A DNA stretch of 61,345 nt from Verrucomicrobiota bacterium (GTDB lineage Bacteria; Verrucomicrobiota; Verrucomicrobiia; Chthoniobacterales; UBA10450), in the NCBI GenBank assembly GCA_003220155.1, contig QHRO01000247.1, forward strand, positions 1 to 61,345. The letters run 5' to 3'. A program made the translations under genes and the position numbers. Every line of letters begins with the position of its first letter. Position 1 is the stretch's first letter. The notes beneath the pieces were generated by a model. The model ran no database searches and was not told the origin of the DNA. It was given only the letters and a program-made list of their open reading frames with translations. This document shows positions 1 through 61,345 of this stretch, one piece after another.

Positions 1-105
1 CGCATCGACAAGCCGGGGATCTTCCACACCGATTGGATGGGCGATCAACCGGCCCAGGAAATCACCGCGCCCAAATCAACGGCCAAACGCCACGCCGGGG
101 AGTGA
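1..105 (+). CDS. C-terminal end of an unidentified protein (partial)
   Basis: An open frame enters from the left edge in frame 1 and ends at a TGA at 103-105. The last 34 residues include the stretch RIDKPGIFHTDWMG and a polar Ala/Lys/Arg-rich tail. The fragment is too short for me to recognise the family. It is transcribed toward the broken dnaE2, so the two genes converge, with a palindromic repeat between them. That this is a real gene end is inferred from the uninterrupted frame and a plausible composition. Confidence 0.45.
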   Translation, partial: RIDKPGIFHTDWMGDQPAQEITAPKSTAKRHAGE

Positions 106-141
106 TTTGTCTGCCAGGATCCGAAGGTGTAACCCCAGAGG

Positions 142-242
142 TGTCATTCCGAGCCGCGCAGACGGCGAGGAACCTCACAAGCGTTCGTGAATGTATAACC
201 ATCGGAAAGGTCCTTCGCCCTCTATGCGGCTCAGGATGACAG
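142..242. repeat. Dispersed palindromic repeat, family A (copy 1)
   Basis: The left arm TGTCATTCCGAGCCGC and the right arm GCGGCTCAGGATGACA are near-complementary and flank about 70 bases. The GTCATYCCGAGC...GCTCRGGATGAC ends are shared with copies at 3494, 3872, 4774 and 27986. It fills the gap between the edge gene and dnaE2 and could form a long hairpin in transcripts from either side. No protein-coding signal was seen in it. Confidence 0.75.
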
Positions 243-252
243 AGTTTTTGCA

Positions 253-2244
253 TTAATGAAAATCGTGCGACTCCGAACCGACCAGACCCTCTCTGATAAG
301 TGGAAAGATTTTCTGCGCTTTGATTAAGACAACGTTATCGGTGTTTTGCACTTCGCCTTCGATCGCGAGAAACGGCTCTTCTGTAATAAGCAATCTGGTT
401 TCCTCGAATAAATCCGGTGTCACGATCGCATTCGACACCCCCGTCTCGTCTTCGAGGCTGATAAACACGAATCCTTTTGCCGTTCCCGGTCGTTGACGGC
501 AAATAACATTGCCCGCGATCCGCACGATCGATCCATGTTTTGCCTGCGCCAGATCGATCGCCCGCCAGACCTCGGGCAATTGTGCGCGCACCAATTTCAT
601 CGGATGCGGTCCGGTGGTGAGATCCATTACCTCATAATCCGCACGCACACGTTCGGGTAGAGTCATCGGGGAAAGCGGAGAAGTCTCATTCTGGGGAGCG
701 CAGGCTGCCAGCCTGCCGCGTCCGGCAGCTTGCCGGACGAAACTCTCGTGCTTGCGAGCACTCGTCGCAGATGTTTGCGGCAAGCTGCCGCAAACTGCAG
801 AGTGGCAGCCTGCGCTCTCCAGAGTTCCGCGTTCGGTGAGCAAATCATCATGCGGCGTTTCCTCTACTTTCCACATCGCCGCGCGACGATGTTCCGCGAA
901 ACAATTGAGCGCGCCCAGATTCGCCAGGGCGCGCAGCTCATCTTTCGTTAGCAGCGCGCGTTTCCGAAAATCTTCGAACGAAGAAAACGAACGCTCCTTA
1001 CGTTCCCGCAAAAAATCATCCGCGTGTTCGCGCTGCAATCCATTCACCACGCAAAATCCCAACCGAATCGCGTCGTCGGCCATGACCGTGCAATTCCATT
1101 CCGATTGCGCCACGCACACTGGCTTCACTTTCACTCCGTGCCGCCGCGCATCTTTCACAATTGTCGCCGGTGTGTAAAACCCCATCGGCTGATTGTTAAT
1201 CAGACTTGCGTAAAACTCCGCCGGACGATGCGCTTTCAAATAAGCGCTGCCATAGGCCAGAATCGCGAAGCTGATGGCATGCGATTCCGGAAATCCGTAA
1301 AGCGCGAACGAGGTGATCGAATGCAAAACTTTCTCAATCACCTCTGGGGCGACCTGATTGCGCGCCATCGCCTCGCGCAGTTTCACGCTCACCTTGTTCA
1401 TCCGCTCTTCCGAGCGATGAAAACTAAGAGCGCGCCGTAATTCCTCCGCTTCATCCCCGGAAAAATTCGCCATGATCATCGCGATCTTGAGCATTTGTTC
1501 CTGAAACAGCGGCACTCCCAGCGTGCGTTCGAGCACCGGCTTTAATCGTTCGTCGAAATAAGTGACCGCTTCTTTCCCGGCGCGGCGCGCCAAATATGGA
1601 TGAACCATATCGCCCTGGATCGGACCCGGACGGATGATCGCGACTTCAATCACGACATCGTAAAAACATTTCGGCTTCAATCGCGGCAGCGTCGCCATCT
1701 GGGCGCGACTTTCGATTTGAAAAACGCCAATGGTATCGGCCGTTTGCATCATCTCAAACGTTTGCGCGTCGTCCTTCGGAATGTGAGCGAGATCGAGTGG
1801 GCGGCCGCGTTCGCGACAAAGCTCAAACGCGTCCTGCATTACCGACATCATGCCGAGCCCGAGGAGATCGACTTTCACAATGCCAAGATCCTCACAATCA
1901 TCCTTATCCCATTGCGCCACCACCCGGCCTGGCATCGAGGCATTTTCCAGCGGCACAAACGAGCTCAGTTTATTCTGACAAATAATCATCCCACCGGAAT
2001 GCTGCCCGAGATGCCGCGGCAATCCGTAAATCGCGTGATACAAACCGACGAACGCCGGCATCCGCGGATGCGCTTTGGGGAGACCCGCCTGCTCGATTTG
2101 CGCTTCGAGCTCGATGGTGTGCGGAAAATCGCCGTTCGCGAACAAATGCGAAAAACGGTCGAGTGTGCTCGGTGAAAAATTTAGCGCTTTTCCGATCTCG
2201 CGGGCCGCACTTCGCCCGCGATAGGTAATTACGTTCGCGGTCAT
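253..2244 (-). pseudogene. dnaE2: Error-prone DNA polymerase DnaE2 (ImuC), C-terminal fragment of a frameshifted gene
   Basis: This is the downstream part of a C-family polymerase III alpha-like translesion polymerase. The frame is recognisable by TANVITYRGRSAAREIGKAL near its start, the third catalytic aspartate region VKVDLLGLGMM, the tandem helix-hairpin-helix region, and the OB-fold end with RADYEVMDLTTGPHPM. The ATG at 2244 is internal to the ancestral protein: in the same frame, upstream of it, one still reads RERVIQEVYRRYGKHGAAM, which belongs to DnaE2. It is therefore not an independent gene but the 3' part of one interrupted by an out-of-frame deletion next to 2290. Residues about 475-517 are encoded by an inserted palindromic repeat. 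Together with the N-terminal fragment at 2241-3488 it gives a DnaE2-sized protein that lacks the PDIDxD active-site segment. Confidence 0.85.
694..822. repeat. Palindromic repeat inserted in frame inside dnaE2 (C-terminal part)
   Basis: The arms GGAGCGCAGGCTGCCAGCCT and GGCAGCCTGCGCTCTCC are complementary and enclose smaller hairpins (CCGGCAGCTTGCCGG, TTTGCGGCAAGCTGCCGCAAA, GTGCTTGCGAGCAC). It lies in the linker before the OB domain and adds about 43 residues rich in Ser/Ala/Arg/Cys without breaking the frame. DnaE2 homologues run directly from the HhH region to the PLSPMT-like segment, so I read it as a later insertion. Confidence 0.8.
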
Positions 2245-3488
2245 GGCCGCGCCGTGTTTGCCGTAACGCCGGTAAACTTCCTGGATAACGCGCTCGCGCC
2301 GGTCACCGGATCAACCGGCGTGATGCCGAGACAAAAACAGACCGCGCTGTTTGCCGCACTGCCGCGGCCTTGCACCATGATGTTGTTTTCGCGGCAAAAA
2401 TTCACAATGTCCCATACGATCAAAAAATATCCGGAAAACCCGAGCCGGGTGATGAGCGCGAGTTCTTCTTCCAGCTGACGTTTCACTTTTTTTGTGATCG
2501 ACTCGTAACGCTGTTGCGCGCCAAACAACACCATCGTGCGCAGGAACGAGTTCATGGTGTGTCCGTCCGGCACCGGATATTCAGGAAATTCGTAACCGAT
2601 GTTTTCGAGTGAAAACTGCAATCGATCTGCCAGCCGTTCAGTGTTCGTGATCGCGTCCGGTAAATCGCGAAAGATTGCGCGCATCTCCGCGTCGCTCTTC
2701 AAATGACGCTCGGCGTTTTGGGTGAGCAATTTTCCGGCGAGATCGAGGTGGGTGTGCTCGCGAATGCAGGTGAAAACATCCAGCACCTGACGTCCGTATG
2801 GTTTGGCATACTGCACCCCGTTAGTCGCGATCAGGGCCAGGCGAAATTTCGAAGCGAGATCAACTAGCACCCGATTAACCCGATCTTCGCCGCGCAAAAA
2901 ATGCCGCTGAATTTCGATATAGACATTCTCGCGACCGAACGCATCAATCAAACATTGCGCGCGGTCTTCTGAACTCCGGGTAGCACACGCGTCTCGCGTG
3001 TTGGTTTCGGCGTCTCGCCGAAACGATCTTTTTAAACTCCGCGAAAGCGGGACGCTTTCGCCAACACGCGAGACGCGTGCGCTACCCAGAAGATCGTCCA
3101 ACGCACTATTCCCGAACAACGCTACCAATCCTTGCGCAAATTCTGGTAGCTCCTCCCATTTTACCGCGCACTCCCCTTTTACTTCGCTACGCAGATGGGC
3201 TTGGGTGAGCAGAGAACAAAGATTGGCGTAGCCGAGACGACTTGCCACCAGCACCGGCAGGACCCTGCCGTCTTCCATCGTTAATTCCGCTCCGATAATT
3301 GGCCGAACTTTCTGCTCGCGCCCCGCGACAGAAAATCGTTGCGAACCGTAAACGCCGTTGCGATCAAGCAACGCCAGCGCCGGCATTTCCAACTCAGCTG
3401 CGACTTGCACGAGTTGTTCCGGAAACGACGCGCCCCGCAAGAAACTGAAGGCGCTGTTAGCGTGAAGTTCGATGTAAGACATACCCAA
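2241..3488 (-). pseudogene. dnaE2: Error-prone DNA polymerase DnaE2 (ImuC), N-terminal fragment of a frameshifted gene
   Basis: This is the N-terminal PHP domain and the start of the polymerase core. YIELHANSAFSFLRGAS is the PHP entry motif, FGRENVYIEIQRHF follows, and GRGSAANSAVCFCLGITPVDPV is the start of the palm. After DPV the frame becomes nonsense (TGASALSRKF) and stops at 2241. In the other frame the bases directly after DPV read DRRERVIQEVYRRYG, the segment that normally follows the catalytic PDIDxD motif. About 26 residues with both N-terminal catalytic aspartates are thus missing, and the frame shifts. A GGTG microhomology is visible at the join. Residues about 134-171 come from an inserted palindrome. 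The gene follows imuB-C by 66 bases and would be read from the same LexA-controlled promoter. Confidence 0.85.
2978..3088. repeat. Palindromic repeat inserted in frame inside dnaE2 (PHP domain)
   Basis: The arms GGGTAGCACACGCGTCTCGC and GCGAGACGCGTGCGCTACCC are almost perfectly complementary, with inner hairpins TTTCGGCGTCTCGCCGAAA and GCGAAAGCGGGACGCTTTCGC. It encodes about 38 Ser/Arg-rich residues between a LDDLL segment and RAQCLIDAFGRENVY, where other DnaE2 proteins have no such insert. It differs in sequence from the copy at 694. Confidence 0.82.
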
Positions 3489-3493
3489 TTTGG

Positions 3494-3541
3494 GTCATCC
3501 CGAGCGCAGTCGAGGCTTCGCTACGCTCCGCTCAGGATGAC
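3494..3541. repeat. Dispersed palindromic repeat, family A (short copy 2)
   Basis: The ends GTCATCCCGAGCGCAG and GCTCAGGATGAC enclose a CTTCGCTACGCTCCGCTC core. It fills most of the 66-base gap between imuB-C and dnaE2, so the bicistronic message would carry this hairpin. It is shorter than the other family A copies, as if internally deleted. Confidence 0.7.
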
Positions 3542-3554
3542 GATGAATTATTGC

Positions 3555-4724
3555 TCAATCATAAATTCCATCGATCGCCCACCCATCCTGATCGCAATGA
3601 CAGCGCGCAATGACGCCATTCTCGATTTCCACATCCCATTCCACCCGCGCCCACGCGCGTTCGTCCCACCAATTTCCCGAAAGCGGAAACGGTCCATCCT
3701 GCCTCATCGTCGTGCCCTCCACTGCCAGTCCGGCTCGGACTTCCGCCGCACGCACATGAGCGGGCCGATTATTTTCCAGCAGCACCGTCGCTTTTTTCCG
3801 TTTTCGAAACCGCCGCAACGGAACGCATCCCCTCACCCCCGTGCTATCGCACACGCCCCTTTCCCTCTCTTCGTCATCCCGAGCGAAAATGCCAGTCCGG
3901 CTCGGACCGAGGGATCCCGTTGTGAAACTTAAAGGTAGCGCTACGGGATTCCTCGACTTCGCTACGCTTCGCTCGGAATGACCGATTTCTGGCTTGGGAT
4001 GACGGAATTCCCACGCAAACGGTTCCATCCGAAATGCATCTGGCCGATGCGTTTCTTCCAGCATCGGCGTGCCGACCCGATCCGCTCCGAGCAATCCGAT
4101 CAGTCGCGCCAATGTCTCATGCAATTGCACGGGATCGCGCAATGCCGTTTCGAAAAGTCCAAACTGTTGCCGTACCGAACGTGACGGCTGCGCTTCCAGC
4201 TCAATCGCAACGATTGGATGCTTCGAAGTAAAGTTTTCCAGATGCGTGTGCAGCATCCGAAAAAGGATATCTTCGTTGTTAGTCGGCTGCGGAATTTTGA
4301 AAATCCGCTCGTAGTGCGATTTGTCGGCGAAAGTGATGCGCAGGCGCAGCTCTTTGGCGACGAGATAGATTGCGTTTAATCGCGTCGCCAGCTGCTGTAA
4401 AAATCGTCGCAAAATGAAGAGGAGCGGCTCGACGGTTTCAATTTCGTTTTCGAACTCAAAGCTTTCGATGAACGATTCCGGGGGAGAAACGAGTTTCAAA
4501 ATTCGCTCGCCGCGTCCATTGGCGCGTTCCCACATTTCAACTGCGCGCATCCCGAGGCGCGCGGCAAGATCATCGCGTGACAATGCCGCAAGTTGCCCAA
4601 GGGTGTGAATTCCCCATTGATGCAGAATCGAAAGAATGCGTTCTGTTTCTTTGGCGCGTTCGATTTGTTTGGCCATGCGCGCCGGCAAGACCACCGGCGC
4701 GATGGGCAAAGCAGGCGCATTCAC
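3555..4724 (-). CDS. imuB: ImuB, C-terminal half (thumb and little-finger part of the Y-family-like protein)
   Basis: This is the distal half of ImuB, the catalytically inactive Y-family polymerase homologue that bridges the clamp, ImuA and DnaE2. Residues about 30-60 (ILSILHQWGIHTLGQLAAL, RLG) are the helix-hairpin-helix thumb, then a little-finger-like region runs to about 230, and WWDERAWARVEW near the end is the ImuB C-terminal domain. The palm is absent here; it is encoded separately at 11907-12476 on the other strand. The GTG at 4724 is the only reasonable start, because an in-frame TAA lies just upstream. A perfect LexA box lies 28 bases upstream. Residues about 248-285 derive from a palindromic insertion and about 329-334 from a mini-hairpin insertion. 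dnaE2 follows. It is either a true split subunit or one half of a gene broken by inversion. Confidence 0.85.
   Translation of the reverse strand: MNAPALPIAPVVLPARMAKQIERAKETERILSILHQWGIHTLGQLAALSRDDLAARLGMRAVEMWERANGRGERILKLVSPPESFIESFEFENEIETVEPLLFILRRFLQQLATRLNAIYLVAKELRLRITFADKSHYERIFKIPQPTNNEDILFRMLHTHLENFTSKHPIVAIELEAQPSRSVRQQFGLFETALRDPVQLHETLARLIGLLGADRVGTPMLEETHRPDAFRMEPFAWEFRHPKPEIGHSERSVAKSRNPVALPLSFTTGSLGPSRTGIFARDDEERERGVCDSTGVRGCVPLRRFRKRKKATVLLENNRPAHVRAAEVRAGLAVEGTTMRQDGPFPLSGNWWDERAWARVEWDVEIENGVIARCHCDQDGWAIDGIYD
3724..3740. repeat. 17-base mini-hairpin repeat (copy 1)
   Basis: GCCAGTCCGGCTCGGAC, whose GTCCG/CGGAC arms fold around a 3-base loop. The identical 17-mer recurs at 3891 and 31821. 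Here it encodes extra residues in the imuB-C tail (AEVR-AGLA-VEG), consistent with a micro-insertion. Confidence 0.75.
3872..3982. repeat. Dispersed palindromic repeat, family A (copy 3), in frame inside imuB-C
   Basis: The arms CGTCATCCCGAGCG and CGCTTCGCTCGGAATGAC, plus inner GGGATCCCGT and ACGGGATTCC, define a family A element. It is translated as about 37 residues of imuB-C, just before PLRRFRKRK. Its left arm is itself interrupted by the 17-base mini-hairpin at 3891-3907. Length and phase keep the frame open. Confidence 0.8.
3891..3907. repeat. 17-base mini-hairpin repeat (copy 2), nested in a family A palindrome
   Basis: Identical to the copies at 3724 and 31821. Removing about 20 bases here restores the usual family A arm (CCGAGCGAA followed by CGAGGGATCCCGT), so the mini-hairpin was inserted after the larger element. 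Confidence 0.75.
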
Positions 4725-4752
4725 ACGCCAACTTTAAGATATCTGCGAGATA

Positions 4753-4766
4753 TGTTCAAGCGAACA
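4753..4766 (-). promoter_or_regulatory. LexA (SOS) box upstream of imuB-C/dnaE2
   Basis: TGTTCAAGCGAACA fits TGTTC-N4-GAACA exactly, and the palindrome extends one base on each side. Read toward imuB-C it contains TTGAAC, which can serve as a -35; 17 bases on is TAAAGT as a weak -10. That would place the transcript start at or next to the GTG start codon (inference: a leaderless or nearly leaderless mRNA). Confidence 0.85.
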
Positions 4767-4773
4767 TGTCTAC

Positions 4774-4867
4774 TCATTCCGAGCGCAATCAGAGGAATCG
4801 GGCGGCGAAACCTTTAAGATAACTTTATCGGGATCCTTCGACCCTGCTTCGCTACGCTCAGGATAAC
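4774..4867. repeat. Dispersed palindromic repeat, family A (copy 4)
   Basis: It begins CATTCCGAGCG and ends CGCTACGCTCAGGATAAC, with the family core ACCTTTAAG and GGGATCC between. It lies between the LexA box of imuB-C and the 3' end of dinG, so it is close to the left end of the proposed inverted segment. Confidence 0.7.
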
Positions 4868-4884
4868 CGGGTTCTAAGTACCGC

Positions 4885-6867
4885 TCACAAAACCTCCACA
4901 GGACACTTCGGCAGCGCTGCCATGAAAGCCCGGCCATACGGCTTGGTCACAATCCGATTGTCGAGAATCACGATAATGCCGTGATCGCTTTTCGTCCGGA
5001 TCAACCGCCCAACCCCCTGCCGCAATTTCAGAATTGCTTCTGGCAGCGAATATTCGGTGAAAGCATCGCCACCGCATGCTTCGATGGTTTCCAGTTTCGC
5101 CTCGATCAAGGGATGATCGGGAACGGCGAAGGGTAACCGTGTGATGATGACGTTGCGCAAAGCGTCACCAGGCACGTCAACGCCGCCCCAGAAGCTGTCG
5201 GTTCCAAAGAGGACACTGCGCGGCGTGCTTTTGAATTGGCCGAGCAATTTCGTGCGTGGCAGACCGCCCCCTTGCACGAGCAAATTCAAATCTTGTTCCA
5301 CGCAAAAATTTTTCATCCGCGCCGCCAACTCCTGCATCGCCCGATAATTCGTGAACAAGACAAAGGCGTGACCGTCGGTTTGCCCGACGAAATGTTCAAT
5401 CCAATGGGCCAGCGCTTCTTCATAATTTGCGTCCCGCGGATCAGGCATTTTGCGGACGACAAACACTTTCATTTGCTGATTGAAATTGAATGGACTGCCG
5501 AGCTGAAGCGGCTCGGCTTCTTCCGCGCCCACGCGATTGCGAAAATAGGCCAGGTCTTTTCGTCCCACCCCGAGTGTTGCGCTGGTCATGACACAGGTGC
5601 ACCCCTCGCGGAAAAGCATTTGCCGTAGTGCGGGGGCAATATCGATGGGCGCGGCATTGAGCGTGAGGAGTTGTCCAACCTTGCCGGTCCTCTCCACCCA
5701 ATAAACGCGATTGGGCGCGGATTGTTCGAGAAAAATTCCGATCCCAGAACGTGCCTCGGCGATACGTCGGCCAAGTTCCTGCAACTCGGATTTCAACATT
5801 TCATCATCCTGGCGTCTGACCACCTCTGCCACGCGCGCCTGCAACGCGATCAGGCGGCCCGTGATCGTGTCCGGCACTAGCTCCGGCTGGCGCACGCGAA
5901 ACTCGCGGCCTTTGCGGAAATCGCAGCGCGCCCCCAGCGCCTCAAAGAATTTGTCGATCTCATCGACAATCTCCGCCGCCAATCGAACACCGGCTGCATC
6001 GCGCGTGACAGTAAACAATCCTTTTTTCGAGCGCGCGTTATAGAGACGCTGCACCGTCGCGCGCAAAAGATATTGCGAAATCACCGTCCCGATCTGGCGG
6101 GAAGCGGTTTGCTCAACCGTGTGCGCTTCGTCCAAAATCAGAAAGTCGTTGGGAAACAGAAATCCGCTTTCACGTTCCATCTGCTCTTCGACGCCACCCA
6201 GAAGCATGAAAAGCAGTGTGTGATTGATCACCACAACCTGCGCGTTCTCGAATTTTCGGCGGGCGCGCTGATAAAAACAGCGATCGCTTTGCCCGCACGA
6301 TTTCTTAGTGCAAATGTGGGCCTCGCTGCAAACTTGCGTCCAAACCTTCGCGTTTGGCTCGAAGGACAAATCGCTCAGCGTTCCGTCTCGTGTTCGCGCT
6401 GCCCAGGCCGAGATCTCTTCCAGCTCGTTCTGCTCCGGCCCGGTAAAGAGATCATTCTGCTGGTCGCGCGCGCGCAAAAGCCGGCGCGGACAGACATAAT
6501 TCTGCCGGCCTTTGATCAGCGCTGCGTCGAAAGTCTCGGGCAGAACTTTTTGTAGAATCGGAATGTCTTTGTAGAGAAGTTGTTCCTGAAGATTGATTGT
6601 GTGGGTTGAGATGATTGCCTTTTTCTTTTGCCCGAGCGCGAACAGGACCGCGGGAACGAGATACGCCAGCGATTTGCCTACGCCGGTGCCGGCTTCCACC
6701 ACCAAATGTCGCTCCTCCTCCAACGCCCGCGCCACGGCCGCCGCCATTTGCTGTTGCTGCGGTCGTCGCTCGAAATTTTTCGCCTTCGCCAGAAGTCCGC
6801 TTGACGAAAAAAACGATTCGGTTCGTTCCACAAAATCCGAGATAATGGAGTCGCGTAATGCAATCAT
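4885..6867 (-). CDS. dinG: DinG-type ATP-dependent DNA helicase (XPD/Rad3-like superfamily 2)
   Basis: A 660-residue 5'-3' helicase expected to unwind forked DNA, R-loops and D-loops. Walker A is EAGTGVGKS near residue 60 and the DEAH box is LDEAHTVEQTA near 245. A cluster of cysteines (CPRRL, CSEAHICTKKSCGQSDRC) between them matches the iron-sulphur domain of DinG/XPD. The C-terminal helicase motifs include VLFGTDSFWGGVDVPG and the motif VI region RQGVGRLIRT. In enterobacteria dinG is LexA controlled. I see no TGTTC-N4-GAACA box in the short gap before this copy. It is divergent from the LptF-type gene and lies inside the segment that separates the two imuB halves. Confidence 0.93.
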   Translation of the reverse strand: MIALRDSIISDFVERTESFFSSSGLLAKAKNFERRPQQQQMAAAVARALEEERHLVVEAGTGVGKSLAYLVPAVLFALGQKKKAIISTHTINLQEQLLYKDIPILQKVLPETFDAALIKGRQNYVCPRRLLRARDQQNDLFTGPEQNELEEISAWAARTRDGTLSDLSFEPNAKVWTQVCSEAHICTKKSCGQSDRCFYQRARRKFENAQVVVINHTLLFMLLGGVEEQMERESGFLFPNDFLILDEAHTVEQTASRQIGTVISQYLLRATVQRLYNARSKKGLFTVTRDAAGVRLAAEIVDEIDKFFEALGARCDFRKGREFRVRQPELVPDTITGRLIALQARVAEVVRRQDDEMLKSELQELGRRIAEARSGIGIFLEQSAPNRVYWVERTGKVGQLLTLNAAPIDIAPALRQMLFREGCTCVMTSATLGVGRKDLAYFRNRVGAEEAEPLQLGSPFNFNQQMKVFVVRKMPDPRDANYEEALAHWIEHFVGQTDGHAFVLFTNYRAMQELAARMKNFCVEQDLNLLVQGGGLPRTKLLGQFKSTPRSVLFGTDSFWGGVDVPGDALRNVIITRLPFAVPDHPLIEAKLETIEACGGDAFTEYSLPEAILKLRQGVGRLIRTKSDHGIIVILDNRIVTKPYGRAFMAALPKCPVEVL

Positions 6868-6914
6868 CTCTTGGTTACAGATTACTCTGAATCCGGCTCG
6901 TTCGGAAAGACGTT

Positions 6915-8045
6915 GTGAATTTATTTGATCGATATATCACCCGAAATTTCCTGCAGGCTTACCTTTACTGCATCATCGGGTTTATATCGATCTGGTTCAT
7001 CTTCGATATCAGCGACAGCATCTCGACTTTTCTTGACCAACACGTCGGTTTTGGCCGAGTGCTGGAATACTACGCTACCCAAATCCCGCAGATTCTGGTG
7101 ATTCTCCTGCCAGTCTCCCTCCTCCTGGCCCTGCTTTTTGTTCTCGGGCGGATGTCGCGCGCGAACGAAATTGTCTCGATGCTGACCGCAGGTATCGGCC
7201 TCATCCGCGTGCTCACGCCGCTTTTCCTCCTCGCCATTCTCACGACCGCGGTTTGTTTTGCGCTCAATTATTCCCTGGCGCCGCATGCCGAGATGGCGCG
7301 AAAACTTTTCTTTGCTGAAAAAAGTGCGACGGGCGCAGAAGGGCAAATTTTCCGGAACCGCCGCGATTCACGCACCTGGTTTATTCAACGTCTCCGACCC
7401 AATTCCAACGTCTTTGATAATGTCGAAGTGTTGCAACAGGACTCCTCCGATCACATCACCATGGCTTTTCTGGCCGCGCGCGCGGAATTTCAACCGGGCG
7501 AAAATACCTGGACGCTCTCGCAGGCGAAAGTCGTGCACTACGATCCGGCTGGTAACATTATTTCCGAACAAATCGAGCCGAGTCTGGTCGTGAGGCATTG
7601 GAGTGAAACGCCCTACCGACTGCGTAGTGCCAACATGCGCGCCGAGTTCATGAGCCTGCCGGAGTTGCGCGATTATTTAAGTTTTAATGCCGATTTCCCA
7701 CAGACGTTGCTCGCGCCCTTTCGCACTCATTATCACCATCGAATTGCGTTGCCCTGGACCTGCCTCGTCGTCGCGCTCATCGCCGCGCCGCTTGGCGTTG
7801 GCTTTTCCCGCCGCGGCGTCCTTGCCAGCGTGGCCACCGCGATTCTGCTGATCTTCACCTTAAATTTTTCCACGCACCTTTTTCTCGCCCTCGGCGAAGG
7901 TGACCGCATCCCGGCCTGGATCGCTGGCTGGGCGCCCACGATCGTTTTCGGGACGATCGGCCTTTATTTGTTGCAATTGCGATCTTCCAATCGTGATCCT
8001 TCCGACTTTCGCGGCTTCCTGCCGCGTCGTATATTTGCGCGATGA
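6915..8045 (+). CDS. LptF/LptG-family lipopolysaccharide export permease
   Basis: A 376-residue inner-membrane permease of the YjgP/YjgQ family. With LptB and its partner permease it extracts LPS from the inner membrane for transport to LptD. The N-terminal NLFDRYITRNFLQAYL motif is typical. Predicted membrane segments fall near residues 14-35, 55-77, 100-120 and, after a periplasmic beta-jellyroll-like region of about 150 residues, three more near the C-terminus. The start is GTG at 6915, 47 bases from the divergent dinG. The stop overlaps the next start by ATGA. LptF and LptG cannot be told apart here. The lptD at 31.9 kb belongs to the same pathway. Confidence 0.9.
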   Translation: MNLFDRYITRNFLQAYLYCIIGFISIWFIFDISDSISTFLDQHVGFGRVLEYYATQIPQILVILLPVSLLLALLFVLGRMSRANEIVSMLTAGIGLIRVLTPLFLLAILTTAVCFALNYSLAPHAEMARKLFFAEKSATGAEGQIFRNRRDSRTWFIQRLRPNSNVFDNVEVLQQDSSDHITMAFLAARAEFQPGENTWTLSQAKVVHYDPAGNIISEQIEPSLVVRHWSETPYRLRSANMRAEFMSLPELRDYLSFNADFPQTLLAPFRTHYHHRIALPWTCLVVALIAAPLGVGFSRRGVLASVATAILLIFTLNFSTHLFLALGEGDRIPAWIAGWAPTIVFGTIGLYLLQLRSSNRDPSDFRGFLPRRIFAR

Positions 8046-8602
8046 TAAACCCCTTGGCGACCGATTGGCCAATTAAACAGCGTTCGGAGATTTGTAACGC
8101 AACCCAGCGACCGTTCGCCCCCGGCGAAGTCTTCTATACTCTGCTTTATCGCGAGGGCGATGGGTTCCGACGTGAAGATTTGAGCGAAGAAGCCTGGCGC
8201 AACCGCAATGAGAACATTCAGCCGTTCTCATTTTGGAAAACGAAATTCGAACCGGCGCCAGCACCGGCCCCCGAGCCGTTAGCCAAAGAAAACGCGGAGC
8301 AGCTTTTCCGGCGCCTGATCGTGGAAGCTGATCCGCCGGCGAACGCCTGTTTCGTTCTCGCTGTAATGCTCGAGCGTAAACGCGTGCTGAAACAAGTGCG
8401 CACCGAAAATACCAACGGAAGTCGTTTACTTATCTACGAGCATCGCGAAAACGGCGACGTCTTCATCGTGCGCGACCCGCAATTGCGTTTGAGTGAGCTC
8501 GAACGCGTGCAGGACGAAGTGGCAGCGCTGCTGGGCGCTGGCGCACCCAGGAGAAATGACGAAGCACGAATGACGAATGGCGAAAGAAGCACTTATGTCT
8601 GA
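8042..8602 (+). CDS. Hypothetical protein coupled to the Lpt permease
   Basis: A 186-residue soluble protein with no signal peptide or membrane segment. It starts in an ATGA overlap with the permease stop, so translation is probably coupled. It has a Pro/Ala linker (FEPAPAPAPEP) near residue 75 and a mixed alpha/beta C-terminal half. The early ICNATQRPF could be a cysteine-containing element. I do not recognise a named family. The last 20 or so residues (RRNDEARMTNGERSTYV) are read from a palindromic repeat that starts at 8554, so the natural C-terminus was probably replaced or extended by the repeat. Confidence 0.7.
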   Translation: MINPLATDWPIKQRSEICNATQRPFAPGEVFYTLLYREGDGFRREDLSEEAWRNRNENIQPFSFWKTKFEPAPAPAPEPLAKENAEQLFRRLIVEADPPANACFVLAVMLERKRVLKQVRTENTNGSRLLIYEHRENGDVFIVRDPQLRLSELERVQDEVAALLGAGAPRRNDEARMTNGERSTYV

Positions 8603-8688
8603 ATGACCAAAGAGCGTTCATAGTATCTCTTTTCGTCATTTCGATTTTGTCATTCCTTCGTCATTCGTCATTCGTGCTTCGTCATTTT
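8554..8688. repeat. Palindromic repeat, family H
   Basis: The left arm begins AATGACGAAGCACGAATGAC and the right arm ends GTCATTCGTGCTTCGTCATT, complementary over 24 bases around about 85 bases of AT-richer DNA. The left arm lies inside the preceding coding region and supplies its stop codon region. A partial copy with the same 20-base start is at 60244, and a looser relative at 56004. Confidence 0.85.
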
Positions 8689-8738
8689 TAGCTCCCATCC
8701 ACCTGCACTTTGCTCGGTTTTGTGAGAGAATTGTCTGA

Positions 8739-9764
8739 ATGGATACCGCGCTCCCCTGGTTCAAGGATGCCTTCCCGCTTTATCTCGCCCCGATGGCGGG
8801 TGTGACCGACAAGGTTTTTCGCCAAATCTGCAAGGGATACGGCGCAGACGTTCTGGTTACCGAATTCGTCTCTGCCGAAGGCGTCTTTCGACGCAATGAG
8901 CGTACCCGTGAATATCTCGACTTCGACCGAGGCGAGCGACCGCTTGGGGTTCAGCTCTTCGGTGCCGACGCCACTCACATGGCGGAGGCTGCCAAGCAGG
9001 TGGTCGATTGGGTTGCCCCCGATTTTATCGATCTGAATTTCGGGTGTCCGGTGCACAAAGTGGTCGCAAAAAACGGTGGCTCCGCCCTGTTAAAAGATTG
9101 TCCGACTCTTACCAGCGTAGCCGAAGCAGTTGTTGATGCCGTCGCTCCCCTGCCTGTCACGGCGAAGATTCGTATCGGTTGGGACGCGGATTCGATCAAT
9201 GCCGTGCGAGTTGCCGAAATTCTGCAGGGGTGTGGCATCGCGGCCCTGGCAGTGCATGGACGCACCCGCGCGCAAGGTTACTCTGGCGAAGCAGACTGGC
9301 GCGTCATTGGTGAAGTGGCACAGGCGGTAAGAATACCGATTATTGGCAATGGCGATCTGTTTTCACCCCGCGAAGTCGCGCGCCGGCGCGCGGAAACGAA
9401 AATTGCCGGCGTCATGATTGGTCGCGCCGCGATGAGTGCGCCATGGATTTTTCGGCAGATTAAACATTGTCTCGCGACTGGTGAGCTCTCACCAGCGCCC
9501 GAATTATCGGAGCGATGGGATGTGATCATCGAACATTGCCGCCGTCACGCCGAAAACTGGGGCGCTGAAGAACAAGCCATCCGCTCCATGCGGGCGCGAC
9601 TTATGGCCTATTCGAAGAATTTTCCGGAAGCAAAAGCACTGCGTGAAAAATTCCAACACGTCGCAACTCTGACCGATGTCGCACGAATGTGTGAAGAGCA
9701 CTTGGCAACAACCGCAACAATGAGTGACTTTGTAGGGCGGGCATTCCTGCCTGCCACCGCGTAA
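8739..9764 (+). CDS. dus: tRNA-dihydrouridine synthase (DusB-like)
   Basis: This FMN enzyme reduces uridines in tRNA to dihydrouridine with NADPH. The TIM-barrel start LAPMAGVTDKVFRQICKGYG binds FMN, DLNFGCPVHKV carries the catalytic Cys, and VHGRTRAQGYSG and GNGDLFS are the other flavin and tRNA motifs. It is 341 residues including a tail. The last residues FVGRAFLPATA are read from a family B palindromic repeat that also provides the stop codon, so the C-terminus is repeat-derived. The next gene starts 3 bases later with GTG. Assignment to DusB rather than other Dus types is from overall motif similarity. Confidence 0.92.
   Translation: MDTALPWFKDAFPLYLAPMAGVTDKVFRQICKGYGADVLVTEFVSAEGVFRRNERTREYLDFDRGERPLGVQLFGADATHMAEAAKQVVDWVAPDFIDLNFGCPVHKVVAKNGGSALLKDCPTLTSVAEAVVDAVAPLPVTAKIRIGWDADSINAVRVAEILQGCGIAALAVHGRTRAQGYSGEADWRVIGEVAQAVRIPIIGNGDLFSPREVARRRAETKIAGVMIGRAAMSAPWIFRQIKHCLATGELSPAPELSERWDVIIEHCRRHAENWGAEEQAIRSMRARLMAYSKNFPEAKALREKFQHVATLTDVARMCEEHLATTATMSDFVGRAFLPATA
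9731..9764. repeat. Half copy of family B palindromic repeat forming the 3' end of dus
   Basis: TGTAGGGCGGGCATTCCTGC is identical to the left part of the complete copy at 10286, whose ends are TGTAGGG and CCCTACA. Only the left half is present here. It is translated as the last 11 codons of dus. Confidence 0.7.
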
Positions 9765-9767
9765 CCC

Positions 9768-10139
9768 GTGAACGACAACCAACCAGCTAACGGAGTTAAG
9801 ATCGGTAACGAGAAGCTGATCAGGGTAACGGAAAATGCTGCTCGTCACCTGAGCTCGCTGCTCGAAAAACAAGGCCGGCGACAAGGCGCTTTACGTTTGG
9901 CCGTAATCGGTGGCGGTTGCTCTGGTCTGCAATATAAAATGGATCTCGTCGAAGGCCCGGCACCGCGCGACATCCTGGTTCAGTCATCCAATGTCCGGAT
10001 CGTGGTCGATCCCAAGAGCGCGCTCTTCGTCAGTGGTTCAGTCCTCGATTTCAGCGACGACCTGCAAAAAGGCGGTTTTAAAGTTACAAATCCGAATGCC
10101 GTCGCGCATTGCTCCTGCGGCGAAAGCTTCGCCGCGTAA
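9768..10139 (+). CDS. IscA/ErpA/HesB-type iron-sulphur cluster assembly protein
   Basis: An A-type Fe-S carrier of 123 residues. The three conserved cysteines are visible: GGGCSGLQY near residue 52 and HCSCGESF near residue 116. ALFVSGSVLDF and GFKVTNPNA are family-typical. It probably passes clusters to targets such as those of the respiratory chain. The GTG start lies 3 bases after the repeat-derived dus stop, so it is probably co-transcribed with dus. A SufR-like regulator lies elsewhere in the window, at 18.6 kb. ErpA versus SufA/IscA cannot be resolved from sequence alone. Confidence 0.92.
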   Translation: MNDNQPANGVKIGNEKLIRVTENAARHLSSLLEKQGRRQGALRLAVIGGGCSGLQYKMDLVEGPAPRDILVQSSNVRIVVDPKSALFVSGSVLDFSDDLQKGGFKVTNPNAVAHCSCGESFAA

Positions 10140-10208
10140 CCCAGTTATCGGCGAAACATTCTACGACCGCGGATTACGCGGATGACCCGGATAACGAAAA
10201 AAGCACCT

Positions 10209-10253
10209 GGAGGGGGGCTCCGCGAGCCCGGCGTCGCAGGAGCTCCGCCCTCT
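10209..10253. repeat. Short palindromic repeat (GGAGGGGGGCTCC type)
   Basis: GGAGGGGGGCTCC and GGAGCTCCGCCCTC arms surround GCGAGCCCGGCGTCGC. A looser relative is at 49969. It lies in the intergenic region before lexA. Confidence 0.55.
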
Positions 10254-10285
10254 AAACCTCCTCCATTCTCGATTCACCGCCGTCT

Positions 10286-10337
10286 TGTAGGGCGGGCATT
10301 CCTGCCCGCCACGGCAAGCGGGAACGCTTGCCCTACA
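10286..10337. repeat. Palindromic repeat, family B (complete copy)
   Basis: The ends TGTAGGGCGGGCATTCCTGC and GGAACGCTTGCCCTACA are complementary with inner hairpins. The half copy at 9731 and the GTAGGGCGGCGATCTCC copy at 18527 belong to the same family. It ends 27 bases before the lexA operator. Confidence 0.8.
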
Positions 10338-10364
10338 GAAAAATGGTCTCGCCAATGGCATTAA

Positions 10365-10378
10365 TGTTCATTTGAACT
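10365..10378 (+). promoter_or_regulatory. LexA box upstream of lexA (autoregulation)
   Basis: TGTTCATTTGAACT matches TGTTC-N4-GAACA except for the last base, and shares the core TGTTCATTTGAAC with the box before imuA. TTGAAC inside the box can act as a -35. A -10 17 bases later would overlap the upstream GTG (10394), favouring the ATG at 10415 as the start of lexA. Confidence 0.85.
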
Positions 10379-10393
10379 TGCGTCCGACCTAAT

Positions 10394-11065
10394 GTGTCGC
10401 ATCCTTTCCTTGAAATGCTGACCGATCGACAAAGAAGCGTGCTTGATTTTATCCAGAGCGAACAGCGCGAGAAAGGTATCACCCCCAGCACGCGCGAAAT
10501 CCAAAATCATTTTGGCTTCGCCAGCCAAACTTCGGTCATGCAATACATTTCTACCCTCGCACGCAAAGGATTTCTCGATCGTCACGCCCGCAAAGCGCGC
10601 GCTCTTGTCACCCCGGTGCAAAAAGTCCAGATCACCGATATACCGATTTACGGACAAATCCCGGCCGGCATGGCAACGTTGACCGAGCAAACCGTGCTTG
10701 GCCACGTTTCACTCGATAGCCGCTCAGCTAACGCATCGAAGAACGCGCGAACGTTTGCGCTGAAAGTGCGGGGCGATTCGATGGTGAATGCCCACATTCT
10801 CGACGGTGACATCGTGATTCTGGACGATCGCAAGGAAGCGCGAAACGGTGATATTGTGGCGGCATTGATCGATGGCGAGACAACCTTGAAACGTTTTGTC
10901 ATGGAACACGGGCGTCCTTATTTGCGAGCGGAAAACCCACGCTATCCGGATCAGCGCCCGGCTCATGATTTGCGGATTCAAGGCGTGATGGTGTCACTGA
11001 TTAGACGGCAGCCTAATGGCGGAACCAGACAAATTTCATCCGCTAAACACACTAAAGGACGCTAA
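10394..11065 (+). CDS. lexA: LexA SOS repressor
   Basis: A winged-helix repressor with self-cleaving S24 protease domain, 223 residues from GTG 10394, or 216 from the ATG at 10415 (MLTDRQRSVLDFI), which better matches family starts. The DNA-binding part is residues 8-75 (ITPSTREIQNHFGFAS). The cleavage site is Ala91-Gly92 (QIPAGMA), the catalytic Ser is Ser129 (RGDSM), and the Lys is Lys166 (TTLKRF). It is thus an intact, cleavable LexA that should respond to RecA filaments. It is preceded by its own operator and followed by a palindromic repeat and a separate imuA operator, so lexA and imuA can be transcribed separately. Confidence 0.95.
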   Translation: MSHPFLEMLTDRQRSVLDFIQSEQREKGITPSTREIQNHFGFASQTSVMQYISTLARKGFLDRHARKARALVTPVQKVQITDIPIYGQIPAGMATLTEQTVLGHVSLDSRSANASKNARTFALKVRGDSMVNAHILDGDIVILDDRKEARNGDIVAALIDGETTLKRFVMEHGRPYLRAENPRYPDQRPAHDLRIQGVMVSLIRRQPNGGTRQISSAKHTKGR

Positions 11066-11094
11066 AAGGGCCGCTGTCCGCGGACCGCTAATTT

Positions 11095-11217
11095 GGAACA
11101 CGGGCTTCTGGCCTGTGCGCCCAGCGGGTTTTCAACCCGCTGCCGTCGGTAACCAGACGCAGCTCGAAGTCAGCGGAGTGAAACTCCGCTGAGCGCACAG
11201 ACTGGAAGTCTGTGTTT
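11095..11217. repeat. Palindromic repeat between lexA and imuA
   Basis: GAACACGGGCTTCTGGCCTG pairs loosely with CAGACTGGAAGTCTGTGTTT, and inner hairpins CAGCGGGTTTTCAACCCGCTG and AGCGGAGTGAAACTCCGCT are nearly perfect. It occupies the spacer between lexA and the imuA operator and may isolate the two transcripts. Confidence 0.75.
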
Positions 11218-11228
11218 CAATACATAAA

Positions 11229-11242
11229 TGTTCATTTGAACG
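11229..11242 (+). promoter_or_regulatory. LexA box upstream of imuA-imuB-N
   Basis: TGTTCATTTGAACG differs from the consensus only at the last base and is 13/14 identical to the lexA operator. It lies 13 bases before the GTG at 11255 and 28 bases before the ATG at 11270, the same 28-base gap as the box before imuB-C. Confidence 0.85.
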
Positions 11243-11254
11243 TAGTATCTACTT

Positions 11255-11905
11255 GTGCCATTCTTGGGAATGGCGGCGAGCCGGCAAATTATCGATCTCC
11301 GCAATCTTTTGGCGGAACGCTTTCAGAATCCGCCCGCTGTCGCTGGCGGACAAATCCGCATTCCTTTTCTTGAGCGAGCGACCGATGGCGGTCTTCGTAA
11401 AGGTGCAATCACCGAAATCATCAGCACAAATGCGAGCGCGGGCTCGGCGCTGCTCATTCACAGCTTGCTGCAAATCGCACAACGCGATCGCTTTTTTCTC
11501 GCCCTCATCGATGGTCGCGATTCGTTCGATGTCCAATCTGTTGACACCGGCACGCTGCAACATTTGCTTTGGGTCCGTTGCGAGAAAGCAACCGAAGCGA
11601 TCAAAGCGGCCGATTTTCTTTTGCGCGACGGAAATTTCCCACTCGTCATCCTCGATCTCGTTTTAAATCCAGCGGAAGAATTGCGCCGCATTCCAGCGAC
11701 GAGCTGGTATCGCTTGCAACGATTGGTCGAGCCAGCGCCGACCGCGTTTGTGGTAATGAGCCGCCACAACATGGTGGCGAGCGCGCGCACTAAAATCGTG
11801 CTGGAGAACCGATGGACGCTTCCCGATTTATCCCGGGACAATCCGAGTGCGCAATTGCACTTCAAAGTCCGGCGGGCAAAAACAATCGCCTCAGCGTTGG
11901 GATAA
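11255..11905 (+). CDS. imuA: ImuA, RecA-like component of the mutasome
   Basis: A 216-residue ImuA/SulA-like protein with a RecA fold that works with ImuB and DnaE2 in damage-induced mutagenesis. It shows the typical N-terminal RIPFLERATDGGLRKGAITEI, a degenerate nucleotide loop TNASAGSALLIH near residue 60, and FFLALIDGRDSFD and FPLVILDLVLN as core strands. The ATG at 11270 (MAASRQIIDLR) is an alternative start and would fit the spacing seen at the other LexA-controlled gene. The stop is followed after one base by the ATG of imuB-N, so the two are translationally coupled. Confidence 0.88.
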   Translation: MPFLGMAASRQIIDLRNLLAERFQNPPAVAGGQIRIPFLERATDGGLRKGAITEIISTNASAGSALLIHSLLQIAQRDRFFLALIDGRDSFDVQSVDTGTLQHLLWVRCEKATEAIKAADFLLRDGNFPLVILDLVLNPAEELRRIPATSWYRLQRLVEPAPTAFVVMSRHNMVASARTKIVLENRWTLPDLSRDNPSAQLHFKVRRAKTIASALG

Positions 11906-11906
11906 A

Positions 11907-12476
11907 ATGTTCGCCACCATTTTGCTGCCGAATTTTTATCTGCAAGCGATCGCACGCCATCAGCCGAAATTACGGAAGCAACCGCTCGCTGTCCTCGACG
12001 CCACCGCGATGAAAGCGGTGATCCTGCAATTAAATGAAGCTGCCGAAAATGAAGGGGTCCGCGCTGGGATGACCCCCAGCCAAGCCCTGGCCCGCTGCCT
12101 TCACTTGGTCATCAAAGCGCGTGCGCGCGATTGCGAGCACCAACTCAGCGACATTTTGCTGCATCACGCCTTCATGCTTTCGCCGTTCGTAGAAGCGACC
12201 GCTCCCGGCGTCTGCACCGTCCAATTCATGCAATCAAATCGTCTCACCATCATCAAGGAACAGCGATCTCTAGACTGCCGCCTACGTCAAAAATTGCGAC
12301 ACCTGATTGACTCACTTGCCCGTTGCAACGTGATCGCGCGCGCCGGGATTGCGCAAAACCCGGACGCGAGTTTTCTCGCGGCCCACCGCGCCGAACCGGT
12401 GCTCGAGATTAAAGAGGCGAAGAAATTTCTCGCGCCGCTACCAATTGAAACGCTCGCGGTCGACGCGATCTCTTAA
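11907..12476 (+). CDS. imuB: ImuB, N-terminal half (palm/fingers-like part)
   Basis: A 189-residue protein equal to the first half of ImuB. FATILLPNFYLQAIARHQP is the Y-family beta1 region with the catalytic aspartates replaced, as in all ImuB. GVRAGMTPSQALARC is the fingers motif, and IARAGIAQNPDASFLAAHRA plus FLAPLPIETL are the end of the palm. A full ImuB continues into a helix-hairpin-helix thumb (WGIHTLGQLAAL). Here the frame ends with VDAIS and a TAA at exactly that boundary, and the missing part is encoded on the opposite strand at 3555-4724. The start one base after imuA argues for the native 5' end. Either two subunits assemble in trans, or this is a remnant of an inversion break. 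Confidence 0.87.
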   Translation: MFATILLPNFYLQAIARHQPKLRKQPLAVLDATAMKAVILQLNEAAENEGVRAGMTPSQALARCLHLVIKARARDCEHQLSDILLHHAFMLSPFVEATAPGVCTVQFMQSNRLTIIKEQRSLDCRLRQKLRHLIDSLARCNVIARAGIAQNPDASFLAAHRAEPVLEIKEAKKFLAPLPIETLAVDAIS

Positions 12477-12497
12477 CTAACAGGCGCGGATGAAAAA

Positions 12498-12600
12498 GCG
12501 GTCCCGCGGGACCGCACTCCAAAAGTTGACGCATGATTCGAGCCCGCTTTTCAATTCGCGAAGCGTTTTTGGAGTGCGCCAGCCGTGCTGGCGCTTTTGG
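12498..12600. repeat. Palindromic repeat directly after imuB-N
   Basis: It begins with a perfect 18-base palindrome (GCGGTCCCG/CGGGACCGC). Arms GCACTCCAAAAG and TTTTTGGAGTGC then enclose about 50 bases, followed by CGCCAGC/GCTGGCG. It marks the right end of the proposed inverted segment. A related TTTTGGA...TCCAAAA element is at 40588. Confidence 0.75.
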
Positions 12601-12629
12601 AACGAGCTCGTCGCGCTACCATGGTTTCG

Positions 12630-12794
12630 CTAATGCGCTTTTCCTAAGGCGTATCCAATCAGCAGGTCAAATGTGACAACACATAGAACGCCCACGAGCT
12701 TAAACAAACTAAATCCCCACTTTCGTCGATCCTGAAATTGAAAGCTAAAGGGCCAGCAAACAAGCCAGATTAAGGCGACGTTCGCAAGAATCAC
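12630..12794 (-). CDS. Possible small membrane protein
   Basis: A 54-codon frame from a GTG at 12794 to a TAG at 12630. It has two hydrophobic stretches (VILANVALIWLVCWPFSF and LVGVLCVVTFDLLIGYAL) separated by a basic QDRRKW. It is in the same frame as the upstream TPR gene, immediately after its stop codon (12825-12827), with no good ribosome site visible. It could be a small co-translated membrane protein or a decayed tail; no family recognised. Confidence 0.35.
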   Translation of the reverse strand: MILANVALIWLVCWPFSFQFQDRRKWGFSLFKLVGVLCVVTFDLLIGYALGKAH

Positions 12795-12824
12795 GCCGAG
12801 GATTAGTTTGTCGCGCCCCGTGAA

Positions 12825-15248
12825 TCAGCCGCCGGCGTAGTTCGGGTAGCGATCGCGCAATTGTTTGGCGACACGATCTGCTTCTTCCGTCTTGCCGGCG
12901 CGACGATAAGCATCCGCCGCCTTATTGAGCGCGCGTGGCGTGATGGCAGGGTCATCGTAGAGCAAGGCCACACCGGCGTAAGCTTTCCCCGCGTCTTCAA
13001 AGCGTTGGCGCTCGAACTGAACATCACCCGCTAACAACCGCGCTTCCGCATTGACCTTGCCTTCGGGCTGCAAGGTCATGATCTCAGCCGCAATTTTTTC
13101 GGCATCGTCCGGTTTATGCGCGGCAATTTTGGTGACGCCGAGCGCAAGCAGAGCTTTCACCTTCCCGGCTGCGTCGGTCGAGTTTTGCAAATAACGTGCG
13201 TACGCGTTTTCCGCTTGGTCGTAATGCTTTAGCTTACCGGCAACATCACCGAGGTAAAACCAGAAATCCGGCTTAACCCCGGCCGGATTTTCTATGCGCC
13301 CAAGAATGCCAAGATACTTTTCCGCCAACAAATAATTCTTGTTGTTATAATACTCGATGCCGAGCCATTCCAGCACTTCGGGGGGAACGTTGGCGTTGCC
13401 ACTGGAGGTAAGAAATGCATCAGCCTCGCTCGTGGCGGCCTTACGATCGCGCAGATAGTAGTGAGCTGAAATGATTCGAAGAGTAGCGGGGTTATAGTAT
13501 TGCTCCCGATTTAATCGTCGCGCCGCATCGAGGAAAGTGAGGGCACGTTTATATTCTTTGCCGTCAAACGCGGCCTTGCCGATGTAATAGTTGGCCTGCG
13601 CGACAGCGCTACTTTTTGGATATTCCTTGAGTAATTGCTGGAAGGCTTGTGCCATTTCCGGCGCGCGATTGAGCTCGCCCAGCAGCAACGCCTTTTGCTG
13701 AATGGCCGCCTCGCGTTCCTTCGCCTTCGGGTAATTCGAGATGAGAAAGTTCAGATCGGCGATGGCGCCGTCCATGTTATTACTTTGCTGGTAGGCGAGC
13801 GCCCGCTGAGTCAATGCGATGGGAGTCTGCGCATTATCCGGGAATGTCTTGATGAAGTAGCTGAACGCCTCGATGGCGGGAGCGGAATCTTTCATTTGCA
13901 CAGCGCACCAACCCAGTTTGTAAGCCGCTTCCGACCGCAAGTTCAACGCCAGTTGTGACGCACGGAGTTCCTCGTAAAACGGCGCCGCCTCCGCGAACTT
14001 TTGTTGCTTGTAGAGCGCTTCTGCTTTTAACAATTTCGCCTGGTCGGCCCGCTCGCTCGTAGGATTGGTTTTGAGATATTCATCGACTTCCACGATGACC
14101 GCGTTTGGGTCGGAATTGTAAATATTGATCAGACGTTGATAGCGCGCGTCCTTCGCTTCTTCCCGGTTGGGAAATTTTTCGATGATCTCGCGATAAATTC
14201 CTTCTGCTTCCTGGGTGTGGCCAAGTTGTCGTTGCGCGTTGCCGACAAGAAGCATCGTTTCCGCTTTCGCTTCCTCCGGTAATTGCCCGGCCGATTTTTT
14301 GTAATCCGAAATCACCTGGGCGAATTGTCCGGTTTGATATTCGAGACGAAGCAGGCCGGCTTGCGCGACCCCCTTCCATCGCCCGGAATCGGAAGCGGCG
14401 CGTCCTTTTTGCAGGAGAACACGCGCTTTTTCTGCCATCGCGCTGTCGATCTTGGCGCGATCGGCGACGGCAAGATCGAGCGCAATCAAACCCGCGCGAA
14501 CGGCTGCTTCGGCTTTCGCGGCCGGCTTTTCTGCCTCGGTCGCAAGCGCTTCATATTGCTTGAGGGCATCGGTCCGACGCCCACGCGCGAGTAACATCGC
14601 GCCGGCGGTGGTGCGCGCATCTTCGCGATACTGACTTTTCGCCTCAGCCACCTGGAGGTAAAGCATGAGAGCGTCATCCGCCCGTTTGCTACTTTCCAGG
14701 CACCGCGCTTCGAAATATTTGGCCGATAACGCAACCGAGGCGTCCTTCGAGTTTGCGGCTGCTTTGTGGAAGAGCGGTTGTGCGGCAGTGAAATCCTTTT
14801 GCGAGAAAGCAAGGACGGCGAGGGCGTAAGCTGCAGGGCCGGCAAATTCGCTGTCTCCAAATTCGTCGAGCAGCTTTTGGAAGTTGGTCCGAGCGAAACC
14901 GTTCTTCCCGAGTAAGCGATAGCTTTCGCCTAATCCAAAATAGGCATTAGCCCGGCCGGAGCCGCTCCTGTAATCACTCAAATACTTTTCGTACTCAGGA
15001 ATTGCCAGGTCGTACATCTTGCGCGCGAAAAGCGCATTGGCGTACTCAAGCTGACGTTTGTCAGTCGGTTGCTCTGGCGTCGACGGTTTTTCTTCGGGCG
15101 GCGAGGTCGCTTCATCTGCCGGCAGGGCGCGCGGAACCGGTGGTTCGTTCAAAGGCACGGCGCGACGAACTTCCTGCGCCAGGGCAACGTCGCTTACCCA
15201 CAGCAGCCCTGCCAAAAGCAAACCGGCATTGCGCCGGGATGATTTCAT
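12825..15248 (-). CDS. Periplasmic TPR protein of the Tol/Exb operon
   Basis: About 807 residues from the ATG at 15248 (MKSSRRNAGLLLAGLLWV), which begins a signal peptide ending near VALAQ. A longer frame to 15293 exists, but its N-terminus lies inside exbD. After a short Pro/Glu-rich segment, TPR-like repeats fill the whole protein (YANALFARKMYDLAIPEYEK, YKLGWCAVQMKDSAPAIEAF, AYRRAGKTEEADRVAKQLRD), like YbgF/CpoB or BamD-type proteins but much longer. The ATG overlaps the TGA of exbD, so it is coupled to the ExbB/ExbD motor and may be its periplasmic partner. A periplasmic location and role in envelope maintenance are inferred from this context. Confidence 0.82.
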   Translation of the reverse strand: MKSSRRNAGLLLAGLLWVSDVALAQEVRRAVPLNEPPVPRALPADEATSPPEEKPSTPEQPTDKRQLEYANALFARKMYDLAIPEYEKYLSDYRSGSGRANAYFGLGESYRLLGKNGFARTNFQKLLDEFGDSEFAGPAAYALAVLAFSQKDFTAAQPLFHKAAANSKDASVALSAKYFEARCLESSKRADDALMLYLQVAEAKSQYREDARTTAGAMLLARGRRTDALKQYEALATEAEKPAAKAEAAVRAGLIALDLAVADRAKIDSAMAEKARVLLQKGRAASDSGRWKGVAQAGLLRLEYQTGQFAQVISDYKKSAGQLPEEAKAETMLLVGNAQRQLGHTQEAEGIYREIIEKFPNREEAKDARYQRLINIYNSDPNAVIVEVDEYLKTNPTSERADQAKLLKAEALYKQQKFAEAAPFYEELRASQLALNLRSEAAYKLGWCAVQMKDSAPAIEAFSYFIKTFPDNAQTPIALTQRALAYQQSNNMDGAIADLNFLISNYPKAKEREAAIQQKALLLGELNRAPEMAQAFQQLLKEYPKSSAVAQANYYIGKAAFDGKEYKRALTFLDAARRLNREQYYNPATLRIISAHYYLRDRKAATSEADAFLTSSGNANVPPEVLEWLGIEYYNNKNYLLAEKYLGILGRIENPAGVKPDFWFYLGDVAGKLKHYDQAENAYARYLQNSTDAAGKVKALLALGVTKIAAHKPDDAEKIAAEIMTLQPEGKVNAEARLLAGDVQFERQRFEDAGKAYAGVALLYDDPAITPRALNKAADAYRRAGKTEEADRVAKQLRDRYPNYAGG

Positions 15249-15652
15249 TTTGCGGTCGCGAATGCGACGTTGGTAATTCCGGCCTCGCTGCAAATGTTGA
15301 GCACGTTAACCACGTTCTTATAAGCGCCGCCTTCATCGCCGCGAATCACCACTGCCTGTTCCGGATATAATTTCACCAGGTTCTGCAACAGATCACCCAG
15401 CTCCGAGCCTGTCATCGTCCGTCGATTGACGATCACGCTTCCATCGGTCTTCACATTCACGACCACATCGCCCGGCGGCGCTAGTTTCTCCTTTGCGGCC
15501 GATGCTTTCGGGACTTTGACATCGAGCTCGTTTTCGTTGCGCGCAGCGCTCCAGGTCAGCAAAAAGAAAATCAGCAGCAGCATTAAGACATCGACCAATG
15601 GGGCGAGCTGGATTCCGGGGTGCTGCAACGGGGCGCGGCTACGCAAATTCAT
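15245..15652 (-). CDS. exbD: ExbD/TolR-family biopolymer transport protein
   Basis: A 135-residue protein with a short cytosolic N-terminus, one membrane helix near residues 17-37 (LAPLVDVLMLLLIFFLLTW, containing the essential Asp of the family), and a periplasmic ExbD/TolR domain ending ICSEAGITNVAFATAK. With the upstream TolQ/ExbB homologue it forms a proton-driven motor. It follows exbB by 14 bases and overlaps the TPR gene. ExbD and TolR cannot be separated with confidence; the absence of TolA/TolB/Pal nearby leaves both open. Confidence 0.92.
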   Translation of the reverse strand: MNLRSRAPLQHPGIQLAPLVDVLMLLLIFFLLTWSAARNENELDVKVPKASAAKEKLAPPGDVVVNVKTDGSVIVNRRTMTGSELGDLLQNLVKLYPEQAVVIRGDEGGAYKNVVNVLNICSEAGITNVAFATAK

Positions 15653-15666
15653 TGGGCCGAGAGCAA

Positions 15667-16452
15667 TTAAAACTCCGACTCGAGCAGCGCCGGCGTGCGC
15701 TCGGAGCCACGAGCAAATTGCAAGGAGAGGAGAGCGAGGATGTGGGTAACGGCGGATTCCAACTCCGAAATCAAACGTTGTGAGCGCCCGCGGAAATAGG
15801 CGTAAAAAATCATCGCCGGAATACCAATGGCCAATCCGGCCGCGGTATTAAAAAGCGCTTCACTGATGCCATGCGAAAGCTGCATGTAACGCTGACTGCC
15901 AACATCTGCGCCGAGTGCACCGAAGGAGCGAATAATTCCGATCACAGTTCCAAGCAGACCGAGGAGCGGCGCAATCATTCCGATATCGGCGAGATAAGTA
16001 ACGCGGTTATTCAAATTGGAAGCGACCCGAGTTCCTTCCGTCTGGGCAATTTCACGGATTTGCTCGAAATCGGCGTTCGGATTTTTGGTGGTGAAATCGA
16101 GAACTTGTTGGACCACGCGGGCGATGGCTTCGCCGTGACGATTGGAAACGGCGAGCAGACCGAGATAATCGCGCTTCCGCAGCAGCGCATCGGCGGTGGC
16201 CATAAATCCATGGGAGACAACCGCGCCGCGTCGAATGCTCAGGAAGTAAACGATGACGAGCATGACCGAGATGATCGACAAGATCAGGAGCACCACCATC
16301 ACCGGTCCCGCCTGTGACATCGCGTGTAACATGGTGGTGGTTGTCCGCGGTAGCTCTGGCGCGAGCGGCGGAGTCGCGACCGGCGCGGGAGTTTGTGCGA
16401 GAAGTGACGAGGCGCTGGCCGGCGCGAGAAACAGCCAAAAGAATTTTTTCAT
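15667..16452 (-). CDS. exbB: MotA/TolQ/ExbB proton-channel protein with signal sequence
   Basis: A 261-residue member of the MotA/TolQ/ExbB family. An N-terminal hydrophobic segment (FFWLFLAPASASSLLAQ) resembles a cleavable signal peptide, followed by a Pro-rich periplasmic stretch. The three family membrane segments follow, at about 45-67 (VMVVLLILSIISVMLVIVYF), 155-175 (IGMIAPLLGLLGTVIGIIRSF, the most conserved) and 195-215 (LFNTAAGLAIGIPAMIFYAY). It is the first gene of a three-gene unit with exbD and a TPR protein. The extra signal peptide is seen in some ExbB proteins. Confidence 0.92.
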   Translation of the reverse strand: MKKFFWLFLAPASASSLLAQTPAPVATPPLAPELPRTTTTMLHAMSQAGPVMVVLLILSIISVMLVIVYFLSIRRGAVVSHGFMATADALLRKRDYLGLLAVSNRHGEAIARVVQQVLDFTTKNPNADFEQIREIAQTEGTRVASNLNNRVTYLADIGMIAPLLGLLGTVIGIIRSFGALGADVGSQRYMQLSHGISEALFNTAAGLAIGIPAMIFYAYFRGRSQRLISELESAVTHILALLSLQFARGSERTPALLESEF

Positions 16453-16484
16453 GCCCAGACAGCCGCTACGATAAACGACGGGCG

Positions 16485-18473
16485 CTAGCGCGCAACCAAA
16501 GCTCCGTCAAAACGGCGCAAGCGGAAGATATGGGCAGGGCGAGCCGCTGGATCGAGCTCGACGTAATTGCGCCGCCCGTACCAGGTATAACGGGAATCAT
16601 CGAGCAAATCGTGCACCTGGTACGGCTCGCCTTCGTTCTGACCGAATAATTCGATGGGAACATCGATCATCGAGTTTTGCCGGCGAAAGGGGTCGAGATT
16701 TACCACCACGAAAATGATGTTCTCTCGCGCGGGTGTCGTTTTGCCATAGAACAGGATCGCGCCGTTGTCCGCGTTGTAGAAACGCAGATTATCGTAGAAT
16801 TGCAGGGCCCGATTCTGGCGCCGGATCGTGTTCAAGCGCGCGACAAACTCTTTGATATTACCAGGGGCGTCCCAGTCGCGCTCCTTAAACTGATACTTCT
16901 CCGAATCGAGATATTCTTCGCGCCCGGGCAGAGCGGCGTTTTCGCAGAGCTCGAACCCGCTGTAAATCCCGTAGACGCTCGACAAAGTGGCTGCTAACAC
17001 CACGCGAATCATAAAAGCAGGCCGACCGCCATTTTGCAAAATTGGGGGCAAGATGTCGGGCGTATTCGGCCAAAGATTGCCCCGGAAATATTCGCGCATT
17101 TCCGTCTGGGTAAGTTCGGAGAAGTAATCGACTAGTTCCTGTTTGTAATTGCGCCAGGTGAAATAGGTATAGCTCTGATTAAAGCCGGCCTTGGCCAGCA
17201 CCTTCATCATCTTTGGTCGAGTAAACGCTTCCGACAAAAAAATCGTGTCGGGAAACTCGTCGCGCACCCCGGAGATCAAATACTCCCAGAACGGCACCGG
17301 CTTGGTGTGCGGATTATCCACGCGAAAAATACGAACGCCGCGCTCGACCCAGAATAAAATGATGCTCTTCATTTCCGCCCATAGTTCCAGCCAGTTCTGG
17401 CAGCGGAAATTCAGCGGATAAATGTCTTCGTATTTCTTCGGCGGATTTTCGGCGAACTTGATCGTGCCATCCGGGCGCGCATAAAACCACTCCGGATGTT
17501 GCACCACGTAAGGGTGATCGGGTGAGCAGTTGATGGCAAAATCGAGCGCAATTTCCAGCCCGCGTTTTCGGACTTCCTCTTCCAACCAGGCAAAATCCCC
17601 CAGGGTCCCGAGCGCGGGATCAATGTCCTTGTGCCCGCCACCATTCGGCAATCCCAGATGTCGGTTACCGGTGGCATACGGCACGCCGGGATCATCAGCT
17701 TGAGAGATAACAGAATTGTTTCGTCCTTTGCGGTTTGTGGTACCAATGGGATGGATCGGCGGGAAATAAATGACGTTAAATCCCATTGCTTTGGCATACT
17801 CGATCCGGGGCAAACAATCGCGCAGTTTGGAACCGCGCTCGCCGCTGCCCTCCGCGGAACGCGGAAAGAATTCGTACCAAGCCGCAGTCCGCGCTTCCAG
17901 ACGGTCAACAACCGCGCGCGGCGGCGGAGCCCATTGCGTGGCGCCGGTGCGATCGGGATAGGTCGCCATTAAAACTTCGAGCTCGCCAGAATGCACCAGC
18001 TGGTCGACCTCTGCCGGCATCTTTGTTCGCACTGCCTCTGCGATTTCGCGGAGCCGTTTTGCGTCGTGCGGGTCGTGCGCGCGCCTCGCTGCTTCCTCGA
18101 TCAGTGCCGCGCCTTCGAGGGCTTCACTACGCAAGGGAGTGACGCCAGCTTTGAATTTGGTTGAAAATTCGTGCTGCCAGCTGATAAAGGCGTCAATCCA
18201 AGCCTCCACGGTATATTCGTAAATCGCATTTTCATAAAGAGTGCAGGCTCCACGCCAGCGATCGTTATCGATTAATTTCATCGACGTCTCGTGCCAGCCG
18301 GTCTCGTCCACCATTCGCCATTTCAGCGCGGCCGCGACAACATCGTGTCCCTCCTTGAAAATATCGGCTTCAACCACCAGATCTTCACCGGTCACTCGCT
18401 TGATCGGATAGCGACCGCCATCGATCAACGGCTGCAGATTTTCAATGACCGCACTCGGAAATGCCCGAAGCAT
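16485..18473 (-). CDS. glgE: Alpha-1,4-glucan:maltose-1-phosphate maltosyltransferase (GlgE)
   Basis: A GH13_3 enzyme that transfers maltose from maltose-1-phosphate to glycogen. Its 662 residues match the GlgE length. An N-terminal beta domain (VVAAALKWRMVDETGWHE) precedes the GH13 barrel: YFPPIHPIGTTNRKGRNN, the nucleophile Asp in GVRIFRVDNPHTKP, and the general acid Glu in TIFLSEAFTRPKMM. The lack of TreS or GlgB nearby means the source of maltose-1-phosphate is not shown here. It is probably monocistronic, with a palindromic repeat and a regulator gene upstream on the same strand. Confidence 0.95.
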   Translation of the reverse strand: MLRAFPSAVIENLQPLIDGGRYPIKRVTGEDLVVEADIFKEGHDVVAAALKWRMVDETGWHETSMKLIDNDRWRGACTLYENAIYEYTVEAWIDAFISWQHEFSTKFKAGVTPLRSEALEGAALIEEAARRAHDPHDAKRLREIAEAVRTKMPAEVDQLVHSGELEVLMATYPDRTGATQWAPPPRAVVDRLEARTAAWYEFFPRSAEGSGERGSKLRDCLPRIEYAKAMGFNVIYFPPIHPIGTTNRKGRNNSVISQADDPGVPYATGNRHLGLPNGGGHKDIDPALGTLGDFAWLEEEVRKRGLEIALDFAINCSPDHPYVVQHPEWFYARPDGTIKFAENPPKKYEDIYPLNFRCQNWLELWAEMKSIILFWVERGVRIFRVDNPHTKPVPFWEYLISGVRDEFPDTIFLSEAFTRPKMMKVLAKAGFNQSYTYFTWRNYKQELVDYFSELTQTEMREYFRGNLWPNTPDILPPILQNGGRPAFMIRVVLAATLSSVYGIYSGFELCENAALPGREEYLDSEKYQFKERDWDAPGNIKEFVARLNTIRRQNRALQFYDNLRFYNADNGAILFYGKTTPARENIIFVVVNLDPFRRQNSMIDVPIELFGQNEGEPYQVHDLLDDSRYTWYGRRNYVELDPAARPAHIFRLRRFDGALVAR

Positions 18474-18526
18474 GGGCGTTCCATCAAACGAATTTCAGTG
18501 AAAGGCAAGTCGCCCGACGCGCCTTC

Positions 18527-18591
18527 TTGTAGGGCGGCGATCTCCGCCGCCGTTTCTTTTCGCTGGCGGCCAAAATGGCCGCCCTACAATT
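18527..18591. repeat. Palindromic repeat, family B variant
   Basis: The ends TTGTAGGGCGGC and GGCCGCCCTACAA are complementary, with GATCTCCGCCGCC and CTGGCGGCCAAAATGGCC inside. It lies in the 147-base gap between the SufR-like regulator and glgE. Nothing else was seen in the gap. Confidence 0.75.
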
Positions 18592-18620
18592 CTTGCTCGG
18601 AGCGTAATACCGAGGATGCC

Positions 18621-19256
18621 CTACGCGGCGAAATAAAACGCGCACTCGTAGAGTCCGGAATTACGCGTTTCCTGTCGCCGCACTCGTGTCCCGAGAAGCT
18701 GCTCGAACATTTCCTGCTCGAGTCGGCCAATAATGGGATATTTGTCGAGCACGTTCTGGAGCGGCGTGTGGCATTCCAGAATCTGCGGGCCGCCATCGTC
18801 AGTCACGAATTGTGACATGTATCCTTCGGTATCCCGAATTTTCGCCAGTGATTTAGCCCGGTCCGCCACCGTCTCGCCTTTGACCTTCTCTTTCAGGTTC
18901 GCGCATTTTCGTTCAAACAAGTTGTAGAGCAATTTTTCCGGTGCGTTCGGTCCGTAAATGCTTTGGACCGAATCCAGCAACTCCAAGGTAAATCGATTGC
19001 TGTCCGCCTGAAAAAGATCATGCGCGCGCCGGGTTAATCGATAAACCATTTCCGGGCGACCCATTTTTTGCGGACGGCGCCAGGTATCGAGATAACCGTC
19101 GCGTTGCAGGGTGAGACAGTGCTGTTTAATGCCCATGTAACTCATCCGCATGCGATCGACCAATTCGTTGACCGATAACCCGCGGCTGCGTTTGAGCGCG
19201 TTGACAATTTCGAGCCGTTGCGTCCGGCCAATCTCTGCCAGCAGTCTTTGATTCAT
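18621..19256 (-). CDS. DeoR/ArsR-type winged-helix regulator, SufR-like
   Basis: A 211-residue transcription regulator. An N-terminal HTH (LSVNELVDRMRMSYMGIKQH, residues about 27-46) and wing (RPQKMGRPEMVYRLT) are followed by a C-terminal domain resembling the SufR family. The cysteines in ILECHTPLQ and LYECAFYF sit where SufR-type proteins bind an Fe-S cluster, but fewer cysteines are visible than in cyanobacterial SufR. Targets are unknown; no suf operon lies in the window. It is convergent with nothing: glgE follows on the same strand and the UgpC gene is 83 bases upstream on the same strand. Confidence 0.78.
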   Translation of the reverse strand: MNQRLLAEIGRTQRLEIVNALKRSRGLSVNELVDRMRMSYMGIKQHCLTLQRDGYLDTWRRPQKMGRPEMVYRLTRRAHDLFQADSNRFTLELLDSVQSIYGPNAPEKLLYNLFERKCANLKEKVKGETVADRAKSLAKIRDTEGYMSQFVTDDGGPQILECHTPLQNVLDKYPIIGRLEQEMFEQLLGTRVRRQETRNSGLYECAFYFAA

Positions 19257-19339
19257 GGCCCCAGGGCGGTTAATACTTTAATGATAAAGAGCTCGTCTAT
19301 GCAACTAAATTCGCGTAAAAACACGCCACTGTAAATCAC

Positions 19340-20461
19340 TTAGACAATGCGACTTGTGGTCGAAGGATCGAATAAGTGCGCCTTAGTTACGTTGAGCGCG
19401 AACTGCAAACGATGACCGGACTCGCGATGATCGAGCGCACGCTGGCTTCGGCAAACGACCGTGTGCGCTCCGGTCTGCAAGTACAGATTCGTTTCCGCTC
19501 CCATCGGTTCGACAATGTCCACAATCGCCGGAAAACTCGCGGCGGCATTCCCCGTTTTCGAAAGCTCTGCCAGTTCGATGTCCTCCGGCCGAATTCCCAA
19601 CAGCATTGCTTTGCCGAAAAATTCACGCGCCCGCGGTCGATCGGCGAATCGCACTTCGATTGTTCCGCCCTTCGTTTCCTTAAAAACGATGGCGTCGCGC
19701 TCCTGTTTTAATTCGCCATTGATGAAATTCATCGGCGGGCTACCAAGAAAACCGGCGACAAAAAGATTGTCCGGCTCATTGTAAAGTTTCAGCGGCGTAT
19801 CGATCTGTTGGACCTTGCCGTTGTTCATCACCACAATCCGGTCGCCCATCGTCATCGCTTCGATCTGATCGTGGGTGACGTAGACCATCGTTGCCTGCAA
19901 ACGCTGATGCAGTTTGGTGATTTCGGTACGCATTTGGACCCGCATTTTCGCGTCCAGATTCGATAACGGCTCATCGAACAAAAAAACTTTCGGCTGCCGC
20001 ACAATGGCGCGTCCCACCGCGACGCGCTGTCGCTGTCCGCCGGAGAGCGCTTTCGGCTTACGATCGAGCAATTCTTCAATTCCAAGAATGCTAGCGGCAT
20101 CACTCACGCGCTTCTTGATTTCAGCCTTGCCATACTTCCGCAGCTTCAAGCCAAAAGCCATGTTATCGAAGACGCTCATGTGCGGATAGAGCGCGTAATT
20201 CTGGAATACCATCGCGATATCGCGGTCCTTCGGCGCGACGTCGTTGACCCGGCGCTCGCCGATGTAAATGTCGCCGCGCGAAATTTCTTCCAAGCCGGCG
20301 ATCATGCGAAGAGTCGTCGATTTGCCGCAACCGGACGGACCAACCAGCACAACGAACTCGCGATCGGCAATTTCGAGATTCACATCGTCGACTGCAGTTA
20401 CGCTGCTCCCCTTTTCTGCGGGATAAATCTTGTAAACGTGATTAACGGTGACCTTGGCCAT
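19340..20461 (-). CDS. ugpC: UgpC/MalK-type ABC transporter ATP-binding protein
   Basis: A 373-residue ATPase of the carbohydrate-uptake (CUT1) class. Walker A is GPSGCGKST near residue 40, the signature LSGGQRQRVAVGRA near 137, and Walker B VFLFDEPLSNLDAKMR near 157. The C-terminal OB (TOBE) regulatory domain carries LLGIRPEDIEL. Permease and binding-protein genes are not adjacent, so it may serve several sugar transporters, as MsmX/MsiK do (inference). Confidence 0.92.
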   Translation of the reverse strand: MAKVTVNHVYKIYPAEKGSSVTAVDDVNLEIADREFVVLVGPSGCGKSTTLRMIAGLEEISRGDIYIGERRVNDVAPKDRDIAMVFQNYALYPHMSVFDNMAFGLKLRKYGKAEIKKRVSDAASILGIEELLDRKPKALSGGQRQRVAVGRAIVRQPKVFLFDEPLSNLDAKMRVQMRTEITKLHQRLQATMVYVTHDQIEAMTMGDRIVVMNNGKVQQIDTPLKLYNEPDNLFVAGFLGSPPMNFINGELKQERDAIVFKETKGGTIEVRFADRPRAREFFGKAMLLGIRPEDIELAELSKTGNAAASFPAIVDIVEPMGAETNLYLQTGAHTVVCRSQRALDHRESGHRLQFALNVTKAHLFDPSTTSRIV

Positions 20462-20546
20462 TGCGTGCTTCGCCGGGCAGAGCGCAGTTCAGCAAGTTAG
20501 CGGGGAGGCTTTGAGGCTCAAACTTTCTCGGTGGACCAAGCTCTCC

Positions 20547-21455
20547 CTAGCACCCGCCTGAAGGCCCGTGCCAATGCGAGGATGGCTCGCTGAAGGGCAA
20601 CGCAACGACCTTGACGTTTATTGGCCTGTCGTCCACCAACGTGATTAACGACGTGCCGGTTTCGGTGTAGCCGCGTTTTATTATCGCTAAGGCGATGTGT
20701 GCATTCAACCGTTCCGAAAAAACGGCGCTGGTTACGTGACCAACCATCTTCGTCTCCGCGTGTAGCTCCTTTCCCGGAGCCAACGCCTTTTCCGAAGTCA
20801 CCCCGCACAGGCGCTGGCGGGTTTGGCCACTCATTTTCATTCGCGAGATCACTTCCTGCCCGATATAGCAGCCTTTTTCGTATGCAATCGCACGGGCGGC
20901 CAGATTCGCTTCCGGCGGAATAATCTCCCGCGTGAGCTCGCAGCCCCAGCGTGGAATTCCACTCTCGATCCGCAAAACTTCCCACTCGCTTTCATCCATC
21001 GCTCGATAATCGGCAGCGAGCGCGCGCTTCATTGCTTCCGCCCGAGCCGCTTCAACCCAAAGGTCCCAGCCATCGATTCCCAGTCGCCGCGAGCGAAACT
21101 CGAATTTTGCGTCTGATATCTTCGGCTCTGAGCCCGCCAGCACGTGGAAAAGCGCAGATTGATCTGTCACATCCTCAATCTTCACATCATCAGCAATCAC
21201 GTATCGCTCGAGTCGAGTCTGCAACAGTTCACGCAATTCCTGATCGGCATCGATCCAAATGTCGTTAGGTGTCGCGGACAGGAAGACGTGCGCATCGAAA
21301 TGTCCTTTGGCGTTGAGCACGCATGATTCCTGTGTCGCCTCCGCGCCGGCTTTGCGAACGTCGTTGGTGGTCTGTCCGTTCAGAAAACGAATGCGATCGG
21401 CTCCAGTCACGCGCAACTTCGTGCGAGCGGAAAGGTCGAAGAACGCCGGAGCCAT
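20547..21455 (-). CDS. ygfZ: YgfZ/GcvT-like folate-binding protein
   Basis: A 302-residue protein of the YgfZ family, which uses tetrahydrofolate to support Fe-S enzymes such as MiaB. The signature KGCYIGQEVISRMK with its essential Cys is present near residue 200, and the N-terminal GADRIRFLNGQTTNDV is typical. Its last residues read through a segment where another frame is also open, but this frame gives the family-typical protein. It follows the oxidoreductase gene by 9 bases on the same strand. Confidence 0.92.
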   Translation of the reverse strand: MAPAFFDLSARTKLRVTGADRIRFLNGQTTNDVRKAGAEATQESCVLNAKGHFDAHVFLSATPNDIWIDADQELRELLQTRLERYVIADDVKIEDVTDQSALFHVLAGSEPKISDAKFEFRSRRLGIDGWDLWVEAARAEAMKRALAADYRAMDESEWEVLRIESGIPRWGCELTREIIPPEANLAARAIAYEKGCYIGQEVISRMKMSGQTRQRLCGVTSEKALAPGKELHAETKMVGHVTSAVFSERLNAHIALAIIKRGYTETGTSLITLVDDRPINVKVVALPFSEPSSHWHGPSGGC

Positions 21456-21464
21456 TTTGACCGA

Positions 21465-22679
21465 TCAATAATCGGTCCGTCGCAACAAGCGACTGAAGAA
21501 TCCGCGCTTGTCCTCCTCTGGTTCGGAATCACCGTTCGAAGGAGTATCGGGTGCAGTCGTTTCCGCCGGCTCCGGCTCCGGCGCCGGCTGCGGCTGCGGT
21601 TGACGCGGTGTCTCAATGTCGACTGGCATCTGCCGTTCTTCTGCGACCAGCTGTTCTTCTGCGACCAGCTGTTCTTCGGGCGGAGGTGGCTCGGGAGGCG
21701 ATTCTCCAATCTGCGTCGCTTCCAATTTTGCCAACTGCTCCTCGACGAACTCAGGCGATTCGTGCGGCACCGTAACCGGGCGGGGCGAGAACAAATCGGG
21801 CTGTCGCTCGGCCCAATCCGGCGCTTGCACAAATGGTAGAAAACGCCGGGCGATCGAGGAAAAATCATCGTCGCCACGGCCCTGGCGCGCTTCATCGAGC
21901 AAGCGATCACGCGTCGCACCCGCTACGGTCAGATCAAGGTCGAAGTGGCGGCCCATCCGATTCGCAATCTGCATGTCTTTGAGCATGTGTTTGACTGAAA
22001 AATGCGGATCGAAATCCGCCGAAATAATCCGCGGCACTTTCAAATCGAGCGTGGCTGAATTGCTGGCGTTTTGCTTGAGGGCATCGGCAAATTTTTCCAA
22101 TGGAATGCCCGAATAATGCACGATGGCCATTGCTTCCGCGGCCCCTTGCACGCTCGCTGCCGTCACCATGTTAGTTGCGATTTTGATGATGCTGGCGTCG
22201 CCGATTGCACCGATGCCCACGATCGCTTTGCTGCTTGCTTGCAATAGTGGTCGCACTTCATTAACAGCGGCTTCATCGCCACTAACGTAATAGACAAGCT
22301 GTCCTTTTTCGGCGGCTAGTTTGCTGCCGGTAAATGGCGCTTCCACCAAACGGGCGCCACGCCGTTCCACTAACGCCGCCGCTTCGCGCATGGTGTCGGG
22401 CGAGACCGTGGGATGCGCAATCACGATATGACGCGGCGTGAGCGACATCGAAATGGTCTGGATCATTCGCATCAGCGCATCGTCGTCGGAGACGAAGATC
22501 TGGAGGTAATTGCACGTCTGCGCCAGCTCGGCCGGAGAACCGACAAAGTTGGGCACTGGTCGCGGCGTGCGGTTCCAGACGAAGACCGACAGCCCCTGAT
22601 GGCGCAAATGATCGGCAATGCGACGGCCAATAATGCCGAGGCCAATAATCCCAACGCTCTTTCGAATACTACGCGTCAT
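21465..22679 (-). CDS. 3-hydroxyisobutyrate-dehydrogenase-family oxidoreductase with Pro/Glu-rich tail
   Basis: A 404-residue protein. Residues 1-300 are a beta-hydroxyacid dehydrogenase: Rossmann GIIGLGIIGRRIADHL, then VEAPFTGSKLAAEKGQL, and the catalytic-Lys region DASIIKIATNMV. From about 315 a low-complexity tail follows (PEPPPPEEQLVAEEQLVAEE, PQPQPAPEPEPAE) that ends in the basic/aromatic FFSRLLRRTDY. An exact 18-base tandem repeat underlies the doubled EEQLVA. Substrate unknown; tartronate-semialdehyde or glyoxylate reductases are close relatives. The tail is unusual for this enzyme family and may anchor the protein. Confidence 0.85.
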   Translation of the reverse strand: MTRSIRKSVGIIGLGIIGRRIADHLRHQGLSVFVWNRTPRPVPNFVGSPAELAQTCNYLQIFVSDDDALMRMIQTISMSLTPRHIVIAHPTVSPDTMREAAALVERRGARLVEAPFTGSKLAAEKGQLVYYVSGDEAAVNEVRPLLQASSKAIVGIGAIGDASIIKIATNMVTAASVQGAAEAMAIVHYSGIPLEKFADALKQNASNSATLDLKVPRIISADFDPHFSVKHMLKDMQIANRMGRHFDLDLTVAGATRDRLLDEARQGRGDDDFSSIARRFLPFVQAPDWAERQPDLFSPRPVTVPHESPEFVEEQLAKLEATQIGESPPEPPPPEEQLVAEEQLVAEERQMPVDIETPRQPQPQPAPEPEPAETTAPDTPSNGDSEPEEDKRGFFSRLLRRTDY

Positions 22680-22727
22680 GTCCGTCCCTCTGGAAACTGC
22701 GATTAAACCTACCGCCGTGCAATCTAT

Positions 22728-23687
22728 TCATTTCACCACAAACCGGGTGCACCGCGCCAGGTCTGACTCCAGGGCGGCAACGGCGGTTCGCCGTTTCTCT
22801 GCCGCGATGAGGGCGGTGATTTCAGGCGTGACCTCTGCAAGCGTCAGTGGTCGTGTGGGATGCACATCGGTGACTTGGAGCGCGTGGAAGCCCAAATGCG
22901 ATTGCAGGAATCGCGGAGGAGCGTTGGGCGTCAGTTGTTCTGCGGCCTCGAAAAATTCTGCCGGCATACGATTGGCCGCGAAAAAACCGAGATCGCCCCC
23001 GCGCGTTTTGCTCGCTTCATCTTCGGAGACTAAGGCAGCGAGTTCGGTAAAATCCTCGCCCCGGCCCAAACGTACGGCGATATCCAGGATGGCCTGTTGT
23101 TTCGCTTGCGTCACCTCGGGAGCTGAGCCTTCGGGCGCAGCCAGAAAAATGTGTCGCGCGCGAATTCGCGTTGGTTGCTTGAATTCGGCTTGATGTTGCT
23201 CGAAATATTTCTGCACTTCCGCATCTGACACGGCAATTTGCGAAGCAATTTGATTCTCAATCCATTCCTCGCCGCGGATTGTGTCGGCTAAGGTTCGCCT
23301 GAGAGTTCGTTGTGAGACGCCGCTGTGGTGCTGGGCCGCGCGAAACTGGTGATCATCGGCAAATTGATTCCGCAAAGCGGCCAAGACCCGGTCGGAGCCA
23401 TTGGTTTTAACCGCATTCGTTGGTAACGCTTCGCTTGCAATCAACTCGTCGCGGAGCGCAACGCTCTCAGCTTCTCCGAAATCCTCTCTTGCTGCGCAAA
23501 ATTGTTTCTCGCGGAGACGTGCTCGAACATCCGCCTCGAAGACTCCACTTTGCCGCACCAGCGCAATCAATTTGCCCCGTTGAAAAATGTAGCCAGCCAC
23601 CTGATGAACGACAGGAAATCTGACAAGCCCGTCACCGGTTAGCGCGCCAGCCCCGATCGTGATCAACGCGAGAAGCGCATTTTTCAT
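22728..23687 (-). CDS. Parvulin-type peptidyl-prolyl isomerase (PpiC/SurA-like)
   Basis: A 319-residue exported foldase. An N-terminal hydrophobic segment (ALLALITIGAGALTG) is followed by a chaperone-like helical region and a parvulin domain from about 175 (IRARHIFLAAPEG, SEDEASKTRGGDLGFF, LQSHLGFHALQV). It probably assists outer-membrane protein folding. Its ATG overlaps the stop of the upstream peptidase gene (ATGA), so the two are coupled. The parvulin domain appears complete. Confidence 0.88.
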   Translation of the reverse strand: MKNALLALITIGAGALTGDGLVRFPVVHQVAGYIFQRGKLIALVRQSGVFEADVRARLREKQFCAAREDFGEAESVALRDELIASEALPTNAVKTNGSDRVLAALRNQFADDHQFRAAQHHSGVSQRTLRRTLADTIRGEEWIENQIASQIAVSDAEVQKYFEQHQAEFKQPTRIRARHIFLAAPEGSAPEVTQAKQQAILDIAVRLGRGEDFTELAALVSEDEASKTRGGDLGFFAANRMPAEFFEAAEQLTPNAPPRFLQSHLGFHALQVTDVHPTRPLTLAEVTPEITALIAAEKRRTAVAALESDLARCTRFVVK

Positions 23688-24592
23688 TTCAGTTCAACTT
23701 GCACCAGATCGTAGAGCGCGACACGCCCGACGATTTCCAGACTTTCCGCGCTGATTTTGTCGAGTGTGTCCTCGGCAGTGTGCCACGGTGGAAAATCGAA
23801 ATCGATCAGATCGATCACCGGAATCCCGATCTCGTTAAGCGGCGTGTGATCGTCGGTCATTCCACCACCAAGATAGGTGAAATGAGCACGTTGGCCGAGC
23901 GCGTCGGCGGCAGCAAAAATATTGCGAGTTAGGGCGGGCGGCGAATCGGGCGGCAGCGTTACGCCGAGCGATTTGTCCCCGATCATATCGAAGAGGATTC
24001 CGCGGCGAACGGATTTCGCATTTCCCGAATCGCGCAGCTCTTCCGCAAAATGGCGGCTACCGTAGAGCCCATCGGTTGCGGTAAAGTTTTCAAATGCTTC
24101 TTCGCCATCGAAAAACAAAAGCTCGATCTTTGCGGCAAGGGACGGGCTCATTGCCAGGACCCGGGCCATTTCAATGAGCAACCCGGTGCTCGATCCGCCG
24201 TCATTTGCGCCAACAAATCGAATGGTTTCGAAGGTTTTGGTATCGTAGTGAGAGCAAAGGAGGAACTGTGCTGCGTCCTTTTTTTTTCTGGTCCCAAAGC
24301 GTGCAATCAGATTTACAAATGTCATTTTCCCGCGCGGAGTCTGGTCGGAAAATTCAGAGCGCGTTACAGTCCAACCGGCAGACTTCAACTGCTCGATGAT
24401 ATAAAGTCGCGATTTCTCCAAGGCTTCCGAGCCGGCGGGTCGCGGGCCGAGATCAACCAAATGCTGGACGTGGGCAAACGCTTTCTCGCCGGAAAAATTT
24501 TCCCAGAGTGGCGGCATTCGAGAACCGCAACTTTGGATTGAGAGGGTTGCGAACGTGGCGAGAAACAGCGTCCGCGAGAGGGTACAGCGCAT
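23684..24592 (-). CDS. M28-family peptidase / glutaminyl-peptide cyclotransferase-like lipoprotein
   Basis: A 302-residue zinc enzyme. The N-terminus has a lipoprotein-like signal ending SIQSCGS. LLCSHYDTK, ANDGGSSTGLLIEMARVL, FFDGEEAF and GILFDMIGD carry the zinc-binding and catalytic residues in M28/QPCT order, and PVIDLIDFDFPPWHTAED is the last-ligand motif typical of glutaminyl cyclases. It either trims or cyclises N-terminal residues of exported proteins. It is coupled to the parvulin gene downstream and lies 9 bases after parB. Confidence 0.87.
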   Translation of the reverse strand: MRCTLSRTLFLATFATLSIQSCGSRMPPLWENFSGEKAFAHVQHLVDLGPRPAGSEALEKSRLYIIEQLKSAGWTVTRSEFSDQTPRGKMTFVNLIARFGTRKKKDAAQFLLCSHYDTKTFETIRFVGANDGGSSTGLLIEMARVLAMSPSLAAKIELLFFDGEEAFENFTATDGLYGSRHFAEELRDSGNAKSVRRGILFDMIGDKSLGVTLPPDSPPALTRNIFAAADALGQRAHFTYLGGGMTDDHTPLNEIGIPVIDLIDFDFPPWHTAEDTLDKISAESLEIVGRVALYDLVQVELK

Positions 24593-24601
24593 GGCGCCGA
24601 C

Positions 24602-25489
24602 TCAATTTTCTGGCGGAAGCCCGATCACTTGCATGATGCGCTGCAAGTCGTCGGCACCGTAATATTCGATTTCGATTCGCCCTTGTTTCTCGCCGTGATG
24701 CAAAACCACACGTGTCCCCAGATGCTCCTGCAAACGCGACTGCAAATGTTCAATAGCACTCGCGCTCACCGACACCGATGACGGGCGACGACGGCGTGGT
24801 TTCGGTTGGCCCAGCTGGCGGGCAACCAGCCGCTCCGTCGCCCGCACTGTCGCACTGCGTCTTAAGACCGTCTCCGCGACAGCCAACTGTTCTTCTGGCG
24901 CTTTCAGCGCTAGCAATACTTTGGCATGTCCGACCGAGATCAAATCCTGGGTTAACCACGTTTGCACTTGCTCGTGCAAATCGAGCAACCGCATCGCGTT
25001 CGCCACGGCCGCGCGGCTCCGGCCAACCTTCTGCGCGATCTCTTCCTGCCGCATTCCAAATTCACCTGCCAAACGAGCGTAACCCTGCGCTTCTTCGATC
25101 GGATTCAGATCGGCGCGCTGTAAATTTTCGATGAGCGAAAGTTCGAGCACGTCGCGGTCGCTCGCGCTCCGAATAATGACGGGCACTTCGTTTAACCCAG
25201 CTTCCTGGGCGGCTCGCCAGCGCCGCTCCCCCGCGATCAATTCATGACGTCCATCGATCGCCCGTACAATCAGAGGTTGAATGATTCCGTGTTGGCGGAT
25301 GGATTCGACCAACTCCAAGAGCGCATCCGCGCCGAAATCCTTACGCGGCTGCAATGGGCTTGGGGTGATGCTATAGAGACTGACTCGCTGAATTTTTTCC
25401 GAATCATCGACCGCCGCAATCGCTGGGGCTGGGGCCGGCTGCGCGGCGATGAGCGCGCTGAGACCTTTGCCGAGCGCCAATTTTGCCAT
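24602..25489 (-). CDS. parB: ParB/Spo0J chromosome-partitioning protein
   Basis: About 295 residues from the ATG at 25489 (MAKLALGKGLSALI). GERRWRAAQEAGLNEVPVII is the CTPase box, LIENLQRADLNPIEEA follows, and EIAQKVGRSRAAVANAMRLL is the helix-turn-helix. The C-terminal dimer domain ends LQRIMQVIGLPPEN. ParB clamps at parS sites and loads SMC. No ParA gene lies on either side: upstream is the divergent mqnD. I did not find a clear parS site in the immediate flanks. Confidence 0.93.
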   Translation of the reverse strand: MAKLALGKGLSALIAAQPAPAPAIAAVDDSEKIQRVSLYSITPSPLQPRKDFGADALLELVESIRQHGIIQPLIVRAIDGRHELIAGERRWRAAQEAGLNEVPVIIRSASDRDVLELSLIENLQRADLNPIEEAQGYARLAGEFGMRQEEIAQKVGRSRAAVANAMRLLDLHEQVQTWLTQDLISVGHAKVLLALKAPEEQLAVAETVLRRSATVRATERLVARQLGQPKPRRRRPSSVSVSASAIEHLQSRLQEHLGTRVVLHHGEKQGRIEIEYYGADDLQRIMQVIGLPPEN

Positions 25490-25566
25490 CGCGCAGAGAC
25501 TATCGGAAGCGACTCCGCAACGCAAACAGCTCGTTGCGGCAATCTACGGCACGCATAGCATCGTCC

Positions 25567-26484
25567 ATGGCCGCGACGTTAACCGGGACCTTCACCCTCG
25601 GGCATTCACCCGATCCGGATGACGCTTTCATGTTTTACGCGATGGCGGCGAACAAAATCGATTTGCGCGGTTATCATTTCGAACACCGGCTCGAGGACAT
25701 TCAGACTTTGAACGAACGCGCAATGCGCGGCGAGCTGCATATCTCTGCGGTCTCGATCCATGCCTGCGCCTACGTCGCGGACAAATATTTGTTGCTGCCA
25801 TGCGGCGCGAGCATGGGCGACGGCTACGGACCGCTGGTGATTGAGAAACATCGAACACCGAACATCGAACCCGCCTACGCCGAAGGCTACGGCGCGGCAG
25901 GCAGCGAAGATCGAACATCGCATGAAGATATTCGGGAGCGGCTGCGCGGTCGCTTAATCGCAGTGCCAGGAGTGATGACGAGCGCGTTTTTGGCGCTGCA
26001 GCTTTATCTCGGCGAATTCAAATACATCGTCGTGCCGTTCGACGAAATCTTCGAGACGGTAGGAACTGGTCGTGCGGAGGCTGGCTTAATCATTCACGAA
26101 GGGCAGCTCACCTATGCGCACTCCGGATTTACAAAAATAATTGATCTGGGCGAATGGTGGAAAGATCGGACCGGCCTGCCATTGCCGCTGGGTGGAAATG
26201 TTCTGCGCAAGGATATTCCACGCGAGATTCAGAGTGATCTGGTCGCGATTTTGCGAGAGAGCATCGAATTCGGCCTGAACCACCGTGACGAAGCGGTGCA
26301 ACACTCGATGCCATATGCGCGCGGCATGGACAGCAACCTGGCATCAAAGTTTATCGGAATGTATGTAAACGAGTTCACGCGCGACTATGGCGAGGTCGGA
26401 CGCGAGGCCATCCGCCGGTTTCTTGGCGAAGCGCGCGAACGCGCTTATATCGATCGTGAAATCTCGATCGAGTTCGTAAAGTAG
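25567..26484 (+). CDS. mqnD: 1,4-dihydroxy-6-naphthoate synthase (MqnD-like), futalosine menaquinone pathway
   Basis: About 305 residues from the ATG at 25567; a longer in-frame ATG at 25483 would run into parB. The periplasmic-binding-protein fold is shown by LGHSPDPDDAFMFYAM, HISAVSIHACAYV, RLIAVPGVMTSAFLAL and LGEWWKDRTGLPLPLGG, all MqnD-type motifs. MqnD converts cyclic dehypoxanthinyl futalosine to dihydroxynaphthoate. Residues about 95-120 (HRTPNIEPAYAEGYGAAG and following) are an insertion encoded by a repeat, placed in a surface position between GYGPLVIEK and the RLRGR segment. The MqnA family is a less likely alternative. Confidence 0.85.
   Translation: MAATLTGTFTLGHSPDPDDAFMFYAMAANKIDLRGYHFEHRLEDIQTLNERAMRGELHISAVSIHACAYVADKYLLLPCGASMGDGYGPLVIEKHRTPNIEPAYAEGYGAAGSEDRTSHEDIRERLRGRLIAVPGVMTSAFLALQLYLGEFKYIVVPFDEIFETVGTGRAEAGLIIHEGQLTYAHSGFTKIIDLGEWWKDRTGLPLPLGGNVLRKDIPREIQSDLVAILRESIEFGLNHRDEAVQHSMPYARGMDSNLASKFIGMYVNEFTRDYGEVGREAIRRFLGEARERAYIDREISIEFVK
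25848..25924. repeat. Repeat inserted in frame inside mqnD
   Basis: ACATCGAACACCGAACATCG near-direct repeats at the left and GATCGAACATCGCAT at the right flank a GCCTACGCCGAAGGCTACGGC core. It is about 77 bases including partial flanks, and the reading frame is kept. Homologous proteins lack these residues. Confidence 0.7.
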
Positions 26485-26497
26485 ATCTCGCTCGCCG

Positions 26498-26692
26498 CTA
26501 TTTTTTCTTCGCGCTCGGAGACGGCGAAGCTTTCGGCTTGCTCACCGCTTCCACGACGAAATTCTTCACCCGCTGGGCCTCTTGTTTGAAACCGTTAGTG
26601 AAATCATGCGTGCCGTATTCAAAAAGCACGACAAAAGAGAAGGTGAAGAAAACGAATAGGACGAGCCAGAACAGCCCGCGAATGAGAGACAT
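26498..26692 (-). CDS. Small single-pass membrane protein
   Basis: 64 residues: one N-terminal membrane helix (LFWLVLFVFFTFSFVVLF, residues about 7-24), a short amphipathic segment, and a Lys/Ser/Pro tail (PKASPSPSAKKK). It is convergent with mqnD, 13 bases from its stop. The composition is that of a real small membrane protein. Function unknown. Confidence 0.6.
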   Translation of the reverse strand: MSLIRGLFWLVLFVFFTFSFVVLFEYGTHDFTNGFKQEAQRVKNFVVEAVSKPKASPSPSAKKK

Positions 26693-26792
26693 CGGACGAC
26701 CTTAAGGCAGTGATGGGGCCTGGTCAACGACGCCGTAGCCAAGGCAAGCCTTCGCAGTTGAACCGGGAGGCGAAGCTGCGATTCTGCTCGCT

Positions 26793-27974
26793 GTGCGGGT
26801 GCCACTGCTCGACCTAGGCGAACAATATCGCGCTCTTGCCGCGCCGATTCGGCAGCAGATCGACGAAGTGTTGCAGAGCCAGCGTTTCATCCTCGGGCCG
26901 AAAGTGGAGCAGTTCGAACGCGCCCTTTGCGATTACATCGGCACAAAATTCGCCATCGGCGTTTCCTCCGGAACGGACGCATTGCTCGCAGTCTTGATGG
27001 CGTTAGAAATTGGACCGGGCGACGCCGTGATTACTACGCCTTATTCGTTTTTCGCGACTGCTGCCTGCATTGCACGGGTCGGCGCGACGCCGCTCTTTGT
27101 CGATATCGAGCCAGAAACTTTTAATATTTCACCCGAAGCAATCCGATCGTTCATCAAAAAAAATTGTCACCACGCGAACGGCGTCCTGATGGCGCGGGAC
27201 CGGCAAGCCATTCGCTTGATTATTCCAGTGCATCTTTTCGGATTGTGCTGCGAAATGGACACCATCATGGAGATCGCGCGCGAACACGAATTGCTGGTGA
27301 TTGAAGACGCGGCCCAGGCAATCGGCGCCGGATACCCTCAAGCTGGCGAAGTGACGTCGGCGGGTGCGATCGGCGATATCGGTTGTTTCAGTTTTTATCC
27401 TTCGAAAAACCTTGGGGCGGCCGGTGACGCCGGGGCCATCGTTTGTACGGCGGAAAATCTGGCAACTCGTTTACGAACCTGCCGTCAACACGGGATGGAA
27501 CCGCGTTATCATCATCAATTCATCGGCGGGAATTTTCGCCTCGACGAACTGCAGGCGGCGATTCTTCAGGCGAAACTACCGCACCTAGCAGGTTGGTCGG
27601 CCGCTCGTCGAGCGGCCGCTGATTTTTACCGCGAGGAATTTTCCCGACGCAATTTAGGGGATTCCATTATTCTTCCGGCCGAGCCATATCGGGAGCGCGC
27701 CGGTAATCATCACATCTATCATCAGTTTGTCATTCGCGCGGTGGCGCGGGATGAGTTGAAGGCGCATCTCAGCAGCAACGAAATTGAAAGCGAGATTTAC
27801 TACCCGGTCCCGCTCCATTTGCAGGAATGCTTTTTCTATTTGGAACATAAGGAGGGCGACTTTCCGGAAGCAGAACGCGCGGCCGCCGAAACACTGGCTT
27901 TGCCAATTTATCCAGAACTGAGTCGCGAAGCGCAGCGATTTGTGGTGGGCAAGATCGCGGAATTTTACTCCTAA
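26793..27974 (+). CDS. DegT/DnrJ/EryC1/StrS-family sugar aminotransferase
   Basis: A 393-residue PLP enzyme that aminates nucleotide-linked keto-sugars. GVSSGTDALLAVLMAL binds the cofactor phosphate, VIEDAAQAIGA is the Asp that contacts the pyridine, CFSFYPSKNLGAAGDAGAIV carries the Schiff-base Lys, and RLDELQAAIL follows. The start is GTG at 26793 (RVPLLDLGEQYRAL), with a second GTG two codons on. It lies alone, with no other nucleotide-sugar genes adjacent; ugd lies at 34 kb. Confidence 0.93.
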   Translation: MRVPLLDLGEQYRALAAPIRQQIDEVLQSQRFILGPKVEQFERALCDYIGTKFAIGVSSGTDALLAVLMALEIGPGDAVITTPYSFFATAACIARVGATPLFVDIEPETFNISPEAIRSFIKKNCHHANGVLMARDRQAIRLIIPVHLFGLCCEMDTIMEIAREHELLVIEDAAQAIGAGYPQAGEVTSAGAIGDIGCFSFYPSKNLGAAGDAGAIVCTAENLATRLRTCRQHGMEPRYHHQFIGGNFRLDELQAAILQAKLPHLAGWSAARRAAADFYREEFSRRNLGDSIILPAEPYRERAGNHHIYHQFVIRAVARDELKAHLSSNEIESEIYYPVPLHLQECFFYLEHKEGDFPEAERAAAETLALPIYPELSREAQRFVVGKIAEFYS

Positions 27975-27985
27975 AAAAGCATCTG

Positions 27986-28070
27986 CGTCATCCCGAGCTA
28001 AGTCGAGGGATCCCGTTGCGTAAGCTTTAAGGTTTCATCGCTGGATCCCTCGACTTCGCTCGGGATGACG
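27986..28070. repeat. Dispersed palindromic repeat, family A (copy 5, best preserved)
   Basis: CGTCATCCCGAGCTAAGTCG and CGACTTCGCTCGGGATGACG are the ends, with AGGGATCCCGTTGCG and TGGATCCCT inside and the family core GCTTTAAGG in the centre. It lies 12 bases after the aminotransferase stop and 56 bases before tRNA-Tyr. Confidence 0.85.
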
Positions 28071-28126
28071 GATCGCACGCGCACTTGCGGTGCATCCGGC
28101 GCGAGCCTATATCAACGCTCGCGAAA

Positions 28127-28210
28127 GGGTAGGTTCCGGAGTGGCCAAACGGGGCAGACTGTAAATCTGCTGGCTTTACGCCTTCGCTGGTTCGAATCCA
28201 GCCCTGCCCA
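28127..28210 (+). tRNA. tRNA-Tyr (anticodon GUA)
   Basis: 84 bases that fold as a class II tRNA. The acceptor GGGTAGG pairs with CCTGCCC (one G-T), the anticodon stem is CAGAC-TGTAAAT-CTGC with GTA in the loop, and the T arm is CTGGTTCGAATCCAG. The long variable arm GGCTTTACGCC fits Tyr. The discriminator is A and CCA is not encoded. A run of seven T follows at once. Confidence 0.93.
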
Positions 28211-28218
28211 TTTTTTTG

Positions 28219-28278
28219 TGTGGCACGGCCATCCTGGCTGTCGGGCCAACCCCGAAAGCTTTCGGGGTTGATCGCTCT
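28219..28278. repeat. Hairpin-forming repeat downstream of tRNA-Tyr
   Basis: It contains GGCCATCCTGGCTGTCGGGCC and, at 28248-28269, a perfect 22-base palindrome with arms AACCCCGAAAG and CTTTCGGGGTT. It lies between tRNA-Tyr and the 3' end of the H1-like gene and might also act as a transcript end for either one. Confidence 0.6.
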
Positions 28279-28326
28279 AACCGCAGTTGGACTTCACCAA
28301 TTGCGCCGAAGATTAACCAAAGCCTT

Positions 28327-28851
28327 TTAGTGCCGCTTTTTCGTGGCACGTCGAGAACGTGCGCGTGATTTCGCACCACTTCGCTTTGCCGTTCGCGCCG
28401 ATGTGCGACGGGCCTTGGCCTTGCCACCGCGACGCGATTTGGCCGATCGTGCCCCACGCGCGCTGCTCGATTTGGCGCCTTTGCGCTTGCCGCGGCTCTT
28501 CACCGATGCACGCCGCGAAGTCTTGATCCGTTTGCGAGGTGCGGATGCTTTCTTGCGCCGACTGGCAGGGCGTTTCGCTTTCGGCTTCGGCTTCGAACGC
28601 GAACGGCGCGCTCTGCGCAAACCAACCGCTTTTTTTGCGGTAGCGCCAATGGGCTCACCCGTTGCAGCGGCTTTGCCGGCGATTGCGCCGATCACGCCAC
28701 CGACGACCGCACCCACGGGACCGCCAACGCTGCCAAGCACCGCACCCGCCGCCGCGCCGGCGGCGGGTTTAGAAATCGGCGGGATGGTAATGTTCTCGTT
28801 CGATTGTGGTTGTTCGCTCGATGTTGAATTTTCAGTCGACTCCTCCGCCAT
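28327..28851 (-). CDS. Histone H1-like basic protein with Gly-zipper N-terminal domain
   Basis: 174 residues with two contrasting parts. Residues 1-70 are acidic then Gly/Ala/Val-rich (AAGAAAGAVLGSVGGPVGAV, GGVIGAIAGKAA), like glycine-zipper segments of membrane-inserting proteins. Residues 75-174 are almost entirely Lys/Arg/Ala/Ser (RRARRSRSKPKPKAKRPASR), like bacterial H1-type DNA-binding tails. It could bind DNA or RNA, or couple nucleic acid to a membrane. The codon pattern favours this strand and the ATG has a GGAG-type site upstream (AGGAGAGCTT). The opposite strand is also open over most of its length, but as a shadow. Confidence 0.75.
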   Translation of the reverse strand: MAEESTENSTSSEQPQSNENITIPPISKPAAGAAAGAVLGSVGGPVGAVVGGVIGAIAGKAAATGEPIGATAKKAVGLRRARRSRSKPKPKAKRPASRRKKASAPRKRIKTSRRASVKSRGKRKGAKSSSARGARSAKSRRGGKAKARRTSARTAKRSGAKSRARSRRATKKRH

Positions 28852-28925
28852 AAGCTCTCCTGGGTTAATGTTTAAACTAAGATCGTATTAGCGACACATT
28901 ACAGCCTCTTCACGAAAAGGAATTA

Positions 28926-28957
28926 ACAAAAAGCGCCCGATCTATAAGAGCAGGCGC
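28926..28957 (-). terminator. Possible terminator of the RRM protein gene
   Basis: On the minus strand GCGCC and GGCGC arms flank a 15-base loop and are followed by TTTTTG, 25 bases after the stop of the RRM gene. The stem is short, so the call is moderate. Confidence 0.5.
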
Positions 28958-28981
28958 CTGTTAAAAAAATACTGATTTGTG

Positions 28982-29353
28982 TTAGCGAGATCCGCGATCG
29001 CCGCGGCCATAACCGCCGCCACCGCCACCGCCACCACCGCCGCGGCCGTAGCCACCGCCTCCACCGCGGCCGCCATATCCGCCACCGCCGCCTTGAGGGC
29101 GAGCTTCCCGTGGACGCGCTTCGTTCACGGTCAGAGCGCGACCTTCCACGGTTTTGCCATTAAATTGTGTAATGGCATTTTGCGCTTCCTGTTCCGTCGC
29201 CATCGTCACAAAAGCGAAGCCACGAGACTTGCCTGTGAATTTATCCTGCATAAGCATGACATCCTGCACAGCACCAGCCTGTGCGAAGAGATCCTGAAGG
29301 TCGGTTTCCGTCGTGTTGAACGAAAGATTCCCAACGTATAACTTGGTACCCAT
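28982..29353 (-). CDS. RRM-type RNA-binding protein with Gly-rich tail
   Basis: 123 residues: one RNA-recognition motif (residues 3-80) with RNP2 LYVGNL and RNP1 SRGFAFVTM, then an RGG/GYGG tail (GGYGGRGGGGGYGRGG). This is the bacterial/cyanobacterial glycine-rich RNA-binding class, often cold-induced. A 186-base region without genes lies upstream and can hold a promoter and long leader. The tail is simple-sequence DNA whose length may vary between strains. Confidence 0.92.
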   Translation of the reverse strand: MGTKLYVGNLSFNTTETDLQDLFAQAGAVQDVMLMQDKFTGKSRGFAFVTMATEQEAQNAITQFNGKTVEGRALTVNEARPREARPQGGGGGYGGRGGGGGYGRGGGGGGGGGGYGRGDRGSR

Positions 29354-29539
29354 TTGAGTTTATTCTGGAAAACGCGGCCAGGTCACTGTTCCCGGTTATC
29401 GGATTTCAAACTGCCACTGAATAAACTCAACTGACAATTCACCAACTGCCCGAGCGCTGTTTTCTTTGCCGCCTTAGTAGGAGCTTTTCTGCCGAAACGC
29501 AACTATAAAGAGAAAGGTTTTGCCGCTCTAAATACCATA

Positions 29540-30739
29540 ATGAATTTCGAAGTTAAGACTTCACAGCGCGTTGCCATCGTTGCTGCTGGCATCGTTAGTC
29601 CTCTCGGCTTCGGGTTAACAGAGACGCTTCAGTCGCTTCGGCAGGCACGGGATTGTGTCACACCGGTCACCGCTTTTTCGGTCGAGAAAACACGATGCAA
29701 GACTGCCGCCCAGATTGATGACGGACGATTATTGGACAAGGCAAATCGGAGCCGGCAGGACCGCCGTTTACATCGCGCTTCCTACATGGTCAGGACTGCA
29801 TTAGCCGAACTTCTCGAACGCGCGCGGGAGTTCGAGCCTGAAATCGCGATCGTCGGTACCACCAGTGGGGGCATGAGTTTCGGAGAGAATTTTTATCGCA
29901 CGCTGGGAAATGGCGGGGTTTGTTCGGCAGCCCTGATCGCAAACTATCCGCCGCAAAAACAGATCGTTGATGCCATGGAAAAATTTGGCATCAACGCTCC
30001 TGCTCAGGTGATCGCGAATGCTTGCGCCTCTGGCACAAACGCAATTGGCCATGCTTTTAACGCCATTCGCACCGGCCGTTGCCAACGCATTCTGGCTGGC
30101 GGTTATGACGCGCTCTCCGAGCTCGTGTTTGTTGGCTTCGATTCGTTGCAAGCGGCGACGCCGGAAAAATGCCGACCCTTCGATTCCAATCGCTCCGGCA
30201 TGGTGCTGGGTGAAGGCGCGGCCCTGCTCGCGTTGGAAGAATTGGAGTCCGCGCGCAGCCATGGCGCGGAGATTCTTGGAGAGATAACCGGCTACGGAAT
30301 TTCCACCGACAATCATCATCTGACGCAGCCAAATCCCGACGGCAGTGGTCCGCGCCGCGCCATGGAACAAGCACTGGCACAGGCCCAGCTCGAGCCAAAC
30401 CAAGTCGGTTACATTAATGCACACGGCACCGCGACCGTCCTCAACGACACGGCCGAGGGGAAAGCGATCGCGGAATTGTTCGGCGATGTACCGGTGAGCT
30501 CAACAAAAAGTATGATGGGTCATTCGCTCGGCGCCGCGGGAGCGATCGAAGCCGTCGTCAGTCTGCTTGCGTTGCAACATCAATTTTTGCCGCCCAATAT
30601 CAATTTCCGCGAAGCCGAGTTATCTCTGAACATTGTGGCGAACGAAGCGCGCGATGCGCAATTTGATTGCGCAATTTCGAATTCATTCGGGTTCGGTGGA
30701 ACCAACGCGACGATTGTTCTTCGCAGATTCGCGCGATGA
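29540..30739 (+). CDS. fabF: 3-oxoacyl-ACP synthase II-type ketosynthase
   Basis: A 399-residue condensing enzyme of the FabF class. The catalytic Cys162 is in ANACASGTNAIG, His295 in NAHGTATVLND, and His328 in MMGHSLGAAGAIE; all three are intact. It elongates acyl-ACP with malonyl-ACP. The stop overlaps the start of a second ketosynthase-like gene that lacks these residues, so the pair may act as a KS-alpha/KS-beta-like heterodimer rather than in bulk fatty-acid synthesis. No ACP, KR or DH gene is adjacent. Confidence 0.9.
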   Translation: MNFEVKTSQRVAIVAAGIVSPLGFGLTETLQSLRQARDCVTPVTAFSVEKTRCKTAAQIDDGRLLDKANRSRQDRRLHRASYMVRTALAELLERAREFEPEIAIVGTTSGGMSFGENFYRTLGNGGVCSAALIANYPPQKQIVDAMEKFGINAPAQVIANACASGTNAIGHAFNAIRTGRCQRILAGGYDALSELVFVGFDSLQAATPEKCRPFDSNRSGMVLGEGAALLALEELESARSHGAEILGEITGYGISTDNHHLTQPNPDGSGPRRAMEQALAQAQLEPNQVGYINAHGTATVLNDTAEGKAIAELFGDVPVSSTKSMMGHSLGAAGAIEAVVSLLALQHQFLPPNINFREAELSLNIVANEARDAQFDCAISNSFGFGGTNATIVLRRFAR

Positions 30740-31818
30740 GTCTGAGCATCGCCGGCATGAGTTGGGTCACACCGCTCGGCAGCAACGTGAATGATGTTTG
30801 GCAACGATTGGTCGCGGGCGAGGCCGCGTCGATCGAAATCCTAGAGAACGAACAAAACGGTGCGCGCTATCTTGTCCGTCGCGTTCCAGCCACCACAATG
30901 GCACATCTCCCGCCGCATGCGCGATTGCGCCGGGCGAGCGCGATCTCACGGTTCGCTGCCGCTGCTGGACTAGCGGCGCTGGCTGAAGCGAAGACCCCGC
31001 CATCTCTCGATCGCATTGCGCTTGTCTTCGCCATTTCAAACGGCGGCGTCATTTATACGCGGCGCTTTTATGCAGAGATCGTGAAGTCGGGGGCACAATC
31101 TGCCAGCCCGCTGCTATTTCCTGAAACAGTCTTCAACGCGCCAGCCAGCCATCTTACTGCGATCCTGGAAATCAGCGGTGCTTCTTATACCGTTGTCGGG
31201 GACGGCGCCGTCGGCATTCTTGCACTCAAGCTGGCGGACGACCTGCTGGCGTCGGAGGATGTCGACACCTGCCTTGTCGTTGCCGCCGAGGAAATCGATT
31301 CGCTCGTCTGCGAAGCTTATCGGCAATGGCGTTTCCTGCGAGACCCGAAGAAACCGGAAACGGGGCGCGGCATGATCATGAGCGAAGGCGCGGGCGCGGT
31401 CTTGTTGAAGCGGTCTAATGATGGGATCGAGATCGACCAGATTGTTCCCGGCGCAAATTTCTTTCGCCGTTCCGAAGCTTCGGCGCGACTAGGTAGCGTG
31501 GTCTCGCGTCTCAAGAACGGAATCGGATTCTGCGTTGGCAGTGGAAACGGCACATTTATCGATCGAGCGGAACGCGCGGCGGTGGGCGATGAAATGCCGG
31601 TTTATTCACCAAAAATCGCGCTCGGTGAAAGTGTGGGTGCTTCCGTCTTCTGGCAACTGATCACGGCGGCAAAAGCGTTGGAAGCTGGAACGTTGCCAGG
31701 GTCGTCGAAGCCACCCGTCGATTCGCGCGCAGTCGTGCTGGCTTGTGGTCTCAACCAACAGACTGGCGGGCTGACTCTGCGCAGACGTGTTTGCCCTGCT
31801 TTTCAGGGGAGTACGTAA
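30736..31818 (+). CDS. Ketosynthase-like protein lacking the catalytic triad (chain-length-factor-like)
   Basis: About 360 residues from the ATG at 30736, overlapping the fabF stop by ATGA; the longer frame to 30667 lies within fabF. The thiolase fold is recognisable (MSLSIAGMSWVTPLGSNVND, GRGMIMSEGAGAVLL), but the active-site Cys region reads TVVGDGAVGIL, the first His motif NGTFIDRAER, and the second GESVGASVFW, so all three catalytic residues are gone. Type II polyketide chain-length factors also lose the Cys and pair with an active KS. Here erosion is greater. Its last codons run into a 17-base mini-hairpin repeat just after the stop. Confidence 0.8.
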   Translation: MSLSIAGMSWVTPLGSNVNDVWQRLVAGEAASIEILENEQNGARYLVRRVPATTMAHLPPHARLRRASAISRFAAAAGLAALAEAKTPPSLDRIALVFAISNGGVIYTRRFYAEIVKSGAQSASPLLFPETVFNAPASHLTAILEISGASYTVVGDGAVGILALKLADDLLASEDVDTCLVVAAEEIDSLVCEAYRQWRFLRDPKKPETGRGMIMSEGAGAVLLKRSNDGIEIDQIVPGANFFRRSEASARLGSVVSRLKNGIGFCVGSGNGTFIDRAERAAVGDEMPVYSPKIALGESVGASVFWQLITAAKALEAGTLPGSSKPPVDSRAVVLACGLNQQTGGLTLRRRVCPAFQGST

Positions 31819-31820
31819 AC

Positions 31821-31837
31821 GCCAGTCCGGCTCGGAC
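31821..31837. repeat. 17-base mini-hairpin repeat (copy 3)
   Basis: GCCAGTCCGGCTCGGAC again, identical to 3724 and 3891, two bases after the TAA of the ketosynthase-like gene and 48 bases before the lptD start. Confidence 0.7.
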
Positions 31838-31885
31838 CTTTTCGCCTTTGCAACGCTTTCGCCCTGCGATACCTTCGGGCGCGCC

Positions 31886-34123
31886 ATGCGAACGCGGGCA
31901 GCAATCCTTTTTTTTGTTCTTTTTGTGGCTGCTCGTAGCGGCACCGCCATTGATATCGAGACGCCAAAAAACCAACCGATCGAGATCACTTCCACCGGCG
32001 AGACCCGCTACGAGAACGGTGTCGCCATCGCGCGAGATAATGTCGCGATTCATTGTGGCGATGCCGACATTTACGCTGACTCAGCGCGCTATGACTCGCA
32101 GCGGCATGAAGTTTCAGCTGAAGGTCATGTCCGAATTTATCGCGAAGACAAGCTCTATCTCGCTGAGCACGGAACCTACAATCTGGATACCAAGGAGATT
32201 CACGCTGACACCCTGCGGAGTTCTTCGGAGCCCTATTTCGTGAACGCGGAGAAACTTGTGAATTTTTCCGACGGACACTCGATCGTCGAGAACGGGGATT
32301 TCACCACTGACGATTCGAGCAATCCAGATTTTCATTTTCACGCTCACAAGGTTCGAATTTACGAAAACGATCGCGTCGTTTTCCAGAATGTGACTTTTTA
32401 TGTTGGGAAGGTTCCTATTTTTTGGTGGCCGTATCTTTATCAATCATTAAACGACGCCTTTAGCTTCAGCATTTCGCCCGCTTATCTCAGCTCCTGGGGA
32501 CCGTCATTGCTGAGTGCAGTGACATTTCCGATCACCGAGAAAATTAAGGGGACCGTCCGTTTGGATTACCGGGTGCGGCGCGGAGCGGCCATCGGCTTCG
32601 AGTCCGAGATGAATTACGGCAAAGACGATAGCAGCTATCTCCGGCTTAAAACCTATTTCATCGACGATCAAAACCCGGAGTTGAATCAAACTTCGGTGCC
32701 GCGCGGAGCCATTGGGAGTGCCCGTTACCGTGTAACCGTCGAAGACCGGACGAATTTCACGAGCGACATCTATGGCATCGTTGACATCACGAAGCTAAGC
32801 GATGCTTACGTCATGCAGGATTTCTACCAGTCTGAATTCCGCATCAATCCCGTGCCGGACAACGTCGTGGCGGTAACTAAAACCGATCCCATCTATACCC
32901 TGACAGCGATCGCACGCTTTCAAGCTAACGGCTTCTTTCAGCAAACCGAGCGCCTTCCCGAGGTAGTGCTGGACGTCGCCCGTACTCCGATTTTTGGAGG
33001 TCCAATCTTTTACCAGGGCGAAACCGGGATTGCGGACCTGCATCGCAACTTCGCAAGCGGCTCGGGCTTTGAAGACTACGAAAGTTGGCGGATCGATACC
33101 TTTCACCAATTACTTTACCCAAACACTTATTTTGGCTGGCTGAGCATCGTCCCGCGCGCCGGCTTTCGCGCAACCTACTACAACGAAACCCGAGATCTTG
33201 GCAAAACCTTGTTTGTGCCGAGCACTAATCCTCTTATCCCTGATTTTCTTGTGCCGGATAACACGCCACTTCAGCTCGACGGCGACAAAACACGAACTGT
33301 TTTCAATGCCGGGGTAGAAGCATCCTTTAAGATCTCGCGTGCGTGGGAGGAGGCCCAGAACAGCGCACTTGGGCTCGACGGTTTGCGACACGTCATCCAA
33401 CCATTCACCAATTTTTCATGGGTTTCAGATCCTGGCGTTAATCCGGCGGCGATTTTACAATTCGATCGCGTCGAACCAACCACGAAATTACGTCCAATCG
33501 ATTTTCCGGAGTTCACCACCATCGATTCGATTGATCGCTGGACGATCTGGCGCCTCGGGGTCCGCAACCGGCTGGAGACTCGGCGCGACGACAGCAACAT
33601 TACCTGGTTCGAACTCGAAACCTATTTCGATGTCAATTTCGAGAATCCTTATGATCGCACTCCGTATTCGAATCTTTTCAACAAGATTCGTTTTACTCCG
33701 CTACCGTGGGCCTCGCTTGCCATTGATTCCCAAGTGCCCGCTTTTGATACAGGATTTACCGAAGTCAATACCACCGTGGCGGTCCAGCCGATGGCGAATC
33801 TTCAGCTCAACGTGGGCCACCGTTACCTTAACGACAATCCATTTTTTCAAAACAGCAGTTTGTTTACTTTCGGCGGGTATTACCGGATTAACGACAACTG
33901 GGGGTTCGCGGTGCAGGAGCAATACGAGGCGACGAGCGGGTTGCTTGAGCAACAGCGTTATGCCGTCTATCGCGATCTCTCCAGTTGGGTCGCTTCCCTC
34001 GGCGCGGTCGTGCGCGACAATAAAGGGGTAAGAGAGTATGGTGTTCTCTTAACTTTTACCTTGAAAGCGTTTCCGAAATTCGGGTTCGACCTCAATTTCG
34101 ATCCCGGCGGCGCGGGACAATAA
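31886..34123 (+). CDS. lptD: LptD/OstA-like LPS-assembly outer-membrane protein
   Basis: About 745 residues from the ATG at 31886, which begins a signal peptide (AAILFFVLFVAARSGTAI). The longer frame to 31787 overlaps the previous gene and has no signal. Residues about 20-140 are the OstA/LptA-like beta-jellyroll (DADIYADSARYDSQRHEVSA, GHVRIYREDKLYLAEHGTYN), then VTFYVGKVPIFWWPYLYQS marks the start of the LptD barrel, which ends in alternating beta-strand patterns. It inserts LPS into the outer leaflet. It works with the LptF/G-type permease at 6.9 kb. Confidence 0.9.
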   Translation: MRTRAAILFFVLFVAARSGTAIDIETPKNQPIEITSTGETRYENGVAIARDNVAIHCGDADIYADSARYDSQRHEVSAEGHVRIYREDKLYLAEHGTYNLDTKEIHADTLRSSSEPYFVNAEKLVNFSDGHSIVENGDFTTDDSSNPDFHFHAHKVRIYENDRVVFQNVTFYVGKVPIFWWPYLYQSLNDAFSFSISPAYLSSWGPSLLSAVTFPITEKIKGTVRLDYRVRRGAAIGFESEMNYGKDDSSYLRLKTYFIDDQNPELNQTSVPRGAIGSARYRVTVEDRTNFTSDIYGIVDITKLSDAYVMQDFYQSEFRINPVPDNVVAVTKTDPIYTLTAIARFQANGFFQQTERLPEVVLDVARTPIFGGPIFYQGETGIADLHRNFASGSGFEDYESWRIDTFHQLLYPNTYFGWLSIVPRAGFRATYYNETRDLGKTLFVPSTNPLIPDFLVPDNTPLQLDGDKTRTVFNAGVEASFKISRAWEEAQNSALGLDGLRHVIQPFTNFSWVSDPGVNPAAILQFDRVEPTTKLRPIDFPEFTTIDSIDRWTIWRLGVRNRLETRRDDSNITWFELETYFDVNFENPYDRTPYSNLFNKIRFTPLPWASLAIDSQVPAFDTGFTEVNTTVAVQPMANLQLNVGHRYLNDNPFFQNSSLFTFGGYYRINDNWGFAVQEQYEATSGLLEQQRYAVYRDLSSWVASLGAVVRDNKGVREYGVLLTFTLKAFPKFGFDLNFDPGGAGQ

Positions 34124-34183
34124 TTGATCGCGCAAAGGTCGAATTCGGGTAGCATTCCCGCCACTTCGCTAGGATAACCTCAC

Positions 34184-35497
34184 ATGGATCTCTCGATTAT
34201 CGGATCGGGATACGTCGGTCTCGTCACCGGCGCCTGCTTTGCTGATGTTGGCCACAACGTGACGTGCGTCGACAACGATGCGCACAAAATTGAAGTATTA
34301 CGCGCCGGCCGGGTCCCGATCTACGAACCCGGTTTGGAAGAACTGATTCATCGCAATGTCGCCGCCCACCGGCTGCGCTTCAGCGGTAGCATCAAGGAAG
34401 GCGTCGATAACTCACAGATCGTTTTTATCGCGGTACCGACGCCGCCTCAGAGCGACGGCAGCGTCGATCTGAGTTTCATCGAAAAAGTAGCGCGCGAGAT
34501 CGCCGGCGTCCTCACGGATTACCGGGTGATCGTCGATAAGAGCACGGTTCCAGTAAAAACTGGCGAAAAAGTGGCCGAATCGATTAAGCGCTACAATCGT
34601 CACGGCGCGAAGTTTGACGTTGTCAGTAACCCGGAATTCTTACGCGAAGGCTGTGCGGTCCACGATTTGATGCATCCTGATCGGATCGTCATCGGCGCGC
34701 AGAGCGAACATGCGGCCGATTTGATGAAAAAGGTCTATGAGCCTTTCATGGCGCCGATTCTTGTTACCGACATAAATAGCGCGGAGTTAATCAAGCACGC
34801 CGCCAATTCATTTCTGGCACTGAAAATTTCTTATATCAATGCGGTCTCCGCCATTTGCGAGGCCAGCGGCGCTGACATCGAAAAAGTGGCCGACGGAATC
34901 GGGATGGATCAGCGGATTGGCCGGAATTTTCTTAACGCCGGGATAGGCTATGGTGGGTCGTGTTTCCCGAAGGACATTGCCGCATTTATCACGATAAGCG
35001 AAAAACTCGGTGTTCCTTTCTCGCTCTTAAAAGAAGTCCAGCACATTAATGCGGCGCAGAAAGAGCGGTTTCTAAAATCGATTCGCGACACCCTTTGGGT
35101 CCTGCGCGAAAAAAAAATCACGGTTTGGGGACTGACTTTCAAACCGGATACGGATGATATTCGTTCCTCCGTCGCGATTGATTTGGTCGGGGACATGTTA
35201 CGCGAGGGCGCCCAGGTTTCGGTCTATGATCCCAAAGGCATGGAGCGGGCCCGCGAAATTTCGGAAATCAAGAGCGCGCGCTTTTGTGAAAACGCGCTTG
35301 ATGCGGTTGATGGTGCAGAAGCGCTCGTGATCGCGACCGAATGGGAGGAGTTTGCCAATGTCGATCTTGCAGTGGTGAAAGAAAAAATGACTACGCCGAT
35401 TGTTTTCGACGGCCGCAATTTGTTTGATCCATCGACGATGGCAAAAGTCGGATTCCGCTATCATTCGATCGGGCGTACCCCGGTCACGCCTGACTGA
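34184..35497 (+). CDS. ugd: UDP-glucose 6-dehydrogenase
   Basis: 437 residues. The NAD-binding IIGSGYVGLVTGACFADVGH starts the protein, VSNPEFLREGCAVHD and LIKHAANSFLALKISYIN follow, the catalytic Cys260 is in GYGGSCFPKD, and the C-terminal UDP-binding domain has WGLTFKPDTDDIRSS. It oxidises UDP-glucose to UDP-glucuronate for surface polysaccharide. It starts 60 bases after lptD on the same strand, which fits an envelope role. Confidence 0.96.
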   Translation: MDLSIIGSGYVGLVTGACFADVGHNVTCVDNDAHKIEVLRAGRVPIYEPGLEELIHRNVAAHRLRFSGSIKEGVDNSQIVFIAVPTPPQSDGSVDLSFIEKVAREIAGVLTDYRVIVDKSTVPVKTGEKVAESIKRYNRHGAKFDVVSNPEFLREGCAVHDLMHPDRIVIGAQSEHAADLMKKVYEPFMAPILVTDINSAELIKHAANSFLALKISYINAVSAICEASGADIEKVADGIGMDQRIGRNFLNAGIGYGGSCFPKDIAAFITISEKLGVPFSLLKEVQHINAAQKERFLKSIRDTLWVLREKKITVWGLTFKPDTDDIRSSVAIDLVGDMLREGAQVSVYDPKGMERAREISEIKSARFCENALDAVDGAEALVIATEWEEFANVDLAVVKEKMTTPIVFDGRNLFDPSTMAKVGFRYHSIGRTPVTPD

Positions 35498-35575
35498 TTC
35501 GTGCCGTTAAGGGGGTGCCCGCAATCCCATTTCCGTGAGTTGCATGCGGCGCGGGCAATGGAATCATAGCGATCT

Positions 35576-36694
35576 ATGCGCGATCCCCGCTTCGATAGAC
35601 TCGCCGAGACCCTGACCGGTTATTCAACGGAGTTAAAACGCAACGAAAAGGTGCTGATCGAGGCCTTTGATGCTCCGGACGAAATCACGATCGCGTTGAT
35701 CCGGGCGGCGCGGAAGCGAGGGGCAATCCCTTTCGTGCAATTGCAGAGGGCGCCGGTTAGCCGCGAGCTCGCCCTTCATGCCACCGAATCGCAGTTGCGT
35801 CTCCTGGCACGCCACGAACTGGCCCGAATGAAACAAATCGACGCTTACATTGCCGTGCGAGGCAGCCACAATATTACCGAGCAGGCCGACGTGCCGACCA
35901 ACCAGATGAAACTGATCGCAAAAAAAATGCGGCCAGTCCAGGATCGGCGCGTTCAGAAAACGAAGTGGGTAGTGTTGCGATGGCCGACCCCAGCCATGGC
36001 CCAGCTCGCCAGCATGAGCACCGAAGCCTTCGAAGATTTTTTCTTCGAAGTTTGCACGCTCGATTACCGCAAGCTTCAGCCGGGAATGAACGCGCTTAAA
36101 AAATTGATGGAGAGAACCGACCGAGTAGAAATCGCAGGCCCGGGAACGGATTTGCGATTTAGCATTAAAAAAATTCCAGCCGTCATCTGCGGTGGCGACC
36201 GGAACATTCCGGACGGCGAAGTTTTTACGGCTCCGGTGCGCGACTCGGTCAATGGCTTTGTCACCTTTAATGCGCCGACAATTTATCAGGGCACAAGTTT
36301 TGACCATATCCGGCTGGAATTCGAGAACGGAAAGATTGTTAAGGCGACGAGCAACCAAACCAAGAAATTGAACGATGTTCTCGATGCCGACGTCGGCGCC
36401 CGTTACATTGGCGAATTCTCGCTCGGCTTTAATCCGCATATCTTACATCCAATGCGCGATATTTTGTTCGACGAAAAGATTGCAGGGTCGTTTCATTTTA
36501 CTCCCGGCCAGGCTTACGAGACGGCCGACAATGGGAACCGCAGCCAAGTGCATTGGGACATGGTCAACATTCAGCGCCGGGAATATGGCGGCGGCGAGAT
36601 CTATTTTGATGGCAAACTCATTCGCAAGAATGGCGAATTCGTTATTCCACTCTTGCAATCGTTAAACCGGGCAAGGTTGCTCAAGCGAAAATAA
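35576..36694 (+). CDS. M29-family aminopeptidase (AmpS/T-like)
   Basis: 372 residues of the thermophilic-aminopeptidase-type M29 family. An N-terminal domain carries [20 protein letters not shown]. Metal-site motifs are visible in the second half: [17 protein letters not shown] (Glu), [15 protein letters not shown] (Glu, His), and SQVHWDMV (His, Asp). It removes N-terminal residues from peptides in the cytosol. It stands 78 bases from ugd and is followed by a bidirectional terminator. Confidence 0.9.
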
Positions 36695-36696
36695 GA

Positions 36697-36724
36697 AACC
36701 GCGCGGAATTGCGCCCGCGCGGTT
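36697..36724. terminator. Bidirectional terminator between convergent genes
   Basis: A perfect 9-base stem AACCGCGCG / CGCGCGGTT with a 10-base loop lies 3 bases after the M29 aminopeptidase stop. On the minus strand the stem is followed by TCTTATTTTCG, on the plus strand by a weaker ATTCTTCTTT. Confidence 0.7.
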
Positions 36725-36748
36725 CTCGGGATTCTTCTTTCGGAAACG

Positions 36749-39700
36749 TTAGGCGCGTTTCGCCACCGGATTCAGTTGCATCATCGCGATCTCGCCATTG
36801 CTCGCCATCTGCACGTTCGTTATTTCGAACATCGGTGCATTTTCAACGGATGAAGCGCCCGCACCCGGCAATTGCACAGCAACGGTCTTCGAGGTCGAAT
36901 TGAGAATGATGCCGGCGATTTCGAAGGTGGGAGAAAATTCCACGCTCGTGATCTGGAAGGCAGCGGTGAGGTGCACCGAGGCCTGCGTTTGATGCGAAGG
37001 CGTCAGTTGCAACGGAGCCGACTCAAACCCCGATACCAGTTGCAGGCTGGAAATATTAAATGACGGCGTCGCAAGCGTGGCGGGCCTTTGTTGCTGCGAT
37101 GGATTCAAGCGCAGCTGGCCAAGGCTACCGGACGCAGCTTGAATCTTGGCAATCTCGAAGTTGGCCTGCAAATTCATCGGCGCTTGCTGCTGCGGCGATG
37201 AAGCCAGGCGCATCGTGACTACTTTCGAAATTGGCCGTAATTGCAGCGCGCCCACCTTGAAAGCGGGCGTTAGTTGCATCGAAGCAATTTCGCAAGAGAG
37301 GGTGATTTCAACAGCCGTGTGCATGCCACCAGCTCGAATAACGGGATCTGTTGGGGTCTGGAGTGTCTCAGGCATGGTTTCGATTGTTGTGGGTTGTGAA
37401 GCAAAATGTTCTTCGTCACTGGCAGTTGGGATTTCAGTGGCCTCTGGCAAAGCGCCGATACCGGCAATGGCACGGCCAACTCCAGCAATCTCAGCAACAG
37501 TTGCAATTTCCGGTTCTTCAGAGGCTGCGATCTCAGCCGGTTGCTCTGCGGTCACCACAATTTGATAAGGAACAGGCTGGCCCTGCTCGATCGGCTCTGG
37601 CTCAGGCGACCATTCCTGAGTTGAAATTTGTTCCTCGATTTCGGAAGGCGCGACCGCCGCGGCCACCGTCGGCTCGCAGATCTTCGTTTCCAAAACGCTC
37701 GCCTGCGTTTCCACGGGTTCGGAGACCTCCCATTCGCGCACTGGTTCCCTTGGGGAGGTTTCTTCAGCGACTGCGGCCACTGGCTCCGGCTCTGCTTGCT
37801 CAATCGCAGGCTCAATGGAGGGCTCAATCAACGACTCAACGGCTGGCGCATACGTGGGCGAAGGAAATGCTGGCGCCTCGGGCGCGATTTCGGTCTCGCC
37901 GTTTCCTGGCACCTGCCCAATTACCGGTCCGACGGATGATTCTTCGAAATCAACATAGGCCGGCTCGCTGGTGCGACCATTAACGGTTGCCGTTTCCGGT
38001 TCGGACGGCGGAGCGGGTATCGTCTCAGCCGCCCGTTTCGCCACAGGAATCACGGCACACCAGGGCGAAGGCTCGGAAGCTTTTAGCTGAACCGAAATCT
38101 GACGCGGTCCACCCACGAAACGTTTTGCTGTTTGCAACTCCGGCGTTTCTTCAGCCGCCTCATCGTCGTGCAGTGACGGCCCTGTGACGGTTGCCGGTCG
38201 ATGACCAATCTGCGTTGTTCCCATCCACCGCTGAATCTCCATTACGCCCAGCCAGATCAACAAACCGAGGAGGCCAAGTCCAAGGACCCAAAAGAGCAGA
38301 GACTGACTTTCCACGAAGGAACTAATCCGTTCGCCGAACGTCGGCACAGGCGTGAACTGCCCAACTTTTGCCGGGGCGAGAACAGGGGCCGGCGTCGCAC
38401 TCATTGCTGTGGTTACGACAGGCGGCGCCGATGCAGCCGGCTCAATCACGGGCTGCTGAGCAGGAGTTCCGGCAGCGAGCTCAGGCGCGGCCGTAGTCGC
38501 AGCAATTGCCGCCGCCAGTGTAGGCGTTGGGGTCGAAGCTTCAGGTGTTGAAGCGACGACAGGGGCGGTAACTACAGACACGTTCGGCGTTGCGGCAATT
38601 GTGGGAACAGGAACCGGGGCAGCGGTAGCCAAAGCAAGTGCCGGAGATGGTGTCGCGCTAGCTGATAGCGACTCGACCGATATACCGGTCGCCGCTGGGG
38701 CAGCTCGAATATCTTCGGGGCGCGCCGAAGTTCCCGCTGCTTTCGCATTCGAGACGACGACTTCTGCCGGAGCTTCTGCCGGAGTTGGATTCACAACCGC
38801 TTCGCTGGCTTTCGGTCCTACCAGCGAAGGTGCCGGGGTCTGCGCCAGCGCCAATTGCGTTCCCTCTTCCGCTTTCACTTCCACGGCAGGGATCGGGCTG
38901 GGCTCGATCGCCGGGACCGAGGATTCGGTTTGAGTGGTAGCGACCGCCGCCGCACTAACCGAAGCGGTAGGCGTCGGCGAAGAAACGGTCATGGCACCCT
39001 TCAACCAACCAAGATCGTAAAATCCGGCCGCATACATTGCGTTCGAGGCTGACGGATAAATTTTTCGTGCCGATGCGATCCAGTCGTTCGCTTTGTCGGC
39101 GTTATCGTGTTTGAACTGCCAAGCCGCCTCCGCGTAATAGAGCGCCGGGGTATCGCCGCTAAACTGGAACTGCTCCATCAGTTTCTGCGCTCGGCTATCC
39201 TTCTCTTCCAGCAGGTAAGTGAGGAATACCCTGAAGTTGATCAGCTGCGCTGCCTGGTTCTTGTCTCCGCCCGGCGTCTGCTTCAACAACGCCTGAAATC
39301 GATCGCGTGCCTTGGTGTAATCCTTATTTCGGAACGGAACATCGGCCAGATTGAACTGGGCTTCGCGAAACTTCGGATCGACCTTCAGGGCCTCTTTAAA
39401 GAATCCTTCGGCCTCATCGTACTTTTGCTGTTCCAGCAATATCGCGCCGCGCAAATTGAGGACTTGCGGCTGGTTTGGTTCGGCCGTATCCGCCTGCTCT
39501 GCTAACTTCGCAGCGGAATCGAAATCGCGCTGCTCGTAGGCTTGTAGCGCCTGTTCGAATTGCGTTTTCGCCACCGCCTTCGTCTTGCTCGCTCGCTCCT
39601 CCGCCGAGAGCAATTGCACTGCCGGCCGCTGCTGCCCCGGCTGCTTTTGCAGCCAGCCGATTTCATAAAGCGACTCAGCAAAGAGCTTGTTTAATTGGGG

Positions 39701-40303
39701 TGAGAAATTCTTTTCTGCTGTCGCCATCCACTTCTTGGCATCGGGAATATTCTGGCCTTGGAGCGAAATGGCCGCGTTCGCGTAATGCACCGCCGGCGTA
39801 TCGGGCGATAATTCAAATTTCGCCAGAATCGAATCGACCATCGTATCGTTCCCTTCCAGCAAATAGGTGAGCAAAATCTTATACTGAATCAGCTGCGTTG
39901 CTTCTCCCTGCAGCTCGGCGGCATTGTTCGTGAGCAATTCCTGGAAACGCTTCCGCGCTTCCGCCCAGTCTTTTTTCAAAAAAGGAATCTCAGCCAGATT
40001 GAAACGGGCATTCCAAAATTTCGGATCAAGCCCTCTGGCTTCGGATAAGGCGGCTGCCGCCTTGTCGTAGAGGCCCTGGCGCATGTAGACGACGCCGCGC
40101 AAATTTTGCGACGCCGCCAGATCCGGTTTACGCGCGTCAATCGCATCCAGTTCCTTCAGCGCCTGCACATAATTGGCAGCGTCAAACGCGCGATACGCTC
40201 TGTCGTACATCGCTTCGAGCTCCGAATTCGATGGCGCGACGTCGTTCGCGGCGATGGTCCCAAAAACCAGCAATGAAATCGCAGCAAATTTTTGAATGGT
40301 CAT
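36749..40303 (-). CDS. Giant TPR and Pro/Ala-rich single-pass protein with repetitive C-terminus
   Basis: About 1184 residues from the ATG at 40303 (MTIQKFAAISLLVFGTIAAN, a signal peptide). The longer frame to 40465 has no sensible leader. There are two TPR blocks of nearly the same sequence (NLRGVVYMRQGLYDKAAAAL and NLRGAILLEQQKYDEAEGFF), then a long Ala/Pro/Thr/Val stretch, one membrane helix (LLFWVLGLGLLGLLIWLGV), a Glu/Pro-rich cytosolic part, and a C-terminal array of short beta-like units (AFKVGALQLRP, NFEIAKIQ, FNISSLQLVSGFESAPLQLT). The order periplasmic TPR, membrane, cytosolic tail suggests an envelope scaffold. I do not recognise the family. Confidence 0.75.
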   Translation of the reverse strand: MTIQKFAAISLLVFGTIAANDVAPSNSELEAMYDRAYRAFDAANYVQALKELDAIDARKPDLAASQNLRGVVYMRQGLYDKAAAALSEARGLDPKFWNARFNLAEIPFLKKDWAEARKRFQELLTNNAAELQGEATQLIQYKILLTYLLEGNDTMVDSILAKFELSPDTPAVHYANAAISLQGQNIPDAKKWMATAEKNFSPQLNKLFAESLYEIGWLQKQPGQQRPAVQLLSAEERASKTKAVAKTQFEQALQAYEQRDFDSAAKLAEQADTAEPNQPQVLNLRGAILLEQQKYDEAEGFFKEALKVDPKFREAQFNLADVPFRNKDYTKARDRFQALLKQTPGGDKNQAAQLINFRVFLTYLLEEKDSRAQKLMEQFQFSGDTPALYYAEAAWQFKHDNADKANDWIASARKIYPSASNAMYAAGFYDLGWLKGAMTVSSPTPTASVSAAAVATTQTESSVPAIEPSPIPAVEVKAEEGTQLALAQTPAPSLVGPKASEAVVNPTPAEAPAEVVVSNAKAAGTSARPEDIRAAPAATGISVESLSASATPSPALALATAAPVPVPTIAATPNVSVVTAPVVASTPEASTPTPTLAAAIAATTAAPELAAGTPAQQPVIEPAASAPPVVTTAMSATPAPVLAPAKVGQFTPVPTFGERISSFVESQSLLFWVLGLGLLGLLIWLGVMEIQRWMGTTQIGHRPATVTGPSLHDDEAAEETPELQTAKRFVGGPRQISVQLKASEPSPWCAVIPVAKRAAETIPAPPSEPETATVNGRTSEPAYVDFEESSVGPVIGQVPGNGETEIAPEAPAFPSPTYAPAVESLIEPSIEPAIEQAEPEPVAAVAEETSPREPVREWEVSEPVETQASVLETKICEPTVAAAVAPSEIEEQISTQEWSPEPEPIEQGQPVPYQIVVTAEQPAEIAASEEPEIATVAEIAGVGRAIAGIGALPEATEIPTASDEEHFASQPTTIETMPETLQTPTDPVIRAGGMHTAVEITLSCEIASMQLTPAFKVGALQLRPISKVVTMRLASSPQQQAPMNLQANFEIAKIQAASGSLGQLRLNPSQQQRPATLATPSFNISSLQLVSGFESAPLQLTPSHQTQASVHLTAAFQITSVEFSPTFEIAGIILNSTSKTVAVQLPGAGASSVENAPMFEITNVQMASNGEIAMMQLNPVAKRA

Positions 40304-40587
40304 GCTGGGAGGGATAGAACTCTCGGAGGGGGAACCTGACAAGTTATTTCTACGGCTCAATGCACGAATTTTTTCGGGGCGAGAGCTCGCGGTGGTAACC
40401 GTTGTTGTAATGAAGAAGGCCGCTCGAACCCCCTTGAGATTTCCAAGAGCGCCACAATTGTCCACCGTACTTCAAGAATTATGAGTTCGGCGATACTTCG
40501 AAATCCGTTCAGCCGATACATTGTGGTTATTTTGGGGGACGCGCCGTTCGTGGCAGCGAGATTAGTCGGAGGTTGCGTCTCAACAAG

Positions 40588-40731
40588 GGCATTTTGGACT
40601 GCGCCGGCAGAGCGAAGCGACGACGGCCCTTTTCCACAGCGATGTGATTCTCGGGCACATTGAGCGCCAATTGACCCGCGAAGCTGAACAAAGCGGTGTG
40701 GCGCTACGCTTCCCACCGCATTCCAAAAACG
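40588..40731. repeat. Imperfect palindromic element upstream of the giant TPR gene
   Basis: The ends ATTTTGGACTGCG and CGCATTCCAAAA are complementary at 10 of 12 bases, with inner AGAGCGAAGCG and GCTACGCTTCCC. It resembles the TTTTTGGAGTGC element at 12498. It occupies much of the 433-base gap 40304-40736, which otherwise shows no convincing gene; promoters for the giant TPR gene must lie in the right-hand part near 40310-40480. Confidence 0.5.
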
Positions 40732-40736
40732 CCGCC

Positions 40737-41519
40737 TTACATCCCACAGATTTCCCCTAAAGCAGACAAACCTGAATTCATGCAGCCCACCAACCGCAAA
40801 CCTTCCAAGGTGAGATTCTCGTGCACCGTCTCCACCTCCGGTAGCTTGCGCGCGATCAATTTCGCATAGCCGCCTGTTGCCACTACTCGCACCTTCCCCT
40901 TCCACGATTTCTCCGCCGTGATCCGTTGCAAAATCTCGCGGACAAGCCCGCGATAACCAAGGATCGCACCGGCCAGCATTGCCTGATTAGTCGACTTGCC
41001 GATCGCACTTCGTGGTTCCCGCAGTGAAATCCGCGGCAACAATGCGGTCCGATCATAGAGAAAATTCGTCATCGCTTCCAGTCCCGGCGCAATAACGCCA
41101 CCGATGTAGGCGTTGTCCGGCGCCACGATGTCGAATGTTACCGCGGTGCCGAAATCGATCACGATCGCGGGCGTTCCATAAAGCTTCGCCACCGCCACCG
41201 CATTGGCCAAACGATCGGCGCCGATCGTTTTCGGATTCGGGTAATCGATGCGGACATTCAATCGACTCTGCGACGTCAGCCAAATCACCTTGCGATTGCC
41301 AGCGGCACGTTTGATCTCGCGGTTCTTTTTCGGCACGACCGATGATGCAACCACGGTGGCGGCATCGTGCGCGTGCAAAATTCTTGCGATCCGCTCCGCA
41401 GTTAAGATGGGCGTGGCAATCGTTGAGGGGCGTCCAATTCGAGACCGCGAAGCAAAAGCCAGTTTGGTGAATGAATTGCTGATATCGATAAGCAAAAAAT
41501 CGGTGGCCGGCTTTTTCAT
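40737..41519 (-). CDS. coaX: Type III pantothenate kinase
   Basis: About 260 residues from the ATG at 41519 (KKPATDFLLIDISNSFTKLA). The ASKHA phosphate-1 motif is LLIDISNSFTK, GADRLANAVAVAKL is the pantothenate-site helix, VIDFGTAVTFDIV the phosphate-2 loop, YIGGVIAPGLEAM follows, and VVATGGYAKLI is the adenosine motif. It phosphorylates pantothenate, the first CoA step. The frame extends upstream to 41609, but that part overlaps the divergent hemB and lacks similarity. Confidence 0.93.
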   Translation of the reverse strand: MKKPATDFLLIDISNSFTKLAFASRSRIGRPSTIATPILTAERIARILHAHDAATVVASSVVPKKNREIKRAAGNRKVIWLTSQSRLNVRIDYPNPKTIGADRLANAVAVAKLYGTPAIVIDFGTAVTFDIVAPDNAYIGGVIAPGLEAMTNFLYDRTALLPRISLREPRSAIGKSTNQAMLAGAILGYRGLVREILQRITAEKSWKGKVRVVATGGYAKLIARKLPEVETVHENLTLEGLRLVGCMNSGLSALGEICGM

Positions 41520-41566
41520 CTTGTCCCCCGCTTGCGAGCGCGAAATGCCGCGCGTAGCCTCGCGCT

Positions 41567-42547
41567 GTGCTTGTTCATCGTCCCCGCCGTTTACGCCGCA
41601 CGGCCGCAATTCGCAATCTCATTCGCGAAACCAATCTTAGCCGGCACGATTTCGTGCTGCCACTTTTCGTTAGCGAGAAAATCGAGCGCGCGAAAGCGAT
41701 CCCGAGCATGCCCGGCGTTCACCAATACAGCGGTAAAGAAATCGCCGCGATCGCGCAGCACGCCCACGAATCGGGGGTGCAAGCGGTGCTTCTTTTTGGA
41801 ATTCCAAAGTCGAAGGATGAACAGGCCAGTGGCGCCTATGCCAAGGATGGGGTGGTCCAAAATGCGGTCCAGCAAATGAAAGAGCGCACACCGGATTTGA
41901 CGGTCATTACTGATGTTTGTTTGTGCGAATATACCAGCCACGGTCATTGCGGCGTGACTCGCCTCGATGGCGAGCATTTTCATGTCTTGAATGACGAAAG
42001 CGTGGCGTTGATCGCGAAGACGGCGGTTTCACACGCCGCGGCCGGCGCCGATATGGTGGCGCCCAGCGACATGATGGATGGCCGGATCGGCGCAGTCCGG
42101 GCAGCGCTCGACCAGGCCGGTTTCGATCAGACCGGGATCATGAGTTATGCGGCAAAGTTCGCATCCGTCTTTTACGGACCGTTCCGGGATGCGGCGGAAA
42201 GTCCTCCGCAGTTTGGTGATCGGCGTTCCTATCAAATGGATCCGGCAAATGCAGACGAAGCGCTCCGTGAAGTAGAACTCGATCTGGCCGAAGGCGCCGA
42301 CATTGTTTTGGTGAAACCGGCCTTACCTTACCTCGATATTTTGTGGCGGGTGCGTCAGCGCTTTGGCCGGCCAACCGCCGTTTATTATGTCAGCGGTGAG
42401 TTTGCGATGGTGAAAGCGGCCGCGGAAAAGGGCCTGGTGGACGAGCGCGCAGCCGTGCTCGAAATCATGACTTCGCTTAAACGCGCAGGCGCAGATTTCA
42501 TCGTTAGCTATTGGGCGTTGGACTTGATGGAATGGCTGAAGAGCTGA
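41567..42547 (+). CDS. hemB: Delta-aminolevulinic acid dehydratase (porphobilinogen synthase)
   Basis: 326 residues. Two 5-aminolevulinate molecules condense to porphobilinogen. The N-terminal RRLRRTAAIRNLIRET is typical. Zinc-type ligands are in DVCLCEYTSHGHCGV, the first Schiff-base region is SYAAKFASVFYGPFRDA, and the second Lys is in IVLVKPALPYLDIL, followed by YYVSGEFAMVK. The start is GTG at 41567, 47 bases from the divergent coaX. It overlaps the next gene by 16 bases. Confidence 0.96.
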   Translation: MLVHRPRRLRRTAAIRNLIRETNLSRHDFVLPLFVSEKIERAKAIPSMPGVHQYSGKEIAAIAQHAHESGVQAVLLFGIPKSKDEQASGAYAKDGVVQNAVQQMKERTPDLTVITDVCLCEYTSHGHCGVTRLDGEHFHVLNDESVALIAKTAVSHAAAGADMVAPSDMMDGRIGAVRAALDQAGFDQTGIMSYAAKFASVFYGPFRDAAESPPQFGDRRSYQMDPANADEALREVELDLAEGADIVLVKPALPYLDILWRVRQRFGRPTAVYYVSGEFAMVKAAAEKGLVDERAAVLEIMTSLKRAGADFIVSYWALDLMEWLKS

Positions 42548-43263
42548 AATCGCAACGCGGGGAAACCGCAGCTCATGCCGGTTTGAAACGTTTGGCTCTG
42601 ATCTGGGCCCAAGCGCATGGATACTCCATCTGTGCGATCGAAGTCAGGCTCCCGCAATGTCGTTACCGAGCCGACATAGTTGCGTATCGACCCGAGCCGA
42701 AAGCGGCCGGATCGACCGCTATTTTCGAATGCAAACAAGCATTACCTGATTTGCGAAGAGACAATGGCTGCAGCGCAGAATTACGTGCACGCCTGCAGAC
42801 CGTTCATCGCCGTCGCCTCCTTTTGGAAAAACATTTGCGGGTGCACTATCCACATTTGCGGGTGACAAATTCACTCTTTCCGGAATTCGATTCGCATAAT
42901 TTCGCCGCGATCGAGCATCATAATTATGGCCAGGTGTTGCGCGAGTTGAACGCGTTACAGAGTCGGCTCTCCGGCTGTACGAAGTTCGAAAAACTGCTTC
43001 GCTATGGCTGCGCTAATTTGTGTTTCCTCGTTCTGCCTAACGAGCTCTTTCGTGCCTCGGAAATTCCAGTTGGATGGGGCGCGCTGGTAGAGTCGAATGG
43101 CACGCTTGCGCTGATGGGCAAGCCGACTTGGCATGACACAACTCCAGAGAATCGAATTCACTTTTTGGAACGAATCGCGGCCGCAGGAACGCGGAGCTTG
43201 AATCGAGGGTTCAGAATCTCATTCGAAGAGGTGCTTTCCAGCCGTTCTCGAGCGGGTTTATAA
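42532..43263 (+). CDS. Hypothetical protein with a PD-(D/E)XK nuclease-like core
   Basis: 243 residues from the ATG at 42532, inside the hemB 3' end. CRYRADIVAYR and, 20 residues later, AIFECKQALPDLRRD give the D...E-x-K order of restriction-like nucleases, with an HAGLKRLALIWAQAHGY helix before the core as in Holliday-junction or restriction-like folds. The rest is not recognisable: HNFAAIEHHNYGQVLRELN, then GCANLCFLVLPNELF. It could be an orphan nuclease, for repair or defence, coupled to hemB by overlap only. Function is inferred from the motif alone. Confidence 0.65.
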   Translation: MAEELKSQRGETAAHAGLKRLALIWAQAHGYSICAIEVRLPQCRYRADIVAYRPEPKAAGSTAIFECKQALPDLRRDNGCSAELRARLQTVHRRRLLLEKHLRVHYPHLRVTNSLFPEFDSHNFAAIEHHNYGQVLRELNALQSRLSGCTKFEKLLRYGCANLCFLVLPNELFRASEIPVGWGALVESNGTLALMGKPTWHDTTPENRIHFLERIAAAGTRSLNRGFRISFEEVLSSRSRAGL

Positions 43264-43306
43264 CAGCCACGGACGATGGGATTCCGCTTTCACCAGTGCT
43301 GTTATA
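43259..43306. other. Inverted repeat spanning the stop codon of the nuclease-like gene
   Basis: TATAACAGC at 43259-43267 and GCTGTTATA at 43298-43306 are perfect complements around 30 bases. The TAA stop is within the left arm. Without a T-run it is not a classical terminator; a protein-binding operator or a decayed repeat are possible. Confidence 0.4.
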
Positions 43307-43349
43307 TCGCCCGAGGCCTATCGACAGCCAAGCCGCCTGATGAAATGGC

Positions 43350-44852
43350 GTGACCGCACAGGAAGATGTTATCGTCGAAGGCGTGCGGAAAATAGACCCT
43401 GATTGCTGCCCCATGCCGGAAAACGCAAATCCACTAGGCAAGCCGCCGGATCGAACCCTCTTGCTTGATTACTTCGACTCGGTAGCGCCAATGCGCGATA
43501 GCTGGATCAAAACGAATTGGTATTACCACGATCAGCTGGCGCGGACGCTTTCATTCTTTATTCCGGCAGGCTCCTCTGTGATCGAGGTAGGTTCGGGCAC
43601 CGGCGTCCTCCTCGATTTGCTGAAGCCGACGCGAGGCCTCGGTATTGATATTAGTCCTGCGATGGTCGACATCGCCCGGCGGAACTATTCGTATCTTGAA
43701 TTTCGCACTGACGACGTGGAGAACTTGGAAACAAACGAGAAATTCGATTATGTTGTTCTCTCGGACCTTATTGGGTTTCTAAGTGATGTGCAGCGCAGCT
43801 TTGAGAATTTGCATCGCGTCTGCCACCGCTCGACGCGGATTTTGATAACGCACCAGCATTTTTTGTGGGAGCCTGTGCTGCATCTCGCTGAAAGGCTCGG
43901 GCGGAAAGCGAAACAGCCACTTTTAAACTGGCTTACACCTCACGATGTCGCAAACCTGCTTGAACTTGCCGACTTCGAAACAATCCGGAGCACCTCCCGT
44001 TTGCTGTTGCCGGTTTATCTGCCGGTGCTTTCAGCTCTTTGTAATCGTATTCTCGTAAATCTGCCAGTGTTTAGACATTTGGCACTGTTGCGCGTCATTG
44101 TTGCACGCCCGCGGCCCGTCGTGATGGAGAAACCGCTCTCCTGCACAATCGTCATTCCCTGCCGTAACGAGCGCGGAAACATAGAGCCGGCGGTGGAGCG
44201 TATTCCCGAACTTGGCAAGCACACGGAAATCATTTTTGTGGAGGGCAACTCGACCGACGGCACGCGAGAACAAATTGAACGCACGATCGCGCAACGTCGC
44301 GATCGCGACATTAAGCTCGTTGCGCAGGAAGGTCGCGGAAAAGGCGACGCGATTCGCCGCGGATTCGACAAAGCCACCGGTGAAATACTTATGATCTTGG
44401 ATGCGGATTTAACCGTCGCACCGGAGGAGTTACCGAAGTTTTACGCAGCGCTGGCCAAAGGAAGGGCAGATTTTGTGCACGGTTCCCGACTGATTTATCC
44501 GATCCAAAATGAAGCGATGCGTTTCCTGAATCTTCTGGGCAACCGGTTCTTTAGCATCGTATTCACCTATCTGCTCGATCAGAAATTTAAAGATACGCTT
44601 TGCGGGACGAAGGTTCTGCTGCGTTCCGATTATGAGAAAATCGCTCGCAGTCGAGAATATTTTGGCGACTTCGATCCGTTTGGCGACTTTGATTTGATTT
44701 TCGGAGCAGCGAAATTGAACTTAAAAATCGTCGAGATTCCAATTCATTATCTCGCGCGTACCTATGGAATTACAAACATTAGCCGTTTCCGCCACGGTTT
44801 GCTGCTTTTGCAGATGGCATGGTACGCGATGTGGAAAATAAAGTTCGCCTAG
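43350..44852 (+). CDS. Methyltransferase-glycosyltransferase 2 fusion protein
   Basis: 500 residues from a GTG near 43350. Residues about 60-200 are a class I SAM methyltransferase (SSVIEVGSGTGVLLDLLKP, LGIDISPAMVDIARR, FDYVVLSDLI). Residues about 263-490 are a GT2-type transferase (SCTIVIPCRNERGNIEPAVE, VEGNSTDGTREQIE, LMILDADLTVAPEEL with the DxD). There is no obvious membrane helix, so it may be a cytosolic, dolichol-phosphate-sugar-synthase-like enzyme. Its 3' end overlaps the first TMTC-like gene by 34 bases, so the two are co-transcribed and it could make the lipid-linked sugar donor for that family (inference). Confidence 0.88.
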   Translation: MTAQEDVIVEGVRKIDPDCCPMPENANPLGKPPDRTLLLDYFDSVAPMRDSWIKTNWYYHDQLARTLSFFIPAGSSVIEVGSGTGVLLDLLKPTRGLGIDISPAMVDIARRNYSYLEFRTDDVENLETNEKFDYVVLSDLIGFLSDVQRSFENLHRVCHRSTRILITHQHFLWEPVLHLAERLGRKAKQPLLNWLTPHDVANLLELADFETIRSTSRLLLPVYLPVLSALCNRILVNLPVFRHLALLRVIVARPRPVVMEKPLSCTIVIPCRNERGNIEPAVERIPELGKHTEIIFVEGNSTDGTREQIERTIAQRRDRDIKLVAQEGRGKGDAIRRGFDKATGEILMILDADLTVAPEELPKFYAALAKGRADFVHGSRLIYPIQNEAMRFLNLLGNRFFSIVFTYLLDQKFKDTLCGTKVLLRSDYEKIARSREYFGDFDPFGDFDLIFGAAKLNLKIVEIPIHYLARTYGITNISRFRHGLLLLQMAWYAMWKIKFA

Positions 44853-45352
44853 CGCGGTTACGGAAAAACCGCTCAGACAGGAAAGCGGGCGCCTTGGCAT
44901 TGATCTGCGCAGCGCTGGCACTAGTCACGTTCGCGCTCTACTGGCGCGTGCAATGGAACGACTTCATCAATTACGACGACAATGTCTACATTGCAGAAAA
45001 TCTGCACGTCCTCCGAGGTATAAACGGCCCGGACGTAAAATGGGCATTTACGACCGGGTACACGGGTTATCCGCATCCGGTTACCTGGCTCTCGCACCAG
45101 CTCGATTACCAACTTTACGGACCGTGGGCTGGCGGCCACCACCTGACGAGTGTTGCCGTCCATACAGTCAACGTACTGTTGCTGTTCTTGTTTTTGTGGC
45201 GGACGACGCGGGGGATCTGGCAGAGCGCCTTCGTCGCTGCCATCTTCGCTGTTCATCCACTGCACGTCGAATCAGTCGCGTGGATTGCGGAACGCAAAGA
45301 TGTGCTGTGCAGCCTGTTCTTTTTGTTGACGCTGCACGCCTATGCATCCTAA
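44819..45352 (+). pseudogene. TMTC-like membrane glycosyltransferase/TPR protein, paralogue 1, N-terminal part before an internal stop
   Basis: 177 residues: membrane helix ALALICAALALVTFALYW, then the luminal loop WNDFINYDDNVYIAENLHVL with the Asp pair typical of GT-C enzymes, the next conserved blocks (HHLTSVAVHTVNVLLLFLFL, AIFAVHPLHVESVAWIAERK), and a stop at 45350-45352 after LLTLHAYAS. The same frame resumes directly after the TAA as AEKRFRGQYVLALVFFALG, exactly where paralogues continue with Tyr. It is a single in-frame nonsense codon in one gene of about 743 codons (44819-47047), either a real mutation or a base error. Confidence 0.85.
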
Positions 45353-45379
45353 GCGGAAAAGAGATTCAGGGGGCAGTAC

Positions 45380-47047
45380 GTGCTCGCTCTAGTCTTTTTT
45401 GCCCTGGGACTTCTCTCGAAGCCGATGATCGTCACGCTGCCGTTGATCTTGTTGCTTCTCGATTATTGGCCCCTGGGACGGATGCCATTAGGAGCAACCA
45501 AACACAACTGGGGAGTGTCCGGCGCTGTCCGGGGCCTGATCTGGGAGAAAATACCATTTGTTTTACTGGCGGTCGTCTGGAGTCTAATCACCTTCTTTAT
45601 CCAGAAAGAAAGCGGCGGCGTTGCTGGAATAGCGAAGATCGGCGTCATCACGCGGGTCGCCAATGCGGTGGTAAGTTATGCGACTTACCTTTGGGAAACA
45701 TTCTGGCCCCACAACCTGGCTGTTTTTTATCCATATCTGCAACAATTGCCGTGGCTGGTGGTGGTGGGCGCGGCAGCGTTGCTCGCCTTCATTTCGGTCG
45801 TAGCTGTCGCTGGAAGACGCTCGTTTCCCTATTTTATTGTCGGGTGGTTGTGGTTTTTAGGAATGCTCATGCCTGTCATTGGCGTGATTCAAGCCGGTGC
45901 GCAAGCGCGGGCGGATCGTTATACCTACCTGCCACAAATCGGACTCATTGTTGCCTTCAGCTGGGCGATTTCCGATTTGTCGAAGTCGTGGCTGTATCGT
46001 CGCTCTCTTTTCGTGGCCGCCGCGGCAATTGCCCTGACGCTGCTCGCGGCGCGGGCATGGCGTCAGGCTGCAGTGTGGCATGATAGCGAATCGCTATGGA
46101 GGCATGCTCTGGCTGTCACGAACAATAACGACACCGCTCATACGCAGCTTTGCGATGCGCTCGTTCGAAAAGGCCGCATCGATGAAGCGATTTCACAGGC
46201 TGAAATGGCACTACAAATTCGACCAAATAGCCCGGAGGCTCATAGCAATCTTGCCATTGCTCTTTCCCAGAAGGGCGAAATCGACTTGGCGCTTCTTCAT
46301 TTCCAAAGGGTCTTAGAAATAAAACCGGACCGCCCAAAGCTGCACTACAACATGGCCACCGTCCTGGCTGAGAAAGGACAATTGGACGCGGCGATTTTGC
46401 ATTATGAAAGAGAATTGCAAATCCAGCCCGCGTTCGCGGAAGCTCACAATAACCTCGGCACTGCGCTTATGGGCAAAGGCGAGCTTGATGACGCTCTCGT
46501 TCATTTCCAGAAGGCGCTCCGGGTGAATCCGCGGTTACCCAAAGTTCATTACAACGCAGCTGTCGTCCTCCTGCGAAAGGGCGAGCGCGACGAAGCCATT
46601 GAGCATTTGCAAAAAGAACTGCAAATCAACCCCGCCAGCACAGAGGCACATAACAAACTCGGCCTCGCGTGGTCGCAGGAGGGGCGAATCGATCTAGCAA
46701 TCGGTGAATGGCAAAAAACTCTGGAGCTGCAGCCGAACGATCTAAACGCGCACTTTTATCTGGCCTGGATTTTCGCGACATTTCCAGACGACACAATTCG
46801 TAATGGAACGAAAGCCATAAGTCTGGCTGAACGCGCGCTGCACCTTTCCGGTGAAAGAGATCCACGGATCTACCGGTTGCTGGCTGCGGCCTTTGCGGAG
46901 AATGGTCAATTTGATGAGGCGATTCAAACCGCGCAGCGCGGTTCGCACCTGGCCATCGAGCAGGAAAACTACGCGTTGGCCGATCGGCTTGAGTCAAACA
47001 TCGATCTTTACCGGAAGAGCGTTCCGCTGCGTGACACGGGCGAGTAA
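45380..47047 (+). pseudogene. TMTC-like membrane glycosyltransferase/TPR protein, paralogue 1, part after the internal stop
   Basis: 555 codons from a GTG at 45380, in the same frame as the N-terminal part. Hydrophobic helices continue the GT-C region (LALVFFALGLLSKPMIVTLP, VNAVVSYATYLW-like, YFIVGWLWFLGMLMPVIGVI), then from about residue 255 a run of TPRs (AHTQLCDALVRKGRIDEAIS, AHNNLGTALMGKGELDDALV). It ends with the family C-terminal motif LESNIDLYRKSVPLRD. The complete protein would be about 743 residues. It could still be made if translation restarts at 45380, but the first catalytic Asp loop would then be separate. Confidence 0.85.
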
Positions 47048-47084
47048 AGGCGCGGAGATTTCGTTCTCACATCCTCAGCGACAG

Positions 47085-48635
47085 TTAGCGATTCGAAACA
47101 GCAACGAGCAAATTGCGCCCGGTCATCTCCGAGGGCTGCGGCATTCCGAGAAGAAACAAAAGGGTCGGGGCAACGTCAGCGAGAATACCATCGCGACATG
47201 TAAACTCGGCGGCGTCCGCGGCAACGTAAATAAGATGCACGAGGTTGGTCGTGTGCGCGGTGTTTGGTGAGCCGTCAGGGTTTCGCATCAGTTCGCAATT
47301 GCCGTGATCTGCCGTAACCAGGCATTTCCCGTCGAGAGCGAGCAGCTCCGGAACAATCCGGGCAATGCAGGCATCTACTGTTTCAACCGCCTTTATCCCA
47401 GCCTCAACAACGCCGGTGTGACCGACCATGTCCGGATTCGCGAAATTCAAAATGATGAGATCGTAGTTCGCCATTCGCGCGCAAACTTCGTCCGTGACTT
47501 GCGATGCGCTCATTTCCGGTTGCAAATCGTAGGTCGCGACCTTCGGCGAAGGAACAATTTTGCGTTCTTCGCCGGGGAATGCGCGCTCGACGCCACCATT
47601 AAAAAAATAAGTGACGTGCGGATACTTTTCCGTCTCGGCGATGCGCAGTTGCGTCTTGTCCGCAGCACTCACGACTTCACCGAGAATGTGCACCAAATTT
47701 TCCGGCGCAAATATGTATGGCGAAGGATAGGTGACGTCGTATTGCGTTAGCGTAACGAAATGAACACGCGGCCAAACACCGCGATCAAAGCCGTCGAACT
47801 TCTCGAACAGGAAAGCCTGCGAAAGTTGCCGTGCGCGGTCGGCGCGGAAATTGAAAAATAAAACGACATCATCATCGCTCACCCGTTGCTCGCCGGCGTG
47901 CGAAAAGATCAGCGCGGGCATGAATTCGTCAGTCTTGCCTTCCTTGTATTTTGCCGCCACCGCCTCGGCCGGTGATGTCTTCACCTGCTCGCCCTGCCCA
48001 TGGACGATCGCGTCCCACGCCTTTTTGGTGCGGTCCCAGCGGCGATCGCGGTCCATGGCAAAATAACGACCGACAACGGTTACAATTTGGGCGCCGCTTT
48101 TAGACAAAGCCTTTTCGCATTCGCGGAAAACCTCTTCCCCACCGGTCGGCGACGCGTCTCTCCCATCGGTAAACGCGTGCACAAAAATTTCCTTTACGCC
48201 TGACTCATGCGCTGCCTGAGCCAGGGCGAGGAGATGGAGATAATGACTGTGCACGCCTCCGTCAGAAACCAGACCGAGCAAATGCAAACGATGATCGCGC
48301 GCTTTTTGGAAGCTCTCCTCGAGCACGGCATTGCATGCCAGCTCGCCGGCGGCGAGCGCTTTGTTAATTCGGGTCAAATCCTGATAAACGATCCGGCCCG
48401 CGCCAAGATTCAGGTGCCCAACTTCGGAGTTTCCCATCTGCCCTTTAGGCAATCCGACATCTTCTCCGCTGGCGCTTAATTTCCCCATCGGATACTTAGC
48501 GTAGAGCTGATCGTGAAAGGGCGTGCGCGCCAGTAAGGTGGCATCGCCATTTCCCCTAGCCCGATCGCGGCCGCCGGGATTGATTCCCCAACCATCACGA
48601 ATAATCAGCATCACTGGCCCACCCATCGCGCGCAA
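47085..48635 (-). CDS. gpmI: 2,3-bisphosphoglycerate-independent phosphoglycerate mutase
   Basis: 516 residues of the alkaline-phosphatase superfamily. IIRDGWGINPGG is the first metal site, MGNSEVGHLNLGAGR carries the nucleophilic Ser, LLGLVSDGGVHSH and HAFTDGRDASPTGG follow, and ILNFANPDMVGHTG plus LVTADHGNCE are the last metal ligands. All motifs are intact. It interconverts 3- and 2-phosphoglycerate in glycolysis. It is convergent with the TMTC-like gene. Confidence 0.96.
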   Translation of the reverse strand: MRAMGGPVMLIIRDGWGINPGGRDRARGNGDATLLARTPFHDQLYAKYPMGKLSASGEDVGLPKGQMGNSEVGHLNLGAGRIVYQDLTRINKALAAGELACNAVLEESFQKARDHRLHLLGLVSDGGVHSHYLHLLALAQAAHESGVKEIFVHAFTDGRDASPTGGEEVFRECEKALSKSGAQIVTVVGRYFAMDRDRRWDRTKKAWDAIVHGQGEQVKTSPAEAVAAKYKEGKTDEFMPALIFSHAGEQRVSDDDVVLFFNFRADRARQLSQAFLFEKFDGFDRGVWPRVHFVTLTQYDVTYPSPYIFAPENLVHILGEVVSAADKTQLRIAETEKYPHVTYFFNGGVERAFPGEERKIVPSPKVATYDLQPEMSASQVTDEVCARMANYDLIILNFANPDMVGHTGVVEAGIKAVETVDACIARIVPELLALDGKCLVTADHGNCELMRNPDGSPNTAHTTNLVHLIYVAADAAEFTCRDGILADVAPTLLFLLGMPQPSEMTGRNLLVAVSNR

Positions 48636-48718
48636 TCTGCCGACGGTGCAAGGTCAGACAAGCGATTTCCCGTGGCGGCGGGATTGACAACGCGCTATCG
48701 GCTTATTCACATCGCGCC

Positions 48719-49927
48719 ATGAAGTGGAGAAACCAGATACTCGCCTTGATCTGCCTGCTCGCCTTTGCCGCCCTCGGCGTTCTCTATTTCCAAAATTGGG
48801 TCGTGCAAAAACCCTTCGGAATTATTCTGTTTGTTGGCGAAGGATTGACCGCGCAACGTACGGCGGCGACACGGGTCTATATCGGGGGTGCAGACAATCC
48901 GCTGGCGATGGATGGCTTGGAATTTTCGGCGCGACTGCGCAATCACTCGGCCGATTTCGCAGTGCCAGATTCAGGTGCAGCCGCTTCTGCCCTAGCAACG
49001 GGAACGAAAGTAAAGAACGGAACGGTTTCCGTTGGCGAATCGGGCGGTGCACTGAAAACAATTCTTGAGATCGCCCATGAGGAAGGTCGCGCTACTGGAA
49101 TTGTGACTGACGGGGCGTTGACCAACCCGACCGCAGCGGCGTTCTATGCCCACGCCAGCAACACGAAGCAGCCCCAGGAATTTGCCAGCGCGCTGATCGA
49201 CCGGGGCGCGGTCGATATTGCGTTCGGTGGCGGGGCGGCAGAGTTTAACAAAGAAAAGCTGAATCAGGCACGGATTCGCATCGTTCACAATTTGCCCGAG
49301 CTCGAACAAATCACAGGATGGCAACAGCCACGCCTCCTCGGACTTTTTGCAGCTAATGATCTGCCGTTTACCGACGAAGTTGCAGCACGAACCGAACAAC
49401 CTTCCCTGGCAGATATGGTGCGACGGGCCATCGAGCTTCTTCAGGTTAACCGTCACGGATATGTTTTGATTGTGGACGCTCATTTGATGGCTTCGGCGGC
49501 CTGGCAAAATTTGGGCGAACGGGCGCTGCACGAAACAGCCGAGCTCGACCGCGCTGTTCAGGTGGGACGGGAGTACGCGGGTAGAAATGCCGCAATCATC
49601 GTGTGCGGTGATGCCGCAATTGGCGGACTGAGCATCAACGGATATCCGTTTCGATACGACAGCGGCGTTGCCATACTTGGTTTAAACTCGGCTGGGCAAC
49701 CATGGGTTAGCTGGGCGACCGGACCAAATGGTGGGAAGAATGGCGGAAACACGGAGTCGCCGGGTGCTCGCGATCTTTCCGCGCTTGAACCAGCGGCCAT
49801 TCAATCTCCATCTGCCGTCAATTCAATCGAAGATCCGATTGCCAACGCCACCGGCGTGCGAATGGAAAAGCTTCATGGCACGATCGATAGTACCGACGTG
49901 TTCACGATCATTCGCGATGCGCTCTAA
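48719..49927 (+). CDS. Alkaline-phosphatase homologue with altered metal ligands
   Basis: 402 residues with an N-terminal membrane anchor or signal (ILALICLLAFAALGVLYF). The fold is that of PhoA-type phosphatases: IILFVGEGLTAQRTAA (the usual GDG is GEG, Glu41), FAVPDSGAAASALATG (Ser85 nucleophile kept), and AHASNTKQPQEFASALIDRG. But the motif usually TADHETGG reads CGDAAIGG, and the zinc-ligand segment DWAGH-like reads VDAHLMASAAWQN, so several metal-binding residues are replaced. It may be a pseudoenzyme or have changed metal use. It is divergent from gpmI, another superfamily member. Confidence 0.8.
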   Translation: MKWRNQILALICLLAFAALGVLYFQNWVVQKPFGIILFVGEGLTAQRTAATRVYIGGADNPLAMDGLEFSARLRNHSADFAVPDSGAAASALATGTKVKNGTVSVGESGGALKTILEIAHEEGRATGIVTDGALTNPTAAAFYAHASNTKQPQEFASALIDRGAVDIAFGGGAAEFNKEKLNQARIRIVHNLPELEQITGWQQPRLLGLFAANDLPFTDEVAARTEQPSLADMVRRAIELLQVNRHGYVLIVDAHLMASAAWQNLGERALHETAELDRAVQVGREYAGRNAAIIVCGDAAIGGLSINGYPFRYDSGVAILGLNSAGQPWVSWATGPNGGKNGGNTESPGARDLSALEPAAIQSPSAVNSIEDPIANATGVRMEKLHGTIDSTDVFTIIRDAL

Positions 49928-49968
49928 TTAGGTGCGGGGACCAGGAGCAAGGAGGTTCCCCACGCTGA

Positions 49969-50028
49969 TGGAGGGCGGAGCTCTGCGAAGCCGCAGCGGT
50001 GCTGGCAAGAACTCGTCCCTCCCAGTCG
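49969..50028. repeat. Imperfect palindromic repeat
   Basis: GGAGGGCGGAGCTC and GAACTCGTCCCTCC enclose GCGAAGCCGCAGCGGTGCTGGC. It is related to the element at 10209. It lies between the convergent phosphatase and discoidin-like genes and may serve as a transcript end. Confidence 0.5.
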
Positions 50029-50047
50029 GGTTATCGTCCAAAGCCTG

Positions 50048-51319
50048 TTAGGGGCTTGTCGGCACAACCCTTGGGATAAAGACAAACGGCGGAGGTCGCG
50101 GCAACTCAGGCGCTGGACCTTCGCCAGGAGCTTGCTCTTCCGCGGGGCCTTCCCCGGGAATTTCCTTGCTGAAATCTTTGGTATCCTTGGAATCGCGGAC
50201 GATCTTGTCGTCCGAACTGTTACCACTAGTATTTACCGCCAGCAGCCTCGCGTTGCTGGCCGGGCCGAAGACAGCAACTTCAGCCACAGAGAAATTTGCA
50301 ATCTGTGTGGACGGCGTCCATACCAGCATGACATAGCGACCGGTGGTTTCCTCGAAATCGATCGCAACACGACCGCTTCCATCATCACTGGAGCTGCCGA
50401 CTGTCTTAAATGTGGCGAGCCTCTGTGAGTCGATCCGCAAGGCTGACGCAGGATTTCCAGTGTTATCGGCCGGTAAGGCACCAAGCACATAAAATCTCAC
50501 AACCGCCGAGCCAGGAGTCGAGGACGTTGAAATGCGGTTAACCGACACGGAACGGCCCAGATCAATTATCGCGGCCGGAGCTGCGTCATTAGCGGCGAAT
50601 ACGTAAGTGGTGCCGGGCTGACCGTCGATCATGTTGTAGGCGAGCTTAAGATCATCTCCTGAGCTAACAAAAATCGTGCGGGCTTTCGCGTGCAGATCGG
50701 CAAGATTGTAACTGGCCAAGTCGCCGGCGCCTTGGTTTGCCGCAATTTTTCGTGCGCGTGGCATGGTGAAATCAGAAACGGCCGCGGCGGAATAAATTCC
50801 GAGGTTAGCGATGCGACCGGGGTTGCGCACATTAAAGGTCAGCCGAACATACTTTGCTTCAGCCGGGCCGATCCTGGCGGAGATCAGTCCACTTGAAAGT
50901 TCCTCTTGTCTGGCTTCGTGCCATTGTGGGCTCTCAGGCGAGAGTTTTGCGCTAGACGTGGCGATAGTAACCGCCCCCTTCGCCTCGTTGTTAAGGAATG
51001 CAACGCTGTCGATATTCTCGATTTTGGCGAGCGAGATCAGAAGTCTAGTTGTGCCAGGTCTGAGCGCGTAAACCGATGCCGGATCACCGGAAAGAAATGG
51101 AACCGAAGAGGAGGCATCGGACGGCACGTCGCTCTCGATTTGAGCGCCAAGATCAATCCGGGCCAGATTTTGCGGGTAGTTAGGAGCCTGCGTGACCGTC
51201 AGGGGCGGAACTTTTTGCAACACCAGGTCGGCGCCGCTTGCTGAGATCCCAATTCCCAGGCCAAGCAAAAAAGTTAAAGCGCGCAAAAAAGAGCGTCGCT
51301 TCGCCGCCATACCCCCCAT
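50048..51319 (-). CDS. Secreted protein with discoidin (F5/8 type C)-like domains
   Basis: 423 residues with a signal peptide (FLRALTFLLGLGIGISASG). Two beta-sandwich-like regions show discoidin features: EAKYVRLTFNVRNPGRIANL, and VSVNRISTSSTPGSAVVRFY with TGRYVMLVWTPSTQIANFSV and VAEVAVFG. The end is low complexity (EGPAEEQAPGEGPAPELPRP). Such domains bind sugars or surfaces. Exported and possibly surface attached; the partner is unknown. It stands alone on the minus strand. Confidence 0.75.
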   Translation of the reverse strand: MGGMAAKRRSFLRALTFLLGLGIGISASGADLVLQKVPPLTVTQAPNYPQNLARIDLGAQIESDVPSDASSSVPFLSGDPASVYALRPGTTRLLISLAKIENIDSVAFLNNEAKGAVTIATSSAKLSPESPQWHEARQEELSSGLISARIGPAEAKYVRLTFNVRNPGRIANLGIYSAAAVSDFTMPRARKIAANQGAGDLASYNLADLHAKARTIFVSSGDDLKLAYNMIDGQPGTTYVFAANDAAPAAIIDLGRSVSVNRISTSSTPGSAVVRFYVLGALPADNTGNPASALRIDSQRLATFKTVGSSSDDGSGRVAIDFEETTGRYVMLVWTPSTQIANFSVAEVAVFGPASNARLLAVNTSGNSSDDKIVRDSKDTKDFSKEIPGEGPAEEQAPGEGPAPELPRPPPFVFIPRVVPTSP

Positions 51320-51481
51320 TGAATAGCAACCTTATCCAATCCTCTCCCGCTATGCCAGGAAAAAACTCCCAGTCAGGTGCATCTGGCCTCGATGACGCCG
51401 AGCCGCAGTCACCGATCGCGGCTGCAGAATGTCGCATTATACCAGACGGACGGCGATCTACCAGATGCGGAAGCGCTTGAA

Positions 51482-52063
51482 TTACAGACCTGCGTATAAC
51501 GAGGTCGCTGTCGCTGCTCGATACTTTCGGCTACCGGCATAGGCGTAATAGGGTACGTAGGAGTTTTCCGGTATCTCATTCACCGCCCGAGCAACCCAAT
51601 TAATTGTTGGATCGAGGACGAAGGTTACAGATGCGCTTGTCCATTCAACCCAGGTGTGGGTCGAACGGCTGGTTGGGGCGCGTCTGCCTATAACCAGGCG
51701 CAGGTCCCACGCGCCGTTCTCTCGCATTCGTTGATAAAGCGCGACAGCCTTCCCCTTGCAATCTCCGGTTGGCTCGTGCGCCAGTTCACCCGGCGTCTTC
51801 CATTCCATGGAATAGCGATAGGGAATAGCGCGCAGCTCGCCGATCCAGTGGTTAACGAGAAGCAGCGATAAGTCCCCGCGCCGTGGCGGTACGGGTGTGC
51901 TCAGCACCGGCTGAATTCGGGCCATCTGATGATCGTAAGGGGTCCTTTTGGCGGAGAATAGGAGCGAGTTGGCAAAACAATTGGCAACGGAAAGGGCGGA
52001 AAAGACAGCAACCCAAACAAGAATCCGTCCGGGGGCGAATGGAACAATACTTACTATAACCAT
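51482..52063 (-). CDS. Transglutaminase-like cysteine peptidase
   Basis: 193 residues with an N-terminal hydrophobic segment (ILVWVAVFSALSVANCFA) as signal. The papain-like transglutaminase triad is visible in order: Cys in TGDCKGKAVALYQRM, His in STHTWVEWT, and Asp in FVLDPTINW. This fits bacterial transglutaminase-like cysteine proteinases (BTLCP), which process surface proteins. Start choice is uncertain, since upstream codons remain open. It is 84 bases from the TMTC-like paralogue 2, both on the minus strand. Confidence 0.8.
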   Translation of the reverse strand: MVIVSIVPFAPGRILVWVAVFSALSVANCFANSLLFSAKRTPYDHQMARIQPVLSTPVPPRRGDLSLLLVNHWIGELRAIPYRYSMEWKTPGELAHEPTGDCKGKAVALYQRMRENGAWDLRLVIGRRAPTSRSTHTWVEWTSASVTFVLDPTINWVARAVNEIPENSYVPYYAYAGSRKYRAATATSLYAGL

Positions 52064-52147
52064 CGTAGTTATGGTTCATATCAGCACTGTCCATGCCATT
52101 GCGTTCTTCGCACCCCTGCGCTTTTTCCTCGGGCCGCCCGGAACCTG

Positions 52148-54208
52148 TTACTGCTTAACGTCTTCGCGATACGGAAGACCAGCTTGGTAACCAGCAATCT
52201 CCTGCTGCAACGCCTTAGCAAGCGGGCTTTGCCGGTCTGTCAGCGATAGGGCGATTTGCCCCACTTCAACAGCCCTGCTGAATTGCCCTGCATTTGCATA
52301 TGCAGCGGCCAGCGTGCGCAGAACGGTGGCGTTGCCGCCGCCGGAAAGTTGATTGGCGCGTGTTGCCAGCTCCAGCGCCCTATCACGGTGTCGGATTGAT
52401 GCATCGGGATTGGTAGCCAATAACCAAGCCAGATTGTTCGCAGCAGCAACGGACTGCGGCGAGATCTCCAAGGCCTGTTCGTATTGCTTTATTGCCTCGG
52501 CTATTTGGCCTTTTTCATCGAAGGCAACCGCCAGGTTCGTGTGAGCGTCGGTATTTTGGGGCTGAATCGATACAGCAGCCCGGGAGTGAAAAACTGCGGC
52601 GTCGATTTCACCTTTCTCAAGAAAGATATGACCAAGAGCATAGTGGGCGATGAAGTAGTCAGGCCGAATTGCCAGGGCCTTTTTGTAATGAGCAATCGCG
52701 TCATCAACTCGTTCCTTTTGGGCAAGTGAGTTGCCGAGAGCAACCTGGGCATCTGGATCATTTGGCGCGATGGTTACAGCTCTCGTGCAATAAGCGATCG
52801 CTTCGTCTACCTCCCCTTTTTTGAGAAGAGCGGTGCCGAGATTGTAATCCGCGTCCCAAAAATCCGGCTGCAGATTCAAGGTTGTGCGGTAATGGCTAAC
52901 TGCTTCGTCGATTTCGCCTTTCTGAAAGAGAACAATTCCCAGATTGTTGTGAGCCATCCAACAGTTCGGATTTTTCGCTAGCGTCGTTCGCCAGAGCGCT
53001 TCGATGTCACCGTACATCGCGCTCTGTCGCCAAGTCAGCGCCCATAAGACTGCCGCCGCACATGCCGCCGCGCTCAAAATAAAGGGGCGAGCCCTGGTAA
53101 ACACGCCAGCCAGATTGGCTGTACCTGCCGAAAAGAGCGCAATCGGTGCGATGCAAGCCAGATATTGATAGTGGTCTGCGACAAACGTGTAGCGAAAGGT
53201 GTAGAGCATGATGAAGCCCAACACCGGACTGAGTGTCGCAACGAAGAAAACCGCTGCGACTTCAACCCCGCGCCCCAGGTACCGTCTGGCCAAGTAGATC
53301 GCGAAGCATAACGCGACACCTGCTAACAGCCATGTGTAATCCAATGCGCGTGTCGCCGCGATTGTCCATTTCGGGTAAATGAATATTAGATTCGACGGGC
53401 ACAGTAATTTGCCGAGATAAAACCAAACGGCGTGGCTAGCGACGAGAGTACGTTCGAGAGAACTCAATGCGAAAAGCGGGCCGTGCGTGCCCTGGTGGTA
53501 TCGTTCCCACCAGACTGCCACTAATCCCATGCTGAATCCCAGGATTAGGAATGGAAGGATCTGTATTAGCCGTCGCTTGCCGATGGGCTTCTTCTGCAAC
53601 CACAAAATCAAGAGCAGCGCTGCGGGCAATGTGCAGGCCGTTGTCTTAGCCGAAAGGGCCAACGCATAAAGGATCATTGCCAGCACATAAAAGCGCCACG
53701 GCCGCCTCGTCGATTCATCAGTAAACGCAATCCACGCAAACAGCGTGAGCAAAAAGAAAAACCCCATCAGGACATTTTTTCGCTCTGTGATCCATGCGAC
53801 CGACTCCACCTGGACAGGATGCAAAGCGAAAATTGCCGCTGCCAGCCAGGCACCGGGCAGTTTCAAACGCGCCAACAAGCGCCAGACTAGCAGGGCATTG
53901 GCAACATGAAGAAAAATGTTAGTCCAGTGATAGCCGGATGGGTTCAGCCCCCAGAGGGCTCGTTCGATTCGGAAGCTCGTGTAGGTGAGAGGAAAATATT
54001 GCGACGGGGAATCGAAGGAGAGCCAAATTCGGCGCAAACCATTTGGCGCAGTCAACAGTTCGTTATTCGTAATATAAGCATCGTCATCCCAAAGGAAGCC
54101 GCCATTCCAAGCCGGCCGGTAGGCCATAATTGTGGCAGCCGCCAGGCTGAGGACGAACAGCGCCGGCAACACACGTAAATTAGACCGCCCCTTAGCTACA
54201 CTCTGCAC
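52148..54208 (-). CDS. TMTC-like membrane GT-C/TPR protein, paralogue 2
   Basis: 686 residues from GTG 54208. It has the GT-C start (FLWDDDAYITNNELLTAPNG), HVANALLVWRLLARLK, and FALHPVQVESVAWITERKNV; 10 or so membrane helices extend to about residue 420, and TPRs follow (AHNNLGIVLFQKGEIDEAVS, AHYALGHIFLEKGEIDAAVF, AANNLAWLLATNPDASIRHR), ending IAGYQAGLPYREDV. It is the most divergent of the four copies and the only one on the minus strand. Eukaryotic TMTC1-4 have the same layout and transfer mannose; activity here is inference. It is intact. Confidence 0.85.
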   Translation of the reverse strand: MQSVAKGRSNLRVLPALFVLSLAAATIMAYRPAWNGGFLWDDDAYITNNELLTAPNGLRRIWLSFDSPSQYFPLTYTSFRIERALWGLNPSGYHWTNIFLHVANALLVWRLLARLKLPGAWLAAAIFALHPVQVESVAWITERKNVLMGFFFLLTLFAWIAFTDESTRRPWRFYVLAMILYALALSAKTTACTLPAALLLILWLQKKPIGKRRLIQILPFLILGFSMGLVAVWWERYHQGTHGPLFALSSLERTLVASHAVWFYLGKLLCPSNLIFIYPKWTIAATRALDYTWLLAGVALCFAIYLARRYLGRGVEVAAVFFVATLSPVLGFIMLYTFRYTFVADHYQYLACIAPIALFSAGTANLAGVFTRARPFILSAAACAAAVLWALTWRQSAMYGDIEALWRTTLAKNPNCWMAHNNLGIVLFQKGEIDEAVSHYRTTLNLQPDFWDADYNLGTALLKKGEVDEAIAYCTRAVTIAPNDPDAQVALGNSLAQKERVDDAIAHYKKALAIRPDYFIAHYALGHIFLEKGEIDAAVFHSRAAVSIQPQNTDAHTNLAVAFDEKGQIAEAIKQYEQALEISPQSVAAANNLAWLLATNPDASIRHRDRALELATRANQLSGGGNATVLRTLAAAYANAGQFSRAVEVGQIALSLTDRQSPLAKALQQEIAGYQAGLPYREDVKQ

Positions 54209-54378
54209 ATTATCCTTGGTAAAGACGGGTTGAACCTAGCCTGGCCTGTCAGTGGACCCTCATAGCGCCAACTACTCAAGCGCGAAGTCCGGCATAGGAC
54301 GAATATTGAAACGATGTTGATGATAACGCAATCCTGTGGCAAATCGCTGCCGGCGGCTGTGACTGTCAATAATTCGGT

Positions 54379-55980
54379 GTGAAGAACAATCTCGCCAGCA
54401 AGGGAAAAATCGGCCGCCTTGCATTGATTCTGTCTTTGCTCGTAATCGCCCTCATCATCCTGATTCGACTCCGACTGCTGCGGATCCCGCTCGAGCGCGA
54501 TGAAGGAGAATACGCTTACGCTGGCCAACTCATGCTGCAGGGTATCCCGCCGTATACGCTGGCCTACAATATGAAATTTCCGGGAATCTATGTCGCTTAT
54601 GCGGTGGTTATGGCTGTCTTCGGGCAAACGATCACTGGAATTCACCTGGGTCTACTCCTGATAAACTTCGCAACGATCGCGCTCATCTTTTTTTTGGCTC
54701 GCCGATTGGCAAATGAAACTGCGGGAAGTGTCGCAGCGGTGAGCTACGCCGTCCTCTCTGCCAGTCCGTCAGTCCTTGGATTGGCTGCTCATGCTACTCA
54801 TTTTGTCATGCTACCCGTTGTGGCCGGCGCATTTCTCTTGTTGGGCCCGCAGTCGAGCAAACGACTTCTCGCCAGCGGATTGTTGTTTGGGGTCGGCCTA
54901 TTGATGAAGCAGCCAGCTTGTTTCTTTATTTTGTTTGGCGCGGTCTATCTTTTCATCCGCGATCTTCGTGGCGGCCGCGATTTAAAACAAGCTGCTCTGA
55001 GAAACCTTCTATTCAACAGCGCTGCCATTCTTCCCTTAGCTATCGCTTGTCTGCTTTTGTGGCACGCCGGCGTCTTCAATAAGTTTTGGTTTTGGACAAT
55101 CGATTACGCCCGCCAATATGGCAGCCAGGTTCTCGTCACCCAGGCGCCGCAGCTTTTCTTTCCCAGCATAAAGGAAGTGATTGGAGCTGGCTGGGCACTC
55201 TGGATGATGGCTGGAATTGGAATAGTTGCCGGAGTGTGGGACCGGCGAATGCGCGCGAGCACAATTTTTCTGCTCGCCTTCCTGTTCTTCTCAGCATTGG
55301 CGCTATGCCCGGGATTTTATTTCCGGTACCACTATTTCATCCTGATTTTGCCAGCAATTTCGCTCCTAGTCGGCGTTGCAATCAGCAAGATGTCGGATCT
55401 TCTGTCCGATCGGATGATGGCCGTTAGATTCCTTCCCCTTCTTCTGTTTGGCGCAGCTCTAAGCTTGCCGATTTTTAAAGACAAAAAATTCTTTTTCGCG
55501 GCTTCTCCAGTTGAAGCGTGCCAAATGGTTTACCCCGAAGGTCCATTTCAGGAATCCGTCAGGATTGCCGAATACGTCCGTGACCATACATCTCCGCATG
55601 ACACCATCGCAGTGTTAGGGTCGGAGCCGCAGATTTATTTCTATGCACAACGGCATTCTGCAACCGGCTACGTTTATACGTACGGCTTAATGGAAGCGCA
55701 AAAATATGCGCGACAGATGCAGGAAGAGATGATCCGCGAGATCGAAGGCGCACGTCCAAAATATCTCATCTCCGTGATCACGAACGACTCCTGGTTGCAG
55801 CGGCCCCAGTCTGATCGACTGATCTTCAGTTGGGCAAATGAATACACCGCGCAACATTACGCCGTAGCCGGTTTTGTGAACATGGTGGCGCCAGGGCGGA
55901 CAGATTATTACTTCACGAATATTCCGCAAGCAGTGCCGGAGCTCGGCAATTACATTTTGATTTACGAAAGGAAATCCTAG
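54379..55980 (+). CDS. GT39/ArnT-type membrane glycosyltransferase
   Basis: 533 residues from GTG 54379. The catalytic loop LERDEGEYAYAGQL after the first helix is the PMT/ArnT-type acidic motif, followed by about ten membrane helices (ALIFFLARRLANETAGSVAA, LLIKQ-like LLMKQPACFFILFG, FFSALALCPGFYF) and a soluble C-terminal domain (TIAVLGSEPQIYFYAQRHSA). It uses a polyprenyl-phosphate sugar to modify lipids or proteins in the periplasm. It is divergent from TMTC-like paralogue 2, with a 170-base gap in which I see no gene. Confidence 0.88.
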   Translation: MKNNLASKGKIGRLALILSLLVIALIILIRLRLLRIPLERDEGEYAYAGQLMLQGIPPYTLAYNMKFPGIYVAYAVVMAVFGQTITGIHLGLLLINFATIALIFFLARRLANETAGSVAAVSYAVLSASPSVLGLAAHATHFVMLPVVAGAFLLLGPQSSKRLLASGLLFGVGLLMKQPACFFILFGAVYLFIRDLRGGRDLKQAALRNLLFNSAAILPLAIACLLLWHAGVFNKFWFWTIDYARQYGSQVLVTQAPQLFFPSIKEVIGAGWALWMMAGIGIVAGVWDRRMRASTIFLLAFLFFSALALCPGFYFRYHYFILILPAISLLVGVAISKMSDLLSDRMMAVRFLPLLLFGAALSLPIFKDKKFFFAASPVEACQMVYPEGPFQESVRIAEYVRDHTSPHDTIAVLGSEPQIYFYAQRHSATGYVYTYGLMEAQKYARQMQEEMIREIEGARPKYLISVITNDSWLQRPQSDRLIFSWANEYTAQHYAVAGFVNMVAPGRTDYYFTNIPQAVPELGNYILIYERKS

Positions 55981-56223
55981 CAGTCGCTCGAGGCAAATCG
56001 AGGAATGACGACAATGACGAAAACCGAATTACAAATGACGGCGACAATGAGGATGCTCGAATACGCAAAGCACGCGCAGCAGCGTCCGCTCTTTCGTTTT
56101 GTGATTTGGATTTCGTTTGTCATGCGTCAATCATGCTTAGTCATTCTCTTTCACTCCTCCCTTATTGGCCATTTGGCCTTCGTCATTTTCTCCAAGATTA
56201 GCGCAACGGAGCAAGTTTGAAGC
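55981..56223. repeat. Intergenic region with family H-type repeat remnants
   Basis: 243 bases without a gene. It holds AATGACGACAATGACGAAAA and CAAATGACGGCGACAATGAG on the left and TTCGTCATTTTC on the right, relatives of the palindrome at 8554 but decayed. A promoter for paralogue 3 may lie near 56190; no clear box seen. Confidence 0.5.
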
Positions 56224-58167
56224 ATGCACCAGCGCGGAGCTCAATCGACAGGCCGTCCTAAAATCAGCCGCCGCTGGTTGCGTCTCGGCATTTGCATTAG
56301 TCTGGCCGTGCTCACGTGGGTTGTCTTTGGACAGCTGCTCCAGGACGACTTTATTAACTATGATGACCCACGTTACGTTTACGAAAATACCAACATAACC
56401 AAGGGCCTTACCATTGGCGGTATAGCCTGGGCATTTACCCATATTCATTCGATGAATTGGCATCCGCTGACGACGATCTCGCACATGCTTGACTGCCAGC
56501 TGTATGGTCTTAAGCCCGGCGCCCATCACTTTACGAATGTCTTGTTACACTCAATTGTGGCGATCCTGCTTTTGCTCGTGCTGCAGCGGATGACCGGTGG
56601 TCCGAGCGGGACTGGCAGTATTTGGCGGAGCGCATTTGTTGCAGCGGTATTCGCAATTCATCCGTTGCGTGTGGAATCTGTCGCGTGGATAGCGGAGCGA
56701 AAGGACGTGCTGAGCGGTGTTTTCTTTATGCTCACACTGCTCACCTATTTCCGTTACGTGCGCGTGCGCTCGATCGGCCACTATTTGACGGTGCTATTCA
56801 TGTTTGCCCTTGGTTTGATGTGCAAGCCGATGCTGGTCACCCTGCCATTCGTGCTGCTAGTTCTGGATTACTGGCCGCTCGGTAGAATCAGAGGTCAGAA
56901 GTCAGACGTCAGCGGTCATGAAAATTTAGTTATGCTGGTCGTGGAGAAAATTCCACTCGTTGGGCTCTCCGCAATCTCCAGCGTCGTGACATTTCTTGCC
57001 CAGCGAGGTGCGGTCGGCTGGACCGAGCAGTTGCCGGTGTTGGCCCGAATCAACAACGCCGTGGTGACATACGCCGCCTATATGTGGCAGATGCTCTGGC
57101 CGGTGAAGCTAGCGGTGTTCTACCCTCACCCGGAAAGTCGACTACCGCTTTGGGAAATCATCCTATGTCTTTTACTTCTAATTGGCATTACGGCGGCGGC
57201 GGTCGTTCTGCGAAAGTCGCGGCCCTACTTCATCACCGGTTGGCTGTGGTACCTGGGGATGCTTGTGCCGGTGATCGGATTAGTGCAAGTCGGCTGGCAG
57301 GGCCGGGCCGACCGATATACCTACCTACCACAAATCGGCCTTTACATAGCGATCACCTGGGGTATTGCCGATGTCACGGCGGCTTGGCGTTGGCAACGTG
57401 AAATTTTAACTGCCGGCACTGCAATTGTGGTTGGTCTCTTGAGTTGGCGCGCCTCGGTTCAAGCGTCTTACTGGCGCGATAGCGAGACGCTGTTTACTCA
57501 TGCGCTTGCAGTCACCTCAAACAATGATGTTGCCGAAAATAACCTCGGCATCGTCTTTTTGCAAAAAGGTAACCTGGACGAAGCCATCTCTCTGCTGCAA
57601 GCCGCCGTGGATCTTCGCCCCGAAAATAGCCCTGCCCATGAGAATCTTGCCAAGGCCCTTCTTCAAAAGGGACAGGTGACCGATGCGTTGGTTCACTATC
57701 GCAGATTACTCGAGCTACAGCCAGACAACATAGAGGTGCACAATATTGTGGGCACGGTCCTGATCCAGCAGGGTCAAGCCCGGGAGGCGGTCGAAGAATG
57801 GCAGAAGGTCCTGGCTATTCAGCCCGACAACGGAAACGCCATGAGCAACCTCGCGTGGGTATTTGCAACTTCGCCAGACGACTCGCTTCGAGACCGTGCG
57901 AAAGCCGTCCAACTGGCCGAGCAGGCCATGCGCATTTCCGGCGGCAGAATCCCGATAATCTTCCGCACATTAGCAGCGGCCTATGCTGAGAATGGCCGGT
58001 TCTCTGAGGCAATTCAAACAGCGCAGCGCGGCATTGAATTAGCCAATAGCCGGGGTAACTCTGGTTTAGCTACCGAGCTCCAAAGCAATATTGTCCTTTA
58101 CCAAGAACGGCAGCCGTTGAGGGACCCTAGTTTAACAAATGGCAGTTCGTCGCCTCACGGTGAATAA
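56224..58167 (+). CDS. TMTC-like membrane GT-C/TPR protein, paralogue 3
   Basis: 647 residues, complete. The GT-C motif FINYDDPRYVYENTNI is followed by SMNWHPLTTISHMLDCQLYG, HHFTNVLLHSIVAILLLLVL, and AIHPLRVESVAWIAERKDVL; membrane helices run to about residue 420, then TPRs (AENNLGIVFLQKGNLDEAIS, VHNIVGTVLIQQGQAREAVE, MSNLAWVFATSPDDSLRDRA) and the C-terminal motif LQSNIVLYQERQPLRD. A CAGAGGTCAGAAGTCAGACG-like simple repeat lies in the loop before VVEKIPLVG. Its stop lies 28 bases inside the next paralogue, so they form a pair. Confidence 0.88.
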   Translation: MHQRGAQSTGRPKISRRWLRLGICISLAVLTWVVFGQLLQDDFINYDDPRYVYENTNITKGLTIGGIAWAFTHIHSMNWHPLTTISHMLDCQLYGLKPGAHHFTNVLLHSIVAILLLLVLQRMTGGPSGTGSIWRSAFVAAVFAIHPLRVESVAWIAERKDVLSGVFFMLTLLTYFRYVRVRSIGHYLTVLFMFALGLMCKPMLVTLPFVLLVLDYWPLGRIRGQKSDVSGHENLVMLVVEKIPLVGLSAISSVVTFLAQRGAVGWTEQLPVLARINNAVVTYAAYMWQMLWPVKLAVFYPHPESRLPLWEIILCLLLLIGITAAAVVLRKSRPYFITGWLWYLGMLVPVIGLVQVGWQGRADRYTYLPQIGLYIAITWGIADVTAAWRWQREILTAGTAIVVGLLSWRASVQASYWRDSETLFTHALAVTSNNDVAENNLGIVFLQKGNLDEAISLLQAAVDLRPENSPAHENLAKALLQKGQVTDALVHYRRLLELQPDNIEVHNIVGTVLIQQGQAREAVEEWQKVLAIQPDNGNAMSNLAWVFATSPDDSLRDRAKAVQLAEQAMRISGGRIPIIFRTLAAAYAENGRFSEAIQTAQRGIELANSRGNSGLATELQSNIVLYQERQPLRDPSLTNGSSSPHGE

Positions 58168-59992
58168 CAACAAGCGGCAGTCTGGCCACGGTCAGGGATT
58201 ACTAAGAGGTGTTCGCAGTCGTAGTTTAACTATCATTATATATTTGTTTCTTGCCGCAATCAGCGTGACCGTATTCGGTCAAACAATCCGCTATGATTTC
58301 GTTAATTTCGACGATGACTTATACGTCTATGACACTCCCGGGGTTTCGAAAGGACTAACGATTAATGGGATACTGGCCGCATTTACTCACCCGCACGCGC
58401 ATAACTGGCACCCGTTAACTACTATCTCGCACATGCTGGACTGCCAGCTGTATGGATTGAACGCTGGCGGCCATCATTTCACTAACGTTTTATTGCATAC
58501 AATTGTCGTGCTCCTGCTCTTTAGGGTGCTGCGGCAGATGAGCGGCGCAGTATGGCAAAGCGCGATCGTCACAGCATTATTCGCAGTTCACCCGCTGCAT
58601 GTCGAGTCAGTAGCGTGGGTGAGCGAACGAAAAGATATGCTTAGCGGCGTATTCTTTCTGCTTACGATCGATGCATATGTTCGATACGCACGCGGTCCCT
58701 CACCCTGGCGCTACTTCGTTGTCGCTGCCCTGCTCGCCTTAGGGCTTTGCTCGAAGCCAATGCTGGTGACTGTGCCGTTTGTCCTTTTGCTTCTGGATTA
58801 CTGGCCGTTGCGTCGTTTTGAACAGCCCTCTTTGCCCTCGGGCAAGGGCAAGATCTCACAATGGTGGAATAAAAAACCGGTAATGCCACGTCTGCTGCTC
58901 GAGAAAATTCCACTGCTGGCCCTCTCCACCGGCTCATGTGTCGTTACGTTCATTGTGCAGAAGCAAACTGCTGGTGCGATCGAGCCGTTACCTTTCCGCT
59001 GGCGAATTGAAAACGCATTCGCAAGTTACGTGACTTACCTGTGGAAAACGTTCTGGCCGACGCGCCTGGCCGTCTTCTATCCTCATCCAAACAATAGTCA
59101 GCCAGTTTGGGAAATTATTCTCGCGATCGGACTTCTCGTTGCAATCACGGCAGCGGTAATCGTCTTACGGCGCGAACGGCCTTACCTCTTCACCGGATGG
59201 CTGTGGTATCTCGGCATGCTAGTGCCGGTCATCGGTGTTGTTCAGGTGGGAGAGCAGGGCCATGCCGACCGCTATACCTACCTTCCGCAAATTGGTCTAT
59301 TTCTTCTGGTCGTCTGGACTGTCGCCGATATTTCAGGCTTTTCACGGTTGACGCGGCGGTTTGTCACCGTCGCTGCGGTCGCGATTATCATTGCCTTGGG
59401 TTGGTGTGCATTACTTCAGACGAAGTATTGGAGGAACAGCGAAACTCTTTGGACGCACACTCTTGCCGTCACTTCGAACAACGATGTTGCCCACAATAAT
59501 CTTGGGTTCCTTTGCGTGCACCGCGGTGAGCTGGACAAAGCGATCTCGCATTTTGAGGCTGCGCTAAAGATCAGGTTGAACAAGGTGCAAACGCACTACA
59601 ATCTGGGTTCGGCGTTTGTTCGAACCAATTTGGGCAACGCTCTGGCCCGAAAAGGACAATTCGATGAAGCCATCGTTCACTATCAGGAAGCAATAAAGCT
59701 GCAGCCTGACTACGCCGACGCCTACTACAACCTTGGCCATGCGCTTCTGGCAAAAGGCCGCGTCGATGAAGCGATCCCACAATGGGAAAAGGCCCTGGCA
59801 ATACAACCGAATGATGCCGATGCCCAGACGAGCCTTGGTAATGCTCTTCTGCAACGAGGTTCGCTCAGGGAGGCAATCACTCATTACGAAAAGGCGTTGG
59901 AACTAGTTCCACAGGATGCCAACCCTCGCAATAACATCGCCTGGGTCCTGGCGACATCTGGCCGAAGTAGCGGCGGCGCTTTCAGGTGGTAG
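58139..59992 (+). CDS. TMTC-like membrane GT-C/TPR protein, paralogue 4 (3' end frameshifted)
   Basis: 617 codons from ATG 58139 (or GTG 58160), overlapping paralogue 3. It has FVNFDDDLYVYDTPGV, HNWHPLTTISHMLDCQLYGL and AVHPLHVESVAWVSERKDML, then TPRs (AYYNLGHALLAKGRVDEAIP). After NNIAWVLATS the frame turns to GRSSGGAFRW and stops, while the next frame continues AEVAAALSGGREPRFLRTLA. Compared with paralogue 3, about 14 residues (its PDDSLRDRAKAVQL) are absent at the join, so a short out-of-frame deletion removed the last TPR and the C-terminal motif. The catalytic part is intact and the truncated protein could still work. Confidence 0.85.
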   Translation: MAVRRLTVNNNKRQSGHGQGLLRGVRSRSLTIIIYLFLAAISVTVFGQTIRYDFVNFDDDLYVYDTPGVSKGLTINGILAAFTHPHAHNWHPLTTISHMLDCQLYGLNAGGHHFTNVLLHTIVVLLLFRVLRQMSGAVWQSAIVTALFAVHPLHVESVAWVSERKDMLSGVFFLLTIDAYVRYARGPSPWRYFVVAALLALGLCSKPMLVTVPFVLLLLDYWPLRRFEQPSLPSGKGKISQWWNKKPVMPRLLLEKIPLLALSTGSCVVTFIVQKQTAGAIEPLPFRWRIENAFASYVTYLWKTFWPTRLAVFYPHPNNSQPVWEIILAIGLLVAITAAVIVLRRERPYLFTGWLWYLGMLVPVIGVVQVGEQGHADRYTYLPQIGLFLLVVWTVADISGFSRLTRRFVTVAAVAIIIALGWCALLQTKYWRNSETLWTHTLAVTSNNDVAHNNLGFLCVHRGELDKAISHFEAALKIRLNKVQTHYNLGSAFVRTNLGNALARKGQFDEAIVHYQEAIKLQPDYADAYYNLGHALLAKGRVDEAIPQWEKALAIQPNDADAQTSLGNALLQRGSLREAITHYEKALELVPQDANPRNNIAWVLATSGRSSGGAFRW

Positions 59993-60188
59993 AGAACCAC
60001 GCTTTCTCCGGACGCTGGCAGCTGCTTATGCACAGAGCGGTCGGTTCTCTGAAGCCCTCGCCGCAGCCCAGCAAGCCGCAGCGATAGCTAGGATACAGGG
60101 GAAGACCGGACTGGCAAATCGGCTCAATAAGGACCTTATGCTCTATCGCGGGCATTTCCCGCTTCGGGAAGACTCTCTTGGGGATTAA
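59916..60188 (+). pseudogene. Out-of-frame 3' remnant of TMTC-like paralogue 4
   Basis: From about 59962 this frame encodes FLRTLAAAYAQSGRFSEALA and LNKDLMLYRGHFPLREDS, the last TPR and the LYR...PLR end shared by all paralogues. The ATG at 59916 is not a real start: the first 15 codons are the shadow frame of the preceding gene. It is the lost tail of the gene that ends at 59992. Confidence 0.8.
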
Positions 60189-60591
60189 CTCGCCACAAAT
60201 TATTCATACCACAGATACATGACACAACTGAAAGCAGCGCTGAAATGACGAAGCACGAATGACACGTGGCGAAGGGAGCACAAAATCCGGATGATGAAGA
60301 AGCGACTTCACAATCACCCGTCATTTAAGCAGCCGCTGAGCGACGCTAGCCTACCCAATGGTAATTCGCTCCGATGACGAAAACGCCCAATACCTAAGCA
60401 GAATGCGCAAGTTATTTGAATTGGACGTCGAGCGTTGGACGCTAAAAACTCTTTCGTGGGATTCAGCCTCGCTGCCGGAAGGAGGATGTTGGGCGGTCAC
60501 ACTCGCTTATGCTCGATGGCGCGGCTGTTCCTAACATACCTTGTGTGCCTCAATAAACACAGAGAACTCAGGAAAGCGCGGAGCGCGGCAA
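60189..60591. repeat. 403-base intergenic region with a family H fragment
   Basis: AATGACGAAGCACGAATGAC at 60244-60263 is identical to the first 20 bases of the palindrome at 8554; its right arm is only weakly represented (CCCGTCATTT near 60317). Beyond it are GTCGAGCGTTGGACG-type sequence and an open frame with no protein-like signal. I see no gene here. Confidence 0.55.
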
Positions 60592-61345
60592 TTAAGTATC
60601 ACCGTTGCGACGGCTTCGCGATTTTGCACGGATTAGCGCTGCTTCACGCATAAAATTTGGATTCCGGGTTATGCGTGTGGGCTTTTCCTTGGCCGGATCA
60701 CTTCGCGCGAGCAAAGAAAAACAATCAATCAGGCGTCGTCCACGCCAATTGATAAGCTCTTGGCTGACGCAATGCAGGCCCTGTTGTACGCATAAGGCTC
60801 GAAATAAGTCGGCGCTCATGCTCGGATTACGACGATGTTCCCGATCGAATATCTTCGCCTTGATCAGCGGTTTGATTACCGCTCGGGGAAGTCGCTTACG
60901 CAGGGAGTTAGCATAGTGGCCAAGATTGGAATGGTGGATAAAACCTTTACCGCCAATTTTCAGCTTGGTTCCCAATTCACACAAATACGCCTCCACTACC
61001 TTGCGGTCTGTATGCACAAAAGAGTCGAAACTGAATACGAAATCGACTGACCCATCGGCAATCATCGATAGTGAAAGCCCGTCATTAAGATAACACTTCA
61101 CGTGCGAATCGGCGGCGAAACGCCGGCGACACGCATCAATACAGTCAGTGGCGCGATCAACAACCCACAGCTCCTGGCAATAATCCCTGAGGTAGTGCGT
61201 CCACCGCCCGAAACCAGGCGCGATTTCCAAGATCGTTCCCGCGGGGAGGCAATCACGGACCCGCGGAAGAATGGCGCCAAACCATTGCGCCTCCGAAGTT
61301 CCCCACGGTTCCGACCATTCCTCTCCCGCGTCTTTCCAATCGTAT
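60592..61345 (-). CDS. SAM-dependent methyltransferase (N-terminus beyond the window)
   Basis: An open frame runs from the right edge to a stop at 60592 (at least 250 codons), in-frame upstream of the TTG at 61230. The visible N-terminal part (DWKDAGEEWSEPWGTSEAQW) is followed by SAM motif I LEIAPGFGRWTHYL, motif II VVDRATDCIDACRRRF, and VDFVFSFDSFVHTD. It then continues to a basic end RAKSRSRRNGDT. Type II methyltransferases of this kind act on sugars or small molecules in surface-glycan clusters; substrate unknown. The true start lies outside the window. Confidence 0.85.
   Translation of the reverse strand, partial: YDWKDAGEEWSEPWGTSEAQWFGAILPRVRDCLPAGTILEIAPGFGRWTHYLRDYCQELWVVDRATDCIDACRRRFAADSHVKCYLNDGLSLSMIADGSVDFVFSFDSFVHTDRKVVEAYLCELGTKLKIGGKGFIHHSNLGHYANSLRKRLPRAVIKPLIKAKIFDREHRRNPSMSADLFRALCVQQGLHCVSQELINWRGRRLIDCFSLLARSDPAKEKPTRITRNPNFMREAALIRAKSRSRRNGDT

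Follow-up and report, generated by a model that had tools for sequence, protein, structure and literature searches.

A 17-base hairpin recurs in the window and twice within one gene

As one 17-base sequence, GCCAGTCCGGCTCGGAC, recurs exactly at three places in the stretch of DNA analysed here (the window, 61,345 nt), we wondered whether it is a mobile element, how it enters new sites and what might move it. The three copies, at 3724-3740, 3891-3907 and 31821-31837, all lie on the (+) strand, and a fourth with one mismatch (GCCAGTCCCGCTCGGAC) is found at 56600-56616 (-). A preliminary description had placed the exact copies at 3724, 3891 and 31821 and judged them beyond chance; these coordinates were confirmed, and shuffled windows gave a mean of 0.25 matches with up to 3 mismatches allowed. 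It had also assigned two copies to one gene, and both 3724 and 3891 indeed fall inside the imuB reading frame, the latter interrupting an arm of a family A repeat (REP-A) as described. Including the three bases before the 17-mer, the features are:

3555..4724, minus strand: imuB-like ORF, host of copies 1 and 2
3721..3740, plus strand: copy 1 (ACT followed by GCCAGTCCGGCTCGGAC), within the frame of imuB, a minus-strand gene, and read as VRAGLAV
3872..3918, plus strand: CGTC-type REP-A arm (CGTC-ATCCC ... GGGAT), split by copy 2
3888..3907, plus strand: copy 2 (AAT followed by the 17-mer), in the loop of the REP arm and also within imuB
3946..3983, minus strand: partner REP-A arm of that dimer, without the element
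27986..28070, strand not assigned: intact REP-A dimer without the element, a paralogous empty site in the window
31818..31837, plus strand: copy 3 (AAC followed by the 17-mer), intergenic, right after or overlapping the TAA stop of the upstream ORF
56600..56619, minus strand: copy 4 (one mismatch), in frame in a membrane TPR/glycosyltransferase-like gene, adding GPSGTG

Occupancy of these sites differs among genus-mates. The site of copy 1 is filled in G002, G003, G005 and G009 and empty in G004, G007 and G008. The REP that holds copy 2 is common to the imuB of relatives, with the element in this genome (G000), G005 and G002 and without it in G003, G009 and G007. Copy 3, between a ketoacyl-synthase-like ORF that ends with the TAA at 31816-31818 and a downstream LptD/OstA-like gene, is present also in G003, G005 and G008, and G005 has a copy at the same site as copy 4. 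Insertions concentrate in the ImuB linker: most relatives (imuB of G002-G010) carry REP arms and mini-hairpins in frame there, and through this read-through the linkers are very variable among relatives.

The conserved unit is about 20 nt long with a hairpin at its 3' end

When 72 exact copies were aligned with their flanks, conservation was strong only from -4 to +17 and the outer flanks were unrelated; a weaker signal beyond these limits arises because many copies sit inside repeats. The unit is thus about 20 nt long, a short 5' tag ([A/T/C]A[C/T], most commonly AAC, AAT, TAC or TAT) followed by the 17-mer, which consists of GCC, A and a hairpin with a 5-bp stem (GTCCG/CGGAC) and a 3-nt loop (GCT). 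The base after the 17-mer is usually a pyrimidine and belongs to the target, as paralogous empty sites have the same base after the target. None of the six frames of the 17-mer contains a stop codon.

The stability of the hairpin alone is not unusual (-4.1 kcal/mol, z -1.3). A paired double change in the stem (GTGCG/CGCAC; C-G to G-C), form GCCAGTGCGGCTCGCAC, was found in about 20 copies versus 2 for the control in a purpose-made search of 58 relatives, at 1-3 copies each in 14 genomes (for example L375) and in many cases with the same AAY tag. In this set, which the targeted search had enriched for GCCAGTGCGGCTCGCAC, single pairing-breaking changes outnumbered GU changes. Stem covariation at this one pair would therefore back the hairpin in a supportive way, short of proving it. 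Rfam gave zero matches at any window copy, and no occurrence of the 17-mer was found in the literature searched.

Near-identical copies are numerous and limited to one family

The preliminary description had read the sequence as a possible mobile hairpin and proposed to count its copies genome-wide, to look for empty sites in relatives and to inspect the flanks for target duplications. In its own genome, a draft of 3.35 Mb in 354 contigs (all genomes compared are draft MAGs), the 17-mer occurs 73 times exactly, 118 times with ≤1 mismatch and 141 times with ≤2, and the reversed-pattern control 2 times. Each of the ten further genus members has 11-123 copies (≤1 mismatch). Genomes from the family's other genera contain 0-50, and those from the rest of the order nearly none, one genome excepted; across the phylum, the exact 17-mer is present in 4 of 387 genomes, three of them in the same family (f1). 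The element is limited to one Chthoniobacterales family (Candidatus Udaeobacter type), and the remainder of the phylum has hardly any copies. Most named records that contain it are MAGs of soil Verrucomicrobia/Chthoniobacterales, including a Candidatus Udaeobacter.

G040, from another family of the order, contains 32 copies, mostly in a different, conserved repeat of ~90 nt, and gave no evidence for the same process. Most of the copies sampled there (L181-L200) lie inside this repeat, tcgtcggttacgtatcgatttagatatgc...17-mer...cgccttgccggcggcccattttgaacgcaacg, which is perhaps integron attC-like or another long repeat. Among viral contigs (IMG/VR loci L332-L366), 35 stretches matched; about 30 contigs contain the 17-mer, some of them with 2-4 dispersed copies (L346/L353, L357, L358/L359). 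The flanks of these matches are mostly other than AAY, often with G before the 17-mer, and part of them are probably due to chance.

Insertion replaces about 2 nt, mostly in the loops of palindromic repeats

Empty sites were found both at orthologous genes of relatives and in paralogous repeats, the latter for about 50 copies in 0.4 Mb of sequence compared. In orthologous and paralogous filled/empty pairs alike, the predominant change puts ~20 nt in place of ~2 nt and so lengthens the site by a net 18 nt; for a few copies the difference is +17 or another value. The flanks revealed no target duplication, ~2 nt being lost instead. In paralogous pairs from several repeat families the replaced dinucleotide is GT (or GG, GC), and families B and C show the same replacement of GT by the 20-mer. 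Unrelated stretches of DNA receive the element whole, in both orientations and as a rule directly 5' of a pyrimidine. The pyrimidines at -1 and +17 might have been a target duplication of one base, but their association is weak (p 0.012), and the REP pairs assign +17 to the target, so this reading was rejected.

Another palindromic repeat surrounds about 70% of the exact copies with flanks (50 of 72): 34 are in REP-A and 16 in families B-D, and most of them occupy the loop of a CGTC-type REP arm. Two of the 22 remaining copies resemble decayed repeats, leaving ~20 in unique DNA. REP-A arms (CGTC-ATCCC...GGGAT) match the CGTC super-family of repeats (PMC3733652). Their loop has 6 nt in the 51 empty arms, most often GAAGTC, and 24 nt in the 24 filled ones; an insert of that size is always the element, and the filled arms bear seven different stem sequences (triplets). 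About 139 REP-A arms in this genome lack the element. About every fifth arm is therefore occupied, even though the arms together account for well below 1% of the genome. This shows that the element prefers palindromic repeats, above all the loops of REP-A arms. Tandem and self-nested copies also occur (L048, L073). Inverted doublets were absent from the own-genome stretches examined, where the only two neighbour pairs closer than 300 nt are both direct.

Copies within protein genes differ between close relatives

In-frame copies were detected in mutS, mtnA, aguA (agmatine deiminase), deoxyhypusine synthase, aspS, a rhomboid-like gene, imuB, the membrane TPR gene, thiC and others (gene names were given from reading the protein sequences), in at least four different reading frames. 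Filled and empty orthologues in genus-mates differ by 18 nt. Comparison of this genome with G005 gave 96.3% identity for both aguA (1106 aligned columns) and deoxyhypusine synthase (819 columns), with one gap opening (18 nt) in each. Given the net gain of 18 nt and the stop-free 17-mer, genic insertions add six residues and are therefore tolerated; six codons are added in frame in aguA, deoxyhypusine synthase, mutS and imuB.

The aguA site is filled in this genome and, by a slightly different copy, in the more distant G010, and empty in the near relative G005, which can be explained by independent insertion at a preferred site or by inter-lineage recombination. More generally, the filled state at shared sites could partly reflect recombination between relatives instead of new insertion. 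In aspS (L072, L102, L121, L122), one and the same position holds the element or its remnants in differing number and form among several genus members, which suggests repeated insertion into the element's own remnants. The rhomboid-like gene has an 18-nt tandem unit here (L022) that is absent in G005 (L131), either through insertion beside an old remnant or through slippage loss.

Overall, copy numbers and filled/empty sites back the mobile-hairpin reading of the preliminary description, and the sequence is probably a very small (~20 nt), non-autonomous mobile element with more than 100 near-identical dispersed copies. Copying during replication or repair, which that description had also suggested, would be one possible route. 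Its ~20-base size and recent in-frame insertion would therefore place it among the smallest mobile DNA elements known.

A single-stranded DNA enzyme as a putative driver

Y1-transposase hits, of both RAYT and IS200 types, number 10 in this genome, some of them weak, within long unrelated ORFs and doubtful; every genus member has such hits. None of the 10 own-genome Y1/RAYT loci is flanked by the element, and an exact copy lies within 1.5 kb of only two of them, on a single side and inside other repeats. For the genus (n=11), RAYT/Y1 number and copy number of the element are correlated (rho 0.76), but for the rest of the family (n=26) they are not (rho -0.03). A PF00078 reverse transcriptase occurs in this genome but is lacking from all ten other genus genomes, with 11-123 copies each, and from the high-copy genomes G023 and G029. 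An RNA route is therefore less likely than a single-strand DNA route.

This points to a model in which the hairpin would move as single-stranded DNA, with a host-encoded, hairpin-handling enzyme acting on it in trans. The leading candidate for this enzyme, as yet unproven and put forward tentatively, is a RAYT/Y1 transposase. A bolder version is also conceivable, if somewhat short of probable: the 20-nt hairpin would be a bona fide transposing unit whose chemistry (a swap of 20 nt for 2 without duplication, aimed at loops and nearly always +18) differs from that of any described transposase, reverse transcriptase or integrase, and a putative re-purposed or novel single-stranded DNA enzyme of Udaeobacter-type soil bacteria would drive it, making it a source of six-residue in-frame insertions. 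As a separate observation, in two RAYT genes (L033:1843, L176:1321) the DNA encoding the RAYT motif NPVRAGL is 3 mismatches from the reverse complement of the element (VRAGLA), a likeness noticed post hoc and possibly due to chance.

Alternative explanations

The copies might instead be a recurrent mutational product, made anew by the replication machinery from abundant donors through template switching or hairpin-primed synthesis at palindromes. The strong preference for palindromic loops, sites filled in different lineages and the lack of a dedicated enzyme among our findings agree with this; however, the ends and the net +18 are nearly constant, donor flanks are never copied, and the restriction to one bacterial family suggests a lineage-specific factor, so that we regard this origin as unlikely. 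Slightly more doubtful is movement through an RNA intermediate, in which the transcribed hairpin is reverse-transcribed into gaps. Size and nesting are like those of cyanobacterial small dispersed repeats (SDRs), and pairing-preserving variants exist, but the PF00078 distribution described above speaks against it, although a divergent or past reverse transcriptase is possible.

Still less probable is that the hairpin is a mere component of CGTC-type REP-A and other palindromes and spreads with them, even though 34 of the 72 copies in this genome lie in REP-A arms and 16 more in families B, C and D. The ~139 arms without the element, the seven stem triplets of the filled arms and the presence of the same 20-mer, with the same replacement, in unrelated repeat families all argue against this. 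Being part of a larger common repeat, which the preliminary description had named as a possible refutation, also fails on the ~20 of 72 copies that lie in unique DNA, some of them midway through conserved genes. Because of the genic copies this reading fails as a full account; part of the REP-A copies could have spread along with the REP itself. A conserved coding sequence (the other refutation named there), protein motif or part of a known structural RNA can be set aside almost entirely: all six frames are stop-free and a similar sequence encodes the VRAGL motif of RAYT proteins, but genic copies are present or absent at orthologous sites of relatives and therefore not conserved coding sequence, many copies are non-coding, the genic ones use several frames, and Rfam is silent in the window.

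Comparison with known systems

Short hairpins with an unpaired 5' tag, and RAYT genes in the genomes that bear them, link the element to REP/REPIN sequences, for which a GTAG or CGTC tag, inverted doublets and a RAYT gene flanked by the repeat have been described (PMC3116915, PMC2817692, PMC3733652). In contrast, the tag here is AAY-GCC-A, inverted doublets and a flanked RAYT are lacking, and the element occurs in genes and inserts into REPs. Like MITEs it is non-autonomous and dispersed, but it is far smaller and has neither a terminal inverted repeat pair nor a target-site duplication. In-frame insertion into protein genes is shared with Rickettsia palindromic elements (RPEs), which are over 100 nt long as compared with 20 nt, and no sequence relation to them was seen. 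RPEs are partly CGTC-type (PMC3733652). Membership of the REP/REPIN, MITE or RPE classes fails on the features tested.

Since the description of the cyanobacterial SDRs, the movement of such small repeats has called for an explanation. Many clean filled/empty pairs, including ones from close genomes, a near-constant signature and a favourite target make mechanisms testable here, and through its net +18 the element is also a natural means of inserting peptides in frame into the housekeeping proteins of abundant soil bacteria.

Elhai et al. (2008) reportedly described the small dispersed repeats SDR1-8 of Nostoc and relatives, and an RNA intermediate, with the hairpin transcript reverse-transcribed into gaps, is said to have been proposed for cyanobacterial SDRs. 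SDRs are 21-27 nt long, have many dispersed copies, share a hairpin with compensatory changes, are often nested, and are clade-restricted and recently mobile. The present element resembles them in being ~20 nt long, dispersed and hairpin-forming, nested in repeats and in itself, confined to one clade and recently mobile. It differs in host phylum and probably in sequence, in being slightly shorter than 21-27 nt, and in the near-constant 20-for-2 swap (net +18) and the in-frame insertion into housekeeping genes documented here. The term 'small dispersed repeats' is cited in PMC3116915. Among described classes SDRs come closest, and the element would be an equivalent of theirs from a different phylum, distinguished by a sharper insertion signature.
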